A DNA stretch of 64,000 bases from Pectinatus brassicae (GTDB lineage Bacteria; Bacillota; Negativicutes; Selenomonadales; Selenomonadaceae): assembly GCF_014201835.1 (NCBI RefSeq), contig NZ_JACHFH010000017.1:1-64000 (forward strand), in the 5' to 3' direction. The position numbers were made by a program, and so were the translations under genes. Below the pieces are notes generated by a model. That model did not search any database. It was given only the letters and a program-made list of their open reading frames with translations, and was not told the DNA's origin. The first letter of the stretch is position 1. Every line of letters begins with the position of its first letter. Shown piece by piece: positions 1 through 64,000 of this stretch.

Positions 1-151
1 CGTTGTGGCTATACTGTCTTTAGGAGTTTCCAGCATTTCAAGCAGTATTGGATTGGTCTTTTGCCAATCTCTATATGCATATTTCTATACATACTAACTA
101 GTTTGGTCGCCTGACTCATGACTGAAGTCACGAGTGTGCAGCTCCCATTTA
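1..151 (-). mobile_element. End of an IS200/IS605-like insertion interrupting recN (partial)
   Basis: The recN reading frame stops abruptly at 152, directly after the pentamer TTGAT (minus strand). From 151 leftwards the sequence is unrelated to recN and starts with a subterminal imperfect hairpin (ACTCGTGAC / GTCATGAGT, about 110-131). Hairpin ends without terminal inverted repeats, and insertion 3' to TTGAT, are hallmarks of some IS200/IS605 elements such as ISDra2. No transposase reading frame can be recognised in the 151 bases available, so the family call rests only on the hairpin and the junction. It could also be another insertion or a rearrangement junction. Confidence 0.5.
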
Positions 152-1531
152 ATCAAATACCATGATACCTATATCATCATTAACGGCCGTAACCGTTTTA
201 ATTGCCAGTGCTATTCTTGATAATTCACCACCAGAAGCCACCTTTGCCAAAGGCTGAATCTCTTCACCTAAATTAGCATTGAACATTATTTGGACAGATT
301 CCGTCCCTGACAATGTATACTCTTTTAAATCATGTACGGCAATAACAATTTGAGCATTAGCCATCCCAAGATCAAGCAGCTGTTTTTTTATCTTTTTTGC
401 TAAACTCTCAGCAGCAGTTTTACGCATTTTTTTTATCTGCGCTGCTATCTCGCCTAGTTTTGTTTCAGCTGTGTTTAATTCTATTTGTAATTGCTTTATT
501 ATTGTATCATAATTTTCTATCTCATCGAGTTCCTGACGAATTTTTTGCTGATAATTAAGTACATCTTCTACTGTAGGACCATATTTTCGGCATATTCTCT
601 CGATATCATCACTGCGCCGCAAAAAATTATTAAGTTCATTAGGATTAAAATCTATATCATCAGCATACTCGCGAATATCATACGAAACTTCCTGCAGTTG
701 GATATAGGCATCATCTATGATTTTTTTGGCATTTTCGAAATGATTATCATATTTAAGCAGTGTTTCTAAATTCTTCTGCACCAGTGATATTGCCGACAAA
801 ATAGTAATATCATCAGCATTATTAGATAAAGTATCATCAGTTATTTTTACTAAATCGGCTATTTTTTCATAATTAGAAAGTTTTTTTATTTTTTCTTCAA
901 TTTCCTGTGCTTCTTCTGGTTTTATGGCAATATTTTCTATTTCATCACTTTGCCAGCGCAGCATGTCCAGACGATCACTGTAATTTTGTGCTGCTAATTG
1001 TTTTTGTTCAAGCTTGTCTTTTAAATTATTATACTTGTTATAGGCAATATAATATTCATCATTATACTGCTTAAAATCTGCAATTGACTTATCAAGCAAA
1101 TCCAGCTGAGCCTGCGGCCGCAATAATGATTGATTCTCATTTTGACCATGGATATCAATCATTAATTCCCCTAATGTCTTTAATATTACTAATGGCACCT
1201 GGCAGCCATTTATTTGAATAATATTTTTCCCATTTTTATTGATTTGACGCATAACAATAATTTCGTCATTATCATCTAAAATAGCATTATTCGCTAAAAA
1301 AGCATGAATACTTTCACTGTTTATCGTAACGACAGCTTCTATACGCAAATAATCAGCATCATTTCTTATAGAATTGATGTTGGCTCTTTGTCCCATTAAA
1401 AGACTTAATGCCCCTAATAATAATGATTTACCGGCACCAGTTTCACCTGTGATAATATTAAGGCCACTGGTAAAATCAATTTGTATATGCCGGATAAGCG
1501 CAAAATTCCATACAGTTAATTTTTTCAGCAT
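149..1531 (-). pseudogene. recN: DNA repair ATPase RecN, truncated in Walker B
   Basis: RecN is an SMC-like ATPase of double-strand-break repair. The first residues (MLKKLTVWNFALI) and Walker A (GETGAGKS, around residue 30) are intact, followed by the long coiled coil and the signature motif ASGGELSRIALA near residue 435. The protein ends at residue 460 with IMVFD and an immediate TAA. Full RecN proteins are about 550-570 residues and continue here with the Walker B glutamate and the C-terminal ATPase lobe. The break falls between the Walker B Asp and Glu codons, so ATP hydrolysis should be lost. It is the last gene of the argR cluster in this window, 31 bases after argR. The missing 3' part may lie beyond the insertion, outside the window. 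Confidence 0.9.
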
Positions 1532-1562
1532 ATAATGTAATCACCCTCTTTACCGCTAGTAA

Positions 1563-2015
1563 TTATGCCATAAATTTTTCTAATTTTTTCATGATTTTGT
1601 CCACGGCAGAAACAGGCTTTATAACTATAAATATATTATCATCACCGGCAACTGTTCCAATTATTTCCGGCCATTTAGCATAATCCAGTGTAGATGCTAC
1701 TGCATTAGCAGTACCCGGCAGTGTTTTTATAACAATAATATTCTCACTAAAATCAAGCTGTACAACACTGTCATGAAAGAGTCGCTCCATCCTGTTTTTC
1801 GAAAAGAAGAATTTTTTATCTGATGGACAGGCATAGCGATATCTGCCGTCATCAGTTGGTATTTTTATCAGCATCATTTCTTTTATGTCACGCGACACCG
1901 TAGCCTGGGTTACTTCAATATGATGGTTGCGTAATGCCTCGGCCAGTTCTTCCTGAGTCTCTATAACAGAATTTTCAATAATGCTTTTTATTTTTTCATG
2001 TCGTAATGATTTCAA
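1563..2015 (-). CDS. argR: Arginine repressor ArgR
   Basis: A 150-residue ArgR/AhrC-family regulator. It controls arginine biosynthesis and catabolism genes as an arginine-bound hexamer. The N-terminal winged helix-turn-helix carries the family signature TQATVSRDIKEM (around residues 36-47), and the C-terminal oligomerisation/arginine-binding domain carries GTVAGDDNIFIV. The length matches the family. It sits between mnmM and recN, the common Firmicute arrangement, and starts six bases after the mnmM stop. No ARG box was identified by eye. Confidence 0.95.
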   Translation of the reverse strand: MKSLRHEKIKSIIENSVIETQEELAEALRNHHIEVTQATVSRDIKEMMLIKIPTDDGRYRYACPSDKKFFFSKNRMERLFHDSVVQLDFSENIIVIKTLPGTANAVASTLDYAKWPEIIGTVAGDDNIFIVIKPVSAVDKIMKKLEKFMA

Positions 2016-2021
2016 TTTTTC

Positions 2022-2582
2022 TCACCCCTGTTTTTCTATCCAGCATAAGGCTGGTGCATTTTGATGATTGTGCAGCTGATACCAGCCAACAGTATAAATA
2101 TGCTTATCTAATTTCTGTGTATATTTTAATAAAGACATATATTCTTCATTTCCTGCCATATGTCCTGGATACGCCAAAATAGAAATGACACCATTTGTCT
2201 GCAGTTGATCCAGTACAATACTGACCGCTGCTAATGTCGTAGTATTATCTGTTGTCAAACTATGGTTGGCTTTGGGCAGATAGCCTAAATTAAACATAGC
2301 TGCATCTATTTTCTTGTCAGCAGTAATATATTTTTTTACATTACTGTGTGAATCACATATATATTCAATGCGATTTTTATAATCAATAGTTTTCCGCTTG
2401 GTATTTTCAATAGCTTCTTGCTGTATATCAAAAGCATAAATCTGTGCTTTTGGCGCATTTACTGCCAAAAATAAGGTATCATTGCCATTACCACAGGTTG
2501 CATCAACTACTATTTTAGCATCCCTTAGTGCTCCTTTTAAAAGCAAATGGCTGACTTCAATAGTATTACTGTATTTCTGCAT
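2022..2582 (-). CDS. mnmM: Class I SAM-dependent methyltransferase, MnmM (YtqB)-like
   Basis: A 186-residue Rossmann methyltransferase with a SAM-binding motif I VDATCGNGNDTLFLA (residues about 27-41) and NLGYLP (near residue 98), as in B. subtilis YtqB. YtqB has been assigned as MnmM, which methylates aminomethyl-thiouridine at the tRNA wobble position. The start codon overlaps the 3' end of nadK by 17 bases, suggesting translational coupling. The family assignment is firm. The tRNA substrate is inferred from the family. Confidence 0.8.
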   Translation of the reverse strand: MQKYSNTIEVSHLLLKGALRDAKIVVDATCGNGNDTLFLAVNAPKAQIYAFDIQQEAIENTKRKTIDYKNRIEYICDSHSNVKKYITADKKIDAAMFNLGYLPKANHSLTTDNTTTLAAVSIVLDQLQTNGVISILAYPGHMAGNEEYMSLLKYTQKLDKHIYTVGWYQLHNHQNAPALCWIEKQG

Positions 2583-3432
2583 TTGAATTACTCCGAACCA
2601 ATTTATTTAATAGGATTTTATAATAATTTTTATCATCAAATTTTATTATTTGTGCTAAAAAAGGAGCTTTACTTATTAATATCTGTTCATCAGAATTAAT
2701 CGGATATACTGCCTGTCCATCAAATGTTAATATTACCTGCTGGCGTGTGTCTTTTACTTTTATATCAATTTGTTCTGTCTCATTTATAACCATCGGCCGC
2801 ACATAAAATGTATGTGGACATATCGGCGTAACCAGCAGTACCTTTGCCTTAGGATTTATGATAGGACCGCCCGCCGATAAAGAGTACGCCGTTGAACCAG
2901 TCGGGGTAGAAACAATTAATCCATCTGCCCGGTAATCAGCAACTTTATACGCATCAAGTTCCAGCTGCAAACCTACCATACGGGCAACACCAGCGCTTGT
3001 AATTACTATATCATTAACTGCGTAGCCAGCCAAGGTAAGTTTATCATCCTTCTTGATATACCCCGCCAGCATCAACCGCTGTTCTATGTTATATTTTCCC
3101 GATAATATTTTACATAATTTATTTTCCAATTCGCTTATCTCAATATCAGCGAGAAAACCTAAATTACCAATATTAATGCCGCACACAGGAATTCCCTGTG
3201 GTGCCAGCAAACGACAAACCCCCAGCAATGTCCCATCGCCGCCAATACTGAGTCCGACATCAATATCAGCCTGCAAAATATCAGCCACAGCCAAATTTTC
3301 ATAATTAAAAAACTTGGCTATATCCTCAGCTAAAACTACCTGAGCATCATGTTCAATAAAAAATTTTATAATCCTGTCTAATAAAGACTTGCTTTCTTTT
3401 TTAGTGTAATTAGGAAAAATACCTATTTTCAT
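2566..3432 (-). CDS. nadK: NAD kinase
   Basis: A 288-residue ATP-NAD kinase that makes NADP+ in the cytoplasm. The diagnostic GGDGTLL motif (around residues 64-70) and the conserved TPTGSTAYSLSAGGP segment (around 175-189) are present. The start ATG is preceded by GAGGCG at a five-base spacing. It lies 20 bases after tlyA and overlaps mnmM, in one transcription unit. Confidence 0.96.
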   Translation of the reverse strand: MKIGIFPNYTKKESKSLLDRIIKFFIEHDAQVVLAEDIAKFFNYENLAVADILQADIDVGLSIGGDGTLLGVCRLLAPQGIPVCGINIGNLGFLADIEISELENKLCKILSGKYNIEQRLMLAGYIKKDDKLTLAGYAVNDIVITSAGVARMVGLQLELDAYKVADYRADGLIVSTPTGSTAYSLSAGGPIINPKAKVLLVTPICPHTFYVRPMVINETEQIDIKVKDTRQQVILTFDGQAVYPINSDEQILISKAPFLAQIIKFDDKNYYKILLNKLVRSNSNAEIQ

Positions 3433-3451
3433 CGTTTCGCCTCAGTCATCA

Positions 3452-4276
3452 TCAATGATGTGATTTTTTATCTAAATCTTTATGTGCATCTGTTACAATG
3501 CCGTCTATAACAGCATCATCAATAGTCATTGCAGCTGCTGTCTGTGAATTACTTAAATGAATAAGGTATTCAATATTACCTTCTGGTCCCTTTATGGGGG
3601 AAAAAGTAAGGGCCTTAATTATAAACCCTGTTTCGAGCGAAAAATCAACAATTTTTTTAATAACGGCCTTATGTACTGCAGGCTCTTTAACTACACCTTT
3701 TTTACCGACAAATTCGCGTCCAGCCTCAAACTGAGGTTTTATAAGTGCCGCAATTTCCCCATCAGCCATAAGCAGCGTTTTTGCAACTGGCAGTACCTTC
3801 TCTAATGAAATAAACGCAACATCAATTGAAGCAAAATCTGCTAATTCGCCCAAATCGGTTGGTGTCACATAACGAATATTTGTTCGCTCCATATTTATAA
3901 CACGTTCATCGGTTCTAAGTGCCCAAGCCAGCTGTCCATACCCAACATCAATGGCAAATACCTTTTTGGCACCGTTTTTTAACGCACAATCAGTAAAACC
4001 ACCGGTTGAGGCACCTATATCAATACAAACTTTATCCTGCAGATCAAGGTCAAAAGCACTGATGGCTTTTTCTAGTTTTAAACCGCCGCGGCTTACATAA
4101 CCGATGCTGTCACCTAATACCCGGATGGGAAGTTCTGGATCGATCATCGTTCCAGCCTTATCTATTTTTTGTTCATTGACAAGCACCAGTCCAGCCATAA
4201 TTGTAGCCTTGGCTCTTTCCCTGCTTGGTTCCAAGCCTTTTTCCACTAATACTACGTCTAATCGTTGTTTTTTCAT
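3452..4276 (-). CDS. tlyA: TlyA family RNA 2'-O-methyltransferase
   Basis: A 274-residue protein with an N-terminal S4 RNA-binding domain (MKKQRLDVVLVEKGLEPSRE) and an FtsJ-like Rossmann methyltransferase domain (CIDIGASTGGFTDC, residues about 84-97). TlyA proteins methylate cytidine 2'-hydroxyls of rRNA and were formerly called hemolysins. The start overlaps the dxs stop (ATGA-type junction at 4276), as is common in dxs-tlyA operons. Confidence 0.92.
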   Translation of the reverse strand: MKKQRLDVVLVEKGLEPSRERAKATIMAGLVLVNEQKIDKAGTMIDPELPIRVLGDSIGYVSRGGLKLEKAISAFDLDLQDKVCIDIGASTGGFTDCALKNGAKKVFAIDVGYGQLAWALRTDERVINMERTNIRYVTPTDLGELADFASIDVAFISLEKVLPVAKTLLMADGEIAALIKPQFEAGREFVGKKGVVKEPAVHKAVIKKIVDFSLETGFIIKALTFSPIKGPEGNIEYLIHLSNSQTAAAMTIDDAVIDGIVTDAHKDLDKKSHH

Positions 4277-6159
4277 TAAATAACTCCATTATCAGCTATA
4301 TTTTTTATATTTGCTGCAATCTTTTCCGCTGTAAGATTATTATCAGCTAGCAATTCATTGCGTGGTCCCTGGGGAATAAACACATCCGGCAGACCCATAC
4401 GTATTACATTATTCATTGCTATATGATTATCAGCCAATAATTCCAATACAGCTGAACCAAAACCGCCAGCTAATACATTTTCTTCTATTGTAACAATGTA
4501 TTTTTTATTTTTCACTGTTTCTAATATTAATTGTTCATCAAGTGGCTTTATAAATCTGGCATTTATGATACTGCAGCTGATATTATCCATCGCTAATATT
4601 CCTGCCGCTTCTATTGCAGGATAGACCATCGTTCCCGCTGCGATAATCAAAATTTCCCCATTATCCTGCAGCAATTCAGCCTTACCAATAGATAAATTCT
4701 GCAAACCAGAATCGAGCGATACACCTACGGCCTGACCACGCGGATAACGAATAACCATTGGCTTATCAATACTAGCTGCTGTATATATTAAATGGCGAAA
4801 CTCATTTTCATCCTTTGGTGCGCTAATAATAATATCCGGTATATTACGCAGAAAAGAATAATCAAATACACCATGGTGTGTTGGTCCATCTTCACCGACA
4901 ATCCCTGCTCTGTCCAGACAAATGACCACTGGCAATTTTTGCAGGCAGATATCATGTAAAATTTGGTCATAACCACGCTGGGCAAAGGTTGAATACAATG
5001 CCACAAACGGTTTTTTGCCGGCAGCTGCCAAGCCTGCTGCCATAGTTAAAGCATGCTCTTCAGCGATACCTACATCGAAAAATCTTTGTGGATAAATTTT
5101 GGCAAAATTACTAAGTCCGGTTCCATCTGGCATGGCTGCCGTTATCGCCACTATTTTTTCATTTTCACCCGCCAGCTGCAGCAAAGTCTGGCTGAAAACA
5201 TTTGTATAGGTTGGAACAGCAGCAGCTTTTTTTAGTGCCTGCCCCGTAGTAACATCAAAGCTGCCGACACCATGAAATTTAGCAGGTGCCTGCTCTGCTG
5301 GTAAATAACCTTTGCCTTTTTTGGTAAATACATGCAGCAGTACTGGCCCAGACATATTTTTTATCCGCTGCAATACACTTATAACTGCATCTAAATCATT
5401 ACCGTCTACAGGACCAATATACGACAGTCCCATTTCCTCAAACAATCCACCAGCTATAAAAGCATTTTTCACGCTGTCCTTTAATATTTCCGCTGTTTTA
5501 TATACAGTCTGACCTACCTTAGGCAGAGCTGACAACAATTTACCAAAATCTTTTTTTACCTTTGTATATTCAGGTGCTGTACGAATTTGCGACAAATAGC
5601 CTGATAACGCCCCAACATTTTTAGCAATGGACATCTCGTTATCATTTAAAATAATAAGCATATCTTTTTTCATTGCTCCAACATTGTTTAAGGCCTCAAA
5701 AGCTTCACCGCCGGTAAGTGCTCCATCACCGATTACAGCGATAACTTTATATTTGGCATTATCAATATCACGTGCTGCCGCTATTCCCAAAGCTGCTGAA
5801 ATCGAAGTACTGGCATGACCAACACCGAAAGCATCATATTTACTCTCAAACCTGTTAGGAAAACCAGTTATGCCATTTTTCTGCCGCAGTGTACCAAATT
5901 TATCACGTCGTCCTGATAATATTTTATGTGCATAAGCCTGATGCCCTACATCCCATATTAATTTATCACTAGGAAAATTAAAAGCCTTATATAGGGCAAT
6001 GGTAAGCTCTACTGTCCCTAAGCTTGGGGCTAAATGTCCGCCATTTTTAGCAACGGTATTGATTATAAGCTCACGCAATTCCCCAGCTAATTGCTGCAAT
6101 TGCTGCGGCAATAGCAATTTTAAATCATCCGGCTCATTCATTTTTTTTAAGATACCCAA
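4276..6159 (-). CDS. dxs: 1-deoxy-D-xylulose-5-phosphate synthase
   Basis: First enzyme of the methylerythritol-phosphate isoprenoid pathway; it condenses pyruvate with glyceraldehyde-3-phosphate using thiamine diphosphate. The cofactor motif GDGALTGGEAFEALNN followed by NDNEMSI, the GHASTSISAALG segment and the transketolase pyrimidine domain (DRAGIVGEDGPTHHG) are all present. I place the start at the TTG at 6159-6157: GGAG lies seven bases upstream, and a longer frame starting at 6177 would put this Shine-Dalgarno sequence inside the gene. That gives 627 residues. The start lies 15 bases beyond the ispA stop. Confidence 0.94.
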   Translation of the reverse strand: MGILKKMNEPDDLKLLLPQQLQQLAGELRELIINTVAKNGGHLAPSLGTVELTIALYKAFNFPSDKLIWDVGHQAYAHKILSGRRDKFGTLRQKNGITGFPNRFESKYDAFGVGHASTSISAALGIAAARDIDNAKYKVIAVIGDGALTGGEAFEALNNVGAMKKDMLIILNDNEMSIAKNVGALSGYLSQIRTAPEYTKVKKDFGKLLSALPKVGQTVYKTAEILKDSVKNAFIAGGLFEEMGLSYIGPVDGNDLDAVISVLQRIKNMSGPVLLHVFTKKGKGYLPAEQAPAKFHGVGSFDVTTGQALKKAAAVPTYTNVFSQTLLQLAGENEKIVAITAAMPDGTGLSNFAKIYPQRFFDVGIAEEHALTMAAGLAAAGKKPFVALYSTFAQRGYDQILHDICLQKLPVVICLDRAGIVGEDGPTHHGVFDYSFLRNIPDIIISAPKDENEFRHLIYTAASIDKPMVIRYPRGQAVGVSLDSGLQNLSIGKAELLQDNGEILIIAAGTMVYPAIEAAGILAMDNISCSIINARFIKPLDEQLILETVKNKKYIVTIEENVLAGGFGSAVLELLADNHIAMNNVIRMGLPDVFIPQGPRNELLADNNLTAEKIAANIKNIADNGVI

Positions 6160-6173
6160 AGAAATTCTCCTTA

Positions 6174-7049
6174 TCAATTCTGTCTGGTCAGAAGATATTT
6201 TGCCAAAGATTGTAGAAAATCAGCCGTATCGCCAAATATGTCCAATGCCTGCACAGCGTTATCAACTGATGCTTTTGCTAATTTCTGTGCTTTTTCCAAT
6301 GATAATAACGATACATATGTTGATTTGTGATTTTTTTCATCACTGCCGACTGGTTTGCCAATTTTTTCATTATCACCAATTACATCTAATATATCATCGG
6401 TTATTTGAAAAGCCAAACCAAATTCTTTGGCATATCTAGTCAAAGCCTGCAGCTGCTCATCACTGGCCTCAGCTAAAATTGCCCCTATCCGTATTGCCGC
6501 ACAAAATAATGCACCGGTTTTGGCACTATGAAGCTTGCGCAGTTCATCAATATTAATTCTTTTATTTTCTGACTGAAGGTCAATAACCTGTCCGCCTACC
6601 ATTCCTTCTGCTCCTGCAGCATAGGCCAATTCTTTTATCACCTTGAGCAAAATATCCGGCTTTACTGTATTCACTGAAGTGATAATATCAAAAGCCATGG
6701 TTAAGAGAGCGTCTCCCGCCAAAATTGCCGTTGCATCACCATAAACTTTATGGTTGGTCAATTTCCCGCGCCGATAATCATCATTATCCATAGCCGGCAA
6801 ATCATCATGGATAAGTGAATACGTATGTACAAATTCCAAAGCACAGGCTATACGGCAAAAAGCTTCACCATTTGTACCTGCTGCATCGGCTGCCGCCATG
6901 AGCATTATCGGACGCAGTCTTTTACCGCCAGCTGAAAGACTATAATTCATTGAATCAGCCAAAATACTGTTCAATGCTGTATTGGCTGGATAAATTTTTG
7001 TCAGTTCATTATTGACTAATTCAATTTTTCTTTTCATATAATCATTCAT
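6174..7049 (-). CDS. ispA: Farnesyl/geranyl diphosphate synthase
   Basis: A short-chain trans-prenyl transferase supplying C15 diphosphate downstream of Dxs. Both aspartate-rich motifs are visible: DDLPAMDNDD (first DDxxD) and DDILD (second). KHKVYGD-type and GGQVIDLQSE segments fit the family. I choose the ATG at 7049 (MNDYMKRK), which has AAGGGA ten bases upstream; a frame extension to 7073 exists but has no ribosome-binding site. That gives 291 residues. The start overlaps the xseB stop, indicating coupling. Confidence 0.93.
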   Translation of the reverse strand: MNDYMKRKIELVNNELTKIYPANTALNSILADSMNYSLSAGGKRLRPIMLMAAADAAGTNGEAFCRIACALEFVHTYSLIHDDLPAMDNDDYRRGKLTNHKVYGDATAILAGDALLTMAFDIITSVNTVKPDILLKVIKELAYAAGAEGMVGGQVIDLQSENKRINIDELRKLHSAKTGALFCAAIRIGAILAEASDEQLQALTRYAKEFGLAFQITDDILDVIGDNEKIGKPVGSDEKNHKSTYVSLLSLEKAQKLAKASVDNAVQALDIFGDTADFLQSLAKYLLTRQN

Positions 7050-7293
7050 TGTCACTATGTCCCTTCGTCTCAATGCTCAAAGGCTTTTGCATGCCCGCTG
7101 CATCTATTTCTGCCAAATCACAGACAGTTTTATCGGCTTTATCTAATTCACTGCGGCAAAACGTTACTAAATCAGTTGCCTCTTTATATTTTTTCAATAT
7201 ATTTTCAAGCGACAGGTTGCCCGCTTCAAGTTCTGCCACCACTTCTTCTAAATTTGTTACTGACTCTTCAAAATTTTGTTTTTTTCGCGGCAT
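7042..7293 (-). CDS. xseB: Exodeoxyribonuclease VII small subunit
   Basis: An 83-residue helical protein with the family pattern FEESVTNLEEVVAELEAGNLSLE (residues 7-29), which forms the coiled coil binding XseA. Exonuclease VII degrades single-stranded DNA. It sits two bases after xseA and overlaps ispA, the standard Firmicute order. Confidence 0.94.
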   Translation of the reverse strand: MPRKKQNFEESVTNLEEVVAELEAGNLSLENILKKYKEATDLVTFCRSELDKADKTVCDLAEIDAAGMQKPLSIETKGHSDNE

Positions 7294-7295
7294 GT

Positions 7296-8495
7296 TTATT
7301 TTCCCTCCATTATTTCGTCAACTGTTGCTGAAAAGAAGCCGTCAGATACATTTATCTGTATTTGTTCAGTTTTTTTTATCTTTTTAATACTGTTGACCAG
7401 CTGTTTATCCTTATAAATCATGCTATAGCCTCTTTGCAGGGCAGCATGCGGATCAAGCAATAATAATTTTTCTGCTAAAATATCCAGAGAATGCTTTTTC
7501 TCTGTAATATATTTATCGCATATATCATTTATTTTTAACTGCAGTGTATCAATGCACTGATATTTAGTATCCAATAATTTATAGGGCTGTTTAAACACAT
7601 GGCTTTGCTGACAATTATTTAAACGCTCCCGATAATACTGTAGCTGCTGACAAACTAAATTATATATTTTAGTACGATAAAGTTCAATTTTTTGTAATTG
7701 TTCTTCCCGTGCCGGCACACAAAACTCAGCTGCCTGTGAAGGAGTAGCCGCCCGCATATCACTGACAAAATCCGTAAGGGTATAATCAGTTTCATGTCCT
7801 ACAGCTGAAACGATCGGAATTTTAGATTTAAACACCGTACGTACAACATCTTCATCATTAAATGACCATAAATCTTCAATTGAACCACCACCGCGCCCCA
7901 TTATAATAACATCACATAATTTATGTTTATTAAAAAATTTTAATGCTGCCGTAATTTCTTCAGCTGATCCCTGACCTTGAACTTTTACCGGATACAACAA
8001 TAATTTAACAGTAGGATTTCGCAAGGAGGCCACATGAAAAATGTCATGTAGTACCGCACCAGTCTTTGATGTTATTATACCAATGCACTTAGGATAAAGC
8101 GGCAGCGGTTTTTTATAAATTTCCTCAAACAATCCCTCATTGGCTAATTTTTTCTTTAATTGTTCATAATAAAGATTAAGCTCACCTACGCCATCAGGAA
8201 TCAACTGGGATACATACAGTTGATATGCTCCATCCCGTTCATATACACCAATATTACCACAAGCTATTACCTTCATACCATTTTCCGGACGAAATTTTAT
8301 TTTTTGTGCTGCCCTACGGAAAACAACTGTCTTTATAGCCGACTTATCATCTTTAAGGGTTAGATAACAATGACCTGACGTATGTAATTTAAAATTGGAA
8401 ATCTCGCCGCGCACCATGATTTTTTGCAAAATATTATCGGCAGAAATAAGATTATATATGTAATTATTAATTTCGCTGACGTTATAAATCGTCAT
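7296..8495 (-). CDS. xseA: Exodeoxyribonuclease VII large subunit
   Basis: A 399-residue XseA with an N-terminal OB fold (VRGEISNFKLHTSGHCYLTLKD) and the catalytic core including the GRGGGSIEDLWSFNDE motif and the DYTLTDFVSDMRAATPSQAAE segment. Length matches the family. It is the first gene after the nusB terminator, so it either has its own promoter in 8496-8515 or depends on read-through. Confidence 0.95.
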   Translation of the reverse strand: MTIYNVSEINNYIYNLISADNILQKIMVRGEISNFKLHTSGHCYLTLKDDKSAIKTVVFRRAAQKIKFRPENGMKVIACGNIGVYERDGAYQLYVSQLIPDGVGELNLYYEQLKKKLANEGLFEEIYKKPLPLYPKCIGIITSKTGAVLHDIFHVASLRNPTVKLLLYPVKVQGQGSAEEITAALKFFNKHKLCDVIIMGRGGGSIEDLWSFNDEDVVRTVFKSKIPIVSAVGHETDYTLTDFVSDMRAATPSQAAEFCVPAREEQLQKIELYRTKIYNLVCQQLQYYRERLNNCQQSHVFKQPYKLLDTKYQCIDTLQLKINDICDKYITEKKHSLDILAEKLLLLDPHAALQRGYSMIYKDKQLVNSIKKIKKTEQIQINVSDGFFSATVDEIMEGK

Positions 8496-8517
8496 TTTTT
8501 ATCCTCTTCAAACAAAA

Positions 8518-8541
8518 AGCCGGGCATTAGCCCGGCTTTTA
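8518..8541 (-). terminator. Intrinsic terminator after nusB
   Basis: A perfect 7-bp GC-rich stem (GCCGGGC / GCCCGGC) with a four-base loop, flanked by A and T runs on both sides. It lies right after the nusB stop codon on the minus strand and may act in both directions. It separates the asp23-nusB unit from xseA. Confidence 0.85.
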
Positions 8542-8542
8542 A

Positions 8543-8947
8543 TTATTCTCTCACAATTGAACCCAAGATGCCATTAATAAAACGACCGGAATCGTCTGTT
8601 CCAAATTGTTTTGCTAGTTCAACAGCCTCATTTATTATTATTTTTGGTGTTAAATTTTCATCGCCGAATTCCAATTCATAAACAGCAATACGTAAAATAT
8701 TTCTATCTACTGCCGGCATTCTGTCTAAACGCCAATCACCAGAAACAGCACTGATTTTTTCATCAATATACTGTTTATTATCTATCGCGCCGTTTATAAG
8801 CTCATACATATATGATGAATCAGATTCTTTTAATGTTTTTGTAATATCCAAAACTGCATTAATAGCGTTTTCTTTGTCCAGAATATTATTAAAATCCAGC
8901 TGAAATAATGTTTGTAGAGCTGCACAGCGAGCCTGCCTACGACTCAT
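8543..8947 (-). CDS. nusB: Transcription antitermination factor NusB
   Basis: A 134-residue all-helical RNA-binding protein that acts with NusE in antitermination of rRNA operons. The start (MSRRQARCAALQTLFQLDF) and end (NEAVELAKQFGTDDSGRFINGILGSI) match the family. It is the last gene of the asp23-amaP-DUF2273-nusB unit. Confidence 0.95.
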   Translation of the reverse strand: MSRRQARCAALQTLFQLDFNNILDKENAINAVLDITKTLKESDSSYMYELINGAIDNKQYIDEKISAVSGDWRLDRMPAVDRNILRIAVYELEFGDENLTPKIIINEAVELAKQFGTDDSGRFINGILGSIVRE

Positions 8948-8966
8948 AAATTAAAACTTCTCCTTT

Positions 8967-9227
8967 TTATCGACGAAATATCGGCGGAATTATTTTTTGG
9001 ACTATATCCAAGAAATTTTCTGCCACATCTGATAAATCATCGTTTTTATCTATTTTATTTCCAATAAACAACCCTGCGCCAGTAAAAATTATAACAAATA
9101 ATGTCTTAAAAAAACCAAAAACTAAAATAGCCACGCTTATTATAAAACCCAAGCTAAAGCCTATTGTCTTTGCGCGATGGTTCTGCCACAAATTAGTTAT
9201 ACATTTTTTCCAGGAAAAATTGTCCAT
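8967..9227 (-). CDS. DUF2273 small membrane protein
   Basis: An 86-residue protein with two adjacent hydrophobic segments (roughly residues 22-40 and 42-57) and the GFSLGFIISV / GLFIGNKID pattern of DUF2273. Members are found between amaP and asp23-type genes and are thought to belong to the same envelope-stress assembly. The function is not established. Confidence 0.85.
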   Translation of the reverse strand: MDNFSWKKCITNLWQNHRAKTIGFSLGFIISVAILVFGFFKTLFVIIFTGAGLFIGNKIDKNDDLSDVAENFLDIVQKIIPPIFRR

Positions 9228-9251
9228 AACCTACTCCAAAATAACTCTTTA

Positions 9252-9821
9252 TTAAACTACACGTTTCTTCTTTGCATTGGCATTAGAAATACTGTCAATA
9301 ACAACATCAAGTGATACATTATCAAGTCCCATATACATTGATAACTGATTTTTTATATTTGCCTGTATCTCATTAGATATATTAACAGCACTATATTCAG
9401 TTCCAATAGTTAATTTTAGTTTAAGAACTGTCAACAATTCCTCGGCATTTGATTTTTTTACAAATTTAGTCTTAATTTTTACTTCACGCACACCAGCAAC
9501 ATTGTAACATAATTTATTGGCAAGTTCTAATATAGCTCCCTTAGAAATTTTTACATCACCCTGCTCGGCATGCACAATAATTCCTTCAGTGCCAAAATCC
9601 TTATCCTTTTTACTTGAAAAACAGTTGCCCATAAGCTCAATACTTAAAAGAAACAGTACAACTGCTCCGGCAATTGTTTCCAAGCGTCCACTAGCATACA
9701 AAAAATTATTCCATATTTCCGTAAGTGAAATAACACCTGAACAAATTACTATAACCCCCACTGCTACCAATGCAATAAGCAATGTATAAAAGAATAATAA
9801 AATCCTGTTAATAATACCCAT
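9252..9821 (-). CDS. amaP: Alkaline shock response membrane anchor protein AmaP
   Basis: A 189-residue protein with two N-terminal transmembrane helices (around residues 7-30 and 45-65) followed by an Asp23-like cytoplasmic domain. In staphylococci AmaP anchors Asp23 at the membrane. The adjacent asp23 (15 bases upstream) and DUF2273 gene support the call. Confidence 0.85.
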   Translation of the reverse strand: MGIINRILLFFYTLLIALVAVGVIVICSGVISLTEIWNNFLYASGRLETIAGAVVLFLLSIELMGNCFSSKKDKDFGTEGIIVHAEQGDVKISKGAILELANKLCYNVAGVREVKIKTKFVKKSNAEELLTVLKLKLTIGTEYSAVNISNEIQANIKNQLSMYMGLDNVSLDVVIDSISNANAKKKRVV

Positions 9822-9836
9822 TAAAAATCCTCTTTC

Positions 9837-10235
9837 TTAACGGACACGGACTATTTCTTCTTCTGCCTGTTTTTCATCAGGAAAAGCTACACCTTGTACA
9901 TGAACATTCACTTCCACCACTCTAAGACCTGTCATTGTTTCAATAGCTTTTTTTACATTTTCCTGTATAATCAGTGCAATATCAGGTATCCGCACACCAT
10001 ATTTCACTATGAGATATAGATCAATTGCCGCTTCTTGTTCACCGACTTCAACTTTTACACCTTTAGAAAAATTCTTTCTTCCTAAGATTTCTGCAATGCC
10101 GCCAACCAAGCCGCCGCTCATTCCCGCAACACCATCAACCTCAGTTGCAGCAAGCCCAGCAATAATACTTACAACTTCATCTGCAATACGAATTGTTCCT
10201 AAACTTGTTGTTTTTTTGTCTGCAGCAGTATCCAT
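9837..10235 (-). CDS. asp23: Asp23/Gls24 family envelope stress response protein
   Basis: A 132-residue Asp23 protein: GTIRIADEVVSIIAGLAATEVDGVAGM is spread over residues 13-39 and is the family signature, followed by the VEVGEQEAAIDLYLIVKYG core. It is abundant in stressed Gram-positive cells and localises to the membrane through AmaP. First gene of its operon, with a strong promoter at 10272-10300. Confidence 0.93.
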   Translation of the reverse strand: MDTAADKKTTSLGTIRIADEVVSIIAGLAATEVDGVAGMSGGLVGGIAEILGRKNFSKGVKVEVGEQEAAIDLYLIVKYGVRIPDIALIIQENVKKAIETMTGLRVVEVNVHVQGVAFPDEKQAEEEIVRVR

Positions 10236-10271
10236 GACTATCTCTCCTTTTATTATCTAGTATTTTTTATT

Positions 10272-10300
10272 ATTATACCAAACATTGTATTATTATACAA
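10272..10300 (-). promoter_or_regulatory. Sigma-A type promoter of the asp23 operon
   Basis: On the minus strand TTGTAT (10300-10295) is followed after exactly 17 bases by a perfect TATAAT (10277-10272), 37 bases before the asp23 start. Confidence 0.75.
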
Positions 10301-10357
10301 CGTTTGCGGCTATTATCCTGCTATTAATAACAATAAATATGATTGTAACAACATATT

Positions 10358-10396
10358 ACGTCCGCCTGCTGTAAACAACTCACATCAAGCGGACGT
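10358..10396 (-). terminator. Hairpin downstream of thrS
   Basis: An 8-bp perfect inverted repeat (ACGTCCGC / GCGGACGT) ten bases after the thrS stop codon. There is no clear U-tract, so it may be a 3'-end stabilising hairpin or a weak terminator. Confidence 0.45.
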
Positions 10397-10405
10397 TTGG
10401 AAAAA

Positions 10406-12316
10406 TTATTTCTTGTCTTTTATTTGTTCCTGCAGCATAGCAATGAAAGCATCACTAGCCATTGTTTCGGTAGTTTGTTCCCCATGTTTTCTTACTGCTA
10501 CAGTATTTTCTTCCATTTCCTTATCACCAACCACAATTATATAAGGAATTTTCTTAACCTGGCTTTCACGCATTTTGTAACCAACTTTTTCACTTCTGTC
10601 ATCAACTTCCACGCGTAATCCTAAGTCAAACATTTTTTTCTTTAATTCATAGGCATAATCTGCATGCCTATCGGTAATTGGCAATAATTTAACCTGCACT
10701 GGTGCAAGCCATACCGGGAAAGCACCGGCATAATGTTCAATTAAAATACCGATAAAACGTTCAATGCTTCCATAAACAACGCGGTGAACCATTACCGGAC
10801 GATGTTTTTGTCCATCTTCACCAGCATAAGTCAAATCAAATTTCTCCGGCATCAGCATATCCAGCTGGATTGTACCGCACTGCCATGTACGACCTAATGA
10901 ATCAGTAAGATGAAAGTCAATTTTTGGACCATAAAAAGCTCCATCGCCTTCATTTACTACATATTTTAAACCACGATGATCTAAAGCATTACGCAAAGCT
11001 GCAGTTGCCGTTTCCCAAACTTCATCAGAACCCATAGAATCATCTGGACGAGTGCTGAGTTCAGCATGATAAGAAAGTCCAAACGTTCTATATACTTCAT
11101 CGAACAAATCTATTGTGCGCTGTATTTCTTCTTCAATTTGTGAAGGAAGCATGAAGATATGGGCATCATCCTGAGTAAAGTTACGTACACGCATAAGACC
11201 ATGCAAAGCACCTGATAATTCATGGCGGTGAACAAGTCCCAGTTCTGCTGTTCTTAATGGCAATTCACGATAACTATGCGGCTGGGTTTTATAAACAATC
11301 ATACCGCCTGGGCAGTTCATCGGTTTAATTGCATAATCTTCATCATCAATCTTAGTAAAATACATGTTTTCCTGATAATGATCCCAGTGACCTGATTGTT
11401 CCCACAACTTACGATTAAGAATCATTGGCGTTTTTATTTCCTGATAACCATAGCGGCGATGTACTGAACGCCAATAGTTAATAAGTTCATTTCTTATTAC
11501 CATACCATTGGGATGGAAGAAAGGAAAACCAGGCCCCTCTTCATGCAGACTGAATAAATCAAGTTCTTTACCCAATTTTCTATGATCGCGTTTAGCAGCT
11601 TCTTCCAATAAGGTTAAATATTCATCAAGCGCAGCTTTCTTTTCAAAGGATGTTCCATAAATGCGCTGCAGCATTTTCTTATTGGAATCACCACGCCAAT
11701 ATGCGCCTGTTACATTCTGTAGTTTTATTGCCTTTACCTTACCAGTAGAAACAAGATGCGGTCCGGCACAAAGATCAGTAAATTCACCCTGTGTATATAA
11801 AGTAATAAGTACATCTTCAGGCAAATCCTGAATTAATTCCACCTTATATTTTTCACCTTTATCGGCAAACATTTTAATGGCATCGGCTCTTGCTGCTTCG
11901 CTTCTTACTACCGGCAGATTTTCCTTAACGATTTTTTCCATTTCTTTTTGGATTTTATCTAAATCAGCCTGACCAAGCTGCTGTTCCATATCAATATCAT
12001 AATAAAAACCATTGTCAATAGCCGGCCCAATAGCCAACTGTACCTTATTTTCACCATAAAGGCGTTTCACTGCCTGCGCCAAAATATGTGAAGAGGTATG
12101 ACGAAATGCCCAACGTCCTTCGGCATCATCAAAGGTCATAAAATTAATAGCGCAGTCTTCTTCTATTTTTGTCATGAGATCGCTGTTAACCCCATTGATT
12201 GTTACCGATAAAACTTTTTTTGCCAAGCTGTTGCTTACTGATTTAACAAAATCCAATGCCGTAGTACCTTGCTCTACTTCACGGATACTGCCATCTTTCA
12301 TTGTAATTTTTACCAT
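10406..12316 (-). CDS. thrS: Threonine--tRNA ligase
   Basis: A 636-residue class II synthetase that charges tRNA-Thr. An N-terminal TGS domain, the editing domain (HTSSHILAQAVKRLYG), and the catalytic core with MNCPGGMIVYK, RVRNFTQDDAHIF (motif 2 region) and GSIERFIGILIEHYAG (motif 3) are visible, followed by the anticodon-binding domain. Expression is set by the T-box leader upstream. Confidence 0.97.
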   Translation of the reverse strand: MVKITMKDGSIREVEQGTTALDFVKSVSNSLAKKVLSVTINGVNSDLMTKIEEDCAINFMTFDDAEGRWAFRHTSSHILAQAVKRLYGENKVQLAIGPAIDNGFYYDIDMEQQLGQADLDKIQKEMEKIVKENLPVVRSEAARADAIKMFADKGEKYKVELIQDLPEDVLITLYTQGEFTDLCAGPHLVSTGKVKAIKLQNVTGAYWRGDSNKKMLQRIYGTSFEKKAALDEYLTLLEEAAKRDHRKLGKELDLFSLHEEGPGFPFFHPNGMVIRNELINYWRSVHRRYGYQEIKTPMILNRKLWEQSGHWDHYQENMYFTKIDDEDYAIKPMNCPGGMIVYKTQPHSYRELPLRTAELGLVHRHELSGALHGLMRVRNFTQDDAHIFMLPSQIEEEIQRTIDLFDEVYRTFGLSYHAELSTRPDDSMGSDEVWETATAALRNALDHRGLKYVVNEGDGAFYGPKIDFHLTDSLGRTWQCGTIQLDMLMPEKFDLTYAGEDGQKHRPVMVHRVVYGSIERFIGILIEHYAGAFPVWLAPVQVKLLPITDRHADYAYELKKKMFDLGLRVEVDDRSEKVGYKMRESQVKKIPYIIVVGDKEMEENTVAVRKHGEQTTETMASDAFIAMLQEQIKDKK

Positions 12317-12329
12317 TTAAAATAACCTC

Positions 12330-12600
12330 CTGAAAATATAAACAAAAAAACCCCGTCCCTGTATGAATAGCTATCCATACAGGGACGAGGTTATTATATA
12401 CTCGCGGTTCCACCCTGATTGCCGTTAAAGGCCTCTCATTTTATCTTTTAACGATGATAACTCGGCACAACATACTTAAATTCCGCTGTGCAGTTTGAAA
12501 GTGGTAATTTTATCGGCTTATTTTAAGATACTTCCAGCATTTGCATCTCTCTCTAGAAAAACAGCGGCCCTAAAATCATGTCTTTCGCATTACTTTTGAT
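12330..12600 (-). promoter_or_regulatory. T-box riboswitch of thrS (threonine specific)
   Basis: The conserved T-box sequence GGGTGGAACCGCG is on the minus strand at 12414-12402. It is followed by a strong terminator hairpin (CGTCCCTGTATGGATAG with its complement, then seven Ts) ending about 12350. The stem I base pairs GCCGCTGT (near 12570) with ACAGCGG (near 12485), and an AGAGAGA loop lies near 12550. A likely specifier triplet ACC (Thr) is at 12505-12503. Uncharged tRNA-Thr should favour the antiterminator and allow thrS transcription. Confidence 0.93.
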
Positions 12601-12606
12601 GAACTA

Positions 12607-12634
12607 ATTATACCATTTGCAAAACCACTGTCAA
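12607..12634 (-). promoter_or_regulatory. Consensus sigma-A promoter of thrS leader
   Basis: Perfect TTGACA (12634-12629) and perfect TATAAT (12612-12607) separated by 16 bases on the minus strand. Transcription would start near 12600, just upstream of T-box stem I. Confidence 0.88.
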
Positions 12635-12645
12635 GTAGTTTTAAA

Positions 12646-13674
12646 TTATTGGTCGTTTTTAACCATGTATTCGGCAATCTGCAAAGCATTAAGAGCTGCA
12701 CCTTTTCGTATCTGATCGCCTACTACCCATAAGTTAAGACCATGTTCAATCGAATTATCTTTTCTAATACGACCAACATATACATCATTTTTCCCAGAAG
12801 TCATAAGCGGCATCGGGTAATCCATTTCATCAGGATTATCCTGTACGGTTACGCCGGGGAAATCAGCCAAGAGTTTTTTAGCTTCTTCTACACTTACTTC
12901 ATCGGTAAATTCAATATTTACCGATTCAGCATGGCTTCTAAATACCGGTACACGAACAGTTGTTGCTGTAATGCCAATGGTGTCATCCTGCAGAATTTTA
13001 TGTGTTTCATTGATCATCTTCATCTCTTCTTTGGTATAAAGATTATCTTTAAACACATCAATCTGCGGAATAAGGTTAAAAGCAATCTGGTAATGTTTAG
13101 GCAAAGATGCTCCCGGCAAAATTTCTGCCTTCACCGGACGATTAGCCACGATGTCTTCAGCCTGCTGCTGTAATTCCGCCATAGCTTCTTTACCGCCGCC
13201 GGATACAGCCTGATATGTAGAAACGACAATACGTTTAATTTTAGCTTTATCATATAATGGTTTTAATGCCATTACCATAATAATTGTTGAACAGTTAGGA
13301 TTTGCGATTATCCCTTTATGATCTTGAATGCATTCTGGATTTACTTCTGGAACAATAAGCGGAACTTCCGGATCCATGCGGAAAGCACTGGAATTATCAA
13401 TTACAACTGCACCTGCTTTTACTGCTGCCGGAGCAAAGGTTTTGCTGGCTGCTCCACCGGCAAATAAGGCTATCTGAACATTTTCGAAAGAATCATCCGT
13501 AGCTTCTTCTACAATATATTCCTTACCCATAAAATCTATCTTTTTGCCAGCAGAACGTTTTGATGCCAACAATTTTAACTCAGCAAAAGGAAAATTTCTT
13601 TCTTCGATAAGATTTAAAAATTCCTGACCTACTGCGCCGGTAGCACCCAAGATTGCTACATTATATTTTTTCAT
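12646..13674 (-). CDS. asd: Aspartate-semialdehyde dehydrogenase
   Basis: A 342-residue NADP-dependent enzyme of the lysine/threonine/methionine branch. It has the N-terminal nucleotide-binding motif GATGAVGQEFL and the catalytic cysteine in NPNCSTI. The conserved VSTYQAVSGGG and RVPVFRSHAE segments are present. It follows dapB by 18 bases, so both probably share a transcript. Confidence 0.96.
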   Translation of the reverse strand: MKKYNVAILGATGAVGQEFLNLIEERNFPFAELKLLASKRSAGKKIDFMGKEYIVEEATDDSFENVQIALFAGGAASKTFAPAAVKAGAVVIDNSSAFRMDPEVPLIVPEVNPECIQDHKGIIANPNCSTIIMVMALKPLYDKAKIKRIVVSTYQAVSGGGKEAMAELQQQAEDIVANRPVKAEILPGASLPKHYQIAFNLIPQIDVFKDNLYTKEEMKMINETHKILQDDTIGITATTVRVPVFRSHAESVNIEFTDEVSVEEAKKLLADFPGVTVQDNPDEMDYPMPLMTSGKNDVYVGRIRKDNSIEHGLNLWVVGDQIRKGAALNALQIAEYMVKNDQ

Positions 13675-13692
13675 TGAAAATTGCTCCTTTAT

Positions 13693-14481
13693 TTACAGTA
13701 TCTGATCGAGATTTCTTACTAGACCCTTTAATCCCGTTACTTTTTTGCATGCCAGTACCACGCCAGGCATAAATGATGTACGGTCAATGGAATCATGACG
13801 AAGGGTAAGTGTTTGGCCCAGACCGCCAAAAATAACTTCCTGATGAGCAACATAGCCAGGCAGTCTTACGCTGTGAATAGGAATACCATTGTATTCGGCG
13901 CCACGTGCCCCAGTAATCTTTTCTGTTTCATCAGGATGTCCCTGTTTCATTGGTTTACGCACTTCACTGATCATTTCAGCAGTGGTTATCGCCGTACCAG
14001 ATGGTGCATCAAGTTTTTGATCATGATGCAGCTCGATAATCTCCACATTAGGCAGATATTTAGCCGCTTCTTTAGCCATCATCATCATCAATACTGCTCC
14101 AATAGCAAAATTAGCAGCAATAAATGCTGGTGTATTATTAGCTATTGCTAATTCATTAAGCTTATCTTTTTCCGCATCAGACAAGCCTGTTGTCCCAATT
14201 ACCGGGCTGACATGATTTTTAAGAGCTGTGCAGGCATTATTAAAAATAACATCTGGGCGGGTAAAGTCAACCATTACATCCGGTTTTACAGCTTTAATTA
14301 CCGTCTGCAAGTCCTCACCAACTATAATATTAGTTTTACCAATCCCAAGTAATTCCCCAACATCCTTACCGCCCTTTATATCAACTGCTCCAACAAGTTC
14401 TAATTCCTTATCATCCAAAACAGCTTTTAAAACTGCCTGTCCCATTCGTCCACAAGCACCATTTACTATAACCTTAGTCAA
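13693..14481 (-). CDS. dapB: 4-hydroxy-tetrahydrodipicolinate reductase
   Basis: A 262-residue DapB of the lysine/diaminopimelate pathway. The dinucleotide-binding motif GACGRMGQAV and the catalytic signature ELHHDQKLDAPSGTA are intact. The start codon is TTG with a GGGGG Shine-Dalgarno sequence. It heads a dapB-asd unit, and a MITE-like repeat sits about 58 bases upstream, next to or within the promoter. Confidence 0.95.
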   Translation of the reverse strand: MTKVIVNGACGRMGQAVLKAVLDDKELELVGAVDIKGGKDVGELLGIGKTNIIVGEDLQTVIKAVKPDVMVDFTRPDVIFNNACTALKNHVSPVIGTTGLSDAEKDKLNELAIANNTPAFIAANFAIGAVLMMMMAKEAAKYLPNVEIIELHHDQKLDAPSGTAITTAEMISEVRKPMKQGHPDETEKITGARGAEYNGIPIHSVRLPGYVAHQEVIFGGLGQTLTLRHDSIDRTSFMPGVVLACKKVTGLKGLVRNLDQIL

Positions 14482-14538
14482 AATACGACCCCCTGTAATT
14501 AATTCTTATATAGCTGACACCTAATAACAGTTATTTTA

Positions 14539-14747
14539 AATTGTGCTAGTTGAATTTTAGATTCCCGAAAGGCTCCCCTATATGCTATAGTTCTTTGCGC
14601 TTTAGCGCTTAGAAATATAGTACACACCGTGTGCGGAGCTGGCAGCAAAGCTGCCTGAGGGGTTACCCCTTCCGACTTGACTTCGTCAAGCCACCTTCCC
14701 TGAAGGGACGGCTTTAAGTCCACACTATTTTATTTACTAGCACAATT
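14539..14747. repeat. MITE-like dispersed repeat, copy 1
   Basis: A 209-bp element bounded by a perfect 12-bp terminal inverted repeat (AATTGTGCTAGT / ACTAGCACAATT). Its core (GGAGCTGGCAGCAAAGCTG, CCGACTTGACTTCGTCAAG) is shared with a second copy at 15822-16027. A roughly 54-base palindromic module (starting ATGCTATAGTTC, with the hairpin GCGCTTTAGCGC) is inserted in the left arm between CCCT and GGAG. It carries no transposase and is a non-autonomous element. Confidence 0.8.
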
Positions 14748-14886
14748 ACAAAATTATTTAAATCATCTGCCATCACATTTAAAATTTACATTTTCCCATA
14801 TACAATATGTAAATTTGTATCATCCATATACATATAAATCAAAAAGCTGCTGCTTTTTAGATAAACATCTTGCTCTATTATACTAA

Positions 14887-14913
14887 AACCAGCTATAAAA
14901 TCAATAGCTGGTT
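14887..14913 (-). terminator. Intrinsic terminator of the VTT-domain gene
   Basis: A 10-bp perfect stem (AACCAGCTAT / ATAGCTGGTT) with a seven-base loop, followed on the minus strand by TTTTAG, just after the stop at 14924. The rest of 14748-14886 shows nothing recognisable. Confidence 0.75.
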
Positions 14914-14923
14914 AATAAAAGTA

Positions 14924-15610
14924 TTAATTTTTATTACGAATGTTCTTTCTGTTTAATAACCATATACCGCCATATATAACAGTTGCCCCTATTATAATGA
15001 TTGTCAATCTGCCTAAATGCTGTTTATACATAAAGGCATCATGGCCGATCATAACTTCCAGAGCCGTTGCAGGCAATTTGCCAATAAGACTGGCCAATGC
15101 ATAGTCTCTCATCTTTATCTTGCTTATCGCTCCTAAAGCCGTCAACAATCCCGATGGAAAATACGGCAGTGAACGTAATATCAGCATAAGCTTAAAACCA
15201 TTTGTTCCGCTAAATTCATCTATTCTGGTTAATTTATTACTTTTTTTGATAAGCTTTTCTGCCGATGGCCGTAAAATTGTCCGCATCAGCCAAAAACCAA
15301 TTATTACGCCGATCGTTTCAGCCAGCCAGGAGGAAACAATGCCAATAGCCGGCCCAAACAATACCCCATTGGCTGTTATTACAAAAATAGACGGCAGCCC
15401 CACTACATTGACCAACAACACCAATAAAAATCCTAAAAACACCGCCAGCCCACCAAAAGAATTTATATAAGCTGTTATTTCCTGCATATCGCCGCTTATT
15501 ATCACACTAAATAATTTTGTATAAAAGTCAGGAGCAGCAATGTGTATTCCTATTATTAAAACAAACAATACTACCCAGCCAATCAGTTTTACCTTATTAT
15601 CTGCTTTCAC
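14924..15610 (-). CDS. TVP38/TMEM64 (VTT/DedA-like) family membrane protein
   Basis: A polytopic membrane protein with hydrophobic segments and the VTT-domain pattern LRSLPYFPSGLLTALGAISKIKM. The re-entrant region GLPSIFVITANGVLFG is also typical. Bacterial relatives are implicated in lipid carrier or phospholipid translocation. I prefer the GTG start at 15610, which has GGGGAG seven bases upstream (228 residues); an in-frame ATG at 15640 has no properly spaced ribosome-binding site. It lies between two copies of the same MITE-like repeat. Confidence 0.82.
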   Translation of the reverse strand: MKADNKVKLIGWVVLFVLIIGIHIAAPDFYTKLFSVIISGDMQEITAYINSFGGLAVFLGFLLVLLVNVVGLPSIFVITANGVLFGPAIGIVSSWLAETIGVIIGFWLMRTILRPSAEKLIKKSNKLTRIDEFSGTNGFKLMLILRSLPYFPSGLLTALGAISKIKMRDYALASLIGKLPATALEVMIGHDAFMYKQHLGRLTIIIIGATVIYGGIWLLNRKNIRNKN

Positions 15611-15821
15611 CGTTGTACTCCCCTGCATAAACCCTATCATCCTTTTATGTTATTCATTATATTTACACCAGAATTATCGTAAAATCTAATCTTTAAATGA
15701 GACTTGCTTAATTTTATCACATATTATAAATATCGTGCAGCTTTTCCGTAATATTTATTATTATTTTTATAACTTTTAATAAAATTCTAAGAAAAAATTT
15801 ATATATTATTTATATTTTCGC

Positions 15822-16027
15822 ATTGTGCTAATTGAAATTTAGATGACTGAAAGGCTCCCCTGTAGGGGAGCTGGCAGCAAAGCTGCCTGAGGGGTTAACC
15901 CTTCCGACTTGACTTCGTCAAGCCACCTTCCCTATGCTGTAGTTCTTAGTGCTTTAGCACTTTAGAAATACAGTACACACTGTGCAGGGACGGCTTTAAA
16001 GACACACTAGTTTATTAACTAGCACAA
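15822..16027. repeat. MITE-like dispersed repeat, copy 2
   Basis: A 206-bp relative of the copy at 14539-14747, with TTGTGCTA termini in inverted orientation and the same core. Here the palindromic module (ATGCTGTAGTTC, hairpin GTGCTTTAGCAC, GTACACACTGTGC) sits in the right arm, between CCCT and AGGGACGG, while the left arm has the short form CCCCTGTAGGGG. The two copies therefore carry the same module in opposite arms. Confidence 0.8.
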
Positions 16028-16060
16028 CACGATTATATTTATATTTTTTATGATTTCTAT

Positions 16061-16100
16061 AAAAAAAATGGGCTTGCCGCAGATACGACAGGTCCATTTC
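16061..16100 (-). terminator. Intrinsic terminator after fmt
   Basis: Minus strand: an imperfect stem formed by AATGGACCTGTCG and CGGCAAGCCCATT, followed by eight Ts, just after the fmt stop codon. Confidence 0.7.
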
Positions 16101-16107
16101 ACATCAC

Positions 16108-17040
16108 TTAATTAAATTGCAGTGGCAGTTCTAATTTATGCCCATTGGCATAAGCTTTAGCACTCATTCGCTTTTTGCTTGGTGCCTGTAGTTCAAGAAT
16201 TTCCACAGCATTTTCGCCAGTAGCAACTACTAACCCGTTTTTGCTTATTTCCACAATTTCACCAGGCTTGGAAAAATTTCCTTTTACTACAGCAGTTTGC
16301 CAAATTTTTATTTTTTTATCATCAAGCATGGTATAAGCTACTGGCCAGGAATTAAGTCCGCGCACCTGATTATGAATTTCTTGGGCTGATTTCGTCCAAT
16401 CAATACGACAGGTATCATCATTCAACATCGGTGAATAAGTAGATAATTTATCATCTTGTTTTTCCCGTATTACTGAATTATCTTCAACAGCATGAATTGT
16501 TTTTTCCAGTAACGCCGAACCCATTGCCATGAGTTTATCGTGCAATTCTTCGGTTGTCATATCAGCTGTTATTTCTACACTGTCCTTTAATATCATGTCC
16601 CCGGTATCAAGACCAGCATCCATATACATTGTAGTAACACCCGTCATTTTTTCACCGCGAATAATTGACCAGTGAATTGGTGCTGCTCCACGATAACGTG
16701 GCAATAAAGAAGCATGAACATTAATGCAGCCCTTCGGCGGAATATCAAGAATTTCCTGTGACAAAATCTGACCAAAAGCAACAACAATGATTATATCCGG
16801 CTGCAACTTACGCAGTTCTTCCACAAATTCAGGAGTTTTCACCTTAGTTGGCTGTAGTACCGGTAAATTATGTTCCACAGCAAAAGCTTTAACTGGTGAT
16901 GGTGTAAATTTTTGTCCACGGCCTCTCTTTTTATCAGGCTGTGTAATAACACTTATCACATCGCAAATTTCATGCAATTTAGCCAGGCAGGGAACAGCAA
17001 AATCCGGCGTTCCCATAAAGACCGCTTTTAATTTAGTCAT
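16108..17040 (-). CDS. fmt: Methionyl-tRNA formyltransferase
   Basis: A 310-residue enzyme that formylates initiator Met-tRNA. The start (KAVFMGTPDFAVP), the folate-domain motif HASLLPRYRGAAPIHWSI and the DAGLDTGDM segment are diagnostic. It overlaps def by eight bases, the usual coupling of formylation with deformylation. Confidence 0.96.
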   Translation of the reverse strand: MTKLKAVFMGTPDFAVPCLAKLHEICDVISVITQPDKKRGRGQKFTPSPVKAFAVEHNLPVLQPTKVKTPEFVEELRKLQPDIIIVVAFGQILSQEILDIPPKGCINVHASLLPRYRGAAPIHWSIIRGEKMTGVTTMYMDAGLDTGDMILKDSVEITADMTTEELHDKLMAMGSALLEKTIHAVEDNSVIREKQDDKLSTYSPMLNDDTCRIDWTKSAQEIHNQVRGLNSWPVAYTMLDDKKIKIWQTAVVKGNFSKPGEIVEISKNGLVVATGENAVEILELQAPSKKRMSAKAYANGHKLELPLQFN

Positions 17041-17503
17041 TTTGTGTCTCCTCTTTTACGAGATTACTCGCCTTTTCCACAAACAAGATACCTTCAAGAT
17101 GATCAATTTCATGCTGCAGGCAACGCGATAACAGATCACCTTTTGCTAAAATCCGCTGTTGTTTGCCGCGTCTGTTTAAATATTTTACTGAGACATTGGC
17201 AAATCGTTCCACTTCTCCGCTCATGCCCGGAACGCTCAGGCAGCCTTCCGTTCCCTTCATACTGCCTTCTGTTCTTACTATTTCCGGGTTGATAAGTTCG
17301 ATTAACCCTTCACCTACATCAATAACAACCACCCGCTTAGATACTCCTACCTGCGGGGCTGCCAGCCCAACTCCATTTGACTCATACATAGTCTGTGCCA
17401 TATCATCAAGCAACCTGCGAATTTCTGCATCAATTGTTTCTACAGGCTCCGCTATTTTTTTTAATACTGGACTACCTATTTTTTTTACATCCATTAGTGA
17501 CAT
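17033..17503 (-). CDS. def: Peptide deformylase
   Basis: A 156-residue metalloprotease that removes the N-terminal formyl group. All three motifs are present: GVGLAAPQVG, EGCLSVPG and QHEIDHLEG. It lies between priA and fmt. Confidence 0.96.
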   Translation of the reverse strand: MSLMDVKKIGSPVLKKIAEPVETIDAEIRRLLDDMAQTMYESNGVGLAAPQVGVSKRVVVIDVGEGLIELINPEIVRTEGSMKGTEGCLSVPGMSGEVERFANVSVKYLNRRGKQQRILAKGDLLSRCLQHEIDHLEGILFVEKASNLVKEETQND

Positions 17504-17564
17504 TAATACATCATCTCCCTATAAATCTGTAATAATTTTATCATTGCTGACCATAAAATACAAA

Positions 17565-19967
17565 TTACATTGTATTTAATGGATTTATATCAATTTTGAC
17601 GGCCTTATCTATATCAATTTTTTCTGCCCGCAAAAATGCATTTACATCTGCCAAGCTTACTGTCTTCACTAGTAAATTAAAACGATATATTCCCCGAAAA
17701 TTAGCAATAATTGACGGAGCCGGCCCAATAATCTGGTACCTAGAAAAATCTTTAAATGTTTTCCGAAATTTTTCCTTTAACTGCAATGCCTTATCTAAGG
17801 CCGACTGTTCAACTTTATCCTGGACAGTCAATTTAATTAATTTAGCATAAGGCGGATAAAAGAGTTCTTTACGCAAATACAGCTCCTGTTTATAAAAAGC
17901 TGCATAATCCTGCTTAATACCACATAGTACAGCATAATGCTCGGGATTATAGCTTTGAATAATAACCTTGCCCTTGACGTCGCCTCGTCCCGCCCGACCA
18001 GCCGTCTGGGTAATAAGACCAAAACACCTTTCCGCTGCCCTAAAATCCGGCATATTCAAACTGGCATCAGCACTTATTATGCCTACTGCTGTAACATTAG
18101 GTATATCATGGCCTTTGGCCACCATCTGCGTACCCAAAAGTATATCATATCTTCCCGCTTTAAAGGACTGCAGTATTTCCTGATGAGCCATTTTCTTGCC
18201 TGTGGTATCACGATCCAAACGAATCGTGCGGGCATTGGGAAATGTTTCCGTTAATTCCTGTTCCAGTTTTTCCGTACCCGAACCAAAAAATTTTATATAT
18301 CTACTTTGGCAGTCCGGGCACACATCAGGTACTGGCAGCCTGATATCACAATGATGGCACTGCAGATAATTTTGCCGATGATAAACAAGCGGCAAACCAC
18401 ACTGCGGACATTTCATTACTAAACCACAGGAACGGCACATCACAAACGTCGAAAAGCCACGGCGATTAAGCATAATAATAATCTGCTGCTTTTGCTGCAG
18501 TGTCTCTTCAATCAGCGCTGCAAGAGGTCTCGATAATATATGCCTGTTGCCAAAATGCAGTTCTTCACGCATATCAATACACCTTATCTGTGGTAAGGGC
18601 TTATTATCAATTCGATGCGGCATTTCCAATAATTGGTATTCATTGTTTTGCGCCGCAAAATAACTTTCTATTGATGGAGTAGCGCTCCCTAATATTAAAA
18701 CAGAACTATAAATTTCTGCCATTTTCACTGCAATATCGCGCGTATGATAACGCGGTGATTCATCCTGTTTATACGATGCATCATGTTCTTCATCCATTAC
18801 TATAAGTCCTAAATTGAAAAATGGTGCAAAAATAGCCGAACGCGCTCCAATTATTATTTTAACATTATTTGTGCGTATTCGCATAAAGGCATCATTGCGT
18901 TCATTAACAGTTAAGCGGCTGTGAATCACAACTACGTCATCAGCAAAAACTTTTTTCAAGGAAACTACCAGTTGACCCGTCAACACTATTTCCGGTACAA
19001 GAATCAACGCCTGCTTTCCCTGCGCCAGTACTTTTACTGCTGCTTCAATATATATCTGTGTCTTGCCGCTGCCTGTGACACCATGCAGCAAAAACATCTT
19101 AGTTAACCCCTGCTCAATATAGGGGCTTATTTGCTGCATAACATTTTTCTGCTCATCAGTCAGTTCAATATCCATAAGCTCCTGTGGTCTGACCATATCA
19201 TAGCTGTCACGAAAAATTTGCTTTTCCTCGGCCACTGCATAATTATTTTCAATTAATGCTTTGACAATAGTACTGGAAAAGCCATTGTTCTTAAGTTCAT
19301 CAATACTATGAAATTTTTCATCACCTAAAAATTCCAAAGCTTTTTTTTGCACTTTTTTACGGGTCATAGCTGCTAAAAGCTCTGTTGTTACCACAGTTGA
19401 ATTTATTTTTATATATGTTTTATATTTATTTTTTCCACGATTTTTATAAGCATAATCACTATCTATAATATTTTTTTTCTGTAGAGATTTTATAATAATC
19501 TCGGCATCTTCTTTAAATATGGCTTGCAATTGTTTTATATCGCATTCAGGATTAGCCTTAATATACTCATAAACAGCCTTTTCCTCATTACTTATTTCAG
19601 CATTTTTATCCTTAACTATATATATCTGTCGTATTTTTATGCTGTTTTTCCCTGGAATAAACAAGCGCAGTGTTTCTCCTAATGAACAAAGATAAAACTG
19701 CGCCATAAACCGGGCTGTCTGCATTATTTTAGTAGTAAAATAGCTCTCCGTATCAATTATATCAACTATTTCTTTTAATAAATCACTATTTTCTTCATCC
19801 ATCGGATAAATCTTTACAACGAAGCCCTCCATTTTACGGGCTCCAAACGGAACTACCACACGGCTGCCTGCCTGTAAAAAGCTGAATTGTTCGGGAATAA
19901 TATACGTATAGCTATGAACAATCGTTTTTACTGGTATATTTATATAAATATCCGCTAACTTTTTCAT
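17565..19967 (-). CDS. priA: Primosomal replication protein PriA (superfamily 2 helicase)
   Basis: An 800-residue helicase that restarts stalled forks. Walker A GVTGSGKT, the DEEHD box, and the zinc-binding insertion with paired cysteines (CRSCGLVMKCPQCG, CHHCD, CPDCQ) followed by QTAGRAGRGDVKG (motif VI) are all present. Its stop lies 61 bases before the def start, giving the order priA-def-fmt found in many Firmicutes. Confidence 0.95.
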   Translation of the reverse strand: MKKLADIYINIPVKTIVHSYTYIIPEQFSFLQAGSRVVVPFGARKMEGFVVKIYPMDEENSDLLKEIVDIIDTESYFTTKIMQTARFMAQFYLCSLGETLRLFIPGKNSIKIRQIYIVKDKNAEISNEEKAVYEYIKANPECDIKQLQAIFKEDAEIIIKSLQKKNIIDSDYAYKNRGKNKYKTYIKINSTVVTTELLAAMTRKKVQKKALEFLGDEKFHSIDELKNNGFSSTIVKALIENNYAVAEEKQIFRDSYDMVRPQELMDIELTDEQKNVMQQISPYIEQGLTKMFLLHGVTGSGKTQIYIEAAVKVLAQGKQALILVPEIVLTGQLVVSLKKVFADDVVVIHSRLTVNERNDAFMRIRTNNVKIIIGARSAIFAPFFNLGLIVMDEEHDASYKQDESPRYHTRDIAVKMAEIYSSVLILGSATPSIESYFAAQNNEYQLLEMPHRIDNKPLPQIRCIDMREELHFGNRHILSRPLAALIEETLQQKQQIIIMLNRRGFSTFVMCRSCGLVMKCPQCGLPLVYHRQNYLQCHHCDIRLPVPDVCPDCQSRYIKFFGSGTEKLEQELTETFPNARTIRLDRDTTGKKMAHQEILQSFKAGRYDILLGTQMVAKGHDIPNVTAVGIISADASLNMPDFRAAERCFGLITQTAGRAGRGDVKGKVIIQSYNPEHYAVLCGIKQDYAAFYKQELYLRKELFYPPYAKLIKLTVQDKVEQSALDKALQLKEKFRKTFKDFSRYQIIGPAPSIIANFRGIYRFNLLVKTVSLADVNAFLRAEKIDIDKAVKIDINPLNTM

Positions 19968-20084
19968 TTAAAATCACCGCTATGATTATAACATATATGA
20001 CTCTTTATTTCAGTTAGTGTTTTTGCTAAATGTATATTTGATATAATAGACACCAAATTTATTTTTTCTATTTTAACAGCTTTA

Positions 20085-20456
20085 TTAAACATTTATTTCA
20101 ATACCTTTTTGGCGTAAATTTTCTAAACATAATTTGAGATAAACTTCGTTATGTTCAGTATATCTTTTTCTATAGGGCAATTTATAATATTGCTGCGCAT
20201 AATCTTCATTGCAGCTTTTACCTCGATATTTTTTTTGTCTCCATAATAGGTCAACGTTATAATTACGTCTTTCCATTTCATCCATAACAGCACTATGATA
20301 TTCAAACAGCATCTGCGGATGATAGGTAAATACATAGTTTACTGTAGCATGATTTTTCCCCCAGCCATTGCCCCGCAAAGCACAACATTCACGATGCTGT
20401 CCCAAAAGCTGCTGTCTTGGCAAAAGCGGCAGTAAATCAATATGCCATAAACGCAT
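20085..20456 (-). CDS. Predicted pyrimidine dimer DNA glycosylase (Pyr_excise / TIGR02328 family)
   Basis: A 123-residue protein beginning MRLWHIDLLPLLPRQQLLGQ, followed by HRECCALRGNGWG. This resembles the N-terminus of T4 endonuclease V-type glycosylases, whose catalytic amine is the N-terminal residue and whose early R/E residues grip the flipped base. Family members remove UV-induced pyrimidine dimers. I take the second of two consecutive Met codons as the start, since the family motif begins MRLW. It is 29 bases downstream of the HxlR gene on the same strand. Activity is inferred from the family. Confidence 0.72.
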   Translation of the reverse strand: MRLWHIDLLPLLPRQQLLGQHRECCALRGNGWGKNHATVNYVFTYHPQMLFEYHSAVMDEMERRNYNVDLLWRQKKYRGKSCNEDYAQQYYKLPYRKRYTEHNEVYLKLCLENLRQKGIEINV

Positions 20457-20484
20457 CAAACCACCTCCAAATTAACATCTATAC

Positions 20485-20874
20485 TTATTCTGCTTTATCT
20501 GATTGTACTTGTTCTTCGAGATATTTGACACCAAATTTATGCATCATTTCCAAAATAGGGATAATGCACTTGCCCTTTTTACTGAGACTGTATTCTACCT
20601 TGGGCGGCATTACTGGATAAATTTTGCGATTAATCAGACCATCTTCCTCAAGTGACCGCAGCTGCAATGTAAGCATTCTTTGTGTCACATCAGGAAGTTT
20701 TCTTTTTATTTCGCTAAATCTAAGTGTTTTATAACTTAAATACCATAAAATAAGTATTTTTCTTTTTCCCGACAATAATTCCTGTACTAATATCATCGGG
20801 CATACATCATATTTTTGGCATTTATCATTCATTGGGCATTCTTTATGCTGACCGATAGTAATAATTTTCTTCAT
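20485..20874 (-). CDS. HxlR family winged-helix transcriptional regulator
   Basis: A 129-residue regulator. It has the typical N-terminal cysteine context CPMNDKCQKYDVCPM, the HTH GKRKILILWYLSYKTLRFSE and the wing TQRMLTLQLRSLEEDGLI. Start chosen at 20874, where GAGGTG precedes ATG by four bases; the frame extends further upstream without a ribosome-binding site. HxlR proteins often sense thiols, aldehydes or reactive species. The extra cysteines fit a redox role but this is not shown. Confidence 0.9.
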   Translation of the reverse strand: MKKIITIGQHKECPMNDKCQKYDVCPMILVQELLSGKRKILILWYLSYKTLRFSEIKRKLPDVTQRMLTLQLRSLEEDGLINRKIYPVMPPKVEYSLSKKGKCIIPILEMMHKFGVKYLEEQVQSDKAE

Positions 20875-21134
20875 TCTGCACCTCATAATGGTATTTTTTT
20901 TGATACTATATAAAAAAAATGTGCCTACTTGCAACAAAATAACTAATACATTATTATAAACATAGTTTTTAATGCATGTAAAGCTTCCATTTTAAGCTCT
21001 CATGATAAACTCTAAATATATTATATTCACTAATTTATTTATTAGTAAACATCGTGTTTGAAGTGTCTTTATTATTTTACAATAAGCTAATTATTGAATA
21101 TCACACAGCATTTATTTTTAGGAGAGTGATTTTT

Positions 21135-21653
21135 ATGTCTAATTATGACTCAATTACAAGAACCGTGATCAGTCAGATCATGCTGCCCAACCAAGCTAAT
21201 GTCGCCGGTAATGTACATGGTGGCGAGATAATGAAAATCATGGATTCAACAGCTTATGCTACAGCCCGTCGTTATGCGCGTGCCAATGTAGTAACAGCAC
21301 GTGTTGATGAACTTGAGTTTCATAAGCCTATTATGATTGGTGATCTTTTAATCTGTACAGCCGATATCACTTTTGTCGGCCGCAGTTCAATGGAGGTAAT
21401 GGTACGAGTCGATGTAGAAGATTTGGAAAATGAATCTGGACCACAGGAAGCTTTATCAGCCTATTTTACCATGGTAGCTTTGGATCGTAATATGAAGCCC
21501 CAGGCTATCCCCGCATTAAGTCCTACAACTAGTGAAAAAAAGGCTCTTTTTATTGAAGGACAACAGCGCTATGAAAGATATAAAGCACTAAAAAAAGAAA
21601 AGAAGGCACAAAAAAATGCCAAATTTCTTGATGAACAAAATTTGGCAGGATAA
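21135..21653 (+). CDS. Acyl-CoA thioesterase, hotdog fold (YciA/BACH-like)
   Basis: A 172-residue hotdog-fold protein with the family segment NQANVAGNVHGGEIMKIMDS (residues about 18-37) and ARVDELEFHKPIMIGDLL. These enzymes hydrolyse acyl-CoA to free acid and CoA. Start set at 21135, preceded by AGGAGAG. A charged Lys-rich tail follows the domain. The substrate cannot be told from sequence. Confidence 0.88.
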   Translation: MSNYDSITRTVISQIMLPNQANVAGNVHGGEIMKIMDSTAYATARRYARANVVTARVDELEFHKPIMIGDLLICTADITFVGRSSMEVMVRVDVEDLENESGPQEALSAYFTMVALDRNMKPQAIPALSPTTSEKKALFIEGQQRYERYKALKKEKKAQKNAKFLDEQNLAG

Positions 21654-21666
21654 TTTAATTTATTAT

Positions 21667-22614
21667 CTAGATGAGTCCATATGTCCGCAAAACGAACAGC
21701 CAAAAGGTCAGTGTAAAAGCACTGCAAACAGTCGTAATTATTACTGTTCCTGCGGTTAATATGCCATCATGTCCCATATTTTTAGCCATAATATATGAAC
21801 TGACGGTTGTAGCCGAGCCTAGCATTACTAAAGCTGCCGTTAATTTACTTTGCATAAAACCTAAATGTATGGCTATGGGTAAGAACAAGGCACAAAAAAC
21901 TAATAGCTTTATTACACTGCAAATAAGAATAGGCTTAATGTTATTATTTATAGCATTGAATTTTAGTGCCCCGCCCATAGCCATAAGACCTAATGGCGTT
22001 GCCAAAGCAGCCACTCCACTTAAGGTCTTATGCATAATAATCGGCATTGGTATTTTTAGCAACGACCATATACCGCCCGCAGCAATTCCTAAAATGATGG
22101 GATTTTTTAATATATTAAGCACTGTCTTTTTTATAAGTTCTTTGCTTAATGTATTTTTTTGTCCTTTTTTAAATGCTGCTAAAACAATTACTGCCATTAT
22201 ATTGTATAATGGTACTGTTCCTATTATCATCAATGACGCCATACCATAATTTCCATAGATGTTTTTTATAAAAGCCATACCAATTATTGCAGCACTACTG
22301 CGATAAGATGCCTGAATAAATTCTCCCTGTGAGACAGTTTTTTTATAAGCCAGCGATATAAAAAATGCTATCACTATACTGATAAAAGTTGCTGCAAAAC
22401 AAAACAGGACATATTTTGTGTCCCAGGCTGCATAAAAATCAGCTGTACCAATATCAATAAACAATAGTGCCGGCAAAGCTGCCACAAACACAAATTTATT
22501 CATTTTCGTAATAAACTCGGCATCAAATAAACCTATTTTACGAAAAAACAAGCCTAATAGCATCAATAAGAATACAGGAATAGTGGCATTTAAACTAAAA
22601 ATAAGATTCGACAT
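21667..22614 (-). CDS. AEC family transporter (auxin efflux carrier-like)
   Basis: A roughly 315-residue membrane protein with about ten hydrophobic segments and the AEC-family features FRKIGLFDAEFITKMNKFVF and SYRSSAAIIGMAF. Such bacterial proteins are putative permeases for malate or malonate-like organic acids. The start at 22614 has AAGGA six bases upstream. The transported substrate is unknown. Confidence 0.88.
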   Translation of the reverse strand: MSNLIFSLNATIPVFLLMLLGLFFRKIGLFDAEFITKMNKFVFVAALPALLFIDIGTADFYAAWDTKYVLFCFAATFISIVIAFFISLAYKKTVSQGEFIQASYRSSAAIIGMAFIKNIYGNYGMASLMIIGTVPLYNIMAVIVLAAFKKGQKNTLSKELIKKTVLNILKNPIILGIAAGGIWSLLKIPMPIIMHKTLSGVAALATPLGLMAMGGALKFNAINNNIKPILICSVIKLLVFCALFLPIAIHLGFMQSKLTAALVMLGSATTVSSYIMAKNMGHDGILTAGTVIITTVCSAFTLTFWLFVLRTYGLI

Positions 22615-22712
22615 TATATATCCTTCTATCATGGGTTATTTAATACATGGAGTTTATTATATGAAAGGAAAAATAATATGTCAATTTACCAAAAATATTT
22701 TATTAAATTTGT

Positions 22713-22741
22713 TTGACAGGTCTATTTATCTATGTTATTAT
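22713..22741 (+). promoter_or_regulatory. Sigma-A promoter of the cold-shock gene
   Basis: Perfect TTGACA (22713-22718), 17-base spacer, then TATTAT (22736-22741). It predicts a transcript start near 22748 and a leader of about 120 bases before cspA. Confidence 0.75.
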
Positions 22742-22770
22742 ATATTTGTATTAAACATGTGCTAATTAAA

Positions 22771-22833
22771 CTCACATATTTTTGTAAGTTATTGTTTGTG
22801 CGATGATTTACAAAAGTGTGTGAGCTTTTTTTA
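22771..22833 (+). terminator. Terminator-like hairpin in the cold-shock leader
   Basis: A 17-bp nearly perfect stem (CTCACATATTTTTGTAA with TTACAAAAGTGTGTGAG; the two imperfect pairs are G-U) closes a 20-base loop and is followed by CTTTTTTT. It lies between the promoter and the start codon, about 38 bases before the ATG, so it could attenuate cspA or end a separate RNA of about 85 bases. Confidence 0.7.
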
Positions 22834-22870
22834 TGCCAATATTATTTATTATTTCAAGGAGGTACTTTTT

Positions 22871-23083
22871 ATGAATAAAGGTACAGTAAAATGGTTTAAC
22901 GCAGACAAAGGTTTCGGATTTATTACTAGAGAAGATGGCGAAGGCGACGTTTTTGTTCATTTCTCCGCTATCCAATCTGATGGATATAAAACTCTTAACG
23001 AAAACCAAAGCGTTTCTTTCGATATCGAACAAGATGATCGTGACGCTAGCAAATTAAGAGCTGTTAACGTACAGGTTCTTTAA
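22871..23083 (+). CDS. Cold shock protein (CspA family)
   Basis: A 70-residue single OB-fold nucleic-acid chaperone. Both RNP motifs are present: KGFGFI (RNP1) and DVFVHF (RNP2). A good AAGGAGG lies about ten bases upstream of the ATG at 22871. The long leader with a terminator-like hairpin suggests post-transcriptional control, as in other cold-shock genes. Confidence 0.95.
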
Positions 23084-23098
23084 TTTTTGCAAAAAGTT

Positions 23099-23137
23099 CC
23101 ACAGTGTTATTTATTAACGCTGTGGTCTTTTTTTTTA
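23099..23137 (+). terminator. Intrinsic terminator after the cold-shock gene
   Basis: An 11-bp stem (CCACAGTGTTA / TAACGCTGTGG, with one G-U pair) and a T-run longer than eight, 16 bases past the stop codon. Confidence 0.88.
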
Positions 23138-23235
23138 CCATTTTATGCTGCGCCTTAACAGTTCTTCACTTAATCTTCAAGAAAATGTCATACTATTGTC
23201 ACAAACTATGCTGGTAAAAATGTTATTATTATCTT

Positions 23236-23428
23236 GTAGTTGTCGCCAACAATTACATACCATTCCTTGTGTATAAAAAGTTCTGAACGCTCCAGAGCTT
23301 TTTATACCCTAGCCAAACCTCATCAAACACAAAGTAAATCTCCTTCCTCTTACCCTGTCATTTGTGTTTTGATGAGTTTACATAACTGCTGTCACACATT
23401 TTTCAATTATGTGGGGCAGCTTTTTTTA
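23236..23428 (+). ncRNA. Candidate structured small RNA with its own promoter and terminator
   Basis: This intergenic stretch shows three consecutive hairpins. The first has arms GTATAAAAAG / CTTTTTATAC (23271-23307). The second has arms CTCATCAAACACAAA / TTTGTGTTTTGATGAG (23319-23376) with a 27-base loop rich in C and U (CTCCTTCCTCTTACCC). The third is a terminator (GCTGTCACACAT / ATGTGGGGCAGC, 23388-23420) followed by seven Ts. An extended -10 element TGTTATTAT lies at 23221-23229. The loop is complementary in character to Shine-Dalgarno sequences, like the C-rich loops of trans-acting Firmicute sRNAs. It could instead be a leader of the gene at 23505. Confidence 0.55.
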
Positions 23429-23504
23429 GTTGTTTTTATTTCTTGACATTAGGCAGGATATCATTTCCCTATGTAGAAATATTTTCTTACAAGGGGATGA
23501 TAAA

Positions 23505-23804
23505 ATGAAGAAGCATTTAATACTAACATTTAACCTAGCTGAACACACACCAATTGGCAGAATCGATATTCATAGCGATATATACCACGCCTTAATTATC
23601 CATGATATCATCAAGCCCGGTGATTCCTGTACAGTCTCAAACCCAAGATCATTAAAAAAAGAAAACCATATTATTTTTGCCCAATCGCCGATAGAATTAA
23701 ATACCGAGCTTAGTACCGAACAAATAAAAACTGTATTTATGCCGCTTTTTACCAAATGGGAAAAAGCTGTTGGCTTTTCTAATTTTAATATTGATGAACT
23801 ATAA
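23505..23804 (+). CDS. Hypothetical protein, 99 residues
   Basis: Starts at 23505 with AAGGGG upstream; the frame runs further 5' without a better start. Mixed alpha/beta composition, no signal peptide, no membrane segment. The N-terminal part (LTFNLAEHTPIGRIDIHSDI) and a Trp near residue 85 are not linked to any family I recognise. It lies 77 bases after the terminator of the small-RNA candidate. Confidence 0.7.
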   Translation: MKKHLILTFNLAEHTPIGRIDIHSDIYHALIIHDIIKPGDSCTVSNPRSLKKENHIIFAQSPIELNTELSTEQIKTVFMPLFTKWEKAVGFSNFNIDEL

Positions 23805-24142
23805 ACAAGAGGCTGATTTACTTGATATCTTCATATAAAGGATTTCAAGCAACTCAGTCTTTTATTTTTTAAATTACTTCAATATAAATCAGCACATCAA
23901 TAATAGCCTCGTTTAAATCTCTAAATATTTTTCTGAAAAGAAGATAGAAACGGCCAAGTTGACCGAATGATCAAAATTTTACTCACTTTAGATTAATAAC
24001 AATATTTTAATTATAAATAAATTTATTTTGTCATATTTTTGTCATATTATACTGATATAATAATAAATGAAATATTAAATTTTATTTAATAAGTTGGTAA
24101 AAATTATCTAGCATATAAATAATTATGAGGGAGTGTATAATC

Positions 24143-24445
24143 ATGAAAAAATTATTTGTTACTTTATCTGTAGCCGCAGTGATTGGTGCCGCATCCATTA
24201 CTGCTTTTGCCGCTACGACAACTACAGGAACTCCGCCTGTTACATCAGCTGTGACTACTTCAGCCTCAGCACCTACAGTAAACTCATCACTTGAAAAATC
24301 AACAGATTCTAATACACAGAGCAAACCTGCCGTGGAGCGTGATCGACGTGATGGTGACAGAGAAGACTATTGTCCTGGCTATAGAGATCGTGACGGTGAT
24401 CGCGGCGGCGATCGTGGCGGACGTTATGGCGGCTGCTGGAATTAA
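24143..24445 (+). CDS. Small exported protein with Arg/Asp/Gly-rich tail
   Basis: A 100-residue protein with a clear Sec signal peptide (MKKLFVTLSVAAVIGAASI, cleavage near AFA-A at about residue 23). A Thr/Ser/Pro-rich spacer follows, then a low-complexity tail of RDGDR-type repeats ending in GGRYGGCWN with two cysteines overall. The 338 bases upstream of it (23805-24142) hold no gene; two TTGTCATAT repeats near 24030-24045 and TATAAT-like boxes suggest the promoter. Function unknown. Confidence 0.72.
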   Translation: MKKLFVTLSVAAVIGAASITAFAATTTTGTPPVTSAVTTSASAPTVNSSLEKSTDSNTQSKPAVERDRRDGDREDYCPGYRDRDGDRGGDRGGRYGGCWN

Positions 24446-24446
24446 T

Positions 24447-24487
24447 TAATATAATCTTCGGAATGGCTTTTTGCACAGATTATATTA
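24447..24487. other. Perfect 11-bp inverted repeat
   Basis: TAATATAATCT at 24447-24457 pairs with AGATTATATTA at 24477-24487, directly after the exported-protein stop codon. There is no T-run, so it is a weak terminator or an RNA 3'-end hairpin. Confidence 0.4.
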
Positions 24488-24556
24488 CAATAATCACCTA
24501 AGTCCAGCCAAAAACTCCCAATAAGCAATAGCGATATTTTCATCTAGCTGGCTAAA

Positions 24557-24585
24557 AGAGAATCGATATTTCGGTTCTCTTTTTT
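24557..24585 (+). terminator. Intrinsic terminator-like hairpin
   Basis: AGAGAATCGA pairs with TCGGTTCTCT and is followed by a run of Ts. It lies 112 bases after the exported protein and right before the recombinase remnant. Confidence 0.6.
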
Positions 24586-24594
24586 ATGTACTCA

Positions 24595-24835
24595 ATAATA
24601 TTTACAATTTGCTTGCTGCAACAAAAAGAGCTGCTTTCTATCCGCAGTACAATTGCAGAATTAGAAAGCAGCTATATTCCTCCGCTCAGTAAAGAGCAGA
24701 TTATAAAATTTATCGATCAGTGTCGAAATGATATTTATAGTAATGATGCGTACACATTAAAAATTCTTATACAACACTTTATTGAAAAAATAGTCATAAC
24801 CCTTGATAACATAACGATTCGTTACCGGTTGGAGT
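24595..24835 (+). pseudogene. C-terminal remnant of a large serine recombinase
   Basis: The frame encodes LLQQKELLSIRSTIAELESS, then a coiled-coil-like stretch and LIQHFIEKIVITLDNITIRY, which looks like the extreme C-terminus of large serine recombinases. The catalytic and DNA-binding domains are absent. The frame runs without a stop into the tRNA-Arg gene on the opposite strand. It is best read as a decayed integrase of an element once inserted next to this tRNA. The family call rests on pattern only. Confidence 0.55.
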
Positions 24836-24839
24836 TTGC

Positions 24840-24914
24840 TGGTGCGCCCGGCGGGAGTCGAACCCACGCACCTGGCTCCGGAGGCTAGTGCTCTATCCAC
24901 TGAGCTACGGGCGC
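24840..24914 (-). tRNA. tRNA-Arg (anticodon CCG)
   Basis: Minus strand: a 7-bp acceptor stem GCGCCCG / CGGGCGC, D arm TAGCTCAGTGGATAGAGC, anticodon loop CTCCGGA giving anticodon CCG, T arm GTGGGTTCGACTCCC, discriminator A and an encoded CCA (24842-24840). The anticodon stem has one A-C mismatch. Confidence 0.95.
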
Positions 24915-25049
24915 ATTAACAACGAATAATATTATAGCATAGATTTACATTTTTTTCCACATTCTATGCTAACTTATTTTAATCATCCACTTACGTTATT
25001 AATACGCCCTTTCATTAAATAGCCTCTCATAATAAAACCATATCCATTA

Positions 25050-25433
25050 TTAGGTATTTTTTGCTATTATTGCTCCAATAACTGCGCCTACAATGCCTGC
25101 CGTATTTACCTCACCTTGAGAATGCCCTTTTTCCTTATCATCAACCCAACGACGATTATCTGGATCCCAATGGCGATGATTATCACGATCATTATTTTCT
25201 ACCCAGCGTTTTTTATCATGTTCCCAATGACGGTTATTATTTCTATCATCATCATTAATCCAGCGATGATGATTTCTGTCCCAATGCTGATTGTGGTGCT
25301 CATTATTATAGTCTCGCTGATAGCCATTATCATGATGATAAGAACTTGCTTCTGCTAGTGTAGTACCTGCAATGCTCATTGTCATAAAAGCTGATAAAAC
25401 AATTGCTGTTATTTTTTTTGATTTCAATTCCAT
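25050..25433 (-). CDS. Exported His/Trp/Asp/Asn-rich repeat protein
   Basis: A 127-residue protein with a Sec signal peptide (hydrophobic core AIVLSAFMTMSIAGTTLA, cleavage near AEA). It has three tandem 19-residue repeats of the type HW-x6-RW(I/V) (HWDRNHHRWI, HWEHDKKRWV, HWDPDNRRWV) and a C-terminal small-residue hydrophobic helix (AGIVGAVIGAIIA). The His-rich repeats suggest metal or polyanion binding at the cell surface. That is inference, and I do not recognise a family. Confidence 0.75.
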   Translation of the reverse strand: MELKSKKITAIVLSAFMTMSIAGTTLAEASSYHHDNGYQRDYNNEHHNQHWDRNHHRWINDDDRNNNRHWEHDKKRWVENNDRDNHRHWDPDNRRWVDDKEKGHSQGEVNTAGIVGAVIGAIIAKNT

Positions 25434-25529
25434 TATATTACAGCTCCTTTTTGGTAAGTATTTGTTTACTTTGCATAATTAATTATAACAGCTTATTTAT
25501 CATTTTTTGTGACTTTTTTGTGACATTTT

Positions 25530-26114
25530 TTAAATTTGTGATTGCTCCAGTTGTGGTACCAATGATAATACTTTCCCTTGTGTTACATTTATTTTATTAG
25601 TAATTTTTTTTAGCTGTTTATTAATTCTTTTCTTACTATTTTCAATGGCGGTAAGCTTAATCTTAACCGATGATAATTTTTGCAGTCTAAAAAATTTTGT
25701 GCCATCAGCTTCACAAATATAATCCAAATAACTAAAAATCCCCACCAATAAAAACCTATCCTTTTTATCTTGTCTGGTAAATACAAAAATTGGAATACCA
25801 CGCGAATTAATAACAGCCTTATTGACCTTATAGTCCAAGCTGTAATTACCCTTTACCGCAAACATATAGTATTTTAATTCTTTTCCCTTATTAATCCATT
25901 CATGCGGATATTTCTTATCTGCTAAAGTGACTTTTATTATAATCGCTTTATAATCCGGTTCACTGCCTACGGTAATAATGCCCATAGCACGAGGATTATT
26001 ATCCTTTGCTAATGACATTATTTCTGCTGCAGTATATTTTTTCCCAATAACTAAATTACTTAAATTCATTTTTCCTGTGTCATTTTGCGATTGAACAAGT
26101 GTTAAATGTGTCAT
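25530..26114 (-). CDS. Hypothetical protein, 194 residues
   Basis: The start at 26114 has GGAGG eight bases upstream; the frame extends upstream to 26279 but that part is unlikely to be translated. The middle (NSRGIPIFVFTRQDKKDRFL, then VGIFSYLDYICEADG) looks like a beta-rich domain faintly reminiscent of SRA/EVE-type nucleic-acid readers. The C-terminal 45 residues are a Lys-rich helix. No signal peptide or membrane segment. I cannot assign a family. Confidence 0.65.
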   Translation of the reverse strand: MTHLTLVQSQNDTGKMNLSNLVIGKKYTAAEIMSLAKDNNPRAMGIITVGSEPDYKAIIIKVTLADKKYPHEWINKGKELKYYMFAVKGNYSLDYKVNKAVINSRGIPIFVFTRQDKKDRFLLVGIFSYLDYICEADGTKFFRLQKLSSVKIKLTAIENSKKRINKQLKKITNKINVTQGKVLSLVPQLEQSQI

Positions 26115-26363
26115 CAGCGTACCCTCCAAATAATATTTTTTCCAGGTGCCCCAACATACAAAGAAAAACTTACTAATGCGCAAATATTTATTCACTTTAA
26201 AAAATAACGCATGTGAAATAAGATGTTTTAAGCTTTTACAAAAGCCAATACTTCCAATTCTCATGCGCAGTAATACCAAATCACAATATCTATTATTAAT
26301 TAATATACGACATTTGTTTAAAAATTCCTATCATTTTTATATATTTCCTTAGTTATTCTTTCC

Positions 26364-26894
26364 TTATTTCCAACTAATAATACTGTCATTAACATCTTTA
26401 TACTTTCCTTTATGAATTTTTTGTGGATATCCAATAGCAATTACTGCCATAAGTTCTAATTTGTCAGATACCTCTAGAAGTCTTTTTATACTTTCTTCAT
26501 TTTTTATTATTTCGCCAAGCCAACATGTCCCCAGTTCAAGTTCATTGGCAGCCAGCAGCATATTTTGTATTGCAGCACCAATAGCTTGAGCATGTTTCAT
26601 ATATACCTTTGGCGTTTCAGCATCTTTCATACTATCGGTATCTAAAAACACTGCAATTAAGCAAGAGGCGTCTTTTACCCATTTTTCACAAATTGTCAAT
26701 GATGCTATTTTTTCCAGTAATTTTTTATCTTTCATAATTACAGAAAATCGCCAAGGCTGGATGCTCCCACCATATGGAGCACAGACAGCAGCTTTTAAAA
26801 CAGCTTCAATATCATCTTTTTTTACAGGTACCTGTCTATAGGCTCTAATGCTCCTACGGGTCATTATATTTAATAAAGTATTCACTTTTTTCAC
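26364..26894 (-). CDS. Nitroreductase family protein
   Basis: A 176-residue FMN-dependent oxidoreductase with the N-terminal signature RRSIRAYRQVPV, APYGGSIQPWRFSVI (FMN and substrate region) and the late ELGTCWLGEI and AVIAIGYPQ motifs. It is divergent from the encapsulin operon, with about 220 bases between them. The natural substrate is unknown. Confidence 0.9.
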   Translation of the reverse strand: MKKVNTLLNIMTRRSIRAYRQVPVKKDDIEAVLKAAVCAPYGGSIQPWRFSVIMKDKKLLEKIASLTICEKWVKDASCLIAVFLDTDSMKDAETPKVYMKHAQAIGAAIQNMLLAANELELGTCWLGEIIKNEESIKRLLEVSDKLELMAVIAIGYPQKIHKGKYKDVNDSIISWK

Positions 26895-27040
26895 CTATTC
26901 TGTTTAATATCTTTTTACTAAATACGAATTTTCATATCTAATTATACACTAAAATATACTATCATCTTAAAAAATTACTAAATTCATTTTATGATACTAG
27001 CAGGATTTATATTATTATTGGAGAAATATTCTTATGTATT

Positions 27041-27069
27041 TTGCAATTATAGCTTTATTATGCTATAAT
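27041..27069 (+). promoter_or_regulatory. Sigma-A promoter of the encapsulin operon
   Basis: TTGCAA (27041-27046), 17-base spacer, perfect TATAAT (27064-27069). Just downstream an AT-rich stretch (AATGATTCTTAATTA) loosely resembles Fur/PerR operators; this second point is weak. Confidence 0.7.
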
Positions 27070-27114
27070 TATCAACAGAAAATGATTCTTAATTAATAAG
27101 GAGGTCTTTATTTT

Positions 27115-27471
27115 ATGGCTAATTTCGCAAACCCTTTCCAGGGAAATGTAGATCGAAAATTGACAAAAGAAGAATTAATCCAAGCTGTTCGCCTAGATAT
27201 ATCAGGTGAATTGGAAGCAATCTATCTTTATGATGCGCATGTTCAGGCAACTGACAATGAAATCGCTAAAAAGGTTATTGCCGATATTCGTGATGAAGAA
27301 AAAGCCCACGTTGGCGAGCTGATGACATTGCTCCGAATTCTCGACCCTCAGGAAGCTGAGCATTTTATTGCTGGTGAAAATGAAGTTAAAGAATTATTAG
27401 AGCAGCTTGAAGCCGAAAACAAAAATAAAGCTGATGCCTCATCTTCTACCATTGGAAGTCTTATAAAATAA
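27115..27471 (+). CDS. Encapsulated ferritin (EncFtn) cargo protein
   Basis: A 118-residue ferritin-like protein. Residues E32, E62 and H65 fall exactly where the ferroxidase ligands of encapsulated ferritins lie (GELEAIYLYD and DEEKAH motifs). The C-terminus ends STIGSLIK, a typical encapsulin-targeting peptide, joined by a flexible acidic linker. It should oxidise Fe(II) for mineral storage inside the encapsulin shell encoded 36 bases downstream. A strong AAGGAGG precedes the ATG. Confidence 0.92.
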   Translation: MANFANPFQGNVDRKLTKEELIQAVRLDISGELEAIYLYDAHVQATDNEIAKKVIADIRDEEKAHVGELMTLLRILDPQEAEHFIAGENEVKELLEQLEAENKNKADASSSTIGSLIK

Positions 27472-27506
27472 TTTATAATATGAAACTATTTAGGAGGGAC
27501 GTTTAT

Positions 27507-28322
27507 ATGGATTATTTATCGAGAGATGCTGCGCCTTTTGCTGATGATTTTTGGCAGCAGCTAGATAATACTATTACAGAAACTGCCAGCAAAATCTTAC
27601 AAGGTCGGAGATTTGTACCTATTTACGGACCATTAGGAATAGGTGTTACCAATATTGAATTAGACGATGTTGAAAATTTAAAAGAAGTAGCCGATAATGG
27701 CATAATTTTTACAGCTGGACGCAGCTACATACAAATTCCAACATTATATACTGATTTTATCTTATCAGCAAAAGACATGCAGACCAGCCAGCATTCCGGC
27801 TATCCTGTTGACTTAGCTCAAGCCATAAATGCTGCTGAACAAGCTGCTATTCAGGAAGACAAATTCATATTTTTTGGCAATGACACGCTCAAAATTGATG
27901 GATTATTTACAGCCGCTGGTACCCAAAAAATTACTAAAACAGACTGGAATATTGGAGAAAATTCTTTTAAAAATATAGCTGAAGCCATTAACTTACTAGT
28001 AAAAGAAGGCATATATAGTTCTTATTCACTACTAATAAGTCCTGATTTGTATTTACAAATGCAGCGCATACAACCAGGAACAGGTATCTTAGAAATAGAC
28101 CGTGTAAAAAAACTTCTGCATAAACGAGTATTTGTCAGCCCTGTTTTAGGCAAAGAAAAAGCTCTTTTAATATCTGCCGATGCTCGGAACATTGATTTAG
28201 CTATTGGGCAGGATCTTCAAACAGCCTACTTAGAACAAACTGAATTAAATCACAAATTTAGGTTATTGGAAACCATACGTTTAAGAATTAAACGACCAAA
28301 ATCAATTATTCAGTTTGAATAA
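27507..28322 (+). CDS. Encapsulin shell protein (family 1)
   Basis: A 271-residue HK97-fold shell protein (linocin M18/encapsulin family). It begins MDYLSRDAAPFADDFWQQLD, has the GRRFVPIYGPLG segment and continues with the conserved E-loop region through IFFGN. The chosen ATG at 27507 has AGGAGGGA eight to nine bases upstream. About 60 copies normally assemble into a 24-nm T=1 compartment. The preceding EncFtn gene identifies the cargo as an iron-storage enzyme. Confidence 0.92.
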   Translation: MDYLSRDAAPFADDFWQQLDNTITETASKILQGRRFVPIYGPLGIGVTNIELDDVENLKEVADNGIIFTAGRSYIQIPTLYTDFILSAKDMQTSQHSGYPVDLAQAINAAEQAAIQEDKFIFFGNDTLKIDGLFTAAGTQKITKTDWNIGENSFKNIAEAINLLVKEGIYSSYSLLISPDLYLQMQRIQPGTGILEIDRVKKLLHKRVFVSPVLGKEKALLISADARNIDLAIGQDLQTAYLEQTELNHKFRLLETIRLRIKRPKSIIQFE

Positions 28323-28333
28323 CTACTTATTAT

Positions 28334-28385
28334 AAAAGCGTAAGAAAACAGCACTGGCAACTCTGCTGAATTCTTACGCTTTTGT
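28334..28385 (+). terminator. Intrinsic terminator after the encapsulin gene
   Basis: A 13-bp perfect stem (AAAAGCGTAAGAA / TTCTTACGCTTTT) with an inner CAGCA/TGCTG pairing, starting 12 bases past the stop codon. Confidence 0.85.
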
Positions 28386-28543
28386 TTATGCTTATTAAAG
28401 AATTTTTAATTGCTATTTAATTTTGATTATACAATCATCCTTTTTGTTATTGGCAAAACAGCCATTATTTATTATAATTGTATTTATTAATACTATTTGG
28501 GATGTTATACTGAACAAAGCAGTTTAAACTAGGAGGACTTATT

Positions 28544-30094
28544 TTGAGTAACAATAATGAACTTGTTCTGGTACTGGATTTTGGTGGACAATATAATCAA
28601 TTGATTGCCAGACGCGTTAGAGAATGTAATGTATATTGTGAGGTTTTTCCACATACGCTGAGCATTGAAAAAATAAAGGAAATGAATCCCAAGGGGATTA
28701 TTTTCACAGGTGGTCCCAATAGTGTTTACGAAAAAGATTCTGCTGTCTGCAGCGTAGAATTATTAAAATTAGGAATTCCTGTATTAGGTATTTGCTATGG
28801 TTCTCAGCTTATGGCACATTTACTGGACGGCAAGGTTGCTACAGCACCAGTCAGTGAATACGGTAAAACTGAAGTTGCTATTACCAAAAATGATTCCAAA
28901 CTTTTCACTGGCGTTTCTGAAAAAACTATCTGCTGGATGAGTCATACCGACTACATTGAAAAAGCACCAACAGGCTTTACAGTTACTGCCACAACCCCTG
29001 TTTGTCCGGTAGCGGCAATGGAAAACGAAACTGAAAAGTTATATGCTGTACAATTCCATCCTGAAGTAATGCATACCGTAGAAGGTATCAAAATGCTGCA
29101 AAACTTTGTATTCAATGTTTGTCAGTGTGCTGGTGACTGGAAAATGGATTCTTTCGTTGAATCAACCATCCAAAAATTACGAGAAAAAATTGGTACTGGT
29201 AAAGTCCTTTGTGCCTTATCTGGCGGTGTAGATTCCTCTGTAGCAGCAGTTTTATTATCAAAAGCCATTGGTAAACAGCTTACCTGCGTATTCGTTGATC
29301 ATGGTCTTTTGCGTAAAGATGAAAGTGAAGAAGTTGAAGGCGTTTTTGGTCCAAATGGTCATTATGATTTAAACTTTATTCGTGTTGATGCTAAAGAACG
29401 TTTTTATAATAAATTAAAAGGTGTTACCGAACCGGAAGCAAAACGCAAAATTATCGGTGAAGAATTTATCCGTGTATTTGAAGAAGAAGCAAAAAAAATC
29501 GGTAAAGTTGATTTTCTTGGTCAGGGTACCATTTATCCTGATGTTATTGAAAGCGGCTTAGGTAAATCAGCTGTTATAAAATCACATCATAATGTTGGCG
29601 GATTGCCTGACTGCGTTGATTTTAAAGAAATCGTTGAACCACTTCGTCTGCTGTTCAAAGATGAAGTAAGAAGAGCCGGTCGTGAACTTAACATTCCGGA
29701 ATACCTAATCAATCGTCAGCCATTCCCAGGTCCAGGACTTGGTATTCGTATCATTGGTGAAGTTACCGAAGAAAAAGTAAAAATTGTTCAGGAAGCTGAT
29801 GCTATCTATCGTGAAGAAGTAGCCAAAGCTGGTGTTGCTAAAGACCTTGGACAGTATTTTGCAGCTCTTACCAATATGCGTTCCGTTGGTGTAATGGGTG
29901 ATGGTCGTACTTACGATTATGCTATTGCTCTTCGCGCTGTAATGACCAGCGACTTCATGACTGCTGAAAGTGCCCAACTACCATGGGAAGTATTGTCTAT
30001 TGTTACCACTCGTATTGTAAACGAAGTAAAAGGCGTTAACCGTGTGCTTTATGATTGCACTGGTAAACCACCTGCTACAATTGAGTTCGAATAA
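28544..30094 (+). CDS. guaA: GMP synthase (glutamine-hydrolysing)
   Basis: A 516-residue bifunctional enzyme converting XMP to GMP. It has an N-terminal glutamine amidotransferase with the catalytic cysteine in [11 protein letters not shown] and the His-Glu pair in QFHPEV. The ATP-pyrophosphatase P-loop [16 protein letters not shown] follows, and the dimerisation domain ends in ATIEFE. The start is TTG at 28544 with AGGAGG seven bases upstream. A Tn7-like transposon end begins seven bases after its stop codon. Confidence 0.97.
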
Positions 30095-30100
30095 TTAAAG

Positions 30101-30353
30101 TGTCACGGGGCACTGCCATTTATTCTGAATAAGGGCAAAAATGGCTAACCCGCCGACATAGACAAAAAGACCTTGCATTAGAGCTTTTAACGAAGCTCAT
30201 GCAGGGTCTTTTTTTATCCTCAACCCGCGTAAATAAAGGACTTTCTGCTTGCGAAAAAAGAACGTTCACCATGGAGTGGCGGGCATAACTGGCAAAGCCA
30301 GAGAGAATAAAGAAAAATGCCCTTTACAGAATAAACGTCAGTGCCCCGCGACA
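30101..30353. repeat. Two inverted transposon-end repeats enclosing a terminator
   Basis: TGTCACGGGGCACTGCCATT at 30101 continues with TTATTCTGAATAAGGGCA. The reverse complement of the sequence ending at 30353 reads TGTCGCGGGGCACTGACGTT followed by TATTCTGTAAAGGGCA. They match for about 40 bases in inverted orientation, so this 253-bp block has the form of a mini-element with TGT...ACA ends. The flanking pentamers (TAAAG, TGGTG) do not match. Confidence 0.75.
30164..30215. terminator. Strong bidirectional terminator
   Basis: AAAAAGACC, TGCAT and GAGCTT pair with AAGCTC, ATGCA and GGTCTTTTT around the loop TTAACG. The stem is about 20 bp with A and T runs on both sides. It probably ends guaA transcription and shields the transposon, although it lies inside the end repeats. 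Confidence 0.85.
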
Positions 30354-30370
30354 TGGTGATATTTTCTTTA

Positions 30371-30391
30371 ATGCTTTTTGGGAAAAAGCAT
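30371..30391. promoter_or_regulatory. Perfect 9-bp palindrome upstream of the TnsA-like gene
   Basis: ATGCTTTTT-GGG-AAAAAGCAT lies about 65 bases before the tnsA start. There is no T-run after it. It could be an operator or a TnsB-related site; the role is not known. Confidence 0.4.
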
Positions 30392-30455
30392 AATGCTGTG
30401 ATTTTCATGAGTGTTGGACTCAAATGCCCGTAATACGGGGCGGGAGAATATGGTC

Positions 30456-30932
30456 ATGAATTTCTGTTTCCCAAAAAACGAATCTCCAAATCCACTAAAA
30501 CCTCCCCAATTTCATTTTTGGGAAGCGTTTTTGGGAAAATGGTGTCAAACAGCAGAGCGTTCCTACTATGGAGGTTTTGCAAAGGTGAGGAAGAAAAATT
30601 TTAAAGGTCGTTGTGAAAAACGTGTCATTGCCAAGTGTAATGAAGTGTGCCGGACATATGATGCCATTCAGTACGCCTATGCGGATATTCTGCAAGCAAG
30701 TGATGAAGTAAAAGAGATCAGGTGCAATGTCCCGCTTGATGGGCGGGACATTGGCCAATATACATCAGATTTTGTCTGCGTCAAGTCGGACAATGATTTG
30801 ATGGTGCGTGAATGTGTATTCCGTAAATTTCTGATGAAGCCGCTTACGGTCAAGCTGCTGGATGCTTCAAGGGAGTACTGGTTACGGCATGGCGTTACAG
30901 ATTGGGGGCTGGTCATCGATGAAGAAACATGA
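30456..30932 (+). CDS. TnsA-like endonuclease of a Tn7-like transposon
   Basis: A 158-residue protein with the TnsA N-terminal endonuclease pattern: GRCEKRVI (candidate first Glu), YTSDF (catalytic Asp) and MVRECVFRKF, then DASREYWLRHGVTDWGLV. TnsA cuts the 5' ends of the transposon together with TnsB. I start at 30456 (GGGAG nine bases upstream). It is much shorter than Tn7 TnsA (273 residues), lacking the C-terminal TnsC-interacting domain. The motif usually reading E/Q-x-K is E-C-V here, with a Lys four residues after the Glu. It overlaps tnsB by 14 bases. Confidence 0.8.
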   Translation: MNFCFPKNESPNPLKPPQFHFWEAFLGKWCQTAERSYYGGFAKVRKKNFKGRCEKRVIAKCNEVCRTYDAIQYAYADILQASDEVKEIRCNVPLDGRDIGQYTSDFVCVKSDNDLMVRECVFRKFLMKPLTVKLLDASREYWLRHGVTDWGLVIDEET

Positions 30933-32748
30933 TTTATTGAAGGATGGTAACAACATTATCAGGGTTTTAGAGATACAGCCTGATAAAATCCTCATGATTG
31001 ATTGTGCAAAAAGGACTATGCCTGTATGGGTGAAATCTTCGGTTTTAGATTCTTTCATTGGGTGCACTGATGAAGTATTGAACCAGACTACGAATTTTAC
31101 TGTTACTGTTACTGATATTGAAAATCTGAATGCTGATCAGAAAAGAACCATGTATGACCGTTACACATTGATTGCACCAATTCTACCTTTTATAGCAGAT
31201 GAAAGAATGCGTTCTAAACTTATTGGTTCCATAGCTACAGAACACAACATATCCAAACAGACCATCAGAAGCTATTTATGCCTGTATCTGGCCTATATGA
31301 ATATAATAGTTCTTGCCCCAAGGCAACGGTTAGATGATATTAAGCTAACACAAGATGAAAAAAACATACGATGGGCTTTGAATAAATTTTTTTATACTAC
31401 AAAAAAGCAATCCCTTATGACTGCTTATACCATGATGCTGAAGGAGAAGTATTGTGACAATATGGATGTTCTAGCAGATAAATACCCGTCTTTTTATCAA
31501 TTTCGTTATTTCTATCGTAAGACAAAAAAGATGCAGAACTTCTATATTTCCAGAAACGGATTGAAGAATTACCAACGAAACAACAGACCTCTGATTGGCG
31601 ATGGGATACAATCATTTGCACCTGCTATTGGCGTTGGTATGCTGGATTCTACTGTATGCGATATTTACCTCATCAATGATACTGGTAATATTGTGGGCAG
31701 ACCCATTTTAACAGCCTGTATTGACGCTTACAGCGGTGTGTGCTGCGGTTATGTCCTATCATGGTCTGGTGGAGTATACAGCCTTAGAGGATTGATGCTG
31801 AACGTTATAGCAGATAAAGCTACTTGGTGTAAGCAGTTTGGCATTTCTATAAATAAGGAGGATTGGTCTTGTAACAAACTTCCTGCGACGATGGTTACGG
31901 ATATGGGGAGTGAATACAAATCGGAAAACTTTGAGCAAATTGCAGAGCTGGGTGTTAAAATAGTCAATCTTCCTTCATATAGACCTGAACTGAAAGGCAT
32001 GGTGGAGAAATTCTTTGATGTGGTTCAGGCGAACTATAAAAAGCATTTGAAAGGGAAGGGTGTGATTGAAGTTGATTATCAAGAAAGGGGCGCGCATGAC
32101 TATCGGAAAGATGCCTGTTTGACCATGGTGGATTTTGAGAAAATTATCCTTCATTGCATCATGTATTACAACTCGCAACGGATCATTGAAAATTTCCCCT
32201 ACACTGAAGCCATGATTGCCGAAAATGTAAAACCCTATGCAAGCTGTATCTGGAATTGGGGTAAATCCCAATTCGGTGCCCATTTGATTAAAGTTAGTGC
32301 TGAAGAGCTTATACTTACGCTATTGCCAAGAACTACAGGTAAATTCAGTAGATTTGGCTTAAAAGTAAACAAAATGCGCTATCACTGTGACGGGTATACA
32401 GAGCAGTATCTTAAAGGTGATGAAGTTACCGTTGCCTATAATCCAGAGGATGTTACTTCTGTATGGCTATTGGAAAATGGAATATATGCTAAATTTACCA
32501 TTATTGAATCTAGATTTGAGGGTAAAGATTTGATTGCCGTACAGGAGTTACAGACAGCTCAGAGATCGATTACCAAAGGAGCTAATCAAGATAATCTACA
32601 GGCTCAGATTCATCTTGCGCGGCATATTGAGATAATCGCTGGTAGTGCCAGGCGCAGTGCCGATGTGAGCGTAAAAAATATTCGAGATAACCGCAAATGT
32701 GAACAGCATAAACGCCATAGAAACTATATGGAAGGAGCTAAGTCATGA
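30919..32748 (+). CDS. TnsB-like DDE transposase
   Basis: A 609-residue Mu/Tn7-type transposase with an N-terminal DNA-binding region, an rve integrase core and a beta-barrel C-terminal domain. Catalytic residues are visible as D243 (GMLDSTV), D328 (VTDMGSE) and E363 (GMVEKFF), with the usual 34-residue D-E spacing. Start placed at 30919; the frame extends 57 bases upstream into tnsA. Its stop overlaps the tnsC start (ATGA). Confidence 0.92.
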   Translation: MKKHDLLKDGNNIIRVLEIQPDKILMIDCAKRTMPVWVKSSVLDSFIGCTDEVLNQTTNFTVTVTDIENLNADQKRTMYDRYTLIAPILPFIADERMRSKLIGSIATEHNISKQTIRSYLCLYLAYMNIIVLAPRQRLDDIKLTQDEKNIRWALNKFFYTTKKQSLMTAYTMMLKEKYCDNMDVLADKYPSFYQFRYFYRKTKKMQNFYISRNGLKNYQRNNRPLIGDGIQSFAPAIGVGMLDSTVCDIYLINDTGNIVGRPILTACIDAYSGVCCGYVLSWSGGVYSLRGLMLNVIADKATWCKQFGISINKEDWSCNKLPATMVTDMGSEYKSENFEQIAELGVKIVNLPSYRPELKGMVEKFFDVVQANYKKHLKGKGVIEVDYQERGAHDYRKDACLTMVDFEKIILHCIMYYNSQRIIENFPYTEAMIAENVKPYASCIWNWGKSQFGAHLIKVSAEELILTLLPRTTGKFSRFGLKVNKMRYHCDGYTEQYLKGDEVTVAYNPEDVTSVWLLENGIYAKFTIIESRFEGKDLIAVQELQTAQRSITKGANQDNLQAQIHLARHIEIIAGSARRSADVSVKNIRDNRKCEQHKRHRNYMEGAKS

Positions 32749-33995
32749 CAAATCTTTCAGACATTATCAATGTCCTACCTTGTATGAAATCAGGGGACTC
32801 ATTAATAGCTGCATTGGAAGTATTGCCAGGGTACAATCCTGAAATCCGCAACACAGATACTTCCGTAAGGCTTATGGCACTATCGGACTTATACAGGGTG
32901 TATATTCCTTCGCAGATGTCGCTGGAAATCTACAGTAAATTGTATTTGGCTCTTTTGCGATCTATGCAGAAAAAAGGAACGAAGCTGGCCGTACAGCAGC
33001 AAAATCAAAACTACAGAGCTATCATACAGCAAGAATACAGCGGTATCATGGGTGGATCGGATAGCTTTACCATTATTGGCACATCAGGAATCGGTAAGAG
33101 TTCTGCTATAAGTAGGGCTATTAATTTGATCACGGAGAATCGAGTGATTGAAGCTGACAATCCCTATACACATGTTATTCCATGTATAATCGTGCAATGC
33201 CCCTTTGATTCATCGGTAAAGGGGTTATTACTAGAAGTTCTGCGCAAAGTTGATGAAGTTTTAGACAGTAAATATTATCAAAATGCTTTAAGGGCAAGGG
33301 CTACAACCGATATGCTCATTGGTTCTGTCAGTCAAGTTGCGTTGAATCATATTGGTATGTTGGTGGTAGATGAAATCCAGAATGTAGCCAACAGTAAAAA
33401 TGGTAAAAGTCTGATTGGGGCTTTGACACAGCTTATCAATAATAGTGGAATTAGCATCTGTATGGTTGGTACGCCCGAGAGCAGCAGATTCTTTGAATCG
33501 GCAATACAGCTTGCAAGACGTTCCGTGGGATTGCAATATACCACTATGAGCAATGACAAATATTTTCAAGACTTCTGCAAGGTTATGTTTCAGTATCAAT
33601 ATGTGCAAAAGAGAACGGAAATCACAGATGGAATCATTGCCTGGCTTTATGAACATAGTGCAGGAATTACATCGGTTGTGGTAGCGTTGATTCATGATGC
33701 ACAGGAAATCGCTATTTTGAATGGCAAAGAAATCTTGAATCTGAAATCTTTAAATGAAGCATATGAACAACGGTTATCCTTGCTTCATGGCTATATTCAA
33801 CCGTCTATTTCACTAGGTAAGCAGACCTCCAAAATCAAGAAAAAAACGCCGATCTCTACTGTGATGGCTACAGATAATAAAATTTCAGATGATTGTCTTA
33901 GTATTGCTGATTTGGTTGCTAAAGCCAAGAATGAAAATATGGATATTGTGCAGCTTTTAAAGTCCAATATTCCTGTTGTGGAGGTAGCGGTATGA
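32745..33995 (+). CDS. TnsC-like AAA+ regulator
   Basis: A 416-residue ATPase with Walker A GTSGIGKSS (K118) and Walker B LVVDEIQN (D209, E210). TnsC forms filaments on DNA marked by the target-selection protein and activates the TnsAB transposase. It overlaps both tnsB and the TniQ-like gene by four bases. Confidence 0.92.
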   Translation: MTNLSDIINVLPCMKSGDSLIAALEVLPGYNPEIRNTDTSVRLMALSDLYRVYIPSQMSLEIYSKLYLALLRSMQKKGTKLAVQQQNQNYRAIIQQEYSGIMGGSDSFTIIGTSGIGKSSAISRAINLITENRVIEADNPYTHVIPCIIVQCPFDSSVKGLLLEVLRKVDEVLDSKYYQNALRARATTDMLIGSVSQVALNHIGMLVVDEIQNVANSKNGKSLIGALTQLINNSGISICMVGTPESSRFFESAIQLARRSVGLQYTTMSNDKYFQDFCKVMFQYQYVQKRTEITDGIIAWLYEHSAGITSVVVALIHDAQEIAILNGKEILNLKSLNEAYEQRLSLLHGYIQPSISLGKQTSKIKKKTPISTVMATDNKISDDCLSIADLVAKAKNENMDIVQLLKSNIPVVEVAV

Positions 33996-35461
33996 TTGCT
34001 TCTTTCCCTACAGCATATCCAGATGAGCTGCTTTATAGCCAGTTGGCACGATACTATACGAAATCAGGATATATGGCTTACAGCTTTGCGGCGGAAGACC
34101 TGTTTGTATCAAAGACGGTACGCCCGGATATGGATTTTATTAATACTTACACTCCTGGCGCACTACAGGCCATAACAAGAGATATATCTATGGAAGAAGT
34201 TATTGAAAAACATACCATGTTTCCTTGCTATGGGCGTTTTTTGCCGAAAGAACGCAGACAAAAAGCATTTCAATCATTGATAGCTATGAAGGGAAATTAC
34301 CATAACCTTCTGCCGATACCTCAAAGCAAGAATGGCGAAGTTCGCTGTTTGCGCTACTGTCTAGCTTGTGCAGCTAATGATAGAGAACAATATGGAGAAG
34401 CATATTGGCATCGGATACACCAGATAATAGGAATTCATGTTTGCCCAGTTCATCAGTGTTACTTGATGGATAGTAGTGTGATGATCAGTGGGAAAGCTAC
34501 GCCTTCTTTAAAGACAGCTGAGGAAATGATAACACAATCGAAATCGTGCGTATTTGCGGATAATGAAATTGAAAGCCGTGTAGCCGCATATATGGCGGAG
34601 GTTTTTCAGGCTGATGTTGATGTGGATTCATGTGTTACGGTTGGAGAGTTCCTTCATTTCAAAATGGCTTATACAAAATATCGGTCTGTACGTGGAGAGC
34701 AGCGTAATATTGCATTATTTCATAAGAATTTTAAAGAATATTACATGGCGTTGTCCCAAAACAGGTTTACGGAGTTATGGCAGATACAGAAGGTGTTGAC
34801 GAATGATAGGGTGAACTTCTATGAAATTTGTCTCATGGCTATGTTTCTTGGTATTACCGCTGAGAAACTGGTACATATGGAGCTGCCGGGAAAAACACAA
34901 CAACAGCTTTTTGATGAAGAAATTTACAGGCTTCATGAACAAGGGTTGAAGTATCCAGCTATTGCGAAAGCTCTCGGTGCCCCATATGTGACTGTTAAGG
35001 CTATCGGTGAACGTAGATATGGAACTTATCGTAAGACACCAAAAACCCCGCTGAAAAGCGGGGTAAAGCCACGAGACTGGCGACAGATTGACGAAGATAC
35101 ACTACCGCTTGTAAAGACCGCTATTCGCCAGTTGCAGGGTGATGGAACAACCCGACCTAAAAAGGTTACGGTTTTTGCTGTGGAGAAAATCTTGCATCTT
35201 TCAAGTAAGAAAATATCGTTGCATCTGCCCAAATGCCTTGCTGAGATAAAGCGGCATGAGGAATTACAGGAGCAATATTGGGCTAGAGAAGTAGCTTGGG
35301 CTGCACGTCAGATAGAAGATAGTGGTGTCACTTTGACATGGCGTAAGATACGGGATTTAACAAATATGCGCCGTAGGGATTTTGAAGCTTGTCTGCCGTA
35401 TGTTCATAATTATGCAGATAGTGAGCTTGCTGGACAGATAATACACCTGCTGAAAATTTAG
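33992..35461 (+). CDS. TnsD/TniQ-like target-selection protein
   Basis: A 489-residue TniQ-family protein, close in size to Tn7 TnsD. The N-terminal TniQ domain carries a zinc-binding cluster: C119, C123, C126 (CLRYCLAC) and H149-C151-H154 (HVCPVH). The C-terminal half contains several HTH-like segments (for example LGAPYVTVKAIGERRYG). Tn7 TnsD recognises a conserved gene end. Since the transposon abuts guaA, I infer that this protein reads the guaA 3' end. Confidence 0.88.
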   Translation: MIASFPTAYPDELLYSQLARYYTKSGYMAYSFAAEDLFVSKTVRPDMDFINTYTPGALQAITRDISMEEVIEKHTMFPCYGRFLPKERRQKAFQSLIAMKGNYHNLLPIPQSKNGEVRCLRYCLACAANDREQYGEAYWHRIHQIIGIHVCPVHQCYLMDSSVMISGKATPSLKTAEEMITQSKSCVFADNEIESRVAAYMAEVFQADVDVDSCVTVGEFLHFKMAYTKYRSVRGEQRNIALFHKNFKEYYMALSQNRFTELWQIQKVLTNDRVNFYEICLMAMFLGITAEKLVHMELPGKTQQQLFDEEIYRLHEQGLKYPAIAKALGAPYVTVKAIGERRYGTYRKTPKTPLKSGVKPRDWRQIDEDTLPLVKTAIRQLQGDGTTRPKKVTVFAVEKILHLSSKKISLHLPKCLAEIKRHEELQEQYWAREVAWAARQIEDSGVTLTWRKIRDLTNMRRRDFEACLPYVHNYADSELAGQIIHLLKI

Positions 35462-35668
35462 TAAATGATTGTATAAGAATGGTGAACGTATTAAAATTCT
35501 AATTTTGTATATGGATCGAACAATGGGGATGGAATAAGTTGGTAGTATAAGTTAAGATCAACGTTTTCAAACGGTTTCCCATCTCTTAGCACTTATTTTG
35601 TCATGTCAGTTCATAGTCTATGTTTAACAATAGAAAAAAATAACAAAAAGTACAAGGAGATGGATTAA

Positions 35669-35746
35669 ATGAGGCGAATAGGTAATTTATATATTTTATG
35701 TCATATATCTGCTTGTTTCGATATAGATTGCTCTGAAAGAGTGTAA
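35669..35746 (+). CDS. Possible 25-residue peptide
   Basis: ATG with AAGGAG eight to nine bases upstream; encodes MRRIGNLYILCHISACFDID and five more residues before TAA. It lies in the 371-base gap between the TniQ-like gene and the WYL regulator, which is otherwise AT-rich without recognisable features. It may be a leader peptide or chance. Confidence 0.25.
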   Translation: MRRIGNLYILCHISACFDIDCSERV

Positions 35747-35832
35747 AAAAAACAGAAGAAAAATAATAGAAGCCCAAGATATGTCCATGTTGCTTTTGTA
35801 TAATAGAAAAAACAGTCGAAAGGAGGAGCAAC

Positions 35833-36747
35833 TTGCATATTAAATTTAATGGCAATAAGGGATTTCGACTGCTGAGTATCTACGAATTGCTGAATAAGGG
35901 TGAAGTAGTAACAAAAGCCGATCTGGCGACACGATATGAGGTAAGCGAAAAAAGCATACAACATGATATAGAAGATTTAAGAGAATATCTGGCCTGTACT
36001 CATTTTGAGGGGAGCGAAGTCACGATTGCTTACGACAAAAAGCGTTCAGGATACTATCTGGTTCGCATGGAACGGGAGTGGTTGACCAATGAAGAAGTGT
36101 TGGCAGTGTGTAAAATACTTTTAGAAAGCCGCGCTTTCTGTAAAGGCGAGTTAGAGTCACTGGTGACGAAGCTAGTAGCGCAAGTCACTCCCAGTCACCG
36201 CAAGCAAGTAGAAGAACTCATTCGAAATGAGCAATTTCATTATGTTCCGTTGCGACATGGCAAAAAGCTGTTTACCATCATCTGGGGTCTTTCAGAATAT
36301 ATAACGAAGCGCGAAGTGACTCGTATCGTCTACAGCCGTCAGGATGGTACAGAGCGAGAACATGAAATAAAGCCAGTGGCGATGATGTTTTCGGAATATT
36401 ATTTTTATCTGATTGCTTATATGGCGGACGGAAGCAAAGGCTTTCCGACGGTATTTCGAATTGATCGAATTGCTGACTTCCAAGGCACCGGCGCTCAATT
36501 CAAGATTCCCTACAGGGACAAATTTGATGATGGAGAATTTCGTAAGCGGGTGCAGTTTATGTATTCGGGGGAATTGCGGAGGGTAAAGTTTGAATATAGC
36601 GGGCCTGCAATTGAGGCGGTATTGGATCGGTTGCCGACGGCGAAGATTTTGGCTGAGAAAGGCGGGGTTTATACTGTTTCCACAGAGGTTTATGGAAATG
36701 GCATTGATATGTGGCTGCGAAGCCAAGGGGATTTAGTTATCTTGTGA
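35833..36747 (+). CDS. HTH/WYL-domain transcriptional regulator
   Basis: A 304-residue protein: an N-terminal winged helix (LLSIYELLNKGEVVTKADLA, then YEVSEKSIQHDIEDLREYL), and a WYL domain (VTRIVYSRQDGTEREHEIKP, YYFYLIAYMADG). The start is TTG with AGGAGG seven bases upstream. WYL regulators are common controllers of defence islands and respond to nucleotide or nucleic-acid ligands. It immediately precedes the three-gene membrane operon and probably controls it. Confidence 0.88.
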   Translation: MHIKFNGNKGFRLLSIYELLNKGEVVTKADLATRYEVSEKSIQHDIEDLREYLACTHFEGSEVTIAYDKKRSGYYLVRMEREWLTNEEVLAVCKILLESRAFCKGELESLVTKLVAQVTPSHRKQVEELIRNEQFHYVPLRHGKKLFTIIWGLSEYITKREVTRIVYSRQDGTEREHEIKPVAMMFSEYYFYLIAYMADGSKGFPTVFRIDRIADFQGTGAQFKIPYRDKFDDGEFRKRVQFMYSGELRRVKFEYSGPAIEAVLDRLPTAKILAEKGGVYTVSTEVYGNGIDMWLRSQGDLVIL

Positions 36748-36804
36748 GCTATAGAACGATGTTCTGTCTCAATAAATATTTTAAATATGAATGGGGGATT
36801 TTTT

Positions 36805-37515
36805 GTGAGCGGTTTAAAAATATTGAATGAATTCAGTAATGACGAGTTAGAAGTATTGGTTAAGATTATAATTGAGAAAGGATGGAAGTCGCAAACTTTG
36901 TCGCACGATGAAACTTACAAATCACATCATCCCAATCACATATGCTATGTGGAGCAGATCAAAAAAGAATTGCGTGGATTTGGCGGTAACACAATTGTGA
37001 ATATGTTCCGGAGAGGGGAGCTTCCTTATCGTGAGATGTTGATAGATGTATGCAAAAAAACCAAAACCCCTTTTAATGAAAAAGCATCGTTAGAACGTAT
37101 AGAGAATGCTCTATTAGAACATGTTTTGGAGGAGTCTTGGGATAAAATGTCTGATGAAGATAAAGAAGAAATTCTCAAAGCCGGGGGACAGAAGTGTGAT
37201 GTAGGTGGATTTGCCGCAGGAGCATTAATTGCTATTTTTAGAGCTGGTGGATTTAATTCATATAAGTTGGCAATGATTATTGCTAATTCAATTGCCAAAG
37301 CAATTTTAGGTAGGGGATTACCATTTGTTGCTGGGGCAGTTTTGGGTAGAGGTTTGGCAGTTTTTGCAGGACCTATTGGTTTGATATTGACAGGAATTTG
37401 GGCTGTTATGGATATTACTGGTCCTGCGTATAGCGTTACAGTTCCAGCAATAATTTACATAGCGGCACTAAGGCAGGTGCATTGTTCTGAGTATTATAAA
37501 AATTCTTCTCTGTAA
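36805..37515 (+). CDS. YaaW/UPF0174-like protein
   Basis: A 236-residue protein resembling E. coli YaaW along its length. It shares an N-terminal FSNDELEVLVK segment, LRGFGGNTIVNMFRRGELPYREMLIDV (residues about 54-80), a predicted membrane-inserting Gly/Ala-rich hairpin (VAGAVLGRGLAVFAGPIGLILTG), and the closing AYSVTVPAIIYIAALR. I choose GTG at 36805, which has GGGGGA six bases upstream. YaaW has no established function. First gene of an apparent operon with the TerB-like gene (33 bases downstream). Confidence 0.8.
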   Translation: MSGLKILNEFSNDELEVLVKIIIEKGWKSQTLSHDETYKSHHPNHICYVEQIKKELRGFGGNTIVNMFRRGELPYREMLIDVCKKTKTPFNEKASLERIENALLEHVLEESWDKMSDEDKEEILKAGGQKCDVGGFAAGALIAIFRAGGFNSYKLAMIIANSIAKAILGRGLPFVAGAVLGRGLAVFAGPIGLILTGIWAVMDITGPAYSVTVPAIIYIAALRQVHCSEYYKNSSL

Positions 37516-37548
37516 GTTAATAAAAGATTAAGAAAGTGAGGGCATATT

Positions 37549-38436
37549 ATGTCTGAAATACAAGAAGCTAAATTTAGTGAGAAGCAATTACTCAACATAT
37601 ATGGACTCTTATTTAAAGTTGCATATGTTGATGGGGGACTAGATAAAGACGAATTAAGGAAAATTTTTGAGGTTATGAACACAGATGAGTTTTCCGAACA
37701 AGGTAAAATGGTAATACAGAACTATTTAGTCGAAGAGCCTGACATTGAAAAAATAATTCGCAATTTTAAGATGGATATCAATATGGGGATTGAGCAAATT
37801 GAGTACATAGCTTATTTAAATGCCATTGAAATTTCAATATGTAATGACGAAATAAACACTGCTCAACAAGAACTGCTTGCACGACTGAAGAAGGCATTTG
37901 TTATAACCGACGAGCAAGATAAAGAGATGCGTAAATTTGCTCAGAAGGCTAAAGAAATTGCTGATAGAGGAATTGATGATGCGTATGCCAAAGATGCTTT
38001 AAAAAGCGCAATTGCCGGTTTGGGCGGTGTTGGAGTTCCACTAGCGGCTGTGTATTTTAGTGGCAGTGTAATTGGATTAAGTGCAGCGGGTATCACAAGT
38101 GGACTGGCGGCACTTGGATTAGGACTTGGAATGGTACCGGGAATAGGTGTAGCTATTTTAATAGGAGCAGTCATTTTTATAGGTGCAAAAGAATTGTTTG
38201 ATATTGGCGGAAAAAACCAGGAGAAAAAAGTTCAGCTTGAAAGAGAACGACGTGCAGAACAAGTTATTAGGAATTTACAGGATACAATAAATTGTTTAAT
38301 TGATAAAATTTCAGAATTAGAGAAGAAGGCTCAGGATGCAGTTGCCAATAGAGAAGCCATTCATAAACTTCAGGAAATTATACGGAATCTGAGGCAGATA
38401 CAAAATGCAAAGAAACAAGGTCGTGCAACATGCTAA
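37549..38436 (+). CDS. TerB-like membrane protein with C-terminal coiled coil
   Basis: A 295-residue protein in three parts. Residues about 15-125 look like a TerB/DjlA-type helical domain (LFKVAYVDGGLDKDEL, the acidic loop of TerB). Residues about 150-225 are Gly/Ala-rich and strongly hydrophobic (GLAALGLGLGMVPGIGVAIL), probably two membrane helices. The tail is a coiled coil of about 70 residues. TerB domains occur in tellurite and phage-stress systems and are thought to bind metal at the membrane. It overlaps the next gene by seven bases. Confidence 0.72.
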   Translation: MSEIQEAKFSEKQLLNIYGLLFKVAYVDGGLDKDELRKIFEVMNTDEFSEQGKMVIQNYLVEEPDIEKIIRNFKMDINMGIEQIEYIAYLNAIEISICNDEINTAQQELLARLKKAFVITDEQDKEMRKFAQKAKEIADRGIDDAYAKDALKSAIAGLGGVGVPLAAVYFSGSVIGLSAAGITSGLAALGLGLGMVPGIGVAILIGAVIFIGAKELFDIGGKNQEKKVQLERERRAEQVIRNLQDTINCLIDKISELEKKAQDAVANREAIHKLQEIIRNLRQIQNAKKQGRATC

Positions 38437-39854
38437 CCCCAAAAGAGCTAAATGATTTGCTTCCTATATTGAATGTCCAATATAGCTTGGTAAACAAGTT
38501 AACTCAGAAAGTTGAGGATATAGAAGTAGCTTTTTCAACAAATGGAGAAACCGCTATAGATATTGTGTCTGTGCAAAAAGAGTTGGATGCTGTTTTACAG
38601 GATATCGATTGGCTTTCTGAAGATGATATTGTTGTTGCTGAGCGAGAAACAGAGTGTATTGATGCTATTTATAAGCAAAAGCAAGCCCAAATAAAATCAC
38701 ATATCAAAAAAATCAAATTTAATACATGGGATGATTATGTAGCAGAATGTTACAAATATGCTATAAAAAATGATATTGGTAAATTTATTCCATACGAGAT
38801 GTTCTTAACTAAAGCAGATTTGGCGATGATAAATAATGAAGCGTATAGTAAGCAGTTCGAATGGGATAAATGGGATTATTCATTCGTTGGACTTGCAGGA
38901 ATTGTGGCCGCACTCACAGATATATTTATTGTAGCAATACCTAAAGATATGACATCAGGAATATATAAAGGTCAAAAAGGTAGTTCAGTGACAAAGTGGC
39001 TACAAAGTTTAAGACTACCTGATAATGTGCAAGAATGGCTTGAGAATGTAGCTAAGGTTCCGTATGATAACACTGGTGGCCCTGAGCATAGAATGGATAC
39101 GTTTGGGCACGACCCAATTTTGGGTTTTATTTTTGGAATTATCGATTTAGTAAGGGGGACTTCTACATCCATAAAGGATGGAACTATTATCATTGAAAAG
39201 ATAGGGGAGGGGACAAATCTGCTTGAAGCAATTGTGAAGCAATTTCTGCATTTATGTTCAGATGTTTGCACAAAAAGAGGATTGCCTGTTCCTTTTGCTT
39301 CAATTTTTAAATTGCTTAATGTCGGTAGTTTTAAAAGAGCCAATGGAAAGACTGCAACTATTAGTCAATTAACGAAATGGATGTATCGCAACGGGTATGA
39401 TTTGAGGCATTTTATTACGATGAGCATAACTCCTATGTCTATTGAGATTATTTTGAGAATGTATACCATGCTTCGTTATTATGCTGAAAATGATGATATT
39501 GATTTTGATATTGCTACTGTTTTTGAGTTAGGAAATAATCCTAAATATCGCTCCATGTTATTAAGCGCTCATGCCATAGCATGTGCGGCAAATGCTGGTA
39601 AAGTGTATCTACGTCAAGGAAACCCACTTGCTATCAATTACGCTGAGTGGTTGATGTTACTAAAGTACCTTGTTCCGTCAGTTAAATACTGGTTATTTGA
39701 TAAAGCAGAATTAGAAGTAAAGCATCTTAAAAGCATTAATGACAATATTTGGAATGAATTGCTGGAAAACTCCGATAGTTTGCTACGTAAGTCAAAATTT
39801 GAGAATATAGAACTTGTAACGTTAGGAGCTAGTGAACCACAGTCAATAATTTAG
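38430..39854 (+). CDS. Uncharacterised protein with HRMDTFGHD signature
   Basis: A 474-residue protein I cannot place in a family. Residues 1-100 are helical and coiled-coil-like. The centre (about 150-260) contains a hydrophobic segment (FVGLAGIVAALTDIFIVAI) and the polar cluster H220-R-M-D223-T-F-G-H227-D228 followed by PILGFIFGIIDLV. This spacing faintly recalls membrane-bound metal-dependent hydrolases (YdjM-like HR..THS), but this is only a pattern. The start overlaps the TerB-like gene (ATGCTAA), so the two are translationally coupled. It is the likely effector of the three-gene unit. Confidence 0.6.
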   Translation: MLTPKELNDLLPILNVQYSLVNKLTQKVEDIEVAFSTNGETAIDIVSVQKELDAVLQDIDWLSEDDIVVAERETECIDAIYKQKQAQIKSHIKKIKFNTWDDYVAECYKYAIKNDIGKFIPYEMFLTKADLAMINNEAYSKQFEWDKWDYSFVGLAGIVAALTDIFIVAIPKDMTSGIYKGQKGSSVTKWLQSLRLPDNVQEWLENVAKVPYDNTGGPEHRMDTFGHDPILGFIFGIIDLVRGTSTSIKDGTIIIEKIGEGTNLLEAIVKQFLHLCSDVCTKRGLPVPFASIFKLLNVGSFKRANGKTATISQLTKWMYRNGYDLRHFITMSITPMSIEIILRMYTMLRYYAENDDIDFDIATVFELGNNPKYRSMLLSAHAIACAANAGKVYLRQGNPLAINYAEWLMLLKYLVPSVKYWLFDKAELEVKHLKSINDNIWNELLENSDSLLRKSKFENIELVTLGASEPQSII

Positions 39855-39884
39855 ACACAAAAATGAAAACTTTTATATATTTTC

Positions 39885-40060
39885 GAGACTGTAACAAATT
39901 ATGTGTAAATAGAATAGATGAGCTATTCCTCCTGGATTAATGTTAGAATAAATATTAATTTAGGAGGTTTTATTATGGCCAGACAAAGAAAACTTTCCCC
40001 AGAACGGTAAGAGCATAATAAAACAGTGTATATAAAAAGAACAGCCATTGATTTAGATAG
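39885..40060 (+). pseudogene. IS256-family remnant (left end and first codons)
   Basis: GAGACTGTAACAAATTATG at 39885 looks like an IS256-type terminus. After AGGAGG an ATG at 39975 encodes MARQRKLSPER and then a stop (40008-40010), like the beginning of an IS256 transposase. The remainder is lost, and an IS3 element begins at 40061. Confidence 0.45.
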
Positions 40061-41531
40061 GGGAGTGCGGACGTTTTCTTGGACTACGATTATGCAGATA
40101 ATCCAAGCTTCTGCCTGTATTCCACTGGACTAAGATATCCTAAAGATTGTTTAATCCTTGTATGATTATACCAATCCAAATAGTCATTTAGTACATGAAT
40201 AAATCCTTTAATACTTATATTAGTCCAATCTTGATTATAGAACATTTCTTTTTTCAATAATCCCCAAAATCCTTCACAAGCTGCATTATCTGGGGAGCAT
40301 CCTTTTTTTGACATAGATCTAATAAGTCCGGCATTCTCCATACGCTTGATCCAACCCGACCATCGGTAATGACAGCCTCGATCTGTATGAATTATTGGAT
40401 GATCTGCTGGTTTAAGCTGCTGAATACCTGCATCCAACATATCATTTACTAACTTCGCATCAGGGCGTGTACTTATTGTCCAACTAGGAAGAAATCCATC
40501 AAAGCAATCAACAATGGCTGAGAGATAAATCTTACCAGCAGAAATAGAAAACTCTGTAATATCTGTAAGCCATTTTTGATTTGGCTTATCTGCATGGAAA
40601 TTTCGTTGAATAAGATTTTCCACTTCCGGAGAGATTTCTCCTTGATAAGAGTTATATTTTTTGTGGCATCTAACTTTAACGATAAGTCCTTCCTCTAACA
40701 TAATTCGACGAACAACTTTTTCTGACAAAATCAGCCCATCTCTTTTTAGCAAACAGTGAATACGACGATATCCATATCGTTGTTTGTACTCTATAAAATA
40801 TTTTTTGATGCATTCCCTTATTGATTGATATTTATCTTTACAGCACATAGCTTGTTTTTGATAATAGTAACTGCTATTTGCCATATCCAAAGATTTTAAC
40901 AAACTTGGCAGTGAATACTTACTTTTCAGGGCATCGATGATCACTGCCTTTTCCCGGTTTCTTAACGGGGTTAGCTCGACACCTTGGTCTTTTTTTAAGA
41001 CATGAATGGTTTCACGAAGTATATCTAATTCCAACTGCATATCCTGAAGTTTGGTCTTCATTTCATCGAATGCTTCCGAATCAATGGATGGTTTACCAGG
41101 GAAAAGGGGACCTCTGGAACGTTCATTAGATGGATTCATTAAAGCAACTACCCCTTTCTGGAGAAGTTTTTTCCTCCATTGATAGATACTCGCTGTGCTA
41201 TAACCAACTTCGGATGAAACATCCTGTACATTCTCGCCTAATTCAAAACAACGATGGAGAATCTCCAATTTGAAATTTACAGATGGATGTCGAGGATGTT
41301 CAGGGGTATTGACTCCACAAAAAGTATATCTATTTTCCGGCAACAGCGGTTTTCGTTTAATCCAATTATACAGCGTTTGTCGTCGTGATGGATAACCTAA
41401 TTGCGTTATAGTTTTAGTAATAGAGGTTGTTTCTTTATAGACTGCAAGTGCTTTAGTTACCTGTTCTTCTGTATACATGTCACCATATCCTTTCGACATT
41501 ATTTACAGTCCAGGATTATGTCCGCACTCCC
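40061..41531 (-). mobile_element. IS3-family insertion sequence (1471 bp)
   Basis: Terminal inverted repeats GGGAGTGCGGAC (40061) and GTCCGCACTCCC (ending 41531) enclose a single transposase gene. Both sides are flanked by TAG (40058-40060 and 41532-41534), a 3-bp target duplication as expected for IS3 elements. It has landed among IS256 debris. Confidence 0.88.
40090..41499 (-). CDS. IS3-family transposase, single ORF
   Basis: A 469-residue transposase. It has N-terminal HTH segments (PSRRQTLYNWIKRK; VGYSTASIYQWRKKLL), a leucine-zipper-like stretch (residues about 145-170), then the IS150-like core with YGYRRIHCLLKR and the rve catalytic domain (WLTDITEF, HTDRGCHYR, PDNAACEGFWGLLKKE). Most IS3 elements make this protein by frameshifting between orfA and orfB. 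Here the frame is continuous. Confidence 0.9.
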   Translation of the reverse strand: MSKGYGDMYTEEQVTKALAVYKETTSITKTITQLGYPSRRQTLYNWIKRKPLLPENRYTFCGVNTPEHPRHPSVNFKLEILHRCFELGENVQDVSSEVGYSTASIYQWRKKLLQKGVVALMNPSNERSRGPLFPGKPSIDSEAFDEMKTKLQDMQLELDILRETIHVLKKDQGVELTPLRNREKAVIIDALKSKYSLPSLLKSLDMANSSYYYQKQAMCCKDKYQSIRECIKKYFIEYKQRYGYRRIHCLLKRDGLILSEKVVRRIMLEEGLIVKVRCHKKYNSYQGEISPEVENLIQRNFHADKPNQKWLTDITEFSISAGKIYLSAIVDCFDGFLPSWTISTRPDAKLVNDMLDAGIQQLKPADHPIIHTDRGCHYRWSGWIKRMENAGLIRSMSKKGCSPDNAACEGFWGLLKKEMFYNQDWTNISIKGFIHVLNDYLDWYNHTRIKQSLGYLSPVEYRQKLGLSA

Positions 41532-41576
41532 TAGTGTCAAGCAATGTTCGCAAAAGCCATCAATCTCCGAATCCGA

Positions 41577-42070
41577 TTAAGCGCTCTTTGCTAAGATAAG
41601 ATCTGTAATAACTTTGGGATTTATATAAGAACGTCCGCTGGACCAATCTTCACTGTACTCAATCAGATAGCTGGTTACAAGCCGGATATATGAATCCATG
41701 CTAGGGAAAATCCCAACCACCTTTGTTCGGCGACGAATTTCTTTGTTTAACCGTTCCAGCAGGTTCGTAGACGATATTTTTCTGGCATCAATTTCTGGAA
41801 AGCTGAAAAACTGCAACGATTCTTCAAGGCCTTCTTCTAATAGGGATATAGCCTGTGGGTATTGCAGGTCATAGTCATTCATGAATCCATTGGCATATTT
41901 CTTAGCACTCTCATAGTCTGGCTGCAACCAGATTTGCTTAAGTTTTTCGGCAAAAGATTTCTTGTTTTTCCCTGAAATATGTGCCAATATGTTACGCATA
42001 AAATGAACCTTGCAGCGTTGCCAGGAGCAGCCAAGGAAAGATTCTCTGGCTGCTTTGACTAACCATTGAA
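41577..42070 (-). pseudogene. IS256-family transposase, C-terminal remnant
   Basis: The minus strand encodes the end of a Mutator/IS256 transposase: SWQRCKVHFMRNILAHI continues upstream of the first Met to about 42062, then LEEGLEESLQFFSFPEID, STNLLERLNKEIRRRTKVVG and IEYSEDWSSGR. The N-terminal two thirds are missing. Its orientation is opposite to the remnant at 39885, so the two cannot be simple halves of one copy. Confidence 0.8.
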
Positions 42071-42110
42071 ATGTAATTTAGCTCAAAAGATGGGAAGGTG
42101 GTGAACATAA

Positions 42111-42587
42111 GTGTCAATCACTGATGTATTGGCGATTGTTGGCGCTCTTTCTGGATTAAGTTCGATTGCGTGGAATGTCTACCAGTGGCAACAAAGTAAA
42201 GCAAAGATGAAAATTTCAGCAGCAGTAGTGACGAAGTATCAAGGAGATATAACTACACCCAATGTACTTATGATAGAAATGGTTAATGCCGGTAAGCGGC
42301 CAATTCAAATAGAAATGTTTTTTGGTAGATCCGAAACAGGGGATTTCGTTATTACGCCGGATAATTTGCCTATTACATTAGAAGAATCCAAGAAACATGT
42401 GGAAGCATATGATGGGACGATTGAACAGATGGTTAGAGATGGCATATATCTTCTTGGATTATATGCTGTTGATTCTTTAGGGAAACGTTGGCAAGTTAGC
42501 GGCGGTGATATAGCCAAGATTAACCTTCATTTACAGCAATTACGAAGTGAAGGAATTATAGAAGATGGAGAAGAGGTTGTGTGGTAA
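42111..42587 (+). CDS. Hypothetical membrane-anchored protein
   Basis: A 158-residue protein with one N-terminal membrane helix (VLAIVGALSGLSSIAWNVY), a short basic stretch, and a beta-rich cytoplasmic domain (ISAAVVTKYQG ... NVLMIEMVNAGKRPIQIEMF). GTG start after GGTGGTG. Such small anchored proteins are frequent in mobile islands; the function is unknown. It directly follows the IS256 remnant and may have lost its upstream partner. Confidence 0.65.
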   Translation: MSITDVLAIVGALSGLSSIAWNVYQWQQSKAKMKISAAVVTKYQGDITTPNVLMIEMVNAGKRPIQIEMFFGRSETGDFVITPDNLPITLEESKKHVEAYDGTIEQMVRDGIYLLGLYAVDSLGKRWQVSGGDIAKINLHLQQLRSEGIIEDGEEVVW

Positions 42588-42693
42588 GTGCTGTTTGAAT
42601 GCCATCGATGAAGAACACTTTGATATTAATAATGTGATGTTTGGACAGCAAAATAATGTGTTGAATAAAGGTTCCAAGTTAAAAAACAATTAA
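42565..42693 (+). CDS. Possible 42-residue protein
   Basis: ATG at 42565, overlapping the previous gene by 23 bases, with AAGGA about ten bases upstream. The product starts MEKRLCGKCCLNAIDEEHFD and ends at 42691-42693, immediately against a terminator. It has a CxKCC motif. The overlap and the terminator favour a real gene, but no relative is recognised. Confidence 0.4.
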   Translation: MEKRLCGKCCLNAIDEEHFDINNVMFGQQNNVLNKGSKLKNN

Positions 42694-42736
42694 AGAAAGA
42701 AGTGCAGGGATAATCCCTTGTACTTCTTTCTTTAAT
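42690..42736 (+). terminator. Long intrinsic terminator-like hairpin
   Basis: TTAAAGAAAGAAGTGCAGGG pairs with CCCTTGTACTTCTTTCTTTAA around ATAAT. The stem is about 20 bp with A and T tracts on both sides, so it may act in both directions. The remaining 278 bases before 43014 hold only the promoter at 42911. Confidence 0.75.
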
Positions 42737-42910
42737 CGGTAGAATGTCTCTGTTTTACGTTGATGAGACTGTTGGTGTCGGATACGCGGAGAACTAGTTT
42801 TCAATTTATATGATGTATTACATATGGAATTATTCACCATTATATTACGTTAAAGGTGAGGAAAAAATAAAAGATATATAAAAAGTATTCAAATATTTAA
42901 AAAATAATGT

Positions 42911-42939
42911 TTGACATATTTAAAAAATAGGTATAGTAT
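42911..42939 (+). promoter_or_regulatory. Promoter of the restriction-modification locus
   Basis: Perfect TTGACA (42911-42916), 17-base spacer, TAGTAT (42934-42939), about 75 bases before the first methylase gene, which has AGGAGGCG as its Shine-Dalgarno sequence. Confidence 0.65.
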
Positions 42940-43013
42940 AAGAATAAGAAAGAAAATAAATAGCCAAATATCGTATTATTAAGTAATTAAATACTAAAAA
43001 GGAGGCGCGGATT

Positions 43014-44819
43014 ATGATTGAGAAAAACGAACAATTGATTTGGGCATTATCTGATTTGTTAAAAGGCCATTTTCAGTCGAGCGAAATCGTGAGAATTAAT
43101 ATTGCTATAATATTTATAAAGTGGGCGTTGCAGCAAGAGAATCTTAAGTTTTACAGCTTTAATGATGTGACTCTGCAAAATAAGGAATCAGCTGTTGAGG
43201 AACTTATAAAGGTCACGAACTGTATCGAAGAAACGTATCCGATTATCAAAGGAAGCTTGTTATCGCTACTGCCGCTTCAAACTAAAAATGATAAGAGTGA
43301 TCTGCAGGCGATTGTGGAAGCATTTTTCTTGTCTGCATGGCGGGAATATGAGTCCAAAGAGCTTGTGGGCTTGTTTAATAAATTAGTAATGGAAGCAGAT
43401 GGCCAGGAGGAGATTTATTCAACCCCGGAAAGCATTAGAAAGTTAATGGTAAAGCTCGTTGCTCCCCGGAAAAACATGAAAGTTGCCGATCTTTTCTCGG
43501 GTGTCGGGAGCTGCCTGGTTGAGGTGAATGAGGAATATAAGGACTTAACGCCGGAGTTATACGGTGAGGAAATCAATTTTGATATGTATGGTATCTCAAA
43601 CATGCTGTTCCTTCTCAATGGAATTAGCGCTGGGCGGATTGCACAGAGAAATGTGTACAGTTCTTCTGGAGATGATGAAGAACGTTTTGACAACGTTCTA
43701 ATGGATGCTCCCTTTGCACTTAGTATAACGATTGAAGAAAAGCCTGTTTATAAGTACGGTCTTCCAGCCAAAAGTGCTGCAGACTGGGCGAACTATCAGA
43801 TCGCAGTTCATAAATTGAAGCCAACAGGAAAAGCGATTGTCACAAGCTCTGTAGGAGGTCTTAATCGATCGACGGATCAGAAAATCAGGGCAGGAATGAT
43901 TAAAGATGATTTGCTGGAAGCCGTCATAATGCTTCCTAGCGCCATGTATGCGTATACTTCGATACCGACGGCGCTGTTGGTTTTAAATAAGCAAAAGCCA
44001 AAGGAAAGAAAAAACAAAATTCTTATGGTAGATGCAACGAAAGATTTCGTAAAGATAACTAGAAAACAGAATGCGATGACTAAAGAGACAATTTTCCGGA
44101 TTGTAAATGTTACACAAAACTGGATTAAAGAAGAAGGATTTTCGACAATTGTCGATAGAACAATACTTGAAAGGAACGAGTACAATCTGAATGCATCATT
44201 TTATTTGAATTTCAAAGAGATTGAGCGGAAGTTAGGCGATTCTATAATACTTAAGGAAGTCGCTGATGTTTTGCCAGGAGTACAAGTGTCTACGAGTGAT
44301 TTTGAAATATTAAAGCGAAATGCTACTCACTATTTTCTCAACGTGAAGAATATTCAAGATGATGAGATTTTCTATGATGAGGATGAGCGCATTCGCGATA
44401 AGAAGGTTACTTGGTATGGTAAATATGATATTCAAGCTGGGGATATCATTTTGACAACAAAAGGAACTACTACCAAGGCAGTTATCGTACCAGATGACTT
44501 CCAGCCGGCATTTATATCCAACAACTTGAGTATCATCAGAGTGAACCAAGCAAAGTATAGCCCGTATGTGCTGCTAAAGTATTTGAAAAGCGAGATAGGC
44601 AAGCTTGTTTTGGACCGCGTTACCACAGGCGCTGGCGTCAAGGTAATCAATGCTAGCAAATTAGGTAATATAGAAATTCCTGCTTATGATCTTGAAAAGT
44701 GCACCCAAATAGGGGCGCGGATAAAAAGAAGTATCCTTGAATATCGCCAAAGCATAGAAACAGCTAAAGAGAAATTTGAAAAGGAAGAACAAGAAATCCG
44801 CAAGGAATTAGGTATTTGA
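43014..44819 (+). CDS. N6-adenine methylase / specificity fusion with atypical motif IV
   Basis: A 601-residue protein. Residues about 1-120 are helical, 130-370 form an HsdM-like methylase domain with motif I DLFSGVGSCL, and 400-600 look like half of an HsdS subunit (VADVLPGVQVSTSDFEI ... TTGAGVKVINASKLGNI) with a final coiled coil. The catalytic motif IV, normally NPP(Y/F), reads D231-A-P-F234. Catalysis may be weak or lost, or this may belong to a divergent methylase group. It lies upstream of a complete type I system on the same strand, with 103 bases between. Confidence 0.8.
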   Translation: MIEKNEQLIWALSDLLKGHFQSSEIVRINIAIIFIKWALQQENLKFYSFNDVTLQNKESAVEELIKVTNCIEETYPIIKGSLLSLLPLQTKNDKSDLQAIVEAFFLSAWREYESKELVGLFNKLVMEADGQEEIYSTPESIRKLMVKLVAPRKNMKVADLFSGVGSCLVEVNEEYKDLTPELYGEEINFDMYGISNMLFLLNGISAGRIAQRNVYSSSGDDEERFDNVLMDAPFALSITIEEKPVYKYGLPAKSAADWANYQIAVHKLKPTGKAIVTSSVGGLNRSTDQKIRAGMIKDDLLEAVIMLPSAMYAYTSIPTALLVLNKQKPKERKNKILMVDATKDFVKITRKQNAMTKETIFRIVNVTQNWIKEEGFSTIVDRTILERNEYNLNASFYLNFKEIERKLGDSIILKEVADVLPGVQVSTSDFEILKRNATHYFLNVKNIQDDEIFYDEDERIRDKKVTWYGKYDIQAGDIILTTKGTTTKAVIVPDDFQPAFISNNLSIIRVNQAKYSPYVLLKYLKSEIGKLVLDRVTTGAGVKVINASKLGNIEIPAYDLEKCTQIGARIKRSILEYRQSIETAKEKFEKEEQEIRKELGI

Positions 44820-44922
44820 ACTTGATGCGTAAAGTGTAAGTGATTTCGTAACACAATGTAAGCTTTGGTAACTTATGACTAAAATCTGCGAATTGAATAG
44901 AAAAATGAAATGAGGGATTCAA

Positions 44923-47037
44923 ATGGATAACCAAACATACAATCAAATTGTTAATTTTATATGGGGCATTGCTGACGATTGCCTGAGAGATGTATACGTT
45001 CGTGGAAAATACAGGGACGTAATTTTGCCGATGACGGTCATCAGACGATTGGATGCGGTTTTGGAGCCTACCAAGGCTGCGGTGCTAGAAATGAAAGAAG
45101 CATTGGACAAGGCAGGTGTTATCGAGCAAACGGCCGGTTTGTGCAGCGCAGCTGGACAAGCATTCTGCAATTCATCGCCGTTTGTTCTCAAAGACCTGAA
45201 ATCCAGAGCTAAACAACAACAGTTGAAAGCAGACTTTATTGCCTATCTGGACGGGTTTTCTCCGAACGTCCAAGAAATATTGAGCAAATTTGAATTCAGA
45301 AACCAGATCGATCGGATGATCGATGCGAATATACTAGGCGCGGTTATCGAGAAGTTTGTCAGCCCAACGATCAATTTGAGCATTCATCCGGTATTAGAAG
45401 ATAACGGCGAGGTTAAGTTGCCTGGGCTTGATAATCATACGATGGGTGTAATTTTCGAAGAGTTGATTCGCAAGTTCAACGAAGAAAATAACGAAGAAGC
45501 GGGGGAGCATTTTACGCCTAGGGATGTTGTAGAGCTTATGGCGGATATAAGCATTCTGCCAGTAGTTGATAAGATAAAGGATGGATCATATCTTGTCTAT
45601 GATGGCGCCTGCGGAACGGGTGGGATGCTCACTATTGCAGAAGAGCGCCTACTTGAGATTGCAAATAAGTATAAAAAACAAGTGTCGATCAACCTCTTTG
45701 GGCAAGAAATTAACCCCGAAACCTATGCCATTACCAAAGCAGACATGTTGTTAAAAGGTGATGGTGAACAGGCCGAAAATATTAAAATTGGGTCAACTCT
45801 TTCTGACGACCAGCACGCAACAAAGTATTTTGATTTTATGTTGTCGAATCCACCATACGGGAAAAGCTGGAAAACAGATTTGGATCGTTTGGGAGGCAAA
45901 GGAGATATTACCGATACAAGGTTTGTTGTGTCGCACAAAGACGAACCGGAACTGAAAATGATTCCTCGTTCCAGTGATGGACAACTCTTGTTCTTGGCCA
46001 ATAAAATCAGCAAAATGAAACATAACACCGAACTTGGCAGCCGGATCGTGGAAGTCCATAATGGTTCGTCTTTATTCACCGGTGATGCCGGACAGGGCGA
46101 AAGCAACCTCAGGCGATATATCATTGAAAACGACTGGCTGGAGGCGATCATTGCTTTGCCGGAAAACATGTTTTACAATACTGGAATTGCGACATTTATC
46201 TGGGTTGTAACCAATCGAAAAGCGCCGCACCGTCAGGGAAAAGTTCAATTAATTGATGCAACTGCCATGAAGTCGCCGCTTAGAAAAAATCTTGGCAACA
46301 AAAACTGCGAATTGACGCCGGAAATTCGAAACGAGATTACGAAGCTGTTAATGAATTTTGCAGAGACCGAGCAATCAAAAGTCTTTGATAACCGCGAATT
46401 TGGTTATTACAAAGTGACCGTGGAAAGACCATTACGACTTGCAGTTGACTTATCAGAAACCAATTTGGATAAATTTGAACAAGTTTGCCAAGTAACTGAT
46501 GATATGGCAGTTATGAGCGTACTGCGCGAGGTAGCGAAACAGTTAGATTATGCGATGGTTATGGATTATAACGCATTCTTGAAGAAGCTTGACCAAGCAG
46601 CGGATAATTTGGATATCAAGCTTCCTGCAAAACGCATCAATTTTATCAAAAGTCAATTTACAGAAGTGAACGAACAGGCCGCGCCAGTGATTAAAAAAAT
46701 CCACAAGGCAGGAAAAGCAGAAAAGAACTCTTTGTACGGCTTGTATGATATAGAAAACAAGATTGTGGAATATGAGCCGGACGCAGCCTTAAGAGATACC
46801 GAACAGATTCCGCTTCTGCATGAAGGCGGCATTGGAGCGTTCTTTGAAGAAGAAGTGCTGCCTTTTGCGCCAGATGCCTGGATTGATGTAGCAAAGACGC
46901 AAATCGGCTATGAAATCAGCTTTACGAAGTATTTCTATAAACCTGTAAAACTGAGATCGTTAGAGGAAATTGTTGCTGATATTAAAGTGCTGGAAGCGGA
47001 AACAGACGGATTACTTAACGAGATTATAGGGGGCTAA
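44923..47037 (+). CDS. hsdM: Type I restriction-modification methylase subunit HsdM
   Basis: A 704-residue N6-adenine methylase. It has an N-terminal helical HsdM domain, SAM motif I DGACGTGGM (residues 227-235) and catalytic NPPY (309-312), plus a longer than usual C-terminal extension (about 180 residues). It forms the M2S methylase with the HsdS encoded five bases downstream. Confidence 0.94.
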   Translation: MDNQTYNQIVNFIWGIADDCLRDVYVRGKYRDVILPMTVIRRLDAVLEPTKAAVLEMKEALDKAGVIEQTAGLCSAAGQAFCNSSPFVLKDLKSRAKQQQLKADFIAYLDGFSPNVQEILSKFEFRNQIDRMIDANILGAVIEKFVSPTINLSIHPVLEDNGEVKLPGLDNHTMGVIFEELIRKFNEENNEEAGEHFTPRDVVELMADISILPVVDKIKDGSYLVYDGACGTGGMLTIAEERLLEIANKYKKQVSINLFGQEINPETYAITKADMLLKGDGEQAENIKIGSTLSDDQHATKYFDFMLSNPPYGKSWKTDLDRLGGKGDITDTRFVVSHKDEPELKMIPRSSDGQLLFLANKISKMKHNTELGSRIVEVHNGSSLFTGDAGQGESNLRRYIIENDWLEAIIALPENMFYNTGIATFIWVVTNRKAPHRQGKVQLIDATAMKSPLRKNLGNKNCELTPEIRNEITKLLMNFAETEQSKVFDNREFGYYKVTVERPLRLAVDLSETNLDKFEQVCQVTDDMAVMSVLREVAKQLDYAMVMDYNAFLKKLDQAADNLDIKLPAKRINFIKSQFTEVNEQAAPVIKKIHKAGKAEKNSLYGLYDIENKIVEYEPDAALRDTEQIPLLHEGGIGAFFEEEVLPFAPDAWIDVAKTQIGYEISFTKYFYKPVKLRSLEEIVADIKVLEAETDGLLNEIIGG

Positions 47038-47041
47038 GCGG

Positions 47042-48421
47042 ATGATGAATAATGAACTTAGACCTTATGAGGAATATGTAGATACTCGAGATGTTTGGCA
47101 TGGAAAGCTACCGAAACACTGGGATTGTGTAAAGCTTGGCATGAAATTCAGAGAAAGAAGGACAAAGGTATCTGATAAGGAGTTTATGCCGCTATCGGTC
47201 ACCAAAAATGGAATCGTTCCTCAGCTATCTACTGCTGCTAAAAGTAACGATGGGGATAATCGTAAGCTTGTTAAACAAGGTGATTTTGTTATTAATAGTC
47301 GCTCGGATCGAAAAGGGTCCAGTGGCTTATCAAATTATAATGGCTCAGTATCACTTATTAATATTGTCTTACAACCATATGAAGTTAATTCAAAGTATGC
47401 TCATTATCTCTTTAAAAGCAACAGCTTTATAGAAGAGTTCTATCGAAATGGACGAGGTATTGTTGCAGACCTATGGACAACCAGATTTTATGAAATGCGG
47501 AATATATATATTCCAATCCCCTCACTACCCGAGCAAGACCAAATTGTCAAATATCTTGACAATAAACTCGCGAAGATCAATAAATTCATCAAAGCCAAGA
47601 AAAAGCTGATTGCGGCGTTGAAAGAACAAAAACAAGCAATTATCAATCAAGCTGTAACTAAAGGATTTGACTCTAAGGTGAGAATGAAGCCATCAGGAAT
47701 TGAATGGTTGGGGGATATACCTGAGCATTGGACAATGGTTCAATTAAAAAGATTAGTTAAAACTGTTAAGACAGGGGGGACTCCTTCGGGAGCTGACGAA
47801 AAATATTTTGAACCAATTGGGTTTAATTGGTTCACTCCGAGTGATTTCAATGATGAGCTTTACTTATCAAATTCAAATCGGCAGTTATCTAATGTTGGAA
47901 AAAGTGAAGTTAATATCTTTCCCCAAGGAACTGTTATGATGATCGGAATTGGAGCGACAATGGGGAAGATATCAATTTCGGAAAAGAAATGTTCATGTAA
48001 TCAACAAATTAATGCGATATTATGTAGTGAAAACATTATACCTGAATTTTTGGTTTATTTTATGCGGGCAGTAAGAACGCATATTTTTGCGATTGCTAAA
48101 TATACTACACTACCAATTTTAAATCAAGAAGAAACTAAGAAAATTATGGTGCCTTCAATTCCTTGCGAAGAACAGAAAAAAATTGTTCTTAAAATTAATG
48201 AATCTGTTGCAGTCTATGATGCTGGCATTAAAAAAATCGAACATGAAATTGGCCTTGTTTTAGAATATAAAAGCAGTCTTGTTTCGGAAGTAGTGACTGG
48301 TAAAGTGGATGTTCAACATGTTTTCATAGAGAAACCAAAGAAAGTAGGCAGAGATGAGTCTGATATAGATGAAGAATTAACTTATGGAGGAGAGACTGAT
48401 ATAGAGGAAGGTGATGAATAA
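47042..48421 (+). CDS. hsdS: Type I restriction-modification specificity subunit HsdS
   Basis: A 459-residue protein with two target-recognition domains, each followed by a conserved helix. The first helix is SLPEQDQIVKYLDNKLAKIN (residues about 160-179), and the second domain starts at GIEWLGDIPEHW and ends in IPCEEQKKIVLKINE. Each TRD reads half of a bipartite target. The stop codon shares one base with the hsdR start. Confidence 0.94.
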   Translation: MMNNELRPYEEYVDTRDVWHGKLPKHWDCVKLGMKFRERRTKVSDKEFMPLSVTKNGIVPQLSTAAKSNDGDNRKLVKQGDFVINSRSDRKGSSGLSNYNGSVSLINIVLQPYEVNSKYAHYLFKSNSFIEEFYRNGRGIVADLWTTRFYEMRNIYIPIPSLPEQDQIVKYLDNKLAKINKFIKAKKKLIAALKEQKQAIINQAVTKGFDSKVRMKPSGIEWLGDIPEHWTMVQLKRLVKTVKTGGTPSGADEKYFEPIGFNWFTPSDFNDELYLSNSNRQLSNVGKSEVNIFPQGTVMMIGIGATMGKISISEKKCSCNQQINAILCSENIIPEFLVYFMRAVRTHIFAIAKYTTLPILNQEETKKIMVPSIPCEEQKKIVLKINESVAVYDAGIKKIEHEIGLVLEYKSSLVSEVVTGKVDVQHVFIEKPKKVGRDESDIDEELTYGGETDIEEGDE

Positions 48422-51384
48422 TGCCTACCAATATGAAAGAATCAGGGTTTGAAACCCTGATCGTTAAGCATTTGACGGAGGTCAATGGTTATGAGGAAGG
48501 CAAAAATAATGACTATAATAAGGACTATGCGATCGATGAAACACGATTGTTTCGCTTTCTAAGAGCCACACAGCCGGAAGAACTTGAAAAACTAGGGTTG
48601 GATATCGAGACGAACAAAATCAAGTTTTTGAACCGTTTGCAAGGTGAAATTGCCAAACGTGGCGTCATTGATGTCTTGCGTAATGGGTTTAAGGTATATC
48701 CAGCGTCGTTTGATTTGTTCTATTTGACGCCTTCGAAAAACAATCCGGCATCGAAAGCGTTGTATGAGCAGAACATTTTCAGTGTGACAAGACAGTTGAT
48801 GTACTCAAAAGATAATACCAAACTGGCACTGGATTTTGCGATCTTGTTAAATGGTTTGCCAATAATTACTTGCGAATTGAAAAACAAACTGACCAAACAA
48901 AACATTGAAGATGCCATTTATCAATACAAAAATGACCGAGACCCGAAAGAGCTAATTTTTAACTTCGGACGTTGCATGGTGCATTTTGCAGTGGATGACA
49001 ATGAAGTCGCTATGTGTACCAAACTGGACGGCAAGAAATCTTGGTTTTTGCCGTTTAATAAAGGAAACGAAGGCGGGGCTGGTAATCCGCCCAATCCTTC
49101 TGGAATAAAAACGGACTATCTTTGGAAAGAGATATTTACCAAGGGTGAACTATCAAATATTATTGAAAATTTTGCGCAAATTATCAAAGAACAAGACGAA
49201 GAAACGAAAAAACCAAAACCCAAGCAAGTTTTTCCGCGTTACCACCAGCTTTCAGCGGTTAAAGCGCTATTAGCGGACGTATTTCAGGTTGGCGCTGGTC
49301 AGAAGTATTTAATCCAGCACAGCGCGGGAAGCGGCAAGTCAAACTCGATTGCCTGGCTGGCGCACCAGCTGGTTTCGATGGAAAAGGACGGAAAATCCAT
49401 TTTTGACTCCATTATTGTTGTCACCGACAGGATCAATCTGGATAAACAAATCAAAAATACCATCAAAGGATTTATGCAGGTAGCAAATACGGTTGGACAT
49501 GCAGACAGTTCCGGCGATCTGAAAAAGCTACTGCAAGATGGTAAAAAAATCATTATAACGATCGTTCATAAATTCCCCTTTATTTTAGATGACATTGGGA
49601 CCGCACATCGTAAAAACAATTTTGCTATCATTATTGACGAAGCTCACTCCAGCCAAAGCGGCAATATGTCAGCGAAAATGAATATGGCTCTTTCTGCGGA
49701 CTATGATGAGGGGGAAGAAGAGTCAACAGAAGATAAGATCAATAAAATTCTTGAAGGCAGGAAAATGCTTAAAAATGCAAGCTACTTTGCATTTACGGCA
49801 ACGCCAAAGAACAAAACGCTTGAAATGTTTGGGGTTCCCTATGAAGCGGAAGGAAAGATCAAACATCGCCCGTTTCATAACTATTCAATGAAACAGGCCA
49901 TTCAAGAAGGCTTTATACTGGACGTGCTTAAACACTATACGCCAATCAACAGCTATTATAAGATTGCGAAAATCGTCGAAGATGATCCGTTGTTTGACAA
50001 GAAAAAATCGCAAAAAAAGCTGCGGCGCTATGTAGAATCACAAGAGAAGGCAATCGAACTTAAAGCGGAAATTATGATGGATCATTTTCATGACCAGGTT
50101 ATTGCAAAAGGAAAAATTGGCGGGCAAGCTCGGGCGATGGTTGTCACCAGCAGTATCGAAAGAGCAATCCAGTATTATTATGCCATTGACGTGTATCTCC
50201 AAAAGCGTAAAAGTGCCTATAAGGCCATAGTTGCCTTTTCGGGAGAACATGAGTATGGCGGAAAAAAAGTGACCGAAGCATCAATTAACGGATTTGCCAG
50301 CAGTGAAATTGAACGGCGCATGAAACGAGAGCCATATCGAATTCTCGTTGTTGCAAACAAATATCAGACGGGATATGATGAACCGCTGTTGCACACAATG
50401 TATGTTGACAAGATTCTCACAGACATCAAGGCGGTTCAGACATTATCAAGGCTGAATCGGGCACATCCCCAGAAATATGATACCTTTATTCTTGATTTTG
50501 CAAATGATACAGAAGTGATTAAGGAGTCTTTTGAAAAATACTATACAACGACGGTTTTGTCAGACGAAACCGATCCTGACAAACTCAACGATTTAGAATC
50601 GGACATTCGTGCTTACCATGTTTTTACCGACTACCATGTCAATACGGTTGTTGAACTGTATTTGAACGGAGCTGACAGAGACCGTCTTGATCCTATCTTA
50701 GATGCATGTGCGCATAACTATGAAAAAGAACTCGATGAAAATGGACAAGTAGATTTTAAAAGCAAATGCAAGGCTTTTGTCAGGACATATGGATTCTTAG
50801 CATCCATACTGCCTTATGGCAATGCCGATTGGGAAAAACTGTCCATATTTTTGAACTTCCTAATTCATAAGCTTCCAGCGCCTGTCGAAGATGATTTGTC
50901 AGCGGGAATATTAGAGGCTATAGATTTAGATAGTTATCGCGTGGAGGCCCAAACGTCGATGTCTATTGTTCTTGAAGATCAAGGTGAATACGGTATAGAT
51001 CCTGTGCCAACCAGTGCAGGAGGCGGGAAAGGAGAATCGGAGCTTGATTTATTAAGTAATATTCTTTCTGACTTCAACGATCTTTTTGGCAATATAGAAT
51101 GGAAAGATATGGATCAGGTTAAAAAACGTATCTCAGAGTTTCCGGAAATGGTTGCCCAAAATAAAGATTATCAAAATGCCATGAAAAATTCGGATAAGCA
51201 AAATGCAAAAATAGAGAGCGACAAAGCATTGAATCGCGCGGTACTCAATACAATGGCGGATAACATGGAAGTATTCAAGCAGTTTCAGGACAATCCATCA
51301 TTTAAAAAATGGCTGTCGGATATGGTGTTCAATTTGACGTTTAATACGGATGGCAGTGTTTATCAAGGGCAGCCTAGGATTTAG
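48421..51384 (+). CDS. hsdR: Type I restriction endonuclease subunit HsdR
   Basis: A 987-residue restriction and translocation subunit. The N-terminal nuclease site is D138 ... E152-L-K154 (PIITCELKN). The SF2 translocase follows, with Walker A SAGSGKSNS (K306), DEAH (406-409), FTATPKNKT and QTLSRLNRAHP (motif VI). All catalytic residues are intact, so the system may be active. Confidence 0.95.
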   Translation: MPTNMKESGFETLIVKHLTEVNGYEEGKNNDYNKDYAIDETRLFRFLRATQPEELEKLGLDIETNKIKFLNRLQGEIAKRGVIDVLRNGFKVYPASFDLFYLTPSKNNPASKALYEQNIFSVTRQLMYSKDNTKLALDFAILLNGLPIITCELKNKLTKQNIEDAIYQYKNDRDPKELIFNFGRCMVHFAVDDNEVAMCTKLDGKKSWFLPFNKGNEGGAGNPPNPSGIKTDYLWKEIFTKGELSNIIENFAQIIKEQDEETKKPKPKQVFPRYHQLSAVKALLADVFQVGAGQKYLIQHSAGSGKSNSIAWLAHQLVSMEKDGKSIFDSIIVVTDRINLDKQIKNTIKGFMQVANTVGHADSSGDLKKLLQDGKKIIITIVHKFPFILDDIGTAHRKNNFAIIIDEAHSSQSGNMSAKMNMALSADYDEGEEESTEDKINKILEGRKMLKNASYFAFTATPKNKTLEMFGVPYEAEGKIKHRPFHNYSMKQAIQEGFILDVLKHYTPINSYYKIAKIVEDDPLFDKKKSQKKLRRYVESQEKAIELKAEIMMDHFHDQVIAKGKIGGQARAMVVTSSIERAIQYYYAIDVYLQKRKSAYKAIVAFSGEHEYGGKKVTEASINGFASSEIERRMKREPYRILVVANKYQTGYDEPLLHTMYVDKILTDIKAVQTLSRLNRAHPQKYDTFILDFANDTEVIKESFEKYYTTTVLSDETDPDKLNDLESDIRAYHVFTDYHVNTVVELYLNGADRDRLDPILDACAHNYEKELDENGQVDFKSKCKAFVRTYGFLASILPYGNADWEKLSIFLNFLIHKLPAPVEDDLSAGILEAIDLDSYRVEAQTSMSIVLEDQGEYGIDPVPTSAGGGKGESELDLLSNILSDFNDLFGNIEWKDMDQVKKRISEFPEMVAQNKDYQNAMKNSDKQNAKIESDKALNRAVLNTMADNMEVFKQFQDNPSFKKWLSDMVFNLTFNTDGSVYQGQPRI

Positions 51385-51519
51385 GCGATAAATGATAGTG
51401 TAAAATCAAGTTCGCTGCGGAAGATGTCGTCTTGTTATAGAGGCCCTACATTGATGGTAGTGAGAGATTGGTATATAGTGTAATTATATGACGCAGCTTA
51501 ATAAGAATGGGGTGAATAG

Positions 51520-53013
51520 ATGGCATCATTTAAGCGTAAATTGCAGAGATCGCAAAAACGGTTAATGACAACTTCTCTTGTCTCACATGACCGCAAGGGA
51601 AAGACGTTAATCCCCCCTATCATGAAAATACAGAAGATGCAAAGAGTTTCATGGATGGATGATAGGTTGCCAGAGTGGCTTTGGGCTGAATTGTTGCTTG
51701 TCGGATTAGGGCGTGCAAAAGCAATAGCGGTAATGAAGAAAGCGGTTGAATTCTGGTATGGAAAGCCCAAAGATCAGCAACCCTACGATATTACACACAC
51801 TGGGCTCGCAAGTATTCCCGGTGAAATTCTGCGTGAATTCCTTCAGAAATTATGCTCCGACAAAGCTAGCCAACAGGCATTGCAACCATTACTGCTATTT
51901 TGCCCGGAACTTCCTGGTAGCGCAATTTGGGAAGAGGCTTTGCAGGGTACTGCCGAACCTGAAATGGGCGATATCCTAGCCAAAGCTGTACTCGAAGTGA
52001 TCGACCATCAGTCACAAACCGCTACTGACTGTAGGTGGTTAAGAGTATTCTACTGGATGGTAATTGGAAAGCTTCATGAACGTAGGGACTTTGCGGAAAC
52101 GCTGTTCGATTATCCTTATGCAGGGGATATGACAACTGTTCGTCCCCGAATCAGGGAAACTGAGATGCAGCTTGATTTTGGTGCAAAGCCTGATCTAAGT
52201 TGGCCCAAAACATTTTGGAGGATATGCATGGAACGTACAGATTGTATTCCTGTAGACTTATCAGATAACGATGCAGTACTTAAATCTCACGTGACAAAAC
52301 AAGAAGTGACCGAACTGGTCGAAAAGCTGAAGATGCATTGGGACCAAACAGTTAATGATACGGATATTAACCCCAAAAGAGATACCGTCTTTGGCATTGC
52401 CTTTTATTGCTTGTCGATTTTGGAGGAATTAGTTCAGAGTGGCAACAGCACCGGAATTCTCGGAAGATCAGGGATTCGTAGCCTTGTTGAATGTTATATT
52501 ACGTTAGCATATTTAACAAAAAAGGATCAAAGCGATCTTTGGCAAGCTTATCGGCAATACGGAACAGGACAAGCAAAACTCTCTCTTCTAAAGCTGACGG
52601 AAAAGGTGGATCTGGAGACATCCTCGGTTAGTGTCAAAGATCTGGAAATGTTGGCCAATGAGGACTATTGGCAAGAGTTTTTGCCGATAGAACTTGGTAA
52701 CTGGGGTGCCTCAAATCTGAGAAAATTAAGTGAAGAAGCGGGAGTCAAAGATGTCTACGATGCCTTATATGATTGGCCATCTGGTTATATACATGGACAC
52801 TGGGGCGCGGTCAGGGACTCTGTTTTTGTGACGTGCGCGAACCCACTGCATAATTTCCATCGAATACCGAATAATCGCCGAGAATTGAACGATGTTACGG
52901 CGGATGCCGTTGTTCTCGTAAGCATGGTTCTTGATTTGCTTGATGGAAGCTATCCAGGATTTACAGAAAGATTGCCCGCACCAAGCGCAGTTGAAAGTGA
53001 CAAGGCGAAATAA
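51520..53013 (+). CDS. DUF5677-like protein
   Basis: A 497-residue helical protein with the DUF5677-type segment YDALYDWPSGYIHGHWGAVRD (conserved SxxxH and H-x-W positions) and RSLVECYITLAYL. Related proteins turn up in defence islands and mobile elements with no known biochemical role. The His-rich helical core is HEPN-like in appearance, but no RxxxxH motif is evident. It lies 135 bases after hsdR with its own ribosome-binding site, and may be an accessory of the restriction locus or an independent gene. Confidence 0.7.
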   Translation: MASFKRKLQRSQKRLMTTSLVSHDRKGKTLIPPIMKIQKMQRVSWMDDRLPEWLWAELLLVGLGRAKAIAVMKKAVEFWYGKPKDQQPYDITHTGLASIPGEILREFLQKLCSDKASQQALQPLLLFCPELPGSAIWEEALQGTAEPEMGDILAKAVLEVIDHQSQTATDCRWLRVFYWMVIGKLHERRDFAETLFDYPYAGDMTTVRPRIRETEMQLDFGAKPDLSWPKTFWRICMERTDCIPVDLSDNDAVLKSHVTKQEVTELVEKLKMHWDQTVNDTDINPKRDTVFGIAFYCLSILEELVQSGNSTGILGRSGIRSLVECYITLAYLTKKDQSDLWQAYRQYGTGQAKLSLLKLTEKVDLETSSVSVKDLEMLANEDYWQEFLPIELGNWGASNLRKLSEEAGVKDVYDALYDWPSGYIHGHWGAVRDSVFVTCANPLHNFHRIPNNRRELNDVTADAVVLVSMVLDLLDGSYPGFTERLPAPSAVESDKAK

Positions 53014-53018
53014 AGAAA

Positions 53019-53046
53019 TAGGCCGGCGTTTGCCGGTCTATTGTTA
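53019..53046 (+). terminator. Terminator after the DUF5677 gene
   Basis: A 9-bp stem TAGGCCGGC / GCCGGTCTA (one G-U pair), five bases after the stop codon and followed by TTGTTATT. Confidence 0.65.
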
Positions 53047-53186
53047 TTCTGGCACATAGAACGCCATGGCACTTAAATATAATTCTCGGTTGCAATCCGC
53101 GGGCTTTTCTTTATAAACGTTTAAGCGTATATCACGCTAAACCACTTATATATTATTGACATAATGCAAAACAAGGAGGATTTAAC

Positions 53187-53321
53187 ATGAAAAAAGGCTT
53201 AAGTGAAATGGTATTTATTATCGACAAGAGCGGTTCCATGGAAGGGCTTGAAAGTGACACCACCGGAGGTTTTAACGCAATGCTAAAAGAGTATCAGGTC
53301 AAAGGGCAGAACGACCTTTAA
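53187..53321 (+). pseudogene. Truncated von Willebrand factor A-domain protein
   Basis: An ATG with AAGGAGG upstream begins MKKGLSEMVFIIDKSGSM. This holds the MIDAS motif DKSGS of vWA proteins, followed by GLESDTTGGFNAML. After 44 codons the frame runs into a foreign sequence and stops at once, so about 80% of the gene is missing. Confidence 0.75.
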
Positions 53322-53423
53322 CTGCTGGAGCGTGTTGTGGGAAAATCCGTATTGGTGGCAATGCTCATACTGGGCATTGTGGGATTGCTTGAAAGATTTT
53401 TGAGTTGGCGTTTTAGATGGTAG
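53322..53423 (+). pseudogene. C-terminal fragment of an ABC transporter permease
   Basis: Reading from 53322, the 33 codons give LLERVVGKSVLVAMLILGIV, then GLLERFLSWRFRW and a stop. This resembles the extreme C-terminus of nitrate/sulfonate-type permeases (last membrane helix plus basic tail ending in Trp). It abuts the vWA fragment directly. Confidence 0.5.
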
Positions 53424-53479
53424 CGATGAAGAATTTATTAGGCGTTTTTCACGGAAACGTTGTTTAACAGGAGGTCGAA

Positions 53480-53629
53480 ATGAAATTAATTCATTTAATA
53501 AAACCACCTTGCCCCAAATGTCCATATACTCTCGGGCAAGTGAAATTTATCGATAACCCTTGTCCAAGTTGTAAGTCAAATAACTACCAAATGTATTATA
53601 GGCTTATGGAAGGCAAGCATAAGTCCTGA
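53480..53629 (+). CDS. Small zinc-ribbon-like protein, 49 residues
   Basis: ATG at 53480 preceded by CAGGAGG. The product begins MKLIHLIKPPCPKCPYTLGQ and has two CPxC knuckles (CPKC at residues 11-14, CPSC at 28-31), the layout of a rubredoxin-type zinc ribbon. It is too short to contain anything else. The function is unknown; nucleic-acid binding is plausible. Confidence 0.65.
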   Translation: MKLIHLIKPPCPKCPYTLGQVKFIDNPCPSCKSNNYQMYYRLMEGKHKS

Positions 53630-53757
53630 ACTTCTATGAAGAAGCATGTTTTTCGACTTGTGGTAATTGATTCGCAGGAATGTTTTGCAAATCGAATAGC
53701 CTTATTCTTCGCCTATATATTATGAAATGAGTGATATATAGAAGGCGGGGGATTTTA

Positions 53758-53874
53758 TTGTCAAAGAATAAAATAATGGATATAGTGTTGATGGCAGCTT
53801 CTGTGCTACTAGCTGTGGTAAAAGCTATTGTCGAGCAAGAAGAACCCAAAGAAGATAACGATGAAACTTCATAA
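53758..53874 (+). CDS. Small membrane peptide, 38 residues
   Basis: TTG start with GGCGGGGG about seven bases upstream. The product begins MSKNKIMDIVLMAASVLLAV and continues VKAIVEQEEPKEDNDETS: one membrane helix and an acidic tail. A terminator follows six bases after the stop, supporting a real gene. It could be a toxin-like or regulatory peptide. Confidence 0.5.
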   Translation: MSKNKIMDIVLMAASVLLAVVKAIVEQEEPKEDNDETS

Positions 53875-53879
53875 TTACC

Positions 53880-53917
53880 AAACAAAGGGCTTCCCGTTGA
53901 GGAAGTCCTTTGTTTAT
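53880..53917 (+). terminator. Terminator-like hairpin
   Basis: AAACAAAGGGCTTCC pairs with GGAAGTCCTTTGTTT around CGTTGA. The stem is about 15 bp (one G-U pair), flanked by A and T runs, directly downstream of the 38-residue peptide gene. Confidence 0.75.
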
Positions 53918-53992
53918 CTGCTTAGACAAGTATGAAATCGAAGGGTTCTTCACGTTAATTCAACAATAAAACTTATAGAGGAGATGTTTTCA

Positions 53993-54931
53993 ATGTCAGC
54001 AAATGTAGAAACTATGTTTTACACGAGGGTAGCCCCATGGCACGGTCTTGGTGTTTGTGTAGAAGATGCTTTAAGCTCAGGCGAAGCCATTGAGCAGTCG
54101 GGACTTAACTGGGATGTTATCCAACGCCCGATCATGACCAGCAACTATACCCCCATCCCCGGTTACAAAGCCAATATCCGCGATAGCGATGAAAAAATTC
54201 TTGGCGTAGTTACTGACCGGTATAAGGTTGTCCAAAACTCGGAAGCCTTTGCGTTTACAGACTCTCTATTGGGCGAGGGAGTGCGCTATGAAACGGCGGG
54301 AGCGTTACAAGAAGGCCGTAAGATTTGGCTGCTTGCTAAACTTCCAGACAAGTACATCATTGAGGGTGAACAAATTGAGCCTTACCTTGTATTCAGCAGC
54401 TCTCATGATGGTAATGGCGCTATTAAGGTAGCCATGACTCCGGTGCGGGTGGTATGCCAGAATACGCTCAACATTGCCTTGGCTACGGCTAGACGTACTT
54501 GGTCAACTGTTCATGTGGGTGATTTGGCCCGCAAGATGGATGATGCTCATAATACCCTTTTGTTGGCAGAGAATTACATGGGGAGATTGGGCGCAGAGTT
54601 TTCGCGGCTATCCAAAATAAAGTTGACCGATGCTAAGGTAATGGAGTATGTTGATATGCTGCTGCCGATGAATGACAATCCTACGGATACTCACAAGAAA
54701 AATATAGCTAGAATCCGCGAGGATTTAAAACTTCGATATTTCGATGCTCCCGACCTCAAGGGGATTGTTGGCAAGAATGCCTATCGGTTTATTTGCGCAG
54801 TGTCAGACTTTGCTACTCATGCGAAGCCGCTACGTGAAACTATTAGTTACAGGGAGAATATGTTTGCTAAGACGGTGGATGGCAATCCGCTGATTGATAA
54901 GGCATATGAAATCGTACAATCAGCGGCATAA
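53993..54931 (+). CDS. DUF932 phage/plasmid-like protein
   Basis: A 312-residue protein with the DUF932/TIGR03299 signature near its start: TRVAPWHGLGVCVEDALSSG (residues about 11-30). It also has GNGAIKVAMTPVRVVCQNTL (around 140-160) and a C-terminal helical domain. Such proteins are widespread in phages, plasmids and integrative elements and occur beside recombination genes. The molecular role is not established. Start placed at 53993 (GAGGAG nine bases upstream). Confidence 0.85.
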   Translation: MSANVETMFYTRVAPWHGLGVCVEDALSSGEAIEQSGLNWDVIQRPIMTSNYTPIPGYKANIRDSDEKILGVVTDRYKVVQNSEAFAFTDSLLGEGVRYETAGALQEGRKIWLLAKLPDKYIIEGEQIEPYLVFSSSHDGNGAIKVAMTPVRVVCQNTLNIALATARRTWSTVHVGDLARKMDDAHNTLLLAENYMGRLGAEFSRLSKIKLTDAKVMEYVDMLLPMNDNPTDTHKKNIARIREDLKLRYFDAPDLKGIVGKNAYRFICAVSDFATHAKPLRETISYRENMFAKTVDGNPLIDKAYEIVQSAA

Positions 54932-55018
54932 TACCAGCATTAAAAGTTAATTGAGCAAAGGGTATGTGGTGAATTCACTGCATACCCATATTTGATTATG
55001 TAAAGCGAGGTGCGATGT

Positions 55019-55960
55019 ATGGCAGTTATTTTAGCTTCAACTGAAGACATGGACTATCGGGAATGGCTAGACTGGCGCAAAAAAGGTATCGGAGGTTCGG
55101 ATGCCTCTATCGTTTGCGGAATTAACCGATATAAGTCGCCAGTGGAACTCTGGATGGAAAAAACGAATCAGCTCCCATACCAAGAAGCCGGGGAAGCTGC
55201 CTATTGGGGAACACAGCTTGAAAGTTTAGTAAGGACTGAGTTTGCCAAAAGAACAGGCATTGCGGTTAAGCAGGTTGAGCAACTCCTGCAAAGTAAGGAG
55301 CATCCGTTTATGTTGGCAAATTTAGATGGAGAATGCATTCACCCCACCTATGGGAAGTGCATCTTTGAAGCTAAGACAGCTTCGGCATATAAAACGGGAG
55401 AATGGGATGATGCCATTCCAGACGCATATGTGCTGCAGGTTCAACATTATATGGCAGTTACTGGGTACAGAGGAGCGTACATTGCTGTTCTGATCGGAGG
55501 GAATACGTTTCGTTGGAAGTTTATAGAACGGGATGAGGAAATAATTTCAATGTTGATCCAGTTGGAAGGTGACTTCTGGGAACATGTTCAAACTATGACT
55601 CCTCCAGCGATAGATGGCTCAGCAGCAGCGGCCAAATTTCTTAGCGACCAGTTTCCCAATAGTTTGCCTAAATCAGAAATTAAGTTACCTGATAGTGCTG
55701 CCAGTTTAATAGAGCAATACGAAGCCGCCAGTGAAAATATACATCAGTATACTGAGCAGAAACAGGAAGCCGAAAACAAGCTAAAACAAATGATTGGAGA
55801 TCATGAAATTGGTACAGTGGGGGAAAGGGTAATTACGTGGAAAAGCATGTCAAGCGAACGTTTAGATAGTAAGACATTAAAAGCAGAACATCCGATTCTT
55901 TACAAAAAGTATGCTAATAAAACATCATATCGCCGTTTTTCTATAAAGGCGGATATATAA
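55019..55960 (+). CDS. YqaJ-family viral recombinase / exonuclease
   Basis: A 313-residue nuclease with the N-terminal RKKGIGGSDAS motif and the PD-(D/E)XK catalytic region: E at LESLVRTEF, D at LANLDGE, and E-A-K in FEAKTAS. Lambda-exonuclease-like enzymes resect double-stranded ends for single-strand annealing. The C-terminal third is a coiled coil. GAGGTG precedes the ATG at 55019. The neighbouring gene probably encodes its single-strand-binding partner. Confidence 0.88.
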   Translation: MAVILASTEDMDYREWLDWRKKGIGGSDASIVCGINRYKSPVELWMEKTNQLPYQEAGEAAYWGTQLESLVRTEFAKRTGIAVKQVEQLLQSKEHPFMLANLDGECIHPTYGKCIFEAKTASAYKTGEWDDAIPDAYVLQVQHYMAVTGYRGAYIAVLIGGNTFRWKFIERDEEIISMLIQLEGDFWEHVQTMTPPAIDGSAAAAKFLSDQFPNSLPKSEIKLPDSAASLIEQYEAASENIHQYTEQKQEAENKLKQMIGDHEIGTVGERVITWKSMSSERLDSKTLKAEHPILYKKYANKTSYRRFSIKADI

Positions 55961-55973
55961 ATGGGAGGAATAT

Positions 55974-56756
55974 ATGAATATAACAAAACTTAAAAATCGC
56001 CTCGGTGATAAATTACAAGGGTTACAAGAAAATACAGAAAAAAGGCAGGTTCAGACTATGACGAAAAAAGCGTTAGCTACAGTAAATTCTAATTATATTG
56101 CGTTGACAAATAATGCAATTGATATTATCCGGGAAAATCTGAAGCAGCAACCTTTATCCTTTCAACTTTTCGATATTGTTAAGTCACCATCTGGTGGAGC
56201 TACTATGTTTACTGTACCAGGGATAGCGGGAGATGAAATGTATAAAGAATTAACTGGAATTGTGCTTGATTATGCTACTCCTCGTGCTTATTGGGATACG
56301 CCAGACCCGGTGGAAGGTACGCCACCTGTTTGTTACAGCCACGACAGCATAATCTCTTATGAAGGGAAGGCATGTAGTCGTTGCCCGTTTAATGATTTTG
56401 GTTCAAAAGATGGAGAATCTAATGCCAAGGCTTGTAAGGAATCAGTTATGATTTTCCTTCTCCGACCGGATAATATCATGCCAATCATTATTAGAGTTCC
56501 AGTATCAAGTAAGCTAATCTTCCAACGCTATATGACAAGATTGATTGGGAAAATGCTGCCACTCTCTGGAGTTGTTACCAAAATTACTTTAGCAAAAACC
56601 ACTAATAAAACGGGACAGCCTTATTCCTTGTACAATTTTGAAACTGTTAGTAAACTTAGTTCGGAAGAAGCTACGCAAGCTAGAAATTTTGGTCAGCAGT
56701 TTATGAAGATGTTCAATGATGCTGATTTGGAACCAATTGTTCAAGAAGCTAGTTAA
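55974..56756 (+). CDS. Conserved phage/plasmid-type protein with a four-Cys motif
   Basis: A 260-residue protein following the YqaJ nuclease by 13 bases. It has a zinc-binding candidate CSRCPFNDFGS...AKAC (residues about 134-155), with strands before and after that would fit an OB-like single-strand DNA-binding protein. The position in the cassette suggests an annealing or SSB role. No direct family recognition. Confidence 0.6.
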   Translation: MNITKLKNRLGDKLQGLQENTEKRQVQTMTKKALATVNSNYIALTNNAIDIIRENLKQQPLSFQLFDIVKSPSGGATMFTVPGIAGDEMYKELTGIVLDYATPRAYWDTPDPVEGTPPVCYSHDSIISYEGKACSRCPFNDFGSKDGESNAKACKESVMIFLLRPDNIMPIIIRVPVSSKLIFQRYMTRLIGKMLPLSGVVTKITLAKTTNKTGQPYSLYNFETVSKLSSEEATQARNFGQQFMKMFNDADLEPIVQEAS

Positions 56757-56828
56757 ATTGAAAAACAGCTTGGTATTTGATGACGGTAGTCACTCAACCA
56801 TGATGTTAGCCAATGAGTATTAAAAGAA

Positions 56829-56863
56829 GCCAGCCTTGTAATTCAGGGCTGGCAATTTATTTT
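56829..56863 (+). terminator. Terminator before radC
   Basis: A perfect 7-bp stem GCCAGCC / GGCTGGC with an 11-base loop followed by AATTTATTTT. Confidence 0.65.
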
Positions 56864-56880
56864 GTAAGGAGTGTATGAAA

Positions 56881-57016
56881 ATGGAAGGAATGAGAAGTTT
56901 ATTAGCGGGTTGCTTGCGTGAAAGTGCCAATGGGTATGTTGTAGATGCTCTGATTGAGAACTACCCCAATATTAGTACATTAATGAACGCTAGTGAAAAA
57001 GAAATCAGCAGTTATA
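56881..57016 (+). pseudogene. radC: RadC-like protein, 5' part (interrupted by IS3)
   Basis: Codes for MEGMRSLLAGCLRESANGYV through KEISSY, the helix-hairpin-helix-like N-terminal part of a RadC/MPN protein. AAGGAG lies nine bases upstream of the ATG at 56881. The frame is broken by the IS element at 57017 and resumes at 58309 after removal of one TATA copy. Confidence 0.85.
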
Positions 57017-57098
57017 ATGGACCCAAGGATTCAGACCAGTACTGAAAATTTTAAGAGCACATGATATAGTATAGGTAACAAAATAGGAGGTTGTTATC

Positions 57099-57437
57099 AT
57101 GCCAAGAAAAAAGTACACTGCTGAGTTCAAAACAAAGATGGTTTTGTCGATTCTTCAAGGCGATAAGGAATTCAATGTTATCTGTTCTGAGAACGACTTG
57201 AATCCGAGCATGGTCCGAAAATGGAAGCAGGATTTTCTAAAAAATGCCCATCTCGCCTTTGGTATAGATTCTGAACGTAAGGCCGTTCAGAGAAAGGAGG
57301 ATGACCTGAAGAAAAAGAACGACCAGATGCTTAAGACCATCGGTCAGTTGACGCTGGAACGCGACTTTCTTCAGGACTGCTTTTGCCAAGCTGGAGAAGC
57401 CATCCCACAAATCCCAGAATATGATTCAAAGGGATAA
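57099..57437 (+). CDS. IS3-family transposase OrfA
   Basis: A 112-residue HTH protein (YTAEFKTKMVLSILQGDKEF; NDLNPSMVRKWKQDFLKN) with a C-terminal leucine-zipper-like helix. It overlaps orfB by 17 bases, the usual arrangement for programmed -1 frameshifting to give OrfAB. Confidence 0.9.
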   Translation: MPRKKYTAEFKTKMVLSILQGDKEFNVICSENDLNPSMVRKWKQDFLKNAHLAFGIDSERKAVQRKEDDLKKKNDQMLKTIGQLTLERDFLQDCFCQAGEAIPQIPEYDSKG

Positions 57438-58248
57438 TGAGCTCTCCATACGTCGTCAGTGCGAGCTGTTGAGGCTGAATCGCTCCGGCCTGTATTACAA
57501 TGCCATCCTGCCGGATGCAACAGCTGTTGAATTCGAAGAGTCTTTAATGGCGCGTATCGACCATTGGCATACCAGATGTCCTTATCTTGGATCTCGTAAA
57601 ATTATCATCAAGCTGCTGGAAGACGGCTTTCCCGTATGTCGTAAGACTGTGCGCCGGTTAATGCTGAAAGTGGGGATCTATGCCGTTTATCCTAAGTCCA
57701 ATCTATCCAAAAGAAATTTCAAGGAGGCTATCGTGCCATATCTGCTACGCGATTATACGGCATCATATCCTAATCAGGTCTGGTCTATCGATATCACCTA
57801 TATTCCAATGCCGCATGGTCATATGTACCTGACAGCAATCATTGACTGGTATAGCCGACGGCTGGTTGGACACTATCTCTCTGACACATTAGATGCGACT
57901 TCTGTCATTTATACAGTAAAGGAAACCGTAAAAAAGTGTGGAATTCCCGCCATTATCAATTCAGATCAAGGAAGTCAGTTTACCAGCGATGACTATAAGG
58001 CATTGCTTCACAGTCTTAATATCCGACAAAGCATGGATGGTAGAAGCCGCTGGGCTGACAACATCATGATTGAGCGATGGTTTCGTAGTCTCAAGACAGA
58101 ACAGCTCTATCCCAACGAATACCATTCACCAAGAGAGTTGCGTCAGCTGATTAACACGTATGTAGATGACTATAACAACATACGCCCCCACCAAGCCTTA
58201 GGTTATAAGGTCCCAAATGATTTCTACTTCGGCAGTTTTGCTGCGTAG
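57421..58248 (+). CDS. IS3-family transposase OrfB
   Basis: A 275-residue rve-domain transposase with catalytic residues in WSIDITYIP (D), NSDQGSQFTS (D) and a C-terminal MIERWFRSLKTE (E). It is probably translated as a fusion with OrfA, and the frame appears intact. Confidence 0.92.
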   Translation: MIQRDNELSIRRQCELLRLNRSGLYYNAILPDATAVEFEESLMARIDHWHTRCPYLGSRKIIIKLLEDGFPVCRKTVRRLMLKVGIYAVYPKSNLSKRNFKEAIVPYLLRDYTASYPNQVWSIDITYIPMPHGHMYLTAIIDWYSRRLVGHYLSDTLDATSVIYTVKETVKKCGIPAIINSDQGSQFTSDDYKALLHSLNIRQSMDGRSRWADNIMIERWFRSLKTEQLYPNEYHSPRELRQLINTYVDDYNNIRPHQALGYKVPNDFYFGSFAA

Positions 58249-58308
58249 ACTTACTTTGTTTGATGACACGCTTAAAAATTTACGAAGTGGTCTTGACAAG
58301 GGGCCCAT

Positions 58309-58785
58309 TATAGTATTAAGGGGATTGGTGTAGTAAAAGCAAAGCAACTTGGTGCGATATTGGAATTTGCTCGTAAGGTATATGAACCAGATAAAACTAA
58401 GCGAATTATTATAAAAAGTCCCAAAGATGTGTTTGATTTAGTGCGTTCCGATATGGAATTTTTACAGGTTGAGCATTTTGATGTGATTGGTTTATCGACT
58501 AAGAATCATGTCGTTTTCAAAGAGAATATTTCGATTGGCTCATTAAATGCCAGTATTGTGCACCCACGTGAAGCATTTAAAGGATTGATTCGAAGATCAT
58601 GTGCTAGTTGTATATTGGTTCATAACCATCCCAGTTCGGACCCTTTGCCCAGTAACGAAGATATTTTGCTTACAAAGAAATTAGTTGAATGCGGTAAGAT
58701 TATTGGTATTGAAGTGCTTGACCATATTATTGTGGGGGCTGATGGTGGTGGTTATGTTAGCTTTAAAGAACAAGGCAAAATGTGA
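58309..58785 (+). pseudogene. radC: RadC-like protein, 3' part with JAB/MPN+ domain
   Basis: The continuation of the radC gene starts with IKGIGVVKAKQLGAILEF and includes the intact metalloprotease motif HNHPSSDPLPSNED. The separated part has no start codon of its own in good context, so the gene is inactivated by the IS unless the element excises. RadC-family proteins are common on mobile elements. Confidence 0.85.
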
Positions 58786-58810
58786 TTTACAGATTGCGAT
58801 ATATCATCAA

Positions 58811-58839
58811 ACAATAGATGGGTTAATCCCATCTATTGT
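58811..58839 (+). terminator. Hairpin after radC
   Basis: A perfect 12-bp stem ACAATAGATGGG / CCCATCTATTGT with loop TTAAT. It is followed by TTATC rather than a clean T-run, so termination may be weak. The rest of the roughly 400-base gap to 59200 shows no gene. Confidence 0.55.
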
Positions 58840-59199
58840 TTATCTTGCGTTGCTAGTGCCAAATAAAGATCTCTATAAAATTTATTAAGAGGGACTACAT
58901 AACTGGCTATTACTAAAAGTTTTCTGGCTAACCCTACAGGAAGCTTTTTTCCTCGAAATATAATAAATTTCAAAATAGTATCCTCCAATATAATTGTTTT
59001 AGTCCTATATATTAAAATAATATATTATTTTAAAAGTAAAAGATACGAGAAGAGTGAAATAGGGAGAAGCCTTATCTTGTGGATCATAATGGTGTGAAAT
59101 GAACAAAAATTTTTAATCATTTTACCAATAGGGTGGTCTTTAGTAATGACACATGCCAAAAATTCAAAAACAACTCTATTAGGATACTTTTCCAATGTG

Positions 59200-59224
59200 C
59201 CGTTAGGCTGTAGTCTAATGGCAT
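59200..59224. promoter_or_regulatory. Imperfect inverted repeat upstream of the recombinase
   Basis: GCCGTTAG and CTAATGGC flank GCTGTAGT, about 20 bases before the recombinase start. It could be a recombinase binding (res-like) site or an operator. Confidence 0.35.
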
Positions 59225-59244
59225 ATTTTAATGGAGGAATTTTT

Positions 59245-59799
59245 ATGAAGATAGGATATATTCGCGTAAGCACAACAGAACAAAATACGATTCGGCAAGA
59301 GGTTCTATTAAAAGAGCTTGGCGTTGATGAACTCTTTATCGATAAAGCCAGTGGTAAAAATACCGATAGACCGGAACTAAAACGGATGCTCACCTATGTT
59401 AGGCAGGGCGACACTGTTATTGTTGAATCCATCAGCCGCTTCGCCCGTAACACACGCGATTTGCTTGATCTCATTGCTCAGTTGACTGCCAAAAAGGTTG
59501 AATTTATTTCTAAGAAAGAAGCCATCGATACAACAACACCGACAGGCATATTTATGCTGACGATCTTTGGAGCCGTAGCAGAATTGGAACGTGAGTACAT
59601 CCTGCAACGTCAGAATGAAGGAATAGCTATTGCCAAAGAACAGGGAAAATACAAGGGGCGTAAGTCTATTTGCCACCCGGAATTTGAGAAGGTCGTGACT
59701 ATATGGAAATCGGGCAACATGACGGCGGTTGAGGCTATGCGAAGGTTAAACATGAAACCTTCTACATTCTATAGAAAGGTAAAGGAATCTAATAGGTAA
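59245..59799 (+). CDS. Small serine recombinase (resolvase/invertase family)
   Basis: A 184-residue recombinase. It has the catalytic Ser in GYIRVSTTEQNT, the SISRFARNTRDLLDL segment, the GAVAELEREYILQRQNEG helix and a C-terminal HTH (GNMTAVEAMRRLNMKPSTFYRK). Start chosen at 59245 with GGAGG ahead. Such enzymes resolve cointegrates or dimers, or invert segments. Proximity to replication genes suggests a plasmid-type resolution system. Confidence 0.93.
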   Translation: MKIGYIRVSTTEQNTIRQEVLLKELGVDELFIDKASGKNTDRPELKRMLTYVRQGDTVIVESISRFARNTRDLLDLIAQLTAKKVEFISKKEAIDTTTPTGIFMLTIFGAVAELEREYILQRQNEGIAIAKEQGKYKGRKSICHPEFEKVVTIWKSGNMTAVEAMRRLNMKPSTFYRKVKESNR

Positions 59800-59801
59800 A
59801 T

Positions 59802-59830
59802 TATCTGTAAAAATATTTATATTTTACAGA
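59802..59830 (+). terminator. Hairpin after the recombinase
   Basis: ATCTGTAAAA pairs with TTTTACAGAT around ATATTTATA just after the stop codon. AT-rich, without a long T-run beyond the stem. Confidence 0.5.
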
Positions 59831-59979
59831 TGGAATTTACAGTCATCCCAGTGCTAACATAGCGGGAGACTAGATTGCTAAAATAAGCATAGAATCCCTC
59901 AGGAAACAAACGTGTAAAATGAAGGGCGGCCCAAAACCGTCCTCTATTTTTTGCAATATTTTTTGTAATTAGCTCTTAC

Positions 59980-60001
59980 AAGGAAATAAAATATATTTCC
60001 T
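59980..60001. promoter_or_regulatory. Palindrome overlapping the translation start region
   Basis: AGGAAATA-AAA-TATATTTCCT is a near-perfect inverted repeat directly before GAGGAG, the Shine-Dalgarno sequence of the next gene. It could be an operator, or in RNA a hairpin close to the ribosome-binding site. Confidence 0.4.
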
Positions 60002-60015
60002 GAGGAGTTGAGAGT

Positions 60016-62640
60016 ATGAATGAATTTAATGTTAGCATCAGCAAAATTTCCAGTAAGAGAGAGTTTAACAACAAGGAAATGGAAATGTTCGATATTTTAA
60101 TTGCTGATAATACCGAACTTATTAAAAACGATAACGTCAGATCATTTGTAGAACAAGTTGGTTCAAAAGGCCACGTATTCTGTCCTTCTACATTCAAGGA
60201 GGGGCTGAAAAGTAAAGATACTTTCGAACAGTCGCAGCTATTAGCTCTCCATTTTGACAGCAAAGAAACATCATTTAAGGAAATAAAGGACAGAACCGAA
60301 CAATATGATCTTCCTATACTGTTTGCCTATGATGCTTTTTCCATCGGAAGCCGTAATAAATTTAGCATTGTATTTCTAAAAGACAGTCCGTCTTCTTCAT
60401 TAAAAGAAGCTGAAGCCATGCAAAACTCCTTGATGATGATGTTTCCAGAAGCTGATAAAAGCTGTGATGATGTTTCAAAGGTATATAATGGCGGGAATAA
60501 AGTATTGTATTTTGACGATACCACTCCTGCGGTAAGTGTTGATATGCTATTTATGAATATGAGCCTTCATCTGAGAAACCGATATGGAGCCACCAACTAC
60601 AAACGGAAGATAGTTGAGTTTTCTAAAACAACAGGCGTTGCATTAAATGAAAGAAAACTTCCTGAAATTTCTATAGTTGAGAATTTCACTGAAGGTATTA
60701 AAGAAAATATAAATGATAAAAACTCACAAAATCCTATTATGATAGATTATGGAAATAGTGAGAAATTATCAAATTTAAAGTATTTAATCAAATTTGAAGA
60801 TCATGAAGATAAATATAGTATATCATCAAATCAAAAAAAACCATCTATCCATAAAGATTACCCCTCTGATACTCTAGAATCCCTCAGTTCCAAATGTAGA
60901 TTGTATCGGGAATTTGAGTTGGGAAATAAAACATTATCTCAACGAGAACTACTCGGGGTAGCTACGAATCTAGCTAAGGTAGAAACAGGAGCTACCAAAT
61001 TCAAAGATACGATCAGCGCAAACTCATATTACTCTAGCAGGAAGGAAAAGTACGACAACTGGAGTTACTATTTCTATTATATCAAAGATAAATATCCTAG
61101 GCCGTGTACCAGCTTCTGTTCTTATCATGCTACCTGTCCCCATGGAAAAAACATCCTTTCTACATCGAAGCCTAAATACCATCAAATTGAGAAAATTGCT
61201 AATTGCAACGATCATTGGGTTGGATTAGATGAAGCATGGAAAGATTTTAAAGAGAATTTTCACAGTGCGGTAATGTCAAGAGACAAGATATGGCACGTCA
61301 TCAAATGTCAAACGGCCTTAGGCAAAACTCAAGCAATTTTGGAGCTGCTTAGGGATACTCACCTAAGGGTTTTAATTGCCGTTCCAACCAACAAATTGAA
61401 GCGTGAAGTATGTGAACGAGCGAAAGCGATGGGGGTAGACATAATCGTATCACCTTCATTGCATGAACTAAAAGACGATTTGCCTCAAAATGTTTGGGAC
61501 GATATAGAAAATCTCTATGAGACAGGTAGGTCGCCAATGCCTCGTCTAAACAAGGCTATTGCTGAGGATGATTTAGAATGTGCTAAGTTGTTTAAACAAT
61601 ACAAGCGAGAACTAGATGAATTCAATAACATGGACGGTCATGCTATTACTACTCACCGGCGCCTGACAAGCATGGATGTGAGCAAGTTTGATCTTGTCAT
61701 CATTGATGAAGATTTAATCTTTAGCACTGTTATTCCTAGCAAAACCACAGTTCCTATTTCTAAACTAAAAAAACTAAAAAAGAAATTGAACACCGGCGAC
61801 CCGTTGGCGGCAAAAATTGTAAAAATCTTAAAGCACATTAAGAAATCAGAATTTTTTACTCTGAGTGAGATTGATTATGACAGATCATACTCCGGTATAA
61901 AGATGACAGTCAATATACCGGCGCTGTGCGATGCAAAATACTTCTGTTACCGGAAACCCTCAAATTTTGAAAATGACCTAACAGAAGACTGTGTCAGCTT
62001 TATAAACCCTATTAAATTTCAAGAAAAAACAAAGTATATCATGCTATCAGCAACAGCGGACAAAGACATCTGTGAGTATTGTTTTGGTGAGGATAACGTG
62101 AAGTTTTATACCTCTAAGGAAGCTAAACTTACAGGTACTTTGTTTCAGTATGGTGGTAAACCAATGAGCCGCTCTTTCATGAGAGACAATCCTGGTATCA
62201 TTGGTCAAATTAAGAAATGGTCAGGGCTTGAGCATACCATTTCTTTTAAGAAGTTGCCTAATCATTACAAGGGTGATCTGCATTTTGGCAATTGTTCTGG
62301 TTGCGATATTTTGAAAAATGAAAATATCGATGTCATTGGAACGCCGCATCAGCCAGAATGGATATATAAGTTGTTTTCCTATGCACTTGGATTTGGCATT
62401 GATACAAAACTGAAACCCAACACCATTGTTACTCATAATGGATACCGCTTCCGTTTTAACACCTATGACGATAAGAACCTAAGAGCCATACAATTCTACA
62501 TGATAGAATCAGAATTAGAACAGGCTGTAGGCAGAGCGAGATTGTTGAGATGTGAATGTGCTGTTAATTTATTTTCTAATTTCCCACTTCGACAAGCTAC
62601 GATAATGAATAATTTTAATTATGATGATAATGAAATTTGA
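60016..62640 (+). CDS. Large primase/helicase-like replication protein
   Basis: An 874-residue protein. The N-terminal 200 residues have an archaeo-eukaryotic primase-like layout (LLALHFDSKE ... FAYDAFSIGSRNKFSIVFL). A cysteine/histidine cluster C364-x3-C368-x5-C374-P-H376 may bind zinc. The C-terminal half is an SF2-type helicase: QTALGKTQA (K437), IIDED (563-567 region), LSATADKD and ELEQAVGRARLL (R840, R842). The combination fits plasmid or phage replication. The primase call is less certain than the helicase call. Confidence 0.65.
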   Translation: MNEFNVSISKISSKREFNNKEMEMFDILIADNTELIKNDNVRSFVEQVGSKGHVFCPSTFKEGLKSKDTFEQSQLLALHFDSKETSFKEIKDRTEQYDLPILFAYDAFSIGSRNKFSIVFLKDSPSSSLKEAEAMQNSLMMMFPEADKSCDDVSKVYNGGNKVLYFDDTTPAVSVDMLFMNMSLHLRNRYGATNYKRKIVEFSKTTGVALNERKLPEISIVENFTEGIKENINDKNSQNPIMIDYGNSEKLSNLKYLIKFEDHEDKYSISSNQKKPSIHKDYPSDTLESLSSKCRLYREFELGNKTLSQRELLGVATNLAKVETGATKFKDTISANSYYSSRKEKYDNWSYYFYYIKDKYPRPCTSFCSYHATCPHGKNILSTSKPKYHQIEKIANCNDHWVGLDEAWKDFKENFHSAVMSRDKIWHVIKCQTALGKTQAILELLRDTHLRVLIAVPTNKLKREVCERAKAMGVDIIVSPSLHELKDDLPQNVWDDIENLYETGRSPMPRLNKAIAEDDLECAKLFKQYKRELDEFNNMDGHAITTHRRLTSMDVSKFDLVIIDEDLIFSTVIPSKTTVPISKLKKLKKKLNTGDPLAAKIVKILKHIKKSEFFTLSEIDYDRSYSGIKMTVNIPALCDAKYFCYRKPSNFENDLTEDCVSFINPIKFQEKTKYIMLSATADKDICEYCFGEDNVKFYTSKEAKLTGTLFQYGGKPMSRSFMRDNPGIIGQIKKWSGLEHTISFKKLPNHYKGDLHFGNCSGCDILKNENIDVIGTPHQPEWIYKLFSYALGFGIDTKLKPNTIVTHNGYRFRFNTYDDKNLRAIQFYMIESELEQAVGRARLLRCECAVNLFSNFPLRQATIMNNFNYDDNEI

Positions 62641-62873
62641 AATCTGTTTTTGTCAGCTTAATCATTTAATTGTGCCGCTTTTTCTCCTTAATTATATTTT
62701 TTAATTGAAGAAGTGTTTGATGAAATCATGATTTTTCCTTAACGCAACGAATAAACTGACCATTAAAAATCACTGGGAATGCTAGTCGATGGTTTTATCG
62801 TAGATGGTTTCATTAAAAAGCAACCCATCTATAACAATAGTGTAAAAAATAATTACAATCGGAGGAATTAATT

Positions 62874-63872
62874 ATGTATCTAAATTGCGTCATAGAGCTT
62901 TCTATGGTGTTGGACAATGAAAAATTCCATAAATTATTAACCAGAGTCTGTAACCAAGCAGAATATTTGAATGACAATAAATATATCGATCAGACTTTGT
63001 CATCTAAGGGAATAGTTGTGACTTACCAAGAAAAACAATATAAAAAGAAAGTTCAGATTACTATAAACTCAAGTGTTATGCTAGATGGCGGAAATCTTGA
63101 TTCAGGCAAGTTAATCCATAAGCTGGAGAGATGTGTTCATGATTATTTCGGCTCAAAGTACAATCTTAAAGATTTTAATTTGAAAAAAATGATTCTTATG
63201 GCAGACATTGATGTTAGCAGCCGAGAGAAAGTATCCGCATACATAAAAGTTTTACAAAGAATTGGCAAGGTAAAAGGGTTTTCGCCATTAAATTATGATT
63301 GTCTTGATGATGGTATTGGCTTTTGTTTGGATGGAAACAGTAACGGCATTCAGTTTTTAATTTATGACTTAATGGGATTGCTCACCAGTCAACATAGAAA
63401 AACCGGAACTAATCACAAAAAGCTGAAATCTATAATAAAAAAATCCGAAGGGCTTTTACGAGCTGAAGTTCGATTAACTCAGCCAAAGACAGTACGAGAT
63501 TACACTGATGAAAGAGATACTTCCAAGCAATTAGCAGTTTTATTGAAAAACAGTCAGGAGATGTTTTTAGCTACGTTTGTGCGTGTAGTCCCTTTTGGTG
63601 CCTTTCATAAAAAAGATACGGCTATAGAGATTATCCAAAGGGAGGTAAAAGACATGACGCTTCGACGGCGGATGCTGCGGCTGGTGGCACTGGTTCCTGA
63701 GAAAAAGTCTTTGTTGCTCGCACAAAAAGCATTGAACTATAGACGAATTGATGATGTTATGGAAAGTTTCGCGAAGATTAATGTGTCGCCCATTACTATA
63801 AGCAAGCGGCATGATGTGAAGCATTTGAAATCGCTCTACTCCTATCTTGATTCAAATAATGATGATAAGTGA
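62874..63872 (+). CDS. Possible plasmid/phage replication initiator
   Basis: A 332-residue protein preceded by GGAGG. The pattern LKKMILMADIDVSSREKVSAY ends one conserved block, and FCLDGNSNGIQFLIYDL followed by GLLRAEVRL is reminiscent of gene II/X-type or related plasmid replication proteins. The C-terminal third is helical and basic. It lies 233 bases after the primase/helicase gene; no iterons were recognised in that gap. The family is tentative. Confidence 0.45.
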   Translation: MYLNCVIELSMVLDNEKFHKLLTRVCNQAEYLNDNKYIDQTLSSKGIVVTYQEKQYKKKVQITINSSVMLDGGNLDSGKLIHKLERCVHDYFGSKYNLKDFNLKKMILMADIDVSSREKVSAYIKVLQRIGKVKGFSPLNYDCLDDGIGFCLDGNSNGIQFLIYDLMGLLTSQHRKTGTNHKKLKSIIKKSEGLLRAEVRLTQPKTVRDYTDERDTSKQLAVLLKNSQEMFLATFVRVVPFGAFHKKDTAIEIIQREVKDMTLRRRMLRLVALVPEKKSLLLAQKALNYRRIDDVMESFAKINVSPITISKRHDVKHLKSLYSYLDSNNDDK

Positions 63873-64000
63873 CAGGGGGCACATTGATTTTTGCAGAAAT
63901 GTAAACCCATACAGGGGGAGTTATGTATGCTTTTGTCGACCTATTTTCTGCATAAAATGTTTTTTGCCGATGAGTATGATATACTGATATTATTAGATTA

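Follow-up and report, generated by a model that had tools for sequence, protein, structure and literature searches.

A putatively mobile double-hairpin module at the tips of palindromic repeats in Pectinatus brassicae

Introduction

Palindromic repeats nested in other palindromic repeats have been described from algal organelles. In the mitochondrial and plastid DNA of Volvox carteri, palindromes of approximately 50 nt with TTTA or TAAA loops are found "inserted within another palindromic repeat" (PMC2670323). Fungal and sponge mitochondria contain double-hairpin elements and RHE, which are described as short, multi-copy, free of flanking duplications and thought to be mobile by an unknown route (cited in PMC2800124). 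In bacteria, the insertion sequences IS1397, ISRm22, and ISPpu9 target REP palindromes at a fixed point, which for ISRm22 is the axis of palindromy (PMC1525189). A limited literature search by sequence strings and keywords among open-licence papers found no report of bacterial hairpins nested in hairpin tips.

The locus analysed here lies in a 64,000-nt stretch of a P. brassicae contig (hereafter, the window) and comprises two copies of a miniature element with a palindromic module in opposite arms. The original prediction, made from the letters alone, was that a hairpin of roughly 54 bases is inserted after CCCT in each copy, either as a second mobile hairpin with hairpin tips as its targets or through recombination between the arms.

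Results

Structure of the two MITE copies

The two copies are situated on either side of a dedA-like gene, which lies between fmt and dapB; all genes are on the minus strand, and their names derive from a reading of the translations (Table 1). As originally described, the copies share their termini and core: the terminal inverted repeats TTGTGCTARTT and AACTAGCACAA, present at both ends of most copies in the genome, and a 67-bp core with 99% identity and equal orientation. The predicted positions of the module, at the left-arm tip in copy 1 and the right-arm tip in copy 2, are likewise correct. Its size and form required small corrections, as the modules are double hairpins of 53 bp in copy 1 and 52 bp in copy 2; the former follows CCCCTAT and the latter CCCT. 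In each copy, the arm that lacks a module closes as an ordinary hairpin (copy 1, CCC-TGAA-GGG; copy 2, CCCC-TGTA-GGGG), and the AGG of the host arm is missing from the left-arm insertion of copy 1.

Unit A consists of hairpin 1 (GGCTCCCCT..AGGGGAGC), hairpin 2 (GGCAGC-AAA-GCTGCC), and then GAGGGGTT. Unit B is an inverted unit of the same design, with AACCCTTCCG and hairpin 2 followed by CCACCTTCCCT..AGGGACGGC. Folding as single-stranded DNA reproduces these hairpins, with z = -6.7 for copy 1 and -6.4 for copy 2, with 0 of 200 shuffles as good.

Table 1. Positions of the element copies, their hairpins and the inserted modules within the window
Feature	Position	Strand	Evidence or remark
MITE copy 1	14540..14746	+	between dedA-like gene and dapB; module in left arm only
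Copy 1 left terminal inverted repeat, TTGTGCTAGTT	14541..14551	+	
Copy 1 unit A hairpin 1, GGCTCCCCT...GGAGC	14571..14639	+	module at tip
Copy 1 module M3, double hairpin, inner core TTGCGCTTTAGCGCTT	14582..14634	+	covariance model, 78.7 bits, E 4.4e-17
Copy 1 unit A hairpin 2, GGCAGC-AAA-GCTGCC	14641..14655	+	folding
Copy 1 unit B (inverted A-type unit) hairpin 2, CTTGAC-TTC-GTCAAG	14676..14690	+	
Copy 1 unit B hairpin 1 tip, CCC-TGAA-GGG	14698..14707	+	empty
Copy 1 right terminal inverted repeat, ACTAGCACAAT	14736..14746	+	
MITE copy 2	15822..16029	+	between fmt and dedA-like gene; module in right arm only; AT-rich flanking duplication
Copy 2 unit A hairpin 1, GCTCCCC-TGTA-GGGGAGC	15854..15871	+	empty tip
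Copy 2 module M1, tip of unit B hairpin 1 (CCCT^...^AGGG)	15934..15985	+	covariance model, 78.1 bits, E 6.3e-17

The host element of approximately 207 bp is a MITE, with terminal inverted repeats and target duplications of about 8 bp. The duplications are AT-rich and lie directly outside the terminal repeats in several copies, for example ATTATGTT (C1:51725), TACATTAT (C50:617), and TTATTTAT (C2:67872). The copies sit in intergenic spaces. The dapB-dedA neighbourhood is kept in 4/4 genomes of the same genus and the spacer contains the MITE in 0/4 of them; hence, copy 1 is a lineage-specific insertion. A pattern search for a parent or autonomous transposon with the MITE terminal repeats found no parent, and the solo matches inspected were chance-like.

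A DNA search of the genome returned about 80 places related to the element. On contigs C24 and C27, one palindromic unit is repeated in alternating orientation to form B-A-B-A arrays, which corresponds to a BIME organisation. A module-free MITE remnant is located in a CRISPR array (C5:74960-75055), between copies of the repeat ACATAAGCCCCGTAAGGGGACGAAAAC. Outside the genome, a similarity search of phage and plasmid records returned one A-unit match in each and no module; these A-type double hairpin units, with 86-89% identity, are on the plasmid pDAETH-1 of Deinococcus aetherius and on the fecal phage contig MT837768.1.

The module family

The module, of approximately 52 bp, consists of a long hairpin with a TTTA loop, a short hairpin, and GC. 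Its subfamilies, M1, M2, M3, and N, share the consensus ATGCTxyAGxTCT, inner hairpin with the TTTA loop, AGAxATxyAGTA, and then the short second hairpin. The two modules of the window belong to different subfamilies, M3 on the left and M1 on the right. The stems comprise 17 pairs in two helices, with 96% paired cells and 39 two-sided changes compared with 11.3 in shuffles; between subfamilies, two-sided pair changes occur at 6 of the 14 pairs of helix 1. When the partner is shifted by one column, the paired cells fall from 96% to 13-31%. The two-sided stem changes, together with this collapse, show that the pairing is real. An end tag of the GTAG/CGTC type is absent: the corresponding position reads GTAG in M1 and M2, ATAG in M3, and ACAG in N, and is paired within the stem.

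A covariance model built on the copies of this genome, with a cut-off of 38 bits, detects 53 modules in the genome at or above that score, with E-values down to 1e-17, a number that excludes chance. A search of positions 14400-16200 of the window against Rfam gave three matches, all below the gathering scores.

Arm states and placement of the module

Among the 25 MITE copies scorable at both arms, which were scored partly by eye, 7 carry no module, 4 carry it on the left, 11 on the right, and 3 on both sides, so the possibility that all other copies hold both modules, raised at the outset, proved false. With all four combinations present, a single insertion per arm followed by clonal descent is insufficient, and recurrent insertion, loss, or recombination is needed. 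For every filled tip, the orientation of the module is equal in A and B, even though A and B are mutually inverted. Because homologous exchange between the arms would invert the module, recombination between arms is unlikely as the origin of the pattern, and arm-to-arm conversion was rejected on this ground. Recombination among MITE copies may have shuffled the arms.

Classified by flank, the 53 modules are found at B tips (27), at A tips (12), inside another module (13), and elsewhere (1). Whenever one module is nested in another, the inserted one is N, and its position is constant: in M1, M2, and M3 alike it separates the inner hairpin from the 3' arm. In the stretches retrieved from the draft genome (89 contigs), from which the A and B tip counts derive, all 36 empty B tips have the form C-TNNA-G (TAAA 15, TGAA 10, TACA 5, TAGA 5, TGCA 1), and a T at the start and an A at the end are retained in 34 of the 35 filled B tips. 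A tips mostly hold M3, and the B tips of the MITE hold M1 or M2. The constant orientation per arm and the predominance of one subfamily in A tips point to few founder insertions. The sole module outside A/B tips and other modules (C42:311-362) adjoins an unrelated palindrome, GATACTTTTCTTTG..CAAAGAAAAGTAT.

Paralogous arrays allow filled and empty tips to be compared directly. In the C24 array, where the 120-nt flanks are 90-97% identical, the exact same point is empty at 30314, holds M1 at 26554, 27863, and 29710, and holds M3 with N inside at 31771. The C27 paralogues follow the same pattern, with M1 in one and M3 in another. What a tip contains therefore changes more rapidly than the sequence that flanks it. 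The filled tips differ in their junctions (TATGC..GTGCA, TATGC..GTGCTA, TTGC..GTGCAA or GTGAAA, and A tips without AGG), and such a variety of host-module-junction combinations implies that tips were occupied on several separate occasions. The module junctions show no target duplication. The region C24:26200-31850, with repeated gene segments and many B-A arrays, provides a natural comparison of filled with empty tips.

The module in other genomes

The inner-core pattern has matches in 18 of the 81 genomes of the same family, whereas the reversed control pattern has 0; the copy number among related genomes is highly uneven, ranging from 0 to 64. The module of G088 (64 copies) and G028 is built with different outer arms (ATAAGCAGAC..GTCGCTTAT) and occupies one of three places in A/B-like double hairpins: the tip, the 3' base, or the 3' arm of hairpin 1. 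Reading 22 loci of G088 by eye placed 13 modules in the 3' arm, 6 after hairpin 2, 2 at tips, and 1 at another site. In G021 and G070, the module is inside other palindromes, and in a related genus (g25) the tip module can point either way with respect to its host unit (loci L172 and L179 versus L188 and L197). Tips are thus the favoured site in the window genome but, with the relatives included, not the exclusive one, and the more general pattern is insertion into palindromic repeats.

Among 299 genomes of the phylum, the core occurs beyond its own family in only one more family (f33). The f33 genomes contain interspersed multi-hairpin repeats of approximately 200 nt, in which the inner core stays constant and the outer arms vary in a compensating manner. 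In two congeners (G004 and G001), the spacer between the 23S and 5S rRNA genes is filled with arrays of M-like hairpins, which border directly on the 5S gene and carry CGCGAACG..CGCG tails. The one readable 23S-5S spacer of the genome itself, at C4, has no M-like array. Since the core is present in other genomes and in unrelated palindromes, and M-like arrays are present in rRNA spacers, the module exists independently of this MITE. The other possibility raised at the outset, that it never occurs outside this repeat, is thereby false; the module also fills tips of non-MITE arrays. Judging from the similarity matches, A/B-type units are spread wider than the module, far beyond the family.

The exact module pattern gave 2 matches in 84,980 genomes, in Halanaerobium and Saprospiraceae, and on inspection the former is not a repeat and is chance-like. 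A phage vehicle was considered and rejected: none of the 69 viral matches to the core pattern has extended self-complementarity, and they are attributed to chance.

Discussion

The module (M) is probably a mobile element of very small size, a non-autonomous double hairpin with a preference for insertion into palindromic repeats, and is then copied with its hosts. Its main target would be the T-N-N-A loop at the tips of the BIME-like double-hairpin units A and B, and a second site would lie beside the inner hairpin of another M, where variant N enters. The host units themselves are carried by the terminal-inverted-repeat MITE or are arranged in B-A arrays. The left, right, both, and none states would result from a number of tip insertions that took place separately, after which the host element was copied and its copies recombined to some extent. 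The target would presumably be an extruded or single-stranded hairpin, and the actor a host or trans-acting enzyme. Hairpin cleavage with repair and template switching at tips are possible alternative routes. The genome contains three Y1 genes, which by sequence inspection look like ordinary IS200/IS605 TnpA, and no Y1 transposase was found in the module-rich relatives G021, G028, G070, and G086; mobilisation by Y1/RAYT was rejected on both grounds.

The second mobile hairpin of the original prediction is largely supported in this genome. In its favour are the 39 of 53 modules at A/B tips, the 13 within other modules, the filled and empty paralogues, and the family outside the repeat. Tip targeting is too narrow a description, as the module of relatives can also occupy the 3' arm or the base of a double hairpin, and we infer the movement of the module itself from the comparison of paralogues and congeners.

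In a rival reading, the module entered the MITE once or twice long ago and has not moved since, and the arm patterns were produced by exchange between arms and between copies, through gene conversion or homologous recombination. This would account for all four arm combinations, which are expected from recombination among copies, and the division of M3 and M1/M2 between A tips and MITE B tips is compatible with few founders. Such a history is unlikely, however, given that the module has one orientation in all filled tips of the inverted arms A and B, that tips of non-MITE arrays are filled too and with differing junctions (TATGC..GTGCA, TTGC..GTGCAA, and ..GTGCTA), that the module type is swapped between near-identical paralogues, and that the family also occurs in unrelated palindromes and rRNA spacers. 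Replication might instead switch templates at hairpin tips and copy segments of other hairpins into the loop through CT..AG microhomology, without a transposase. The inserts are full-length with constant ends and orientation rather than variable in length, and their junctions are clean when compared with empty paralogues, which makes this route improbable in spite of the CT/AG microhomology common to the tips, the absence of target duplication, the A-tip insertions without the AGG of the host arm, and the lack of a transposase that tracks the module.

It is distinctly unlikely that the inner core hairpin CTTAGYGCTTTAGCRCTTAG is a selected DNA or RNA site, such as a protein-binding palindrome or a hairpin for RNA processing or stability, with nesting that reflects loop tolerance rather than targeting. 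Compensatory stem changes, the conservation of the core and TTTA loop across two families, and the location in rRNA spacers agree with such a site. Against it stand a copy number of 0 to 64 among related genomes, the nesting of copies in each other and in MITEs, and the lack of a match to an Rfam family, and no consistent gene neighbourhood was noted. Returning to the mobile double hairpin, a more ambitious form of it, in which a dedicated recursive system recognises T-N-N-A loops and inserts double hairpins of approximately 50 bp in two bacterial families, under the same tip rule as in Volvox, is possible but doubtful. The case also shows that short extragenic palindromes can act as landing pads for others, which would build complex mosaic repeats stepwise.

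REP and BIME repeats, insertion sequences that target REP palindromes, and mitochondrial double-hairpin elements each have single features in common with the repeats described here. Compared with REP and BIME sequences, A and B resemble one palindromic unit that alternates in arrays, and they are likewise intergenic and non-autonomous (PMC2817692, PMC3733652). However, the units described here are double hairpins without a conserved GTAG or CGTC end tag, no RAYT was seen, and module-rich relatives lack Y1 genes. The insertion sequences that target REP palindromes differ in that the insert here is a 52-bp non-coding hairpin that nests in its own kind. The 207-bp element is similar to other bacterial MITEs in its terminal inverted repeats and target duplications of about 8 bp, but it carries BIME-like units and tip modules in its arms, and the terminal-repeat search found no parent transposon. 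Unlike the mitochondrial double-hairpin elements, the module belongs to a bacterial chromosome and strongly prefers the tips of other repeats.

There is also a likeness in form to the nested palindromes of Volvox, which are approximately 50 nt long and often have a TTTA loop, as in the module. Furthermore, GCTCCCCTTTAGGGGAGC, a variant of the A-unit tip, finds a match in the motif TCCCCTTTAGGGA of the Volvox plastid (PMC2670323). The Volvox repeats belong to green-alga organelles, where a MITE host is not reported. The motifs are short, and the likeness may represent a shared design reached by convergence, with no evidence of common descent. In algal organelles, nested palindromes of this TTTA-loop type were described without a mechanism. 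The bacterium offers dozens of tips, both filled and empty, together with several module subfamilies and many related genomes, and so opens the entry of hairpins into hairpins to genetics.
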